Part shown: in pieces, positions 1-27,564 of the stretch
Numbering within the stretch: the stretch's first letter is position 1
Layout of the letters: each line of letters starts with the position of its first letter
Virus record (IMG/VR): IMGVR_UViG_3300043570_001510
Location: 1-27,564 of that record
Source of the DNA: a virus
Reading direction: 5' to 3' (one strand)
DNA: 27,564 nucleotides
Translations under genes and position numbers: made by a program
The notes under the pieces: generated by a model
The model's database searches: none
What the model was told of the DNA's origin: nothing
Seen by the model: the letters and a program-made list of their open reading frames with translations, nothing else

Positions 1-189
1 TGCAACATAAAACTGTTCAAAGTGTGGGACCAACGGATAAATACCGATTGGTGCTTCACCTGAGAAATGTTTTTGAAACACATCGTTTGTCAACTGCTCT
101 TTTACACAGCGACCTTCATTATGACCGTACACATCACCTCTGCCACGGAACAGCGTTATGTATGGCTGCGTCAAATAGTCAGGTATCAC
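1..189 (-). CDS. DNA primase-polymerase, N-terminal part (runs off the window)
   Basis: The first 63 codons of a minus-strand gene that continues beyond position 1. The peptide contains LFRGRGDVYG, then KEQLTND, then IGIYPLVP near residue 50. This is the N-terminal pattern I associate with archaeo-eukaryotic-type phage primases (PrimPol), just before the catalytic acidic motif, which lies outside the window. The start is GTG at 189, overlapping the helicase stop as GTGA, with GGAGG a few bases upstream, so the two are probably translationally coupled. Primase next to replicative helicase is the expected replisome pairing. The family call is from motif memory only; the catalytic residues are not visible. 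Confidence 0.7.
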   Translation of the reverse strand, partial: MIPDYLTQPYITLFRGRGDVYGHNEGRCVKEQLTNDVFQKHFSGEAPIGIYPLVPHFEQFYVA

Positions 190-1268
190 CAGTCCTCCAA
201 GGTTTCTGCGAGTGTTAACTGTTCTAGTGGATTGTCCACGCTAGGTCGTGTTTCTTTCCAAGGTAACACACCTGTGTCAAGCCGATGCAAACGACCTGTG
301 CCGTATTCAATTGTGAAATCCATATCGTCAAGCAACTGCGAAGCAGGACGCTTGCACTTCACCAAGTTGAGTGTGACGGTATCCATGTGGATACGCAACT
401 CGTACTGTAGTGATTCAATCTTTTCCATAATCTTTTCGGTATTAGCGGAACGCTCCAGTTTGCCTTGCAGGTCACGAATGTAACCTTCAATTTCAAACCG
501 TTTACGGCGCACACCAATAATGTGTGTCGCTTGTTGTTCACCACCATAAGCACCTGAACTGATAGTCATTTTCTTTCCATCAGCACCCGATGAGCGTGAC
601 GACTGGTGCAACACAAGTAACGGTTTATTATGGCGTTTACCGAACGCTTTAATTGCGTTGGCTTTGGATGGAACATCCTCGCCAGCACCCGTCAACAGTT
701 CCAAGTAATCCACAACGATAAGTTGTGGGTCACCAATCGCATCGGACACTTCCGCTAATGAGCGTTCCATGTCCAACAGTGAAACTGTTTGGTCAAACAC
801 GGCTAGGTTCGGGAAATGTTCCCGTGCTGTGTCCTTTAATAGGTTTATGGCTTGACGGTCATTGTTGGCAATTTGTTGTTCCAACATGTTCGCATCCACA
901 CCATGAACAACACACGCCAACTTAATCAGCGTTAATGTTCGTGGCTCGTCAGGACAGAAATACACAACACGCTTGTCCTTGTTCGCTACAAGTATCTGCA
1001 ACAACGCTAATGTTTTACCGCTATGTGAGTAGCCGTTTACCAAACATAATTCGGCTGGTGCTATTCCTCGCATCTCGGAATCAATGTCTGCGAAACCTGT
1101 GTAAACTCGTTCGTGTGGTGTTTGCGCCCAATGGACATAATCATCAGCCGCTTTTTCAAGTGGCGTAAAGTAGTTAAACTTTGGCGTTATAGACAAATCG
1201 GACGGGGCGATGTTCTCGCCCCGTCCAATCTTTGCCCAACGCTCCGTGTAATCAGGAGCAGGTGTCAT
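186..1268 (-). CDS. DnaB-type replicative helicase (RecA-like ATPase domain)
   Basis: A 360-residue protein resembling the C-terminal RecA-like domain of DnaB-family helicases. It has Walker A GYSHSGKT at 79-86, Walker B LIVVDYLEL at 183-191 and a motif resembling H4, VLHQSSR, around 219-225. An N-terminal DnaB primase-interaction domain seems absent or reduced to about 50 residues, as is common in small phage helicases. Its role would be ATP-driven unwinding at the phage fork. It sits between a small upstream gene (7 bp gap) and the primase, with which it overlaps by 4 bp. Residues 265-295 form a charged, probably helical insertion. The family is clear; hexamer formation and polarity are inferred. 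Confidence 0.85.
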   Translation of the reverse strand: MTPAPDYTERWAKIGRGENIAPSDLSITPKFNYFTPLEKAADDYVHWAQTPHERVYTGFADIDSEMRGIAPAELCLVNGYSHSGKTLALLQILVANKDKRVVYFCPDEPRTLTLIKLACVVHGVDANMLEQQIANNDRQAINLLKDTAREHFPNLAVFDQTVSLLDMERSLAEVSDAIGDPQLIVVDYLELLTGAGEDVPSKANAIKAFGKRHNKPLLVLHQSSRSSGADGKKMTISSGAYGGEQQATHIIGVRRKRFEIEGYIRDLQGKLERSANTEKIMEKIESLQYELRIHMDTVTLNLVKCKRPASQLLDDMDFTIEYGTGRLHRLDTGVLPWKETRPSVDNPLEQLTLAETLEDW

Positions 1269-1274
1269 GTTTGT

Positions 1275-1727
1275 TTAACGCTTTGCTCGTGGTTCCCAAA
1301 ACGCTTTGTCGCCTGAGACTGCCTTGAACCAAGGTCGCTTAGGGTTTGCTTGCAAACCGTCACGGTTGTCCCACACTTCGGTTACGCCAACCTTGGCACA
1401 TTCTGCATGTAGCCATGCTGGAATTGGACCATGTTGTGTACCCTTGACACGGACCTGAAAGCCTCCTGAGGAAGCCTGTGGGGCTGGTGCAGGGGTTTCT
1501 ACTGGTGTAGCACCAAAGGTTGAAATAACAGCCTGTGCTACTTCTTGTTCGGTCATACCGCCGTTGGTCATGCCATGCTTTTGCAACAGGGCATCGGTTG
1601 TGGCATCAAACGCCATCGCCCAATTAGCGATGTTAAGCATAATGTCATCTGTCTTGGGTGTCAGGTCGGCAGCAATTTTTGCAGCCACCTGTGTGATTAT
1701 GGATTGGTCTTTGCTGATGGTATTCAT
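1275..1727 (-). CDS. Hypothetical replication-associated protein with degenerate zinc-ribbon-like C terminus
   Basis: 150 residues. The N-terminal half is predicted helical, then comes an Ala/Pro-rich linker (about 75-86), then a compact C-terminal part with VWDNRDGLQANPKRPWFK. That stretch resembles the DNR...NPKxPxFK core of zinc-ribbon domains in many actinophage proteins, often annotated as ssDNA-binding or Erf-like, but the usual CxxC pairs are missing and only one Cys remains. The start is ATG with AGGAGG upstream, and that SD lies in a small hairpin (1730-1744). Its position just before the helicase gene suggests a DNA-replication accessory role, perhaps single-strand binding. That is inference from context. 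Confidence 0.75.
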   Translation of the reverse strand: MNTISKDQSIITQVAAKIAADLTPKTDDIMLNIANWAMAFDATTDALLQKHGMTNGGMTEQEVAQAVISTFGATPVETPAPAPQASSGGFQVRVKGTQHGPIPAWLHAECAKVGVTEVWDNRDGLQANPKRPWFKAVSGDKAFWEPRAKR

Positions 1728-1729
1728 TT

Positions 1730-1744
1730 CAAGCCTCCTGCTTG
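1730..1744 (-). promoter_or_regulatory. Shine-Dalgarno hairpin of the 150-aa gene
   Basis: A perfect 5-bp inverted repeat (on the transcript CAAGC / GCTTG) encloses a 5-nt loop AGGAG, so most of the ribosome binding site is presented in the loop. It is one of several such SD hairpins in the left arm. Confidence 0.5.
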
Positions 1745-1765
1745 TTTGTTTGGTATTACATTAGT

Positions 1766-1807
1766 GAACGACACGACCTGACTGGAGGTGACCGAGTCGT
1801 GCCGTTC
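1766..1807 (-). terminator. Hairpin between nuclease gene and 150-aa gene
   Basis: Inverted repeat of 12-base arms (GAACGACACGAC at 1766-1777 and GTCGTGCCGTTC at 1796-1807, one mismatch) with an 18-nt loop. It lies just after the nuclease stop on the minus strand. No U-tract follows, so it may be a factor-assisted terminator, an mRNA-stabilising hairpin or an operator. Confidence 0.45.
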
Positions 1808-1838
1808 GTGAACTAGGGATGAGCATAGCATGGACATG

Positions 1839-2675
1839 TCAGACATCCAACTGCTCAGGGAAAGAATCATCTGCGTTGCGAACAAACGCACCTTTACAGA
1901 TGCTCCAGTAACTGCACCATGACTCCGAGCATAGTGCTGAAGAATCGTTCATAATCCAGTTGTTTTCGTAACCGTTGTTCATCGCTGTGTTAACTGCGCC
2001 ACGAATGTATTGACGCAACCATTGTCCATGCGCTTCGGTACGAACGATGGAAACGATTTGTGATTTAGGTTTCTCTTGACGAACCATAACACCGAAACGG
2101 AAATCAACAGGATAGTTGGGCGATAGCCCCAACGAAACACAAGCGTCAGCATAAACGCTGGCTTGGATGTTGGACTTCTGCTTTTCCTTAATGTTGTATT
2201 GGCGGCTGGCTGTTTTCCAGTCCCAAATAACACCGCTAGGTGAAACATAATCCATTGTTCCTTCCACATAAACGGCGTAGCCGTTAATGGTGAAACCGAG
2301 ACTGGATGAGAACTTGTGTTCTACTTTGCCACCTTGCTCCACATGGGGCAGGATGCCGTCATAAAACGCAAGCGACATAGATTCCAGATAGGCGGGGATT
2401 TTGTCTGGGTCAATGTTGGTCTTTTTATAATTGGTGTGTTCCAGCGTTTCATATTCGTTGTTCACAACTTCCAACATGTCAGCAACTTCGGATGAGCGAC
2501 CATCCAAAACGGATTCAATGCCAGCATGCAAAGCGGTCCCGATGATTGTTGCATCGGAACCTGTACGAAACTCAGGACGAATTTGCCCAAGCCTTGCACG
2601 CTCAGGGCAGATAGTCATGTCACCTAACCATGATTGCCTAATATAAATCTTTTGATTGACTTTATCTATTCTCAT
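1839..2675 (-). CDS. Cas4/RecB-like PD-(D/E)XK nuclease with probable Fe-S cysteines
   Basis: 278 residues with the PD-(D/E)XK signatures of the Cas4/AddB-type exonuclease family: GTALHAGIE at 46-54 (His50), GTMDYV with Asp142, WDWKT with Asp152 and Lys154, and Gln171/Tyr175 in QASVY. Cys23 (TICPERA) and the C-terminal Cys249, Cys254 and Cys260 are arranged as expected for a 4Fe-4S cluster, as in Cas4 and AddB. Expected role is single-strand DNA end resection in phage recombination or replication. The start is ATG with GGAGGT upstream. It lies among replication genes; no CRISPR or Cas gene is present, so a recombination role is more likely than spacer acquisition. Confidence 0.85.
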   Translation of the reverse strand: MRIDKVNQKIYIRQSWLGDMTICPERARLGQIRPEFRTGSDATIIGTALHAGIESVLDGRSSEVADMLEVVNNEYETLEHTNYKKTNIDPDKIPAYLESMSLAFYDGILPHVEQGGKVEHKFSSSLGFTINGYAVYVEGTMDYVSPSGVIWDWKTASRQYNIKEKQKSNIQASVYADACVSLGLSPNYPVDFRFGVMVRQEKPKSQIVSIVRTEAHGQWLRQYIRGAVNTAMNNGYENNWIMNDSSALCSESWCSYWSICKGAFVRNADDSFPEQLDV

Positions 2676-2720
2676 TTATGACCTCCAATAATTAGCATGG
2701 ACAAATAGTAACACATATAG

Positions 2721-3428
2721 TTACACATCCTTCTTTTTCATTTGTCGCTTGTGCCAGCGAACTGTGTCAGGAACATAACTGGTCCCGTATTTCTCGTTAA
2801 TTATTCTAACGATTTCTTTGTTCGGTAATGTCCCCGCCATAATCATTTCATGGAACTCTTTTTTAACTAGTCCCATGTTATTACCACGACCATATGTGCG
2901 AACCACTATTGGTTCGTACAGTTGTTGGAAACTTTTCACCATGTTGCGATTTAGCCCGTATTTACGCACTATTTTCATGTAATTTGGGCGTTCCTGAAGC
3001 ATGTCTGCCTCAAACTCTAGGAAAGTTTCCCTAGAGACATACATGTAAAACTTGTTGGTGCTGAAAGCAATCATATAATCATTCAACTCCACACCCAACT
3101 TGTCAATCACCTGAAGGACACTCGTGACATTATGAAACTGTTTCACAGCATTTGCCACAGAGTCACGAATGATTTTCCAGCGTTGCAAAGGATTCGTGGG
3201 CAGTTCTAACGGTTGCAAATCGTCAAACGAACTACCCATGAACTCGGAAACAAACTGGTCATGTATCTCTACGACAGACTCCAACCACGACAGAATATCG
3301 TCACGGTTCGTCAAGTCATAACCTTTCAGGTATGCGATACGGTCACCCATCCACATACCGTTTATGGCATCGGAGGATATGTTAACACCAATAGGTGTAA
3401 CATCATCCAAATTATGGTCATCACACAT
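2721..3428 (-). CDS. Hypothetical protein, possible C-terminal DNA-binding segment
   Basis: A 235-residue protein I do not recognise. It is Asp/Glu-rich at the N terminus, largely helical in the middle, and strongly basic at the end (WHKRQMKKKDV). Two segments look like helix-turn-helix units: IVRKYGLNRNMVKSF near 155-170 and NKEIVRIINEKYGTSY near 203-218. DNA binding is thus plausible but unproven. The start is ATG inside the end of the upstream 56-aa gene (8-bp overlap) with GGAG 8 nt before it, so the two are probably co-translated. It is followed by a 45-bp gap before the nuclease gene. Confidence 0.7.
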   Translation of the reverse strand: MCDDHNLDDVTPIGVNISSDAINGMWMGDRIAYLKGYDLTNRDDILSWLESVVEIHDQFVSEFMGSSFDDLQPLELPTNPLQRWKIIRDSVANAVKQFHNVTSVLQVIDKLGVELNDYMIAFSTNKFYMYVSRETFLEFEADMLQERPNYMKIVRKYGLNRNMVKSFQQLYEPIVVRTYGRGNNMGLVKKEFHEMIMAGTLPNKEIVRIINEKYGTSYVPDTVRWHKRQMKKKDV

Positions 3429-3591
3429 TTGCTAATCTCCGTGCTTGTAGCGTTGTCTCTACTAGGTTTTGCCACTGCTCGTCAGTGGTCAAATCATAAA
3501 TCATTTTCACACACAAACCTAGGGCTAGGTTCTCTCCGAAAACTTCTTTCATGTTGTTTTCAACATCAAAAATTTGGTCATGTGCTTTCAT
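3421..3591 (-). CDS. Small acidic protein, 56 aa
   Basis: A short gene encoding 56 residues (starts MKAHDQIFDV, ends QARRLANV). It begins at an ATGA overlap with the stop of the upstream HTH gene and ends 8 bp inside the next gene, so it fills the space between two genes exactly in the style of this operon. An SD-like GAGGAAG precedes the start. No recognised domain; it is predicted helical. The support is the overlap architecture and spacing rather than homology. Confidence 0.65.
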   Translation of the reverse strand: MKAHDQIFDVENNMKEVFGENLALGLCVKMIYDLTTDEQWQNLVETTLQARRLANV

Positions 3592-3830
3592 ACTTCCTCT
3601 GCCTCCAGTTCAAACCAATCAGCCCATACCGCCGAAGGATGCAAACCCAAACGAATCGCATACTTGTCGGCAAACCATTGGTTTATTTGTGTGTTTTTAT
3701 ATTTCCATTTACGAACAATTTGGGGATGAATCCCCAATGTTTGTGCGATAATCGTGTCCTCGGTTTCAGGACGAAACATTCGCAACAACTCCGTTGCAGG
3801 AAATTGTCGTTGCTTAAATTCACGCTTCAT
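3588..3830 (-). CDS. Helix-turn-helix DNA-binding protein
   Basis: 80 residues from the ATG at 3830, which overlaps the preceding stop as ATGA; an in-frame TTG at 3845 is a less likely start. The sequence carries an HTH (EDTIIAQTLGIHPQIVRKW) followed by ADKYAIRLGLHPSAVW. The second part resembles the ADRxAxxLGxHPSxxW ending that I associate with small HTH regulators of actinophages and actinobacteria. Probably a transcriptional regulator or DNA-binding accessory of the early operon. The operator is unknown. Confidence 0.75.
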   Translation of the reverse strand: MKREFKQRQFPATELLRMFRPETEDTIIAQTLGIHPQIVRKWKYKNTQINQWFADKYAIRLGLHPSAVWADWFELEAEEV

Positions 3831-4030
3831 TCCCAAGTCACCCAACCCTCAGGTGTCACATAAGTTGGAGGTTCAACAATCGTTGACCTACGGTTATAAT
3901 CCTCAACCGCTTCCATAACACCACACGATGAACAAATTTCGGTTTTGTTATCTCTCCGAGATAACGCACCCGAATACTGACCCTCATATTCCGCATTAGG
4001 AATTGGACCGTTACAAATTGGACATGACAT
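3827..4030 (-). CDS. Small zinc-ribbon protein
   Basis: 67 residues starting at ATG 4030 (MSCPICNG), chosen because the zinc ribbon begins there and the upstream gene ends at 4032. CPIC near the N terminus pairs with CSSC about 28 residues later, followed by GVMEAVEDY. The pattern CPxCxxPIPN...GALSRxDNKTEICxxCGxxEAxED is one I recognise as a common small phage protein of unknown function. A perfect 8-bp hairpin (3947-3965) lies inside the gene. GAGGGG precedes the start. Zinc binding is highly likely; the role is unknown. Confidence 0.75.
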   Translation of the reverse strand: MSCPICNGPIPNAEYEGQYSGALSRRDNKTEICSSCGVMEAVEDYNRRSTIVEPPTYVTPEGWVTWE

Positions 4031-4031
4031 A

Positions 4032-4217
4032 TTACTTACCCCTCTTTCGTAGAAAACCATTTTTCTTAATCCCATTTGGATATTTATTCCAAACAGAAAA
4101 CCCTAGCAGTATTGCACAGTCAACACAGAAATATCCTGCCCAACCATTAGCGGATTTATCACCAGCATAAACAACCGCATGATTACCGCAACTTTGCTCG
4201 CATTTCACAAGCCCCAT
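4032..4217 (-). CDS. Small zinc-finger-like protein, 61 aa
   Basis: 61 residues from ATG 4217, which shares one base with the upstream stop (TGATG); an in-frame GTG three bases earlier is also possible. CEQSC near residue 6 and CVDC near residue 31 can form a four-Cys zinc site separated by a short Gly/Trp-containing stretch. The tail is basic (KKNGFLRKRGK). No specific family recognised. It is one of three consecutive small Cys-pair proteins in this operon. Confidence 0.65.
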   Translation of the reverse strand: MGLVKCEQSCGNHAVVYAGDKSANGWAGYFCVDCAILLGFSVWNKYPNGIKKNGFLRKRGK

Positions 4218-4405
4218 CACTTACCCACTTTCTGCATTTGCACTCTAGTTACATGATTGCAACATAACGGAAGTTCACTAAGGCGAACGAACACTTCAAT
4301 AGTGTTATCGCAACTAGGACATTTATATTTTCCTTGCGCCACCAAGGAACCAGTGGTCGCCCCTCTCCGAGGGGCAACCACCTTTGCTACTGGGTTATCT
4401 GACAT
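4217..4405 (-). CDS. Small zinc-ribbon-like protein, 62 aa
   Basis: 62 residues with a basic Ala/Gly-rich N terminus and a Cys pattern CPSC...LCCNH (residues about 29-51) fitting a small zinc ribbon. The ATG start overlaps the preceding stop by one base (TAATG), with AAAGGGA upstream lying in a hairpin (4411-4427). A perfect 7-bp hairpin (4359-4375, loop TCC) sits inside the coding region. Function unknown; perhaps a nucleic-acid-binding accessory. Confidence 0.65.
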   Translation of the reverse strand: MSDNPVAKVVAPRRGATTGSLVAQGKYKCPSCDNTIEVFVRLSELPLCCNHVTRVQMQKVGK

Positions 4406-5013
4406 TATGAATTTCCCTTTAGGAAATCCTCAATTTCATTAACCAAAGAAGCACCTTGTGCTTCGCTAGCCATTGCAACCAACTTCTCGTTCACCTTGTG
4501 TGTGAGGTCAGTCAACATTTGCATCGCCACGCCATTGTGGGAGTTCGTGTTAATTTCCTCCGCCATAGTGCTTACAAGCAATTCCAATTCCTCTTTGGTT
4601 GCCAAACCGAACGACTCTGCAAGCCCCAACACAATCGTGGCTGTCGTAGCCTCGTTGTATGTTTCTGCAACATGTTCAGTGAACTTCGTTGTGAGGAACT
4701 GAAAGAAACTTTCAGGCAAATCATAATTCTCACCGTCATACTCACCATCAGGTGATTCGCCAGCAACAACTACGCAAGGACCAACAAGGTTCTTACCGAA
4801 CAATGCACTAGCGAACCAGTTTTGTTCCAAACCAATTAGCAAACCCTCATCGTGAACATAACCAACGATGACATGACCACCAACCTTGGTGGTAACACAA
4901 TCAAATGCGCCACCAACCATAGTTTGAATGTCGGTATATTCACCGACCATAACGGGTTCAATCTCAACCCCTATACCACAGGGCATAAATGCCCCTGCCA
5001 CTTGCTTACTCAT
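4405..5013 (-). CDS. DUF3846-like protein
   Basis: 202 residues from ATG 5013 (MSKQVAGAF), preceded by GGAGGT; an upstream in-frame TTG overlaps that SD and is not used here. Residues about 18-85 (EIEPV...IQTMVGGAFDCV...VHDEGLLIGLEQNWFASALFG...VGPCVVV) resemble the DUF3846 fold seen in many phage proteins of unknown function. The C-terminal half (about 100-200) is helical, with an acidic end. The SD is embedded in an inverted repeat (5017-5030). The gene leads the small zinc-protein run. The DUF assignment is pattern memory and needs a profile search. Confidence 0.7.
   Translation of the reverse strand: MSKQVAGAFMPCGIGVEIEPVMVGEYTDIQTMVGGAFDCVTTKVGGHVIVGYVHDEGLLIGLEQNWFASALFGKNLVGPCVVVAGESPDGEYDGENYDLPESFFQFLTTKFTEHVAETYNEATTATIVLGLAESFGLATKEELELLVSTMAEEINTNSHNGVAMQMLTDLTHKVNEKLVAMASEAQGASLVNEIEDFLKGNS
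4411..4427 (-). promoter_or_regulatory. Shine-Dalgarno hairpin of the 62-aa gene
   Basis: Perfect 6-bp inverted repeat (transcript ATTTCC / GGAAAT, loop TAAAG). The SD-like AAAGGGA spans the loop and the 3' arm, just upstream of the ATG at 4405. Confidence 0.4.
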
Positions 5014-5016
5014 ACA

Positions 5017-5030
5017 TACCTCCAAAGGTA
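5017..5030 (-). promoter_or_regulatory. Shine-Dalgarno hairpin of the DUF3846-like gene
   Basis: A 5-bp inverted repeat (transcript TACCT / AGGTA, loop TTGG) places GGAGGT across the loop and the 3' arm, immediately before the start codon at 5013. Confidence 0.4.
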
Positions 5031-5053
5031 CAGACTCGGACTGGAATCATCAG

Positions 5054-5090
5054 CACGGAAAAGTATCCGTGTTTACCCCCGAAGGGGTAA
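5054..5090 (-). terminator. Tandem hairpins, one with a UUCG loop
   Basis: On the minus strand a 7-bp stem (TTACCCC / GGGGTAA, 5073-5090) closes a C(UUCG)G tetraloop, followed by a second 6-bp hairpin (CACGGA / TCCGTG, 5054-5071). They lie between the membrane-protein gene and the DUF3846-like gene and probably end or stabilise the upstream transcript. No clear U-tract. Confidence 0.5.
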
Positions 5091-5112
5091 TTCATCCTTA
5101 CCAGTTGTGTTG

Positions 5113-5120
5113 TGTTTATA
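5113..5120 (-). promoter_or_regulatory. TATAAACA element, possible -10 box
   Basis: Minus-strand TATAAACA upstream of the DUF3846-like gene. The same octamer precedes the genes starting at 5588 and 6543. No convincing -35 box is visible, so promoter function is inferred from recurrence. An SD-like AGGAGGT (5131-5137) just upstream has no good gene attached. Confidence 0.35.
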
Positions 5121-5135
5121 TCTTATGCACACCTC

Positions 5136-5588
5136 CTAGAACTTGTCAAGCACCTTGCTAGTAGCAAGATACCAGTCAAATGCTTCGCTATGAGTTACGA
5201 ACACTTCACGGTCACAAACCGCAACGGGGACAACTGTCATGTCCCACAGTTCCACTTGCCACATGTTAATCGCCTCGTTCCAAAACAATTCAAACTGGAA
5301 CCCATTATCCGTAGGCAATGACAAACCTGAACTTGTTGTCCAAAACGGGGACAAAAACTCTCGCAGGTCCGCTTCCTGTTCCGCATACTTTGCATCCTTG
5401 CGAAGGTCATTCAATCCAAACAGGATGAATGTTTCCCATAATGCGAACCCAAGGAACACTGAAGTTCCAAGGAAGTTCATAAACATTGGCATAAAGCCAG
5501 TCGGTAAACCGAACCAGCCGAAACCAACCCACAATGTGAGGGCATACAACCCCCACATCAACAATGTCCGTGCTATTTGCTTTTTCAT
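5136..5588 (-). CDS. Membrane protein with two N-terminal transmembrane segments
   Basis: 150 residues. Two hydrophobic segments (about 9-28 and 35-58) are followed by a soluble, charged C-terminal domain of about 90 residues rich in aromatic residues (FQFELFWNEAINMWQVELW). The start is ATG with GGAGGTTG upstream, the SD being part of a hairpin (5593-5607). No family recognised. As an early-region membrane protein it could be involved in superinfection exclusion or host takeover, but nothing in the sequence decides this. Confidence 0.7.
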   Translation of the reverse strand: MKKQIARTLLMWGLYALTLWVGFGWFGLPTGFMPMFMNFLGTSVFLGFALWETFILFGLNDLRKDAKYAEQEADLREFLSPFWTTSSGLSLPTDNGFQFELFWNEAINMWQVELWDMTVVPVAVCDREVFVTHSEAFDWYLATSKVLDKF

Positions 5589-5592
5589 TTCT

Positions 5593-5607
5593 CAACCTCC
5601 AAGGTTG
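5593..5607 (-). promoter_or_regulatory. Shine-Dalgarno hairpin of the membrane-protein gene
   Basis: Perfect 5-bp inverted repeat (transcript CAACC / GGTTG, loop TTGGA). GGAGG spans loop and 3' arm, a few bases before the ATG at 5588. Confidence 0.45.
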
Positions 5608-5614
5608 TTGTTGT

Positions 5615-5622
5615 TGTTTATA
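5615..5622 (-). promoter_or_regulatory. TATAAACA element, possible -10 box
   Basis: Minus-strand TATAAACA upstream of the membrane-protein gene, followed by CAA repeats and the SD hairpin. A perfect 7-bp hairpin (5631-5647) lies just upstream, about where a -35 region would be. Promoter role inferred from recurrence of the same octamer at three leaders. Confidence 0.35.
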
Positions 5623-5630
5623 ATTACATC

Positions 5631-5685
5631 TTACACCAAAGGTGTAACAAGGTAGCGGAGGATAACATCACTACCCTGTTACACC
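5631..5685 (-). terminator. Two overlapping inverted repeats after the 281-aa gene
   Basis: A 15-base-arm inverted repeat (GGTGTAACAAGGTAG at 5641-5655 with CTACCCTGTTACACC at 5671-5685, one mismatch) shares its outer arm with a perfect 7-bp hairpin (TTACACC / GGTGTAA, 5631-5647). The two structures are mutually exclusive. Placed just after the stop at 5698, they look like a terminator with an alternative fold. Confidence 0.45.
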
Positions 5686-5697
5686 GAAGGTGACCCA

Positions 5698-6543
5698 CTA
5701 GATTAGGTTCAAACCAGTAATGGTTTGCATAACCCATTCCACAGGATTTTCCATGCACTGTGAGGCACGGGATTCCAAACGCTCCATCCGAATGTCTGCA
5801 CCAACCGTTGGAGCATAAAGCGTTGGAACCGTTCTGCCGTAACTACCGTTACGAACAGCACCAATTGCTGTTGCACACTTGGACATTTCACGGACAGCGA
5901 ACGCCATTCGCCTTAGCATCGCAGGATGAGCCAAGGTGAACATGAGTTCGTCAATGTCCAACCTATCGGTTGGGTCATGCAACTTGGTTACCGTTGTGTG
6001 ATATGCCGAACCGCCACTGATAGCAGTCTCACCATAAATCTCCACAGAAACACCAAGTTTCTGCAAAGTGTCCACCAAGGCAAGCAACACGATGCCCCGT
6101 TTCATAATGAAGTCACCACTGAACGATGCCGAAGCACCATAATCAATGAAAAGTTTAACAACTTTTCCCATCCGTTCTTGTGGCTCCATCGGGAAGTCCA
6201 ACATGCACATCGGTTCGTTACCACAGTAACGACCAACATCCACAACACCACCAGCGACATTCCAAGTCATACTTGGGGCAATTTCCAGACGGTCCGCTAT
6301 AACCTCCGACATTTGGTTGAGCAATTGCTCAACCTCAGGACGAACATCGTGCCAACCGCTACGGGCAAGTTCCTTTGCTTCAGCAAATGAACGCATCCCG
6401 TCCCAACCGTCCATCCCATCCTTATCGGATGAACCATAATTTGGATTTTGCTCAACATAGTTGAGCATTTCGCCGAATGAGTCAAAGTAATCCACATGGA
6501 CATTGCGATTGTCCAACCACATGAGTTTCGTATTGCTTTCCAT
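5698..6543 (-). CDS. Probable partner protein of the CobS/MoxR-like ATPase (VWA/CobT-like or DUF7192-like)
   Basis: 281 residues from ATG 6543; the in-frame TTG at 6549 lies inside the SD hairpin and is not preferred. The central stretch NVAGGVVDVGRYCGNEPMC, then VVKLFIDYGASASFSGDFIMKRGIVLLALVDTLQKLGVSVEIY (about 95-170), resembles proteins I recall as DUF7192 or distant CobT/VWA-like partners that accompany phage MoxR/CobS-type ATPases. No intact MIDAS DxSxS motif is visible, so metal binding is uncertain. It lies directly downstream of the AAA+ gene on the same strand. Two GTTGAGCA hairpins lie inside the gene (6315-6334 and 6449-6467). The partner role is inferred. Confidence 0.65.
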   Translation of the reverse strand: MESNTKLMWLDNRNVHVDYFDSFGEMLNYVEQNPNYGSSDKDGMDGWDGMRSFAEAKELARSGWHDVRPEVEQLLNQMSEVIADRLEIAPSMTWNVAGGVVDVGRYCGNEPMCMLDFPMEPQERMGKVVKLFIDYGASASFSGDFIMKRGIVLLALVDTLQKLGVSVEIYGETAISGGSAYHTTVTKLHDPTDRLDIDELMFTLAHPAMLRRMAFAVREMSKCATAIGAVRNGSYGRTVPTLYAPTVGADIRMERLESRASQCMENPVEWVMQTITGLNLI

Positions 6544-6565
6544 ATTCAACCTCCAGTTGAATCGT
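6541..6565 (-). repeat. 25-bp leader repeat, copy 1 (also 8270-8294)
   Basis: These 25 bp, covering the start codon, SD and upstream flank, are identical to 8270-8294 in front of another gene. The repeat contains the 7-bp SD hairpin (ATTCAAC / GTTGAAT). Sequence similarity stops at both edges, so the leader has moved or been maintained as a unit. Confidence 0.85.
6544..6562 (-). promoter_or_regulatory. Shine-Dalgarno hairpin of the 281-aa gene
   Basis: Perfect 7-bp inverted repeat (transcript ATTCAAC / GTTGAAT) with loop TGGAG, so the GGAG core is looped out, followed directly by the ATG at 6543. Confidence 0.6.
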
Positions 6566-6571
6566 TATGAA

Positions 6572-6579
6572 TGTTTATA
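6572..6579 (-). promoter_or_regulatory. TATAAACA element, possible -10 box
   Basis: Third minus-strand copy of TATAAACA in a left-arm intergenic region. It lies between the UUCG hairpin (6584-6607) and the SD hairpin of the 281-aa gene. Promoter role inferred. Confidence 0.35.
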
Positions 6580-6583
6580 ACCA

Positions 6584-6607
6584 ACGGGGTCCCCGAAGGG
6601 ACCCCGT
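6584..6607 (-). terminator. Strong UUCG hairpin after the AAA+ gene
   Basis: A perfect 10-bp G+C-rich stem (ACGGGGTCCC / GGGACCCCGT) closes a C(UUCG)G tetraloop when read on the minus strand. It begins 11 bp after the AAA+ stop codon. No long U-tract follows, so termination may be partial or factor-dependent. Confidence 0.65.
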
Positions 6608-6618
6608 AACCAGTGAAC

Positions 6619-7905
6619 CTAAGCGGCTACCGTCAAGGTTACACCTTGACGAATTTTCTCCACTTGGTCCTGCTTTGCACCTTTCAACACCGTGGCATTG
6701 TACACCTTGTTCATGTCCATGCCCTGAGCAAGTAGCCCTGCACCGTTAGCCGTGGCTCGTGGTGACACGATGACACGCAAACCGCTAGTGGCGACATTGA
6801 TTCGGCTACGCCGTACAGCCTCCAACCACACTTTAGCAGTTGCCGAAGGCAAACCGAACCCTGCAAGCATCGCATCCTCAACACTTTCATCAATGTCAAC
6901 ATTGAAGAAAGCGAAACGGTCCAAAGTTGCACCGTCAATTGGGTTACGACCCACATACTCGGCAGTCGCACCATTACCGTAGGTATTTCCTGCGGCAACT
7001 GCGATGAAGTCGGGATGCTTAGCAACCATCCCGTCAGGGAAAGCCATAAAGCCGTTGCTCAAAGCGGAGTTAAGAACTCCGAGAACATTCGGATTCGCAT
7101 TGTCAATCTCATCCAACAAGTAAACGCCACCGTTCTGAAAGAACTCACGGAGTTTCGTAGGGACATAATTGGAATTGGCATCCTTGAAGCCCTTTAGGGC
7201 ATATTCCGTTGTTGCGGCAGTCAAGTTTTCGGCATGGAAACCAAGGTTTAAAGCCTCGGCAACTTGTGACACCATCGTGGTCTTACCAGTACCAGCAGGA
7301 CCCACAAGGAATGTGTTGCAACGGGCAGATATTGACATCATAATGTCAGCGAAAGCCATATGTTGAACACCCTTTAGGGTGACTGCTGGACGGTCCTTGA
7401 CGATGATTTGTGTAACCTTCGGTTGCATCGCCTCAATTTTCGTGTTCAAACGGTCCATAGCAACTGAAGTTGCCAAAGCCATAGGGTCAATGACATCGGA
7501 AACGATGTCACGAACCTTGTCCTCGTCAATCCCAACAGGGATTGTTTGCATAATGTTTGCAACCATAGTTGCAATCACCGCATCCAACGATGAACCGCTA
7601 GGGACTACTGCTTTAGCAGGGACAGAAGTATCAACCCTTACAGGGTTCGTATTCTGAATCACTTGATTAACAACCGTAGGTTGAACCACCATGCCATTAG
7701 CCTCCATAGCAACATCTACGATGTTGCGAATCTCGGTCAATGTCTTGTGCATCGGCGTACCGCCCCAAGTGACCTGCAAATACGAGCCAACCTTGATTAA
7801 TTCAACCTTGGAAAGGTTGTTCAGGCTAGCCCAACTGCCACCTTGGAACTGAACCCGCTTAGTACTTGTATCTACCGATACAACATTTCGTGCTTGCATT
7901 GCCAT
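6619..7905 (-). CDS. MoxR/CobS-like AAA+ ATPase
   Basis: 428 residues. An N-terminal region of about 170 residues, without a domain I recognise, precedes an AAA+ module. Walker A is GPAGTGKT at 202-209, Walker B VYLLDEID at 261-268, sensor-1 AAGNT around Asn307, and candidate arginine fingers are Arg320 and Arg330 (LDRF). The GNTYGNGATAEYVGRNPIDGATLDRF stretch is typical of CobS/MoxR-type ATPases. These remodel partner proteins, usually together with a VWA-domain protein; the downstream 281-aa gene is the candidate. A true cobaltochelatase role would need CobN/CobT, not seen here. The leader carries alternative hairpins (7903-7934). Confidence 0.85.
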   Translation of the reverse strand: MAMQARNVVSVDTSTKRVQFQGGSWASLNNLSKVELIKVGSYLQVTWGGTPMHKTLTEIRNIVDVAMEANGMVVQPTVVNQVIQNTNPVRVDTSVPAKAVVPSGSSLDAVIATMVANIMQTIPVGIDEDKVRDIVSDVIDPMALATSVAMDRLNTKIEAMQPKVTQIIVKDRPAVTLKGVQHMAFADIMMSISARCNTFLVGPAGTGKTTMVSQVAEALNLGFHAENLTAATTEYALKGFKDANSNYVPTKLREFFQNGGVYLLDEIDNANPNVLGVLNSALSNGFMAFPDGMVAKHPDFIAVAAGNTYGNGATAEYVGRNPIDGATLDRFAFFNVDIDESVEDAMLAGFGLPSATAKVWLEAVRRSRINVATSGLRVIVSPRATANGAGLLAQGMDMNKVYNATVLKGAKQDQVEKIRQGVTLTVAA

Positions 7906-7934
7906 AATGTTATCCTCCCATTATGAAATAATGG
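7903..7934 (-). promoter_or_regulatory. Two mutually exclusive hairpins over the AAA+ ribosome binding site
   Basis: Hairpin A pairs CATAATG (7919-7925 read on minus) with CATTATG (7903-7909), which contains the start codon, and puts the SD GGAGGATAA in its loop. Hairpin B pairs CCATTAT with ATAATGG (7918-7934, loop of three) just upstream and uses the same bases. Folding B frees the start codon. This resembles a two-state translational switch, inferred from sequence only. Confidence 0.45.
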
Positions 7935-8070
7935 CTGTCCGTTCACGGACATCTAATGTCATAACCCCATTGGTTATGACCACCATAGCGGACCACGACA
8001 GAATCGCACTGCCCAACACTGTAAGTGTTGCTATTTGGTCCCGAACCCTTTCAGGGTTACGCCGACTCAA
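7921..8070 (-). CDS. Possible small membrane peptide, 49 aa (tentative)
   Basis: An open frame of 49 codons from TTG 8070 that overlaps the end of the 71-aa gene and stops 15 bp before the AAA+ start. The peptide has a basic start (SRRNPERVR), a hydrophobic stretch (IATLTVLGSAILSWSAMVVI) and a charged end. Against it: a TTG start, no clear SD, and three perfect hairpins (7936-7951, 7958-7980, 8044-8058) suggesting a structured leader instead. Listed as an alternative reading of an otherwise empty 150-bp gap. Confidence 0.3.
   Translation of the reverse strand: MSRRNPERVRDQIATLTVLGSAILSWSAMVVITNGVMTLDVRERTAIIS
7936..7980 (-). promoter_or_regulatory. Pair of perfect hairpins upstream of the AAA+ gene
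   Basis: TGTCCG / CGGACA (6 bp, loop TTCA in plus orientation, 7936-7951) and GTCATAACC / GGTTATGAC (9 bp, 7958-7980) stand side by side in the leader of the AAA+ gene. They may be terminators of the preceding gene, an operator, or part of a structured 5' leader. Confidence 0.4.
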
Positions 8071-8272
8071 CCACCACAAGGTCGGACTGGTCAAACTTTG
8101 TGCATAGTTCCATGCCGTAAGCATCCATGCTTGGCACGATAAACACGCCGATGTACTCAACTTCACGACCCTCATCGTTTAAACGATAGCAGGTTTTAAT
8201 ATGGCTAATAAAGCCATAACAATCGTGCATCGGTCCTTCGGAAACGACCTTAACTTTGTCATTCAATTTCAT
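8057..8272 (-). CDS. Hypothetical protein, 71 aa
   Basis: 71 residues from the ATG at 8272 (MKLNDKVKVV). The frame stays open further upstream, but the GGAGG plus hairpin leader, identical to that of the 281-aa gene, fixes the start. The sequence (KVKVVSEGPMHDCYGFISHIK...YIGVFIVPSMDAYGMELCTKFDQSDLVVV) looks like a small beta-barrel of the KOW/SH3 kind. That is impression, not homology. A 14-bp palindrome (8174-8187) lies inside. Function unknown. Confidence 0.65.
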   Translation of the reverse strand: MKLNDKVKVVSEGPMHDCYGFISHIKTCYRLNDEGREVEYIGVFIVPSMDAYGMELCTKFDQSDLVVVESA

Positions 8273-8294
8273 ATTCAACCTCCAGTTGAATCGT
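8270..8294 (-). repeat. 25-bp leader repeat, copy 2 (also 6541-6565)
   Basis: Identical to 6541-6565. It includes the start codon and SD hairpin (8273-8291: ATTCAAC / GTTGAAT, loop TGGAG on the transcript). Upstream is a TATAAT-like element (minus strand, about 8298-8303) and a 7-bp hairpin (8306-8323), the same order as at the other left-arm leaders. Confidence 0.85.
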
Positions 8295-8305
8295 AGGATT
8301 ATATT

Positions 8306-8323
8306 TATGTCCCTTAGGACATA
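8306..8323 (-). terminator. 7-bp hairpin at the 3' side of the noncoding region
   Basis: Perfect stem TATGTCC / GGACATA with a 4-nt loop. It sits between the candidate structured RNA and the 71-aa gene, directly before a TATAAT-like element. It could end the RNA or belong to the next promoter. Confidence 0.4.
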
Positions 8324-8324
8324 G

Positions 8325-9130
8325 CGGAAAGGCAAGGAATTGAACCTCGCTAATCCCCACGATGACTCTAGCATAATGCGTCCATCATCGCAAGGATTCT
8401 CACTGCCTGCAAGCCTCCCGTGATATTCGTGGGTTATTTTCGCCCCGAACAACATTTCATGTTGGCACAAGTAATTCCGACTGCCGTCAACTTCAAGCCT
8501 GCTACTTCGTAAGTCTGCCCCACCATCATAATCATCTACGATGGTTGCGTCTTAGCCCTTAACTTCACGACTATTTTCAGTGTCAACGACAATCCTACAG
8601 ATTGTCCATGCTACCAACTAATGTGAACATCGTAAACGATGTTCGTGTCGCTTTACGCCGTCCCTCATTTCATTGAGGGAGAATAGGTTGCCCTGCGACT
8701 CCAACAGCCATCCATTGCTCATGACAAACGCCATGAGGTGTCGCTGTGTGGCGTGCCGATTCGTATTGCTCAGCACTTCGTTCGGTTGTGGTGACCCTAC
8801 CGCTAGGATTCCATGCCCTAGTCGGTTACCGTTGCCGATTCCGATGCCAACACTATGACCCCACCAAATTCAAATTGCAAGTCATTCACCGCACGCCTTT
8901 TATTGCGCCTGTTTTCCTACGCATAATGCACGCCAAAATTCACACGCTAAACACACGGTGAACCGCAAGCCCATATACCCATCGGTAACCAAGCCTCGGT
9001 TCGGACCTCGGCTCACGCCCCCGTCACACACGCATTATGAGGCGATGGGGAATTTTTGGTGGCACTTTATGGGGCAATTCATAATGCGAAATCCATAATC
9101 AAACCTCATGTAGCCACATAGCACATGGCA
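8325..9130 (-). ncRNA. Candidate large structured noncoding RNA (about 0.8 kb)
   Basis: No convincing gene on either strand, yet the stretch is full of perfect inverted repeats. Examples: CGATGA/TCATCG (8360-8390), CAACAT/ATGTTG (8450-8464), GACAAT/ATTGTC (8588-8606), GAACATCGT/ACGATGTTC (8625-8644), TCCCTCA/TGAGGGA (8661-8680), CTCATG/CATGAG (8718-8737), a long-range 11-bp arm pair (8824-8834 with 8980-8990, one mismatch) and CGCATTATGA/TCATAATGCG (9031-9088). At the low-coordinate end the minus strand has GAGGTTCAATTCC, a tRNA T-arm mimic. Both flanking genes are on the minus strand, hence the strand guess. Size and phage setting recall GOLLD and ROOL RNAs; membership is not established. 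Confidence 0.45.
9031..9088. repeat. 10-bp perfect inverted repeat CGCATTATGA / TCATAATGCG
   Basis: Arms 9031-9040 and 9079-9088, 38 bases apart. The GCATTATG core recurs at 8371-8379 and 8920-8929. It would form a closing stem near the 5' end of the candidate RNA if transcribed from the minus strand. Confidence 0.7.
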
Positions 9131-9238
9131 CAGGGGAGCATGGGGGGGTACGCCCCTATGTGTATTTATTTATATAAGGAGGTAGAGCCGATTTGTGAAA
9201 TTTTTATACGGGGGTGGCACACAAAAAAATATAATGTG
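9131..9238 (-). promoter_or_regulatory. AT-rich segment with G/C hairpin, possible promoter of the noncoding RNA
   Basis: On the minus strand an AT-rich stretch with TATAAA-like words (near 9165-9180 and 9200-9206) precedes a GGGG / CCCC hairpin (about 9142-9160). It separates the 133-aa gene from the noncoding region and could hold its promoter; no clear -35 box is seen. On the plus strand there is a GGAGGT (9178-9183) but only an antisense frame behind it. Confidence 0.25.
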
Positions 9239-9640
9239 TTATTTTTTTCGGGCTGCTCGTCCTGCTGTCCGTGCTGTTTTGGTGTTTGGTACGAACTGTT
9301 TGCCTTTGGCTGTGCCTTCACGCTTCTTTTTTGTGGTGGCAGCGTATTCTGATGTTGATAGTCTGTTGATTGCGTCTTTTGGTAGGTATCTTTCGCCTGT
9401 GGCGTTGGGTCCTTGGGTGGATGGTTTACCTGATTTGGTTGTCCATTTTTCTTTTGTCCACTTACTCAGGTTGGATTGGGCTTTGGTTTTGGTTCCTGTG
9501 TAACCTCCGCCAGCCTTCTCGTAGCGTTGTGCTGCTAGTTGGGCTTTGCGTGCGGACCATTGTCCTGCGTTTCCACCTGCGGTTCCAGCCTTGACGGCTG
9601 CAACTATTCTTGCTCTTAGTTGTGGTTTGGTGTAACCCAT
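9239..9640 (-). CDS. Basic DUF5872-like protein
   Basis: 133 residues, very rich in Lys/Arg/Ala. Motifs in order: KPQLRARIVAAVKAGTAGGN, QWSARKAQLAAQRYEKAGGGY, LSKWTKEKWTTKSGKPS, GERYLPKDAINRLS, and GKQFVPNT near the end. The central WTKxKWTTKSGKPS...ERYLP pattern is one I recall from small viral proteins of unknown function (DUF5872). It starts immediately after the stop of the upstream gene (TAA then ATG). Function unknown; it is grouped with other small basic proteins that could be DNA-associated or packaged. Confidence 0.75.
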   Translation of the reverse strand: MGYTKPQLRARIVAAVKAGTAGGNAGQWSARKAQLAAQRYEKAGGGYTGTKTKAQSNLSKWTKEKWTTKSGKPSTQGPNATGERYLPKDAINRLSTSEYAATTKKKREGTAKGKQFVPNTKTARTAGRAARKK

Positions 9641-9964
9641 TTATGAGCCTTTGACCCATTTCTGGTTTTTTGGTTGGGCTGTTTTTGATTTGTCCCATTT
9701 CACTTTGTCTGCCCACCATGCTGGTGACATTGGTCCTTTAGCAATATTCTTGGCATGACGGTTTTTGAACGCTTCGTTTTGTCCTGCTGTTTGGTTGGTT
9801 TTTACACCTTGTTGCCCGAACCTTAGAGTTTTGATTTGTCCACCTGATTTTGCTACGACAATATGGGATTTTGTTGGGTGGTTTGGTGTGCGTTTTGGCT
9901 GGTTGTAGCCTGATACACCTGCTCTTGCTAGTCGTGGGTCCCGTGATGGTTTTGAGGTTGCCAT
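9641..9964 (-). CDS. Basic DUF6321-like phage protein
   Basis: 107 residues from ATG 9964, overlapping the upstream stop by one base (TAATG); the in-frame TTG at 9979 is less likely. It contains RDPRLARAGVSGYNQPKRTP, HPTKSHIVVAKSGGQIKTLR, FGQQGVKTNQ and RHAKNIAKGPMSPAWWADKV. The HPTKSHVV...IRFGQQGV...RHAKNIAKG...YWADKVKW pattern is a recurrent phage protein of unknown function, which I recall as DUF6321. It is strongly basic. Neighbours on both sides are also small basic proteins. Confidence 0.75.
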   Translation of the reverse strand: MATSKPSRDPRLARAGVSGYNQPKRTPNHPTKSHIVVAKSGGQIKTLRFGQQGVKTNQTAGQNEAFKNRHAKNIAKGPMSPAWWADKVKWDKSKTAQPKNQKWVKGS

Positions 9965-10149
9965 TATACACCAGTCCAATAATCGTAACCACGCTTGCGA
10001 TATATTGCCCTAGAACCAAAACTGTTATTAGCCTTTATTCTATCTTTGTCTTTTGGTTTCTGGGTATAAGGGTTCATTGGATTGTCATAATATTCTTTTG
10101 GTCGTGGTGGCAACTCAATCGCTGGCTTCTTCTTCTTCTTGCTAGCCAT
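9964..10149 (-). CDS. Small Lys/Pro-rich protein, 61 aa
   Basis: 61 residues from ATG 10149 (MASKKKKKPAIELPP), which shares one base with the upstream stop (TAATG); an ATG at 10188 would add 13 residues. It includes NPMNPYTQKPKDKDR and ends RKRGYDYWTGV. The MASKK start and the NPYxxK element recur in small basic proteins of the right arm (genes at 22744, 22980 and 18192). No known domain. Confidence 0.6.
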   Translation of the reverse strand: MASKKKKKPAIELPPRPKEYYDNPMNPYTQKPKDKDRIKANNSFGSRAIYRKRGYDYWTGV

Positions 10150-10442
10150 TATGGTCGCTTTACTCGCATCTTGTTTTGGTTTTGCCATAATTGCATCAAC
10201 ATGCTTTCGGCTACTGGCTGCCAGTCACCATCAGAGAACTTCTGTGATATATCACCTTCGGTAATAGTGTCCATCATAGCCTTGACGAACCTCTTAGGGT
10301 TCTTGTATTCACGGGCGATGCCTTGTTGACGAATCTTTTTGATGTCACCATCACGCAAATACCATCTTGCGCCCTGCTTTACTTCAGGGTCATTTGTTGG
10401 TGGGCTAGCGTCTTTTGGTTTCATAGTATTTGTCCATTTCAT
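10149..10442 (-). CDS. Hypothetical protein, 97 aa
   Basis: 97 residues with a Pro/Asp-rich start and a helical body (RWYLRDGDIKKIRQQGIAREYKNPKRFVKAMMDTI). ATG 10442 overlaps the preceding membrane-protein gene by 38 bp; ATG 10424 (MKPKDA) would overlap by 20 bp. No family recognised. It belongs to the minus-strand group of small genes read toward the noncoding region. Confidence 0.55.
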   Translation of the reverse strand: MKWTNTMKPKDASPPTNDPEVKQGARWYLRDGDIKKIRQQGIAREYKNPKRFVKAMMDTITEGDISQKFSDGDWQPVAESMLMQLWQNQNKMRVKRP

Positions 10443-10596
10443 AATCTATGTCGTAATCAAAACTTTCTAAAGTTTTGAAAAATGCTCTCAAAAACAATGC
10501 TATACCAAACAAAGTAGCAAACGCTGTTCCTACAATTACCAATAATGTTCCCATAAGCCCTTTTGTCCATGCTAAAACAAGAATATTGTAAACCAT
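10405..10596 (-). CDS. Small single-pass membrane protein
   Basis: 63 residues with one hydrophobic segment at about 15-40 (LMGTLLVIVGTAFATLFGIALFL) and an acidic, Tyr-rich tail ending KRR. The ATG at 10596 lies within the 3' arm of a perfect 11-bp hairpin and is 15 nt from GGAG; ATG 10554 (MGTLLVIV) is an alternative start with AAAGGG close upstream. First gene of the minus-strand group facing the late operon. Function unknown. Confidence 0.55.
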   Translation of the reverse strand: MVYNILVLAWTKGLMGTLLVIVGTAFATLFGIALFLRAFFKTLESFDYDIDYEMDKYYETKRR

Positions 10597-10612
10597 CTGT
10601 GAGATGGTTTAC
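10588..10612 (-). promoter_or_regulatory. Perfect 11-bp hairpin over the start codon of the membrane-protein gene
   Basis: Arms GTAAACCATCT (10588-10598) and AGATGGTTTAC (10602-10612) with a 3-nt loop. In the minus transcript the second arm begins with AGATGG, containing the AUG. The structure would hide the start codon, and GGAG lies just upstream of it. Confidence 0.55.
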
Positions 10613-10757
10613 TCCTTAACCGTACTATTATTGTACACTTCGCCAGTAGGCTCAGTGTACCTATTTATCCTACCCCCCTCCGTAGGTTCCCCCCATCCTT
10701 GTTCCCTGCGTTCCCTAGACAAGTTGAATACAAGTTAGGAACATTCCACCTAATGGC
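10613..10757. promoter_or_regulatory. Divergent intergenic region between minus group and late operon
   Basis: About 145 bp between oppositely directed genes, so promoters in both directions are expected. A TACAAT word (minus strand, near 10627-10632) could be a -10 box for the minus genes. A GTACAC...GTGTAC inverted repeat (about 10633-10660) could be an operator. Plus-strand boxes are not clear. It contains C-rich runs (CCCCCC) and an AGGAACA element at 10737. Confidence 0.35.
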
Positions 10758-11180
10758 ATGGACAACATCTTAGACCCACGGCAAGAAAAGTTTTTGAACT
10801 GGCTGATGGTCCCACCACCAAACCGTGTGCCATCCTCACAAGAAAAATATGCCATCCTAGAAGGCGTGGACGAAACCACTTTACGCCGTTGGAAAAAGAA
10901 ACCAGCGTTCAAAATGGAATGGGAAAAACGAGTATCCGAACTCCAACAATCCCCAGAACGAACCCAAAAACTATTGGATAATCTTTATGAGCGTGCCTTG
11001 GCTGGCGACAACAACTCAGCCAAACTGTATTTGCAAGCCACCAACCGCTTAGCCCCAACGCAAGTCCATGTAGAACACTCCAGCAAACCCTCAGAAATCT
11101 CTGATGCCGAACTAGACAGCCTCATAGCGTCAGTCGCTCAATCTGAGGTTGAGTCCCGTAAGGAACTAAAAACACAATAG
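10758..11180 (+). CDS. Probable terminase small subunit (HTH protein)
   Basis: 140 residues. A helix-turn-helix lies around 25-47 (SSQEKYAILEGVDETTLRRW), followed by a basic helix, an oligomerisation-like helical middle (LLDNLYERALAGDNNSAKLYLQ, about 72-93) and an acidic tail. The pattern DPRQEKFL...YAxxxGVxxxTLxRWKK...ALxGNxxAAKLYL is that of small terminase or gpA/phBC6A51-like DNA-recognition subunits. First gene of the plus-strand late region, as expected, although TerL lies 5 kb downstream. There is no strong SD at this ATG. Assigned by motif and position. Confidence 0.65.
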   Translation: MDNILDPRQEKFLNWLMVPPPNRVPSSQEKYAILEGVDETTLRRWKKKPAFKMEWEKRVSELQQSPERTQKLLDNLYERALAGDNNSAKLYLQATNRLAPTQVHVEHSSKPSEISDAELDSLIASVAQSEVESRKELKTQ

Positions 11181-11320
11181 TGGGTTCAACGATAGAATGT
11201 CCGACTTGTGGGTGTGAGTATCCTCCTGTTGCGACCAGATGGCGTTGCCCTGAGTGTGGCTTTAAGGATTCATGCTGTGAGGGTGAACCTAGGAAGATGA
11301 GAGATTATGACAACAACTAA
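11180..11320 (+). CDS. Small Cys-rich zinc-ribbon protein, 46 aa
   Basis: 46 residues from a GTG at 11180 that shares one base with the previous stop (TAGTG). CPTCGC at 7-12 and CPECGF at 23-28 form a classic zinc ribbon, followed by an extra CC at 32-33. The 3' end overlaps the next gene by 14 bp. The Cys pairs and overlap geometry make it credible despite its size. Function unknown. Confidence 0.65.
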   Translation: MGSTIECPTCGCEYPPVATRWRCPECGFKDSCCEGEPRKMRDYDNN

Positions 11321-11618
11321 TGATGCGATGTTTGAGGCTCTTTCAAAGTCGTATCCGTCAGCAGGGCAAACCCTTGGTGACTTGTTGTACGCTTTCTGGT
11401 CTGACAAAGGTTTGCAGTATCGGGGGACCCTTCAAACCCAGTTTTTTGTTTCGGAGGGTACAACTGGAACAACTCTAGGAGATTTAACAAACAACTATTT
11501 TGTTGATGTTTACGATTTTGTGACATTTGATGTCGGTGACGCTGACGAATGGTTGGAATTACGGGTTTTTGACCGTTACGATACGGTTGAACAAGAATTA
11601 TTTACTTTAATTTGGTAA
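11307..11618 (+). CDS. Hypothetical virion-region protein, 103 aa
   Basis: 103 residues, acidic and aromatic, without Cys. The N-terminal part (LSKSYPSAGQTLGDLLYAFW) looks helical and the rest beta-rich (FVDVYDFVTFDVGDADEWLELRVFDRYD). The ATG lies within the end of the zinc-ribbon gene, with AGGAAG about 10 nt upstream. No family recognised. It stands just before fibre-like genes, so a virion or tail accessory role is possible. Confidence 0.6.
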   Translation: MTTTNDAMFEALSKSYPSAGQTLGDLLYAFWSDKGLQYRGTLQTQFFVSEGTTGTTLGDLTNNYFVDVYDFVTFDVGDADEWLELRVFDRYDTVEQELFTLIW

Positions 11619-11639
11619 AGGAACAAAAGGAATACTATT

Positions 11640-12014
11640 ATGGCAACAACATTTAGCAAAATACCTCTAAGCGGCACAGGCAACGGTCTTGGACTTCTGA
11701 TTAACTCAGGTTCGTCTGGTGTGGCAGGTCCAACAATTCACACTGGCTCATCCAGCACATCAGTTATTGATGAAGTTTGGTTGTATGCAGTAAACTATGA
11801 TACCACTGACCGCAAACTCACCATTCAATATGGTGGTGTAACTGCTGGAACAAACGAAATTGAATACACAGTTAAGGCTGAAAACGGTTTGTACCTTATT
11901 GTTGCTGGTTTGTTGCTTTCGGGTAACGCTACACCTAAGTTGATTACGGCTTATGCCGCAACCAACACCAGTATCGTTGTTTATGGGTATGTTAACCGTA
12001 TAACAACAGTTTAA
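11640..12014 (+). CDS. Putative virion/tail-fibre-associated protein, 124 aa
   Basis: 124 residues rich in Gly, Ser, Thr and beta-forming residues (SVIDEVWLYAVNYDTTDRKLTIQYGG, IVAGLLLSGNATPKLITAYAATN). This composition is typical of a small beta-sandwich virion protein. SD-like AGGAA precedes the ATG. It resembles, in style only, the decoration-like protein at 22114. The neighbouring genes (Gly-rich fibre at 12026) favour a tail-fibre module. No homologue named. Confidence 0.55.
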   Translation: MATTFSKIPLSGTGNGLGLLINSGSSGVAGPTIHTGSSSTSVIDEVWLYAVNYDTTDRKLTIQYGGVTAGTNEIEYTVKAENGLYLIVAGLLLSGNATPKLITAYAATNTSIVVYGYVNRITTV

Positions 12015-12025
12015 GGTCATCGTAG

Positions 12026-12985
12026 ATGCCTTCCTTTGTTAGAAACACATCAGGTGGTAAAGCCATAAGCGGTGGAGCGTTGTCTCCACGCAATCGCCGT
12101 GGTAACACCAATCAAGTAGCGTCTTATTGGTCTGGTGGTGCATTAAATCCAACAGAACTTGAATATCTTGTTATTGCTGGAGGCGGTACAGGTGGTGGTG
12201 CGCTTGCTGGTGGTGGCGGTGGTGCAGGTGGATATCGTTCATCTGTTGTTGGTGCATCATCTGGTGGTGGTGCTTCCGCTGAAGCAAAACTGTCAGTGTC
12301 TGGTGGAACTTCATACACCGTAACAGTCGGTGGTGGCGGAAGTGATTCTGTTTTGGGTTCAATAACTTCAACTAAGGGTGGTAACTCGGTTGGAGAATTT
12401 GCTGGTGTAGCACCATCAGTTGGTGGTTCAGGTGGTGGTGGTTGTGGTGGTGAATGGTTTGGAACCAATCCTGGTCGTCCTGGTGCAGCAGGCACAGCGA
12501 ACCAAGGTTATGCTGGAGCAAATGGATATGTTCAAACTGGTGACGCTGGTGTGGGCGGCGGCGGTGGTGGTGCTGGTGGTGCGGGTTCTGGTAAAACAGG
12601 CGGTGCTGGTGTTTCGTCAAGCATTACGGGTTCCGCAGTCTTGCGTGGTGGTGGAGGCGGAGGTGGAGCCGACTATCGTGCTGGACAAAATGGTGGTTCT
12701 GGTGGTTCAGGTGGTGGTGGAAATGGTAGTCGTGGAACAAACGATGGTGGTTCTGGACAAACCTACGGAACTGATGGTTCTGTTAATACTGGTGGTGGTG
12801 GTGGCGGTTATGGTTATTGGGGTACTAACGCACAATCTGGTGGTTCTGGTGTAGTTATTATTCGTTATCCTGATAGTTTTGACAATCTAAGTTCTATTGC
12901 TGCTGGTTTGACATACACACTTACAACTACTGGTGGATTTAAGATTTATCAATTCACTGCTGGCACGGGATTGATTACAATATAA
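12026..12985 (+). CDS. Glycine-rich tail-fibre-like protein
   Basis: 319 residues. After a short head (NTSGGKAISGG) comes LEYLVIAGGGTGGG, then about 225 residues of dense Gly runs with Ala/Ser, then GGSGVVIIRYP and a C-terminal beta region (YTLTTTGGFKIYQFTAGTGLITI). The YLVVAGGGxGG...GGSGVVIIRYP...TGGxxxxxFxxxGT arrangement is that of Gly-rich phage tail/receptor-binding proteins, where Gly loops often bind the host surface. The coding DNA is rich in GGT repeats. The start ATG is the 3' arm of a CATC/GATG hairpin (12017-12027), with AAGG upstream. Confidence 0.75.
   Translation: MPSFVRNTSGGKAISGGALSPRNRRGNTNQVASYWSGGALNPTELEYLVIAGGGTGGGALAGGGGGAGGYRSSVVGASSGGGASAEAKLSVSGGTSYTVTVGGGGSDSVLGSITSTKGGNSVGEFAGVAPSVGGSGGGGCGGEWFGTNPGRPGAAGTANQGYAGANGYVQTGDAGVGGGGGGAGGAGSGKTGGAGVSSSITGSAVLRGGGGGGGADYRAGQNGGSGGSGGGGNGSRGTNDGGSGQTYGTDGSVNTGGGGGGYGYWGTNAQSGGSGVVIIRYPDSFDNLSSIAAGLTYTLTTTGGFKIYQFTAGTGLITI
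12173..12851 (+). repeat. GGT-rich low-complexity tract in the fibre gene
   Basis: Many imperfect GGT/GGC runs encode the polyglycine section. Such tracts are prone to slippage and recombination, so length variants are expected in the population. Confidence 0.8.
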
Positions 12986-13329
12986 TGGCACACTACGCAT
13001 TTCTTGACTCAAATAATGTTGTTACTGAAGTAATAACTGGTAAAGATGAAACCGAAGTACTTGATGGTTTAACCCCTGAAGAATGGTATGGAAACTTCCG
13101 TGGGCAGCGTTGTGTTCGCACTAGTTATAACAATAACATTCGTAAACAATATGCTGTTATTGGTGGATTTTACAATGAAGAAGCAGATGTGTTTGTTCGC
13201 CCACAGCCTTATCCATCTTGGTCTTTAGATGGCAATTATGATTGGCAACCACCAACTCCAAAACCAGATGGTTATTTTTACTGGGATGAAAGTTCGTTGT
13301 CATGGCTTACAGTCCCAGACGCTGGATAA
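12985..13329 (+). CDS. Virion/tail-associated protein (WxxTSYN-type)
   Basis: 114 residues beginning MAHYAFLDSNNVVTEVITG, then CVRTSYNNNIRKQYAVIGG, FYNEEADVFVRPQPYPSW and DGYFYWDESSLSW. The combination AxLDxNNxVxxVI...TSYN...RKxYAxIGxxYDxxxDxFxxPQPYPSW is a recurrent phage protein found near tail-fibre genes, especially in cyanophages; its function is not known to me. The start shares one base with the previous stop (TAATG), and the end overlaps the next gene by 28 bp. Confidence 0.7.
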   Translation: MAHYAFLDSNNVVTEVITGKDETEVLDGLTPEEWYGNFRGQRCVRTSYNNNIRKQYAVIGGFYNEEADVFVRPQPYPSWSLDGNYDWQPPTPKPDGYFYWDESSLSWLTVPDAG

Positions 13330-14687
13330 TCTTTGTTCCAGTAGCCATACTGGCGTTATGGTCAACAGTTGCTAAAGCGGATGCTTTGGGTGACTGGACT
13401 TTCAGCCAGTCACAAAACTGTGGTGGTTCAATAGAAGTAATTGATAACACTATAACTTTATATGGTCCTGATAATGGGACACAAGAGTTTGGTATGTGCG
13501 GTGGACAACCGCATTGGGTTAAGATTGAAACCACAATACCTGAAGATGTCTTTAGCGTTTCGTTTGATTGGTCTTATCAAACTAGGGATGGTTGGATTTA
13601 CGACCCACCACAATATGGTGTAAATGGTGTTTATACTTTGTTAACACAACAAAATCAGGCTTCGGGAACAAAAACAGTTACTGTTACTGCTGGTGATATA
13701 TTTACCTTTAGACAATATTCAACTGATACCTGCTGTCAGGCTGGTAATCTTACTATAGGTAATCTTTCATTATGGGAATTTACAACAACATCCACGACTT
13801 CAACACTGATGACAACTACTACTATTGTCCCCGAAACGACTGTCCTTGCCACCAGCACGACTTCTACGACAGTTCCAGAAACCTCAACATCAAGTACGAG
13901 TACAACGACCAGTACGACATCTACTTCAACTACGACAACCACATCAACAACAACGACAACGACTGAACCACCACAGGTTCCTACACCTGTTACACAGCCT
14001 CAAATAGTTCAGCCAGAACCCGTTGATACTTCTGTTCCTGTAGAGCCTGAAGAAACTGTGCCAGACACCACAGAGCCACCAGTAGAGGAAACCATTCCAG
14101 AGGAGATGCTTCCCGAAGAAACAACCACGACAGTTGAAGAAGAAACCACAACAACTGAACCAGAGACAATAACAACTGAAGCACCCGAAGATACTACCAC
14201 AACCTTAGAGCCAAATTTGGAGCCAAATTTAGAGCCATTGGCTGAGGAAGAAGTTCAGGCTTTGGTTGCTGAAGCAACCACTATTGAGGAGTTACAAGAA
14301 ATTTTTGAGGAGTTAACACCTGAACAAGTTGAACAGGTTGTTGATGAGATTCTGTCACAAGAAGAACCTAGTCAGGAGCAGGCTGTGGCTTTAGCCACAA
14401 GCCCAGAAGTTTTGTCTGTTATTAGCGTGGACAATGCTGAGAAGGTGTTTGAGGCGTTGCAGGTTGATGAGTTGACTGTTGAGCAGGTTTCTGAATTGAT
14501 TGAGGCTGTTCAATCTGCCCCTGAGGATATTCGTACACAGTTTGAAACCAGTATTGACATCTTTGCCTCGGACCTTGGTGATTATGTTCCTGTGGGGTCT
14601 AATATTCCTGTTGATACTCGTAGAACCCTTATTGCTGTTGCTGCTGGTGCAGCAATGGCTGCTGTTGGTTCTAGGAAGTTCCCGTAG
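13302..14687 (+). CDS. Secreted Thr-rich surface protein with C-terminal hydrophobic segment
   Basis: 461 residues. Probable signal peptide at 1-26 (cleavage after AKA), a Cys-containing beta-sandwich-like domain at 27-160 (Cys40, 66, 144, 145; FSVSFDWSYQTRDG, VNGVYTLLT, GDIFTFRQYSTD), then a Thr/Ser linker (161-222). A Pro/Glu/Thr region (to about 312) and a helical part (313-415) follow. The end is DYVPVGSNIPV, then TRRTLIAVAAGAAMAAVG, a likely membrane segment, and RKFP. This layout is that of an actinobacterial cell-envelope protein rather than a virion protein. It overlaps the previous gene by 28 bp and precedes the lysis genes. The role is unknown; envelope modification or lysis are possibilities. 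Confidence 0.7.
   Translation: MAYSPRRWIIFVPVAILALWSTVAKADALGDWTFSQSQNCGGSIEVIDNTITLYGPDNGTQEFGMCGGQPHWVKIETTIPEDVFSVSFDWSYQTRDGWIYDPPQYGVNGVYTLLTQQNQASGTKTVTVTAGDIFTFRQYSTDTCCQAGNLTIGNLSLWEFTTTSTTSTLMTTTTIVPETTVLATSTTSTTVPETSTSSTSTTTSTTSTSTTTTTSTTTTTTEPPQVPTPVTQPQIVQPEPVDTSVPVEPEETVPDTTEPPVEETIPEEMLPEETTTTVEEETTTTEPETITTEAPEDTTTTLEPNLEPNLEPLAEEEVQALVAEATTIEELQEIFEELTPEQVEQVVDEILSQEEPSQEQAVALATSPEVLSVISVDNAEKVFEALQVDELTVEQVSELIEAVQSAPEDIRTQFETSIDIFASDLGDYVPVGSNIPVDTRRTLIAVAAGAAMAAVGSRKFP
13782..13967 (+). repeat. ACN-repeat tract encoding the Thr/Ser linker
   Basis: Imperfect ACA/ACG/ACT/TCA codon repeats encode about 60 Thr/Ser residues. Low complexity; a likely site of length variation. 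Short direct repeats (CCAAATTT...) also occur downstream near 14211-14232. Confidence 0.75.
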
Positions 14688-14705
14688 AACAATTAGCCTA
14701 TTAGG

Positions 14706-14873
14706 GTGAAAAGGTTTTTTTCTGAGATTCATGGTCTTACTTGGACTTTGGCTGGAACAGGCATGGTTTTAATTACCTTGTCTGGCAATACCCGTTCTTT
14801 GGGTTGGCAAATTACCTTAGTAGCATTAACTGTACACCTTGTTGGTGTATTTATTAAGGAGAAAAATGAATAA
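14706..14873 (+). CDS. Small two-TM membrane protein, holin candidate
   Basis: 55 residues from a GTG at 14706 (KRFFSEIHGLTWTLAGTGMV). Two hydrophobic segments (about 10-27 and 32-51) are separated by a short polar turn (SGNTRSLGW) and followed by a charged tail (KEKNE). The stop overlaps the start of the next gene (ATG 14866) by 8 bp. Its position in front of a holin-like gene and two peptidoglycan hydrolases suggests a holin or antiholin. The SD is weak. Confidence 0.55.
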   Translation: MKRFFSEIHGLTWTLAGTGMVLITLSGNTRSLGWQITLVALTVHLVGVFIKEKNE

Positions 14874-15138
14874 GGCAAAAGACATTGCGGCAAGAATTGT
14901 TGCACTTTTTCTCACCAACGCCCTTGGCGTGGTGACTGGTGCTGCTGTTATTGCTCCAGACCTAGAAGTATGGAAGTCGGCTCTTATCGCTGGCGCAGTA
15001 TCCATTTTCAAGGTTGCGGAAGGTCTTGCAAAGGCAAGCATTGATGGTGTCCTGACAAGGGATGAAATTGATGCTGCGTTTGGTGCAAGCCCTAAGAAGA
15101 TTGCAGCAAAGAAAGTTTCTAAGGCTGTAGCAAAGTAA
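14866..15138 (+). CDS. Holin-like membrane protein
   Basis: 90 residues from ATG 14866, preceded by AAGGAG; this beats an earlier in-frame start. Two predicted membrane segments (about 10-31 and 37-53) are followed by ASIDGVLTRDEIDAAFG and a Lys-rich tail. The LTNALGVVTGAAVIAPDLEVWKSALIAG...DGxLTxxEI pattern resembles the r1t-type holins of actinophages. Expected role: timed permeabilisation of the inner membrane to release endolysin. The next gene, an M15 peptidase, starts on the last base of its stop (TAATG). Confidence 0.7.
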   Translation: MNKAKDIAARIVALFLTNALGVVTGAAVIAPDLEVWKSALIAGAVSIFKVAEGLAKASIDGVLTRDEIDAAFGASPKKIAAKKVSKAVAK

Positions 15139-15683
15139 TGAAATTGTTTATCACCCCCGTTAAATCTTGCCAGCATCTAAAAGGTAAAAAACCGTCTGAG
15201 GTTCTCCCTAGCATGCTTCGTAAGGTTTCGGGTGGTGGTAAATTAGAGTTGTGTGCGGCTGATGCGTGGGAAGCGATGGTTGCTGCTGCTAAGGTTGATA
15301 ACATAAAGTTATCTCCCAGTAGCGCAGGTGACATGTTCCGCAGTATTGCACAGCAGACCGCAGGTTTTGTTCAAAGATATCAGAAGGAACCTATTGAGGG
15401 TGCGGTGACACGCACTTGGAATGGTGTTAAATGGTATCTTAAAAAAGGTTTTGCACCTTTAGCGGCTCCTAATGATGACCCAAAGAATTGTTCTAAACAT
15501 ATGTTGGGTATTGCGGTGGATGTCGCTGGTGCTAATGGTAAGATTTTGGAATGGATGTTTAATAACATTGCTAAGTTTGGTTTTAGTTGGGAAGTAGTTC
15601 CCGCCGAACCTTGGCATATTCGTTATGTTGCAGGTGATGCTACACCTGAAGCCGTTGTGGCTTGGAAGGAATCTAGCAAGTAA
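15138..15683 (+). CDS. M15-family (VanY/D,D-carboxypeptidase-like) endolysin
   Basis: 181 residues. The C-terminal half carries the zinc-peptidase motif SKHMLGIAVDV (His121, Asp128) and AEPWHIRYV (Glu157 catalytic, His160), as in peptidase M15/VanY. The family cleaves D-Ala-containing peptide stems of peptidoglycan. The N-terminal 60 residues (CQHLKGKKPSEVLP...KLELCAADAWEAMVAAAK) are compact and of no known type. No signal peptide, consistent with holin-dependent release. Directly coupled to the holin-like gene by a one-base overlap. Confidence 0.85.
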   Translation: MKLFITPVKSCQHLKGKKPSEVLPSMLRKVSGGGKLELCAADAWEAMVAAAKVDNIKLSPSSAGDMFRSIAQQTAGFVQRYQKEPIEGAVTRTWNGVKWYLKKGFAPLAAPNDDPKNCSKHMLGIAVDVAGANGKILEWMFNNIAKFGFSWEVVPAEPWHIRYVAGDATPEAVVAWKESSK

Positions 15684-15692
15684 TATCCCCGA

Positions 15693-15710
15693 TGTGCAAT
15701 TGTTTGCACA
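15693..15710 (+). promoter_or_regulatory. 7-bp hairpin before the lysozyme-like gene
   Basis: Perfect stem TGTGCAA / TTGCACA with a 4-nt loop, a few bases upstream of AGGAAA and the ATG at 15722. It may be a weak terminator after the endolysin gene or may influence translation of the next gene. Confidence 0.35.
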
Positions 15711-15721
15711 GATAGGAAATT

Positions 15722-16153
15722 ATGAGGAAATTTTTTGTTATCTCATTAATTATTGGCATGTTTTTTTCACCGACCAGTGTTTCTGCAAAGAAACCACTGA
15801 ACCTCAGGTGTCCAGAAATGGAGGGCATTACTCGCATTATTGCAGATAGCGATAAAATGATTCTTCAAGTGGACTATATTATGTGGCGTGAATCAAGATG
15901 CGAACCTAAGAACATTAACCGTGCCGACCCTAATGGTGGTTCAGTTGGGTTGTTTCAAATCAACAAGTTTTGGTGTAAACCAAACAGATACACCAAACAG
16001 GGTTTCCTTCAGGATGCTGGTGTGTTAAGCAAATGCCATCAACTTTATAATCCTGTTGTCTCTGCTAAAGCCTTTATGGCTATTTATGATTATGCTCATA
16101 ATCGTTATGGTGATGGTTTCGGTCCATGGGGTGGTGAACCTAAGTGGATTTAA
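15722..16153 (+). CDS. Secreted lysozyme/transglycosylase-like protein
   Basis: 143 residues with a clear signal peptide (MRKFFVISLIIGMFF..., cleavage near 22 after SVSA). The mature part has YIMWRESRCEPKNIN (candidate catalytic Glu57), GGSVGLFQINKFWC and GFGPWGG, the layout of a lysozyme-like or transglycosylase (SLT) domain. Cys30, Cys60, Cys85 and Cys105 could form disulfides outside the membrane. Target would be peptidoglycan glycan strands. A signal peptide means export independent of a holin. AGGAAA precedes the ATG; the stop lies inside the TerL start region. Confidence 0.75.
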   Translation: MRKFFVISLIIGMFFSPTSVSAKKPLNLRCPEMEGITRIIADSDKMILQVDYIMWRESRCEPKNINRADPNGGSVGLFQINKFWCKPNRYTKQGFLQDAGVLSKCHQLYNPVVSAKAFMAIYDYAHNRYGDGFGPWGGEPKWI

Positions 16154-17742
16154 ACGCACTCATAAATGAAAAAGAGTGGAGGAAATGTCGTGGTCCTGAG
16201 AAAGCAACACTTGAAGAACAACTTCAGGCTTTCACATATTTTTGTGAAACTTTTTGGTGTATTAAACATCCTGAGAAGGGTCGTATAAAGTTTAATTTGC
16301 GTGACTCGCAAATTGACACAGTTAAAACTTGGATGTCAGAGCGTTACACAATTGTGTTGAAAGCCCGTCAGATTGGGTTCTCTACTTTGGCTGCCGCATA
16401 CGCTTTCTGGTTGGTGTTCTTTGCTCCTGACCGTTTTGTTGTTATGTTATCCCGTACCGAGCGTGAATCTGTAAAGTTGCTTGCCAAGAGCAAGTATGGT
16501 TACCGTTTTATTCCACAGTGGATGAAAGAGCGTGGACCTAGGCAAACCACTGACCATCAACTTAAAATGATGTTTGATAACGAGTCTGCTATTGAGTCGC
16601 TACCATCGGGCAGCGACCCTGCTCGTGGTGAGTCGGTGTATTTGGTTATTGTGGACGAGTGGGCGTTTTTGCCTAACCCTGAAGAAGCGTGGGCTTCTAT
16701 TGAACCTATTACCGATGTCGGTGGTCGTGTTGTTGGTTTGTCCACTGCTAATGGTTCGGGAAACTTTTTTCATCAACTGTGGGTTGGTTCGCAAACAGGG
16801 TCTAACAAGTTTAAAGGAATTTTTTATCCTTGGGATGCTGATGGTGAGCGTAACGAAGATTGGTATGAGGCTAAAAGCCGTAACATGCAATCTTGGCAGA
16901 TGCACCAAGAGTATCCACGCTTCCCTGAGGAAGCGTTCATCAAATCAGGTAACCCTGTTTTTGATATTGACATGCTGAACAGCATGGAACCAGAGGATGG
17001 TCATGTTGGTTACTATCATTTATATTCTGATGGTAATGGTGAGTTCCGTTTTCAAGAAAACGGTGAACTGGAAGTTTGGTCCCATCCTGAGACTGGTGGA
17101 ACATATGTGATTGGAGCCGATGTCGCTGAAGGACTTAGTTATGGTGACTACAGTTCCGCCCATGTGGTTGACGCAGCCACAGGTCTTGTGGTTGCCCATT
17201 GGCATGGACACATTGAGCCTGACTTGTTTGGTGAACTGTTGGCTGAAATTGGTTGGTGGTATAACACAGCGTTGTTGGGTATTGAAAGCAACAACCACGG
17301 TCTGACAACCTTAAAGGCTGCACAGAAGCATGGTTATAAGAATCTTTATAAACAACGCCGCCTTAATGCTGTCCGTGCTGACCCTAGTGATGTGTTGGGT
17401 TGGCGAACCACATCCTCTAGTAAGCCGTTGGCTATTGACGAACTTAGTGCCGCTATCCGTGATGAGGGTGTAATCATATTGTGTGCTAAGACTTTGGGCG
17501 AGTTGCGAACATTTGTTCGCAAGGAGAATGGTCGTATGTCTGGTAGCCCACATGACGACAGAATTATAAGTTTGGCTATCGCTAACCAGATGTTGAAGTA
17601 TGTGTGGTTGCCCGAATATCGTGGTGATGTTTCTTTGCCAAAAAATAGTTTAATGTGGTGGGAGCAACACCTTTTTAGTGGGCAAGGTGAGAATCGGATG
17701 TTTCTTGGTTCCCATAATGTGAGAAAACGAACACCTTTTTAA
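16144..17742 (+). CDS. terL: Terminase large subunit
   Basis: 532 residues with all expected parts. ATPase: Walker A KARQIGFST at 73-81, Walker B VYLVIVDEWAF with Asp171/Glu172, coupling motif GLSTANG near 198-204. RNase-H-like nuclease: Asp326 in VIGADVAEG, Glu381 in LLGIESNNHG, Asp471/Asp472 in SPHDDRIISLA. The protein cuts concatemers and drives DNA into proheads through the portal. The start is GTG 16144, overlapping the lysozyme-like gene by 10 bp. It is separated from the small subunit by fibre and lysis genes, an unusual order. Confidence 0.95.
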   Translation: MDLNALINEKEWRKCRGPEKATLEEQLQAFTYFCETFWCIKHPEKGRIKFNLRDSQIDTVKTWMSERYTIVLKARQIGFSTLAAAYAFWLVFFAPDRFVVMLSRTERESVKLLAKSKYGYRFIPQWMKERGPRQTTDHQLKMMFDNESAIESLPSGSDPARGESVYLVIVDEWAFLPNPEEAWASIEPITDVGGRVVGLSTANGSGNFFHQLWVGSQTGSNKFKGIFYPWDADGERNEDWYEAKSRNMQSWQMHQEYPRFPEEAFIKSGNPVFDIDMLNSMEPEDGHVGYYHLYSDGNGEFRFQENGELEVWSHPETGGTYVIGADVAEGLSYGDYSSAHVVDAATGLVVAHWHGHIEPDLFGELLAEIGWWYNTALLGIESNNHGLTTLKAAQKHGYKNLYKQRRLNAVRADPSDVLGWRTTSSSKPLAIDELSAAIRDEGVIILCAKTLGELRTFVRKENGRMSGSPHDDRIISLAIANQMLKYVWLPEYRGDVSLPKNSLMWWEQHLFSGQGENRMFLGSHNVRKRTPF

Positions 17743-17767
17743 CCTTAGGAACAGATTCAGTACTATT

Positions 17768-17989
17768 ATGATGTTCAAATGCACAAATTGTGACAAAACT
17801 TTTGCCTCAGACGAACTTCCCCGCAGGGGCGAGGTTTGTTTTGCATGTCATATTAAAACCGTCAGATTGGGATTCACTTATGGTAAAGAAGATTTTCATG
17901 GTCCTACTGTCGCTGAGCGTCAGCGTCAAACTGTGGAACAGGCTAAAATCAACGGGTACAACGCCGAGCCAGTTACGAACTGGATGTAA
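17768..17989 (+). CDS. Small zinc-finger protein, 73 aa
   Basis: 73 residues. CTNC near residue 5 and CFAC near residue 24 make a zinc-ribbon-like four-Cys site. The C-terminal half is helical and polar (AERQRQTVEQAKINGY). Two ATG codons stand in tandem at the start. Its upstream AGGAACA...TACTATTATG sequence resembles the leader at 11617-11642. Unknown function; it sits between TerL and a small membrane protein. Confidence 0.65.
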   Translation: MMFKCTNCDKTFASDELPRRGEVCFACHIKTVRLGFTYGKEDFHGPTVAERQRQTVEQAKINGYNAEPVTNWM

Positions 17990-17995
17990 TGAATC

Positions 17996-18202
17996 ATGCT
18001 TTCATCCGTATGGGTCCCAATCATCGTTGCCGTCATCATGGGACCAGTCGTGGTGGTCTTACAAAAACTTCGTAAAGAAAACACCGACCAACACGCACAA
18101 GGGCAAGTCCTTCTTCGGGTTATCGGGTCTAAGGTTGACAAAATAGGTAGCAAACTGGATAACCATATTGGTTGGCATGAAGGACAAAAAAATGGCGAGT
18201 AA
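17996..18202 (+). CDS. Small membrane protein with coiled C terminus
   Basis: 68 residues. An N-terminal hydrophobic helix (VWVPIIVAVIMGPVVVVL, about 5-22) is followed by a polar helical region (QVLLRVIGSKVDKIGSKLDNHIGWHEGQK). The layout resembles small phage membrane proteins near structural genes, such as DUF2746-like ones, but I cannot assign a family. GGATG precedes the ATG. The end overlaps the next gene by 11 bp. Confidence 0.6.
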   Translation: MLSSVWVPIIVAVIMGPVVVVLQKLRKENTDQHAQGQVLLRVIGSKVDKIGSKLDNHIGWHEGQKNGE

Positions 18203-18458
18203 AAAACGAGGAATAGATGACATCATCAAACCTATTAAAGGTGAGTTGCGTCTATATGTAAACAAATCTTTGAAATCCGCATATAAGGCTGGTAACACAA
18301 AGAAGGCTAGAGATAATGCTGTTTGGTGGGCTAAAGATGCTTACAAGGCTCATTATGGAACTACAAAAGGTTTTAGTCAGGCGTTTGAAAAGGCTGAGCG
18401 TGAACTCGCTGCCAAGCGTGTTGCCTCAAAGGCTAAGAATGTTAGAAGGACAAAATAA
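18192..18458 (+). CDS. Small basic protein with KKRGIDDI leader
   Basis: 88 residues from ATG 18192 (MASKKRGIDDI), chosen for AAGGAC 9 nt upstream over an in-frame TTG at 18168. Very basic and Ala-rich with predicted long helices (SAYKAGNTKKARDNAVWWAKDAYKAHYG). The N terminus shares the K-K-x-GIDDI motif with proteins encoded at 22744, 22980 and 23279. It may be an internal or DNA-associated virion protein; that is a guess from charge and position before the portal gene, which starts on the last base of its stop. Confidence 0.65.
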   Translation: MASKKRGIDDIIKPIKGELRLYVNKSLKSAYKAGNTKKARDNAVWWAKDAYKAHYGTTKGFSQAFEKAERELAAKRVASKAKNVRRTK

Positions 18459-20221
18459 TGGCTAAGAAATCAGCAGCAGACCAACTTAAAGCATATAAGC
18501 AACGCTTAGAAGCATCTAAGCGTTGGCGTAAAGACGAAGGTTATGATGCTGTTTGGCGTAGGCTCACAGACCTATATAAAGGTCATCAATATGAGGACTA
18601 TCGTGACGAGGACAGACTGCTAGTTAATATTGCTTTTGCAACTGTTAATATTATTGCCCCAAACATTTCGGTTAACTTCCCTAAGATTGCTGTTAACGCT
18701 GTTAAACCAGAAAACGCAGCCAACGCTGTTATTGCTGAAGCGGTTGTCAACTATTGGTGGAAGCATCGTGATATCCGTACCGAGTTCCGCCGTGCAGTAA
18801 AAGACTCTTTGATTTGCGGTCATGGTTGGATTAAGAGTGGATACCGTTTCGTTGAAGAAGAAGCAGTTGGACAAGAAACAGAAGTATCCGACCCTGTAGA
18901 GGGTGGAGAAATGACATCCACAACCATAATCCTAGAGGACAGCCCTTTCGCAGAGCGTGTAAGCCCTATGGATGTGTTCGTGGACCCTGATGCAACCAGC
19001 ATGCGTGACATCAAATGGATTGCTCAGCGTATCCGCCGCCCTATTGCTGATGTTAAAAACGATAAGCGTTATACCAAAGTTGCTAGGGATGAAGTGCAGA
19101 TTATGGCTGTTAGCCGTTATGCCGATGACCCAAGCCGAAAAAAGATTAACGACAAAAATGAAGGCTACGCCGAAATTTTTGAGTTCTATGATGTTGCCGC
19201 AAAATCAATGAGCGTGTTCTGTGAAGGTGCAGAAAACTTCTTGGTCAAGCCAACCCCAATGCCATACTCGTTTGGTCAGCCGTTTGTTATGTTGCGTAAC
19301 TATGATGTCCCCGACCATTTTTACCCTATTGGCGATTTGGAATCTATTGAACCTTTGCAAAAAGAGTTGAATGAAACCCGAACCCAAATGATGAATCACC
19401 GTAAAAAGTATTCACGCAAATACCTGTATAAGGAATCGGCGTTTGACAATATGGGTCGCCAAGCATTGGAGTCTGATGACGACAATGTGATGGTCCCAGT
19501 AATCAGTGACGAAGCCCTGAGTGGTGTTGTAGCAAACTTCCCTGCTGTGATTAACCCACCAGATTTCTATGACCAAACCTCTACCATCATTGCTGACATT
19601 GACCGTGTATCAGGTGTGTCAGAAATCCAGCGTGGCGGAACCAGCGAAATTCGCCGTACCGCAACCGAGTCCGCTTTGGTGCAAGATGCGAGCAACGCCC
19701 GTACTGCTGACAAGTTGGCTATGGTTGAGCAAGCCATCAGCGAAGTGGGTCGCCGCATGGTTGCCCTAGCAAGACAATACATGTCAGGCGAACAAGTAGC
19801 CCGTATCACAGGTAAAGATGGTGAGCCTGTTTGGGTTCAGTTTGACCGTGACTATTTGGAAGGTGACTTTGACTTTGAAGTAGTTGCTGGCTCAACACAG
19901 CCAAACAACGAATCTTTCCGCCGACAGATGGCACTACAGATGGTTGACGCTATGGCTCCGTTCGCTGGAGCAGGAATCATAGATATGGGCAAACTTGCCG
20001 CCTATGTGTTGCAACAGGGCTTCGGTGTTAAGAACCCTGACGAGTTCATAATGCAACAGCAACCTCCTATGGCTCCTCAGATGGGTGGTGCTGGCGCACC
20101 ACCAATGCCACCAGAACCCCCTCCTGTCCCTGCTGAACAAGGTGCTGGTCCCTTAACTGGTGACCCTGCCATGTTGCAAGCAATGCTTGCACAGCAAGGA
20201 CAGATGCCGCCAATGGCATAA
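18458..20221 (+). CDS. Portal protein
   Basis: 587 residues directly after the terminase region, of typical portal length. Features include YKGHQYEDYRDEDRLLVNIAFATVN near 40-65, PFAERVSPMDVFVDPDA around 162-180, a long helical stretch (IEPLQKELNETRTQMMNHRKKYSRKYLY), ISEVGRRMVALARQYM, and a Pro/Gln/Met-rich C terminus. The wing-stem-tail arrangement fits podovirus/siphovirus portals that form the dodecameric DNA channel and terminase dock. TAATG coupling with the gene before. A short palindrome (20172-20188) lies near the 3' end. Confidence 0.9.
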   Translation: MAKKSAADQLKAYKQRLEASKRWRKDEGYDAVWRRLTDLYKGHQYEDYRDEDRLLVNIAFATVNIIAPNISVNFPKIAVNAVKPENAANAVIAEAVVNYWWKHRDIRTEFRRAVKDSLICGHGWIKSGYRFVEEEAVGQETEVSDPVEGGEMTSTTIILEDSPFAERVSPMDVFVDPDATSMRDIKWIAQRIRRPIADVKNDKRYTKVARDEVQIMAVSRYADDPSRKKINDKNEGYAEIFEFYDVAAKSMSVFCEGAENFLVKPTPMPYSFGQPFVMLRNYDVPDHFYPIGDLESIEPLQKELNETRTQMMNHRKKYSRKYLYKESAFDNMGRQALESDDDNVMVPVISDEALSGVVANFPAVINPPDFYDQTSTIIADIDRVSGVSEIQRGGTSEIRRTATESALVQDASNARTADKLAMVEQAISEVGRRMVALARQYMSGEQVARITGKDGEPVWVQFDRDYLEGDFDFEVVAGSTQPNNESFRRQMALQMVDAMAPFAGAGIIDMGKLAAYVLQQGFGVKNPDEFIMQQQPPMAPQMGGAGAPPMPPEPPPVPAEQGAGPLTGDPAMLQAMLAQQGQMPPMA

Positions 20222-20278
20222 AGGAACAGCAATTTCATATGTAGAGCAACCAACTAGGACTCTAGGAGAAATAACATA

Positions 20279-21064
20279 ATGAGTGATGAACTCGTAACAA
20301 CACCGTCTGTGGAACCCGAAGGGTCACCCGTTACAGAAAGTGTTTCAGAAAGCCCGAATACACCAATTTTATCTGTTGAGGAATATTCTAATTATAGAGT
20401 TCCAATCAAATTAGATGGTGAGGATTTGGAAGTACCTCTAAGTGAGGCACTCGCTGGTTATCAACGCCAAGCAGATTATACTCGTAAGACGCAAGAACTT
20501 GCACAGCAAAAAGAACAGTTTCAATTTGCTACTGCACTTCAATCGGCTTTAGATAATGACCCTGCCGCCACGATTGACCTGTTGAGCAAACATTATGGTA
20601 TCAGCCGTCAGGCTGTTAGCGAAATGATTGCTGATGGTGAAGATTTTGATTCTTTGGACCCTACGGAACAAAAGTATCGGGAACTTGACAAGCGTCTTGC
20701 ATCGTTTGAGGATTATCAATCCAAACAAGAAATTGAGCGTGAAGTTCAACGACTAAAGTCCAAATATGAGGATTTCAATATCAATGAAGTTGTTACAACC
20801 GCTTTGCGGATGAACTCAACGGATTTGGAAGGCACATACAAGCAGATGGCGTTTGATAAAATGATGGCAAAAGCAGAACTAGAACGGCAAGCCCGTGAAG
20901 TCCAACAGCAGAAAGAAAACTCTTTGTTGGAATCCAAAAGGCAAGCCAGTGTGGTATCGGGTGGTTCGTCCGCTACGGCTAACACAACTAGTGAAAGTTT
21001 TGAACCCATTACATCAGTCGCTGAGGCTTGGGCAGCAGCCAAGCGTTCTATGGGCGCAAATTAA
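20279..21064 (+). CDS. Scaffolding protein
   Basis: 261 residues, acidic and highly charged, between portal and capsid genes, the classical scaffold position. The N-terminal part is Ser/Pro/Glu-rich, then YRVPIKLDGEDLEVPLSEALAGYQRQADYTRKTQEL (about 39-74), a motif I recall from phage scaffolds. Long helices or coiled coil follow at 130-215. The C terminus (SVAEAWAAAKRSMGAN) is probably the basic capsid-binding helix. TAGGAGA precedes the ATG. No protease signature is seen within it. Confidence 0.85.
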   Translation: MSDELVTTPSVEPEGSPVTESVSESPNTPILSVEEYSNYRVPIKLDGEDLEVPLSEALAGYQRQADYTRKTQELAQQKEQFQFATALQSALDNDPAATIDLLSKHYGISRQAVSEMIADGEDFDSLDPTEQKYRELDKRLASFEDYQSKQEIEREVQRLKSKYEDFNINEVVTTALRMNSTDLEGTYKQMAFDKMMAKAELERQAREVQQQKENSLLESKRQASVVSGGSSATANTTSESFEPITSVAEAWAAAKRSMGAN

Positions 21065-21093
21065 AAACTACTACATTCTTTTAGGAGAACATA

Positions 21094-22032
21094 ATGTCTA
21101 ATGCAAACTTTGATGCGTTGCTCAGTACAACGCTCGCAAACTATCGTGACCAACTCACGGACAACATCTTTACGGCACGCCCGTTGACCTACTTCCTTCA
21201 GGATAAGGGTCGCATCCGCATGCTTAACGGTGGAACCAAGATTGTTGAGCCACTCATCTACGGTGAAAGTTCAACTGTTAAGTCGTACAGTGGTTATGAC
21301 TCAATCTCGTTGACCGCACAAACTGGCATCACGGCTGCTGAATACGATTGGAAGCAGTACGCTGCATCAATCGCAATTAGCGGTATTGAAGAAGCCAAGA
21401 ACAACGGTGAACAAGAAATCATCAACTTGTTGGAAGCCAAAATCATGCAGGCTGAAGAATCAATGCGTGAAGGTTTCAACCGCATGTTCTACGCCGATGG
21501 AACTGGCAACAGCAGCAAGGACTGGAACGGTCTTGGAAACCTCGTTGAGGCTTCAGGAACCGTTGGCGGTATCAACCGTGCAACAGCAGGTAACGAGTAC
21601 TGGCGTTCATACGAGGAAAACACCGCAACAGCGTTGACCCTCGCACAAATGTCAACTGCTTACAACAGCGTTTCTGTTGGTAACGACCACCCAGACATGG
21701 TTCTCACAACCCAGACTTTGTTTGAAAAGTATGAGGCTCTATTGCAGCCACAACTTCGTTACACCGACACCAAGACCGCAGATGCTGGATTCCAGAACCT
21801 GTTGTTCAAGGCTGCTCCTGTTGTTTACGATGAGCATTGCACCGCAGGTATTGTGTACTTCTTGAACAGCAAGTACCTAACCTTGGTTGGTCACTCAGGC
21901 AAGTGGTTCTCACAAACCGAGTTTGTTCGTCCTGAGGACTTGGATGCCCGTTATGCACTCATCATGTGCTACGGAAACCTCACCTGCCGTAACGCTGCAA
22001 AGCAAGGCAAGTTGACGGCTAAGACAGCCTAG
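21094..22032 (+). CDS. Major capsid protein
   Basis: 312 residues. MSNANFDALLSTTLANYRDQLTDNIFTARPLTYFL is an N-terminal arm typical of HK97-fold capsid proteins. It continues with a GGTKIVEPLIYGESSTVKSYSGYD strand region and a long spine helix (EEAKNNGEQEIINLLEAKIMQAEESMREGFNRMFY, about 98-131). VVYDEHCTAGIVYFLNSKYL then lies near the P-domain. A strong TTTTAGGAGA SD and a terminator-like hairpin after the stop fit a highly expressed gene. No long N-terminal delta domain, consistent with the separate scaffold. Confidence 0.9.
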   Translation: MSNANFDALLSTTLANYRDQLTDNIFTARPLTYFLQDKGRIRMLNGGTKIVEPLIYGESSTVKSYSGYDSISLTAQTGITAAEYDWKQYAASIAISGIEEAKNNGEQEIINLLEAKIMQAEESMREGFNRMFYADGTGNSSKDWNGLGNLVEASGTVGGINRATAGNEYWRSYEENTATALTLAQMSTAYNSVSVGNDHPDMVLTTQTLFEKYEALLQPQLRYTDTKTADAGFQNLLFKAAPVVYDEHCTAGIVYFLNSKYLTLVGHSGKWFSQTEFVRPEDLDARYALIMCYGNLTCRNAAKQGKLTAKTA

Positions 22033-22048
22033 TTAAGTAATCCGATGG

Positions 22049-22066
22049 TGGGGGCGCAAGCCCCCA
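22049..22066 (+). terminator. GCAA-loop hairpin after the capsid gene
   Basis: Perfect 7-bp stem TGGGGGC / GCCCCCA with a GCAA (GNRA) tetraloop, 17 bp after the capsid stop. An A-rich run follows, not a U-run, so it may protect the mRNA 3' end or terminate partially. Confidence 0.6.
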
Positions 22067-22113
22067 TTATCATAATAAAAAAAACACAAAATTCAAAAAT
22101 TTAGGAGAATGAT

Positions 22114-22533
22114 ATGCCACTTATTTCAAACACTAGCGGTGCAATTGACCGTACCCGTCTTGCAGACTGGGCAACCAAAGAAGAAAAAGTAACCGTAGTA
22201 GCAGCAACAGACGCAGCAACCGTACAGGTAGCAGCAACTCTTGCTGGTGCAGCACGCACACTATACACGATGACCCCAACAGCGTCCCGTACTTTGACCA
22301 CACCAACTGGTGCGGAACTTGGTGCAGCGTTTGGTGACGAAGCAGTTGGTTCAAGTTTCCAATTCACCGTAGTCAATGTTGCCGCAGCAACCCACCCAAT
22401 CGTGGTAACTGCTGGAGCATCGGGTGTAACACTTGTTGGTGTAGCAGCAACCTTTTCGGTTGCAGCAGCATCGTCAGCAACTTATGTTGCAGTGTTTACT
22501 GCCGCAGACACGGTTTCAATCTACCGAGCATAA
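22114..22533 (+). CDS. Putative head decoration / virion protein
   Basis: 139 residues made almost entirely of small beta-forming residues (Ala, Thr, Val, Gly), with motifs FQFTVVNVAAATHPIVVTAGASGVTL and SATYVAVFTAADTVSIYRA. Its location after the capsid gene, a good SD (TAGGAGA) and hairpins on both sides suggest an abundant virion protein such as a decoration protein or head fibre. The C-terminal beta pattern recurs in phage head-fibre or decoration proteins as I remember them; no named family. Confidence 0.65.
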   Translation: MPLISNTSGAIDRTRLADWATKEEKVTVVAATDAATVQVAATLAGAARTLYTMTPTASRTLTTPTGAELGAAFGDEAVGSSFQFTVVNVAAATHPIVVTAGASGVTLVGVAATFSVAAASSATYVAVFTAADTVSIYRA

Positions 22534-22556
22534 TCCCCCACTAGGGAACAAATTGG

Positions 22557-22588
22557 TAATGGTGGGGAGCAGAAACTCCCCACCATTA
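22557..22588 (+). terminator. 13-bp perfect hairpin after the decoration-like gene
   Basis: Arms TAATGGTGGGGAG (22557-22569) and CTCCCCACCATTA (22576-22588) with a 6-nt loop CAGAAA. This very stable stem lies between two genes, with no U-tract behind it. Likely terminator or mRNA-end hairpin bounding the capsid-decoration transcripts. Confidence 0.7.
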
Positions 22589-22606
22589 CTCTATCTAGGA
22601 GCATTT

Positions 22607-22744
22607 ATGCCTGTAAAATATTCAATTCTGTCCAGTCATGCTGACGCTAAACCTAAGGCGGGGACAAAAACATCAAACTATCCTAAGGGCAAGAAGTCTA
22701 AGGGTGCTAAAGCATCTAAGATGTCTAAGAAGGCAATGTACTAA
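22607..22744 (+). CDS. Small Lys-rich protein, 45 aa
   Basis: 45 residues (MPVKYSILSSHADAKPKAG...) with 13 Lys, mostly in the second half (GKKSKGAKASKMSKK). TAGGAGC lies before the ATG. Its stop shares one base with the next start (TAATG). Strongly cationic, so possibly DNA-binding or packaged with DNA. No homologue recognised. Confidence 0.6.
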   Translation: MPVKYSILSSHADAKPKAGTKTSNYPKGKKSKGAKASKMSKKAMY

Positions 22745-22977
22745 TGCGTAAACCTGCTATTGAATCCCGTGTCGGACATGTCCGTGGTATTGACGACATC
22801 GTTGAACCTTTGTTGAAGAAAGCCGTTTCTGGTGCAAAGAAGGGCAAGAAAGTTGTCAAGAAGGCTAAGAATGATATTCCTGACCCTAAGTACAAGAAGA
22901 ATCCTTACAACAAAAAGGGTGGTTTGACTACCGATTATAAGGATTATGTTTTGCGTAACAGCCGAGGAGATTACTAA
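22744..22977 (+). CDS. Small basic protein with ESRVGHxxGIDDI leader (A)
   Basis: 77 residues. The N terminus MRKPAIESRVGHVRGIDDI is nearly identical to that of the next gene, while the rest differs: Lys-rich middle (KKAVSGAKKGKKVVKKAK), then DPKYKKNPYNKKGG and a Tyr-containing end. NPYNK matches NPYSSK in the next protein and NPYTQK in the minus-strand 61-aa protein. A duplicated or shared leader on divergent bodies suggests a targeting tag. Function unknown. Confidence 0.65.
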   Translation: MRKPAIESRVGHVRGIDDIVEPLLKKAVSGAKKGKKVVKKAKNDIPDPKYKKNPYNKKGGLTTDYKDYVLRNSRGDY

Positions 22978-22979
22978 TT

Positions 22980-23279
22980 ATGGCATCTAAGAAACGAGCA
23001 ATTGAAAGTCGTGTAGGTCACGCTCAGGGAATTGATGATATCGGTAAAGGTATTATAAAGTTTGCTGAAAAAACTGCTAATAAGGTTCATCGTGGAAAAG
23101 TTTATATGAAGGTTCGCAAAGAACTAAAGCGTGAACCTGACAAAGTAATTCGTGAAATCCGCAAGGACATGTATTTGCCAGCAAAGAAGGGTACTTACGC
23201 TAATCCTTATAGTAGCAAATCGCTTCCTAAAAGTGTTAAAAAAAGTGTAATGAAGGAAATGAAAAAGGGAGCAAAGTAA
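22980..23279 (+). CDS. Small basic protein with ESRVGHxxGIDDI leader (B)
   Basis: 99 residues, N terminus MASKKRAIESRVGHAQGIDDI, then a helical Lys/Arg-rich body (KVYMKVRKELKREPDKVIREIRKDMYLP) and NPYSSKSLPKSVKKSVMKEMKKGAK. The leader is shared with the previous gene and in part with 18192 and 23279. The ATG follows AGGAG with normal spacing. Strongly basic; possibly an internal virion protein. No known domain. Confidence 0.65.
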   Translation: MASKKRAIESRVGHAQGIDDIGKGIIKFAEKTANKVHRGKVYMKVRKELKREPDKVIREIRKDMYLPAKKGTYANPYSSKSLPKSVKKSVMKEMKKGAK

Positions 23280-23767
23280 TGGCATCTAGCAAGAAACCAA
23301 AAGGCATTGAGGACGACCTAGCAAAAAAGATTTTGGCGTTGCTCCGCAAGGGTACACCAAAAGCGATGAAAGAGGCTGACCGCCTTAAAGGTATTCAGCG
23401 CACCTACCGTGATGATGCTTCAAAAATGCGTTCAGGCAAAGAAGCACTTGGCAAAGAATGGAACCGTAAACTTGGTGCAGAATATTATGCAACAAAGCGG
23501 GCTAGTGAGGCTAAGAGTGTTTCTCAGCGTTTGCGTGAGGAATCCCGTTTGCGTGGTATGGACAGTAAGTTTAAGAAGGTTGCTAAAAGAGAGCGTGCTG
23601 ATGAAATGAAAGCAGCAACTGCCGCAGGTATGCGTGCTGAACGCCGTAAAGCAACTAAAGAGGCTGGTGGGCGTAATGCTCCTGACCGTATTGATGCCCG
23701 TAAGCGTGCCGCAGCAAACCGTGCTAAGAACGCTAAGCCTAAGAAGCCACGCAATCCAAAGAAGTAA
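23279..23767 (+). CDS. Basic coiled protein with KKPKGIEDD leader
   Basis: 162 residues, starting MASSKKPKGIEDDLAKKIL, a variant of the KK-GIDDI leader. The remainder is almost wholly charged helix, Arg/Lys/Ala/Glu-rich (ASKMRSGKEALGKEW, SQRLREESRLRG, KRERADEMKAATAAGMRAERRKA), ending in a polybasic tail. TAATG coupling with the gene before. Possibly an internal, DNA-binding virion protein. No homologue named. Confidence 0.6.
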   Translation: MASSKKPKGIEDDLAKKILALLRKGTPKAMKEADRLKGIQRTYRDDASKMRSGKEALGKEWNRKLGAEYYATKRASEAKSVSQRLREESRLRGMDSKFKKVAKRERADEMKAATAAGMRAERRKATKEAGGRNAPDRIDARKRAAANRAKNAKPKKPRNPKK

Positions 23768-23769
23768 TC

Positions 23770-24270
23770 ATGGCTAAGCCCAAGAAACAGAAACCTAGTT
23801 TTGATATCGGTGACCTATTGGGGTTTCTGAATCAACCTAAGGTTAAGGCTGCTACTAATTTGTCGCAAGGCAAATTAACCAGTCAGGATGTTATGGGTGT
23901 GATGGGTAACAACCAGTCTAAGGCTGCGCCTTATTCTGGTGTTGTTGCTGATGCGTATAATACTAAGGTTAAACAGGATTATGAAACCGCCAAGTTTTTG
24001 GCGGATTTCTTTACTCCAGCCAGCGAAGCACAAAGACTGGTTCAAGGTAAGTCCGAGAAACTGGACCCTATGTGGGCTGCAATAAACTTTCTACCTTTTG
24101 GCAAGGCTGCCAAAAAGTTAAAAAACATTGATAAAGAAACCAAAATGATGCTGGATATGCTCAGGTCATCTAAGCCGTTGCGTAGTCAGGTTGCTGGCTC
24201 TAACAGTGGTTCAACGGATTATACTTATTCTCCGCTTGAAGTGTTATTGTTACAATTACAGGGCGGTTGA
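23770..24270 (+). CDS. Hypothetical protein, 166 aa
   Basis: 166 residues. Basic start (MAKPKKQKPSFDIGDLLGFL), a Gln/Asn-containing middle (SQGKLTSQDVMGVMGNNQSKAAPYSG), a helical segment (DYETAKFLADFFTPASEAQRLVQG) and AAINFLPFGKAAKKLKNIDKETKMMLDMLRSS. The SFDIGDLLG stretch is only weakly like the GIDDI leaders. It starts 2 bp after the previous stop. Unknown function; likely a virion-related protein from its position between capsid and adaptor genes. Confidence 0.55.
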   Translation: MAKPKKQKPSFDIGDLLGFLNQPKVKAATNLSQGKLTSQDVMGVMGNNQSKAAPYSGVVADAYNTKVKQDYETAKFLADFFTPASEAQRLVQGKSEKLDPMWAAINFLPFGKAAKKLKNIDKETKMMLDMLRSSKPLRSQVAGSNSGSTDYTYSPLEVLLLQLQGG

Positions 24271-24277
24271 TGCTTTT

Positions 24278-24292
24278 GGGGAACAATTCCCC
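24278..24292 (+). promoter_or_regulatory. 6-bp hairpin before the zinc-motif gene
   Basis: Perfect GGGGAA / TTCCCC stem with a 3-nt loop. It occupies the short gap and lies 8 bp upstream of ATG 24301, where an SD would be expected. Confidence 0.35.
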
Positions 24293-24300
24293 TATGAGTG

Positions 24301-24525
24301 ATGAACAATAACGCTGTCCCTGCTCACGCCTATTATGGAACCCCTCAGACTGGCTACCGCCTTGCGGCGGTTGCTGGTTCCCGTATCGCTGCCCCTAGTG
24401 GACCTTATATTGGTCGGGGTGACAAATGCACTGGAAACGATGACACTTGTGGTGCAAACAAGGTGCGTGGACAGCAGTTTTGTGCAGGTCATTTAAAGAA
24501 AATCAAATCTGAACAGGAGGCATAA
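24301..24525 (+). CDS. Small protein with C-C-C-H zinc motif
   Basis: 74 residues (MNNNAVPAHAYYG...); an in-frame GTG three bases earlier is also possible. The C-terminal part KCTGNDDTCGANKVRGQQFCAGHLKK has the Cx(n)C...GxxxCxGH pattern of short zinc-binding proteins common beside phage head-tail genes. The N-terminal half is Ala/Gly-rich and polar. Coupled to the adaptor gene by TAATG, with AGGAGG at its 3' end serving that gene. Role unknown. Confidence 0.65.
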   Translation: MNNNAVPAHAYYGTPQTGYRLAAVAGSRIAAPSGPYIGRGDKCTGNDDTCGANKVRGQQFCAGHLKKIKSEQEA

Positions 24526-25241
24526 TGGCTTATGCCCAGATGACCGCAACATCGTTGCGTCAAACAGTACGAGACATAACGGACCTTGACTCTGAGGACC
24601 TACCCGATTCGTTGCTAAACCTTTATATCCGTGACGGCTACTACCGTATATTGGACATTGAGAAGCGTTGGACTTTCCTAGAGAAGTCGTTTACTTTTAA
24701 TACTGTTGCCGAGCAACGGGCTTACCCTATTAGTGCTTTTACTGCTGACCCTATGTCGCAGATTGTGTCTATTGTGGATAACACGGGTATTGGTTTGCGT
24801 TTGGACATGGTTTCACATGATGAGGCTGAAAGCACCTATATTGGTGCGTATGACACGAGTGGTGACCCATTGTTTTATTCTATTTGGAATGGCAACATCC
24901 ATCTGTTTCCAAAACCAAACAATGCTCGTACTTTGACTGTCCGTGGTTATCGTGAACCTATTGATTGGGTTACCGAAGGCGGCTATGTTGACGCTAGTGC
25001 TAACTTGCATTTTGCTTTAGTTTATTATGCTTGTAGCCGTGTGTATCAGCGTTTAGAGGATGTCGCTATGGCTGATGTTTATAAACGGTCTTTTGATGAG
25101 GGTGTTATGTTGGCTGTTAAGTCTGTGATGACACCAAACAGTCACGCTAACTTGGTGTTGTCTGCTGGTCGTACCACTGGTCGTCCAACCTTTAATGGTT
25201 GGATGACACGCATGGGGCAAGGTTTGAAAGATAACCAATAA
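24525..25241 (+). CDS. Head-tail adaptor (connector) protein
   Basis: 238 residues. MTATSLRQTVRDITDLDSEDLPDSLLNLYIRDGYYRILDIEKRWTFLE is the N-terminal helical bundle that I associate with phage adaptor/head-completion proteins (gp4-like or DUF6682-like). A beta region follows (YPISAFTADPMSQIVSIVDNTG, NIHLFPKPNNARTLTVRGYREP), then a C-terminal helix pair (HFALVYYACSRVYQRLED...AMADVYKRSFDEGV). The role is to join portal and tail. It is directly followed by the tail beta-propeller gene (TAATG). Family placement by pattern and position. Confidence 0.75.
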   Translation: MAYAQMTATSLRQTVRDITDLDSEDLPDSLLNLYIRDGYYRILDIEKRWTFLEKSFTFNTVAEQRAYPISAFTADPMSQIVSIVDNTGIGLRLDMVSHDEAESTYIGAYDTSGDPLFYSIWNGNIHLFPKPNNARTLTVRGYREPIDWVTEGGYVDASANLHFALVYYACSRVYQRLEDVAMADVYKRSFDEGVMLAVKSVMTPNSHANLVLSAGRTTGRPTFNGWMTRMGQGLKDNQ

Positions 25242-26851
25242 TGGCTGGATTAAACATTACCGAGGTAAGTGATTTTACTGGTGGACTGAACTTCCGTGCA
25301 GACCAATTCCAGTTGTCAACTTTTGAGTCACCTGACATGTTAAATGTTGAAATTGACCCACGAGGTGGTGTTTTCAGTCGTGGTGGTTACCAAAGGTTGA
25401 ACACGACAGCAGTTTCTGGTACTTGGAGTCCGCAAAAGTTGTATCCGTTTAGTGGTGCAACGCCAACAATCCTGTTGGCTAACAGTACCAAGGTTTATAA
25501 ATCAACTGGCGGTAACTTTACAACTTTACAGGCTAGTGCTGGCGTGGACATCACTAGTGCTAGTCCTCATGGTTTTTGTATGGCACAGTGGGCTGACAGC
25601 ATGTATCTTGCTACTGGTCGTAGCGGTAGTGGTGGTTATGTGTGGAAAACAACAGACACTTATCCCACAGCGTTAACAGCATCGGGTACTGCACCTCATG
25701 CTTGGCAAACAACACCAACCACTTCTGAACGCAAAATGCCAACAGCAGAACATTTGATTGTCCATGCTAATAAAATGTGGACTGCGAACACAACTGAGGC
25801 TGGAACATATTATCCGAACCGTTTGCGTTGGTCATTGGAAAATGCTCCTGAGAACTGGGATAGCGATGATTATTTTGATATCGTTGGCGGAGGCAACGGT
25901 ATCACAGGTATGGCTGTTGTATCAGGACAACTAGTTGTTTTCAAACCTAACGCTATATATGTTATTTTTGGTTACGCTAGCGACAACTTTCAAGTTGTTG
26001 AATTAACGAACCGTTTGGGTTGTTTGAATCACCATGCTATTGCACAGGCAGATGATGGTGTTTACTGGTTTAGTCACAACCAAGGATTATATTATTATAA
26101 TGGTGCATCCATTAGAGACATGTTTGACAACCTTCGTACTGCTATTGACTTGAACTATATTAACCCTGCCGACCATGAATCAATCAGCGTTTCTTGGGTT
26201 GGTCGCCGTGTGTGGGTTTCTGCACCATACTCTAAGGAAACAACTGTTACGACACCAACTGTTAACTTTGTTTTGGACCCAACTATTCGTGGTGGTGTTT
26301 ACACAATGTTTTCCAGCCATGATGGTTATGGTTTGGTTGGCGGATGTAATTGGACTGATTCAACTGAAGCGGATTATCGTTTGATGTGTCATCCAACGCA
26401 AGCATATGTTTTGAAGGTTGACATGTTCAACGATGAATCAGATAACATTTCTGGAACCAGCACCGCTTTTGAATCATATTATAAGACACGCTGGTTTGAT
26501 GGTGGGTCTTATATGCAAAAGAAAATGTTTCGCCGCCCAGACTTTGTTGTTAAAGAAGCCGACATCGCTCAGAGCATTGCGGTAAAAGTTTATCATGACT
26601 TCACCGAGGGTGAAGGTAATGAAAGAAAGATTTTTAGCATTACACAAACACCACCAACAACATCGTTGCTTTGGGGTTCTGGTTTGTGGGGTGAGGATTG
26701 GGCTAGTGGTGCTGCTAGTTCCAAGGTTATTGCTGGACGGAACCTTGGTTTAGCACGGTCTATTCAGTTGGAATTTGTTGGTCCAGAAAGCAAAAAGTGG
26801 GGCGTAAACAGTATTGGTTACAAGTATCAGGCACGAAGGATTAAAGGTTAA
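25241..26851 (+). CDS. Tail nozzle / stopper beta-propeller protein
   Basis: 536 residues, beta-rich, beginning NITEVSDFTGGLNFRADQFQLSTFESPDMLNVEID, the hallmark start of podovirus tail hub or DNA-stabilisation proteins (P22 gp10-like; the T7 gp12 nozzle has a comparable role). Repeated blade-like units include YPFSGATPTILLANSTKVY, MAQWADSMYLATG and GMAVVSGQLVVFKPNAIYVIFG. Later ones are QADDGVYWFSHNQGLYYYNG and VSWVGRRVWVSAPY. It closes the portal channel after packaging and forms the tail stub. A strong indicator of a short-tailed phage. Confidence 0.75.
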   Translation: MAGLNITEVSDFTGGLNFRADQFQLSTFESPDMLNVEIDPRGGVFSRGGYQRLNTTAVSGTWSPQKLYPFSGATPTILLANSTKVYKSTGGNFTTLQASAGVDITSASPHGFCMAQWADSMYLATGRSGSGGYVWKTTDTYPTALTASGTAPHAWQTTPTTSERKMPTAEHLIVHANKMWTANTTEAGTYYPNRLRWSLENAPENWDSDDYFDIVGGGNGITGMAVVSGQLVVFKPNAIYVIFGYASDNFQVVELTNRLGCLNHHAIAQADDGVYWFSHNQGLYYYNGASIRDMFDNLRTAIDLNYINPADHESISVSWVGRRVWVSAPYSKETTVTTPTVNFVLDPTIRGGVYTMFSSHDGYGLVGGCNWTDSTEADYRLMCHPTQAYVLKVDMFNDESDNISGTSTAFESYYKTRWFDGGSYMQKKMFRRPDFVVKEADIAQSIAVKVYHDFTEGEGNERKIFSITQTPPTTSLLWGSGLWGEDWASGAASSKVIAGRNLGLARSIQLEFVGPESKKWGVNSIGYKYQARRIKG

Positions 26852-26854
26852 TTT

Positions 26855-27085
26855 ATGGCAACTCTCAGTATCACAAACAATTTCACCAACGGCACACCTG
26901 CCGTTGCCACAGAAGTTAACACAAACTTTAATGATGTTAAAACTTTTGTTGAAGCATTGGCAGCAGGGACAAACCTTGATGATGGGTCAATTGTTTATAG
27001 CAAACTGGCGGCAGCCACCGTGTCGGCGTTGACTGCTTCTGGTGACAGCGACCAAATCATTTTGGGTTCACAGGTTTTTGGCTGA
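26855..27085 (+). CDS. Short tail-fibre N-terminal-like protein, 76 aa
   Basis: 76 residues starting MATLSITNNFTNGTPAVATEVNTNFNDVKTFVEALAAGTNLDDGSI, a sequence style common at the N terminus of phage tail fibres (FxNGTxAxAxxVNxNFxxV). Here the protein ends soon after, so it is either a small fibre-anchoring protein or a truncated fibre. The stop overlaps the next start (TGATG). Confidence 0.65.
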   Translation: MATLSITNNFTNGTPAVATEVNTNFNDVKTFVEALAAGTNLDDGSIVYSKLAAATVSALTASGDSDQIILGSQVFG

Positions 27086-27255
27086 TGAAAGTCGGCTGGC
27101 AAACACCATTCTTGTCCGTGCTGGTAGGGACCGATAAAGATGCGCTTCAACGCATCTTTTCGTCACTTCAGGCTGAACTTAGTCGGATGCAAAACGAGAT
27201 AGATGTTTTGAAAGATAGAAACACCTTGGGTTATAAGGAACAAACGAGGTATTAA
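27085..27255 (+). CDS. Small coiled-coil protein, 56 aa
   Basis: 56 residues (MKVGWQTPFLSVLVG...) with a helical, probably coiled-coil middle (LQRIFSSLQAELSRMQNEIDVLKD). It starts on the last base of the previous stop (TGATG) and ends just before a GTG start. A 9-bp perfect hairpin (27136-27159) lies inside the coding sequence. No family recognised; probably a virion or tail accessory. Confidence 0.6.
   Translation: MKVGWQTPFLSVLVGTDKDALQRIFSSLQAELSRMQNEIDVLKDRNTLGYKEQTRY
27136..27159 (+). other. 9-bp perfect hairpin inside the coiled-coil gene
   Basis: Arms AAAGATGCG and CGCATCTTT with a 6-nt loop, followed by TT. It looks terminator-like but lies within a reading frame. It could reduce readthrough to downstream genes or be incidental. 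Confidence 0.4.
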
Positions 27256-27256
27256 T

Positions 27257-27564
27257 GTGAGCATGACAGACGCATATAATCAGGATTTTGGGCTGAGCGA
27301 GGCTGCTCAGATTGCTAGGAGACAGAAGCGTTCTATTGCCAATCAGCAGGCTGCCATGTTGGGTCAGCAGCGTGGCTCACGAAACATCGCTGACATCACG
27401 AAGGCTGGCATAAAGGGGTTTAATCCTCAGGTTAGTGCTTATGGTCGCCGTGGTTTGGCTGGACCTAATGTGCAGTCTGGTATCGCTCGTAAGGGTTTAG
27501 AGGATTATGCGGCTGGTATTCAAGCCCGTTTGGGTGCTGAACAGATGTCCATGCAAGATGAGTT
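27257..27564 (+). CDS. Virion-associated protein, N-terminal part (runs off the window)
   Basis: The first 102 complete codons from GTG 27257 (GAGG 7 nt upstream); ATG 27263 is an alternative. Helical, Gln/Ala/Arg-rich: DFGLSEAAQIARRQKRSIANQQAAMLGQQ, then GRRGLAGPNVQSGIARKGLEDYAAGIQARLGAEQ. The GxxxSGI...A...Y motif resembles small phage proteins encoded near podovirus tail genes whose function I do not know. The reading frame is still open at the window edge. Confidence 0.6.
   Translation, partial: MSMTDAYNQDFGLSEAAQIARRQKRSIANQQAAMLGQQRGSRNIADITKAGIKGFNPQVSAYGRRGLAGPNVQSGIARKGLEDYAAGIQARLGAEQMSMQDE

Follow-up and report, generated by a model that had tools for sequence, protein, structure and literature searches.

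A structured minus-strand RNA of an uncultured phage family, with a tRNA-like 3' domain that type II hammerhead motifs replace in sibling phages

In animal mitochondria, tRNAs punctuate polycistronic transcripts by acting as cutting signals, and in the MALAT1/mascRNA system a tRNA-like fold marks the site of cutting and thereby sets the end of the neighbouring RNA. In plant RNA viruses, the RNA genome terminates in a 3' structure that mimics a tRNA. The locus described here resembles the first two systems in that a tRNA-like fold would define the end of the neighbouring RNA, and differs from them in that the element belongs to a phage, is not a tRNA and is swappable with ribozymes, and in that cutting is here something we infer. 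With the plant-virus structures it shares a 3' tRNA mimic on a viral RNA; those end RNA genomes, whereas the transcript that the mimic ends here is non-coding and belongs to a DNA phage. Among phages, GOLLD and ROOL are large RNAs found near tRNA islands, with tRNAs sometimes present in the GOLLD linker (PMC12286853), and type II hammerheads, phage examples included, have already been described (PMC3088659). A literature search confined to papers outside subscription, large supplementary lists of candidate RNAs apart, returned no phage non-coding RNA that carries a tRNA-like domain at its 3' end, and no exchange of such a domain for a hammerhead.

The window (the whole stretch of DNA that was analysed) is a 27.6-kb record of an uncultured phage with podovirus-like late genes (TerL at 16144-17742, portal, major head protein), for which the nearest annotated phage is the uncultured podovirus MW202803 (L154). 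ARAGORN finds no tRNA gene in the window, and a covariance-model search finds no Rfam match at gathering threshold. On the early, minus-strand side lies a stretch that the earlier note had described as gene-free and had read as a candidate giant RNA. Indeed, neither strand has a convincing ORF between the DUF5872-like gene and the 71-aa gene. The features of this region, in minus-strand order, are as follows:

9239-9640, minus strand: DUF5872-like gene, bounding the gene-free stretch on its upstream flank
8890-9163, minus strand: region A, a conserved non-coding element that precedes the RNA, with ATAGGGGCGTACCCCCCCATGC and a GCATTATGC site
8852-8880, minus strand: sigma-70-like promoter TTGCAA-17-CATAGT, in the arrangement of the homologues
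8420-8848, minus strand: RNA body of about 429 nt, starting GGCATCGGAATCGGCAACGG, with covariation and no conserved ORF
8661-8680, minus strand: body hairpin TCCCTCA..TGAGGGA with compensatory changes, and after it an invariant CGGCGTAAA
8625-8644, minus strand: body hairpin GAACATCG-TTTA-CGATGTTC with compensatory changes
8325-8419, minus strand: TLS1, the 3' tRNA-like cloverleaf, 95 nt
8306-8323, minus strand: hairpin right after TLS1, with compensating variants (TATGTCC..GGACATA, AACCCC..GGGGTT) and no long U run
8057-8272, minus strand: 71-aa gene (ATG at 8272), between TLS1 and TLS2
7989-8041, minus strand: TLS2, a second, shorter tRNA-like element ahead of the ATPase gene
6619-7905, minus strand: MoxR-like AAA ATPase gene (Pfam AAA_5, PHROG 249, relatives), the downstream syntenic anchor

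The ATPase protein was used as a query and gave 35 loci, to which DNA motifs added more, and an ATPase profile gave 80 loci, many being contigs already found; run against genome contigs in search of a host, the profile returned distant ATPases only. The close relatives (clade I: L002-L018, L046 and L072) can be aligned over the whole stretch. All distant relatives retain a match to region A (nhmmer profile), followed by a non-coding gap of the size of the RNA, and the RNA locus is syntenic across related phages. A tRNA-Asn gene lies upstream of it in a number of relatives (L015, L026, L027, L029, L032, L033, L051, L057, L063, L088, L109 and L113), with a tRNA-Lys gene instead in L019. The longest frames disagree in strand, frame and length across the homologues, so no reading frame is conserved, and a protein-coding gene in the stretch was rejected. 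In L024, one module of the RNA (GCTGACATCGCAGA...ACTGTCC) is tandemly duplicated around 4250-5200.

In most homologues, TTGACA/TTGCAA, a spacer of 16-18 nt and TANNNT stand 5-10 nt ahead of a conserved GGCATCGG-type start, the picks having been made by automatic means, with some of them doubtful and six loci giving none. The copy in the window is weak, with 8 of 12 consensus positions, and is missed by a generic promoter scan. The promoter position implies an RNA start near 8848 and a transcript of about 520 nt, with region A mostly outside. Considered as RNA, region A was rejected for its weak structural signal (alifold z of about +0.6 to -3), and it is probably a DNA element or leader rather than the RNA proper. 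Its ACCCCCCCATGC and GCATTATGC elements are conserved in very distant relatives and could be a regulatory or replication site.

The covariation sought in the homologues is found. For 14 clade I sequences, RNAalifold gives 93 pairs, of which 40 are changed on both sides. With RIBOSUM scoring it gives 128 pairs, for which 94.7% of the cells are paired (35-47% with slid partners) and 50 pairs show double changes (5-17 when slid), figures which lean towards structure because the structure was derived from the same sequences. In this version 222 cells are G-U and 8 are A-C, which places the RNA on the minus strand. Under a phylogeny-aware null of low power, the top three column pairs overall are all Watson-Crick, the first with E<0.02 and the next two at about 0.1. 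Windowed alifold, run on five sequences only, is strongest at 8279-8453 (z of -9.5 on the minus strand versus -4.4 on the plus strand), and is also raised in parts of the flanking genes. The thermodynamic and covariation signal is located in 8848-8290 and not in 8890-9130. A large structured RNA is therefore supported, while the size claimed for it is not: it runs from about 8848 to 8325 on the minus strand, about 520 nt instead of 0.8 kb, and occupies the 3' two thirds of the gene-free stretch, with its 3' end falling on the lower boundary that the earlier note had drawn. Since covariation is present in the homologues and a conserved protein, also looked for there, is not, the structured-RNA reading is not refuted. 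The body of this RNA probably acts in trans, as a stable phage RNA.

The earlier note had further suggested kinship with GOLLD or ROOL, and this part finds no support. The Rfam covariance model for GOLLD has no match at gathering threshold, none with E up to 5 in 7800-9700 and none in the relatives, and that for ROOL has none in the window or in the relatives; membership of either class was rejected on these grounds, permissive thresholds included. As with GOLLD, the RNA is large and phage-borne, with a strongly conserved 3' part, a more variable 5' part and tRNA genes nearby in relatives. It differs in that GOLLD often exceeds 800 nt, while the present RNA is predicted from promoter and 3' domain to be about 520 nt and has a tRNA-like end. 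ROOL is likewise a large phage RNA near tRNAs, without a covariance match here. The resemblance is confined to size class and neighbourhood only. What stands is the suggestion that the phage makes a large structured RNA from the minus strand, belonging to a class absent from Rfam, on the evidence of covariation, G-U strand asymmetry, promoter, synteny and the lack of a frame. It could be proposed by analogy that the body forms a nanocage-like or multimeric ornate RNA in the manner of GOLLD or ROOL, without homology to them, and that the tRNA-like end would serve its processing only. We consider this unlikely: the RNA is large, multibranched and phage-borne, with an adjoining tRNA gene in relatives, much as GOLLD and ROOL are large phage RNAs by tRNA islands (PMC12286853), but it is shorter than these and has no similarity to them in Rfam.

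The 3' end of the RNA, TLS1, consists of the following parts:

8419-8414/8331-8326, minus strand: acceptor GGGAGG/CTTTCC
8413-8399, minus strand: D-arm CTTGC-AGGCA-GTGAG
8398-8352, minus strand: extended third arm
8350-8332, minus strand: T-arm GCGAGG-TTCAATT-CCTTGC
8325, minus strand: discriminator position, G

The acceptor stem and the T stem total 12 bp, as they do in a tRNA, and form the stack of about that length expected of a tRNA-like structure, together with a D-arm or linker with G. The T-loop has U54, C56, R57 and A58, both in TLS1 (TTCAATT) and in TLS2 (TGCGATT). Variants which keep the pairing are seen in the D-arm (TTTGC/GTGAA, TTCGC/GTGAA, CTGGC/GTCAG, CACAC/GTGTG) and in the T-arm (ACGAGG/CCTTGT, ACGGGG/CCCTGT). 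Subclades Ia and Ib, folded separately, give the same D-like, third and T-arms; in part of subclade Ib the acceptor has a U-U mismatch and its helix was assigned by hand. Overall, 98.7% of the TLS1 cells are paired versus 40-62% when slid, with the D-arm and T-arm at 100%. The TLS1 of the window folded alone has an MFE and a centroid identical to the model (z -3.6). Three other clade I copies were folded singly: the model is recovered for L004, and in L012 and L013 the acceptor is lost partly or wholly. The acceptor helix is nearly invariant in clade I, with 4 of 6 pairs never varying, and its TTCCG can instead pair with CGGAA at the RNA 5' end. This outer stem is judged less likely than the local acceptor GGGAGG/CTTTCC. 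In clade I the discriminator is followed by CTA and CCA is not encoded; in L019, the 3' end of the body shows no tRNA-like element and no hammerhead.

The third arm, of 12-14 bp, has a conserved TGGAC/TAGAG internal loop, after which it ends in GCA-TTA-TGC and not in a seven-base anticodon-like loop. TLS1 was accordingly rejected as a tRNA gene, the seven-base anticodon loop being missing and ARAGORN finding none in the window, and also as a tmRNA, for which ARAGORN and Rfam are negative and the 5' strand of the acceptor is local, within the 95-nt element. Recognition by AlaRS through a G3-U70 pair was rejected as an identity because it is inconsistent across members.

TLS2 comprises an acceptor (GGACCA/TGGTCC), a TAG linker, a hairpin, a T-arm (GGCAG-TGCGATT-CTGTC) and a G at the discriminator position, and folds as expected (z -3.6). 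A rule-based scan of both strands of the whole window (27.5 kb) returns TLS1 and TLS2 only. Across 41 loci, the 2.5-kb segments that precede the ATPase contain 57 sense copies and 0 antisense copies of a T-loop motif with 5/5 stem pairs, where shuffles give 0.35; the 57 are not independent events, because the loci include close relatives. About 13 of them are tRNA genes, mostly the tRNA-Asn just upstream of region A, and the remainder are tRNA-like elements of several subtypes. The element of L094 has the AGGCA D-arm of TLS1, and in those of clade II a TAG linker replaces the D-arm and the T-loop is TGCRATT, in some followed by CCA. A stricter element finder gives 51 sense hits and 1 antisense in 604 kb.

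This asymmetry bears on whether the stretch holds anything specific at all. The density of inverted repeats had been taken as a sign of RNA. The two long-range arm pairs singled out are present (8824-8834/8980-8990 at 91%, 9031-9040/9079-9088 at 100%), but in the alignment they are lost in many homologues, and both span or sit upstream of the conserved promoter. Perfect short hairpins number 5 in the gene-free interval, where shuffles give 1.2, and 140 in the whole window, where shuffles give 48.3 +/- 5.7, an approximately threefold excess, inside genes too. This excess peaks at 4-8.6 kb, with coding DNA from 4 to 8 kb equally dense. As the enrichment is genome-wide, coding DNA included, and not special to the interval, hairpin density is not evidence for an RNA here. 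In the relatives, the excess of short hairpins is about two- to fivefold. It is hardly credible, however, that this excess is all there is: the flanking coding alignments do fold well too, yet the loop sequences are invariant, the cloverleaf is multibranched, and both the 57 to 0 strand asymmetry and the presence of exactly two elements in 27.5 kb contradict such a reading.

At the same place where clade I has TLS1, L090, L091, L100 and L109 have no T-arm and instead carry a type II hammerhead, with a layout such as GAAC-GAAA-stem III-TC-stem I-CTGACGA-GTTC. The rule used (a CUGANGA ... GAAA core with closed stems I and III, an open stem II and a UH cleavage site) gives 38 motifs in sense and 0 in antisense, identifying type II hammerheads in relatives and none in the window. 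With Rfam Hammerhead_II, the sole report is L094 at 28.7 bits, below the cut-off of 37, so the hammerheads are assigned by motif and geometry. In two lineages, the RNA body is the same but carries the hammerhead instead of the tRNA-like element. The bodies of L093 (tRNA-like) and L100 (hammerhead) share 72% identity over 409 nt (E 1e-54), those of L093 and L109 (hammerhead) 76% over 251 nt, and those of L113 (tRNA-like, its T-arm recognised by eye) and of L090 (hammerhead) 77% over 154 nt. The same holds for the junction ahead of the ATPase, with TLS2 in the clade of the window and a hammerhead in L088, L090, L094, L100, L109, L112 and L113. Thus, type II hammerheads stand in sibling phages at the junctions where the window carries tRNA-like elements, an interchangeability that the earlier note had not anticipated. 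Additional type II hammerhead motifs, as many as four in one locus, are found elsewhere on the same strand, 2-3.3 kb past the start of the ATPase (L009, L013, L090, L092, L093, L098, L100, L112 and L113).

The presence of a hammerhead at the same place suggests that the tRNA shape is a cutting site for host tRNA-trimming enzymes. Structure, strand and position are conserved, the elements recur, and hammerheads take their place; from sequence, we infer cleavage, the enzymes involved and read-through. In the reading that we hold to be probable, the tRNA-like elements are punctuation which lets host RNase P or tRNase Z release the RNA. A minus-strand non-coding RNA, with a body of about 430 nt and the 95-nt TLS1, would be transcribed from its own promoter, and since no intrinsic terminator follows it, transcription probably continues into the 71-aa and ATPase genes. 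Host RNase P on the 5' side, and tRNase Z or exonucleases on the 3' side, would cut at these elements after recognising their acceptor/T-arm stack and elbow. The cut at TLS1 would set the 3' end of the body and separate it from the downstream mRNAs, and TLS2 would have the same role ahead of the ATPase. In sibling phages, the type II hammerheads at those junctions would cut themselves, as the functional equivalent.

The strongest of the rival readings is that of a true tRNA mimic, uncut, and CCA-tailed, charged or bound by a tRNA-handling protein (synthetase, EF-Tu, tRNA-targeting defence nucleases), which would act as a decoy or in a tmRNA-like manner. The D-loop GG and T-loop UUC are elbow-like, a G3-U70-type wobble is present in Ia, L009 and L010, and CCA is encoded in L026, L032 and others. 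We nevertheless regard it as rather unlikely, considering that position 3-70 is U-U or A-U in other members, that the third arm has no anticodon-like seven-base loop, and that neither charging nor a decoy role predicts replacement by hammerheads. The RNA might also not be a separate molecule but belong to the operon of the 71-aa gene and ATPase, either as its long structured 5' leader or as a regulatory UTR; it is on the same strand, immediately upstream, with no clear terminator in between. This is very unlikely, as the small genes downstream change among phages while the RNA is kept, and in most phages a tRNA-like element or ribozyme stands between RNA and gene.

Returning to punctuation by cutting, a broader claim, to which we give credence and doubt in equal measure, is that the RNA represents a new class of large non-coding phage RNAs, the 3' end of which would be provided by an exchangeable processing cassette, either a tRNA-like cloverleaf for host tRNA enzymes to cut or a hammerhead, and that such cassettes would punctuate the early operon throughout this uncultured phage family. 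If true, a DNA phage trading a tRNA-like fold with a ribozyme for transcript punctuation would be a new use of that fold, and the exchange of cassettes on one RNA body is a natural experiment pointing to cutting as the function of the tRNA-like fold. The locus also defines a large phage RNA family missing from Rfam, one that synthetic RNA and purified RNase P make testable without phage culture.

In MW202803, the rule-based search gives no tRNA-like element and one hammerhead-like motif. This phage encodes an RNA ligase (20569-21669), possibly tied to RNA cleavage products. In the window, the Shine-Dalgarno sequence of several minus-strand genes lies within the loop of a perfect hairpin, e.g. 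ATTCAACTGGAGGTTGAAT (sites at 8273-8291, 6544-6562, 7903-7925 and 5593-5607), and the same is seen in relatives.
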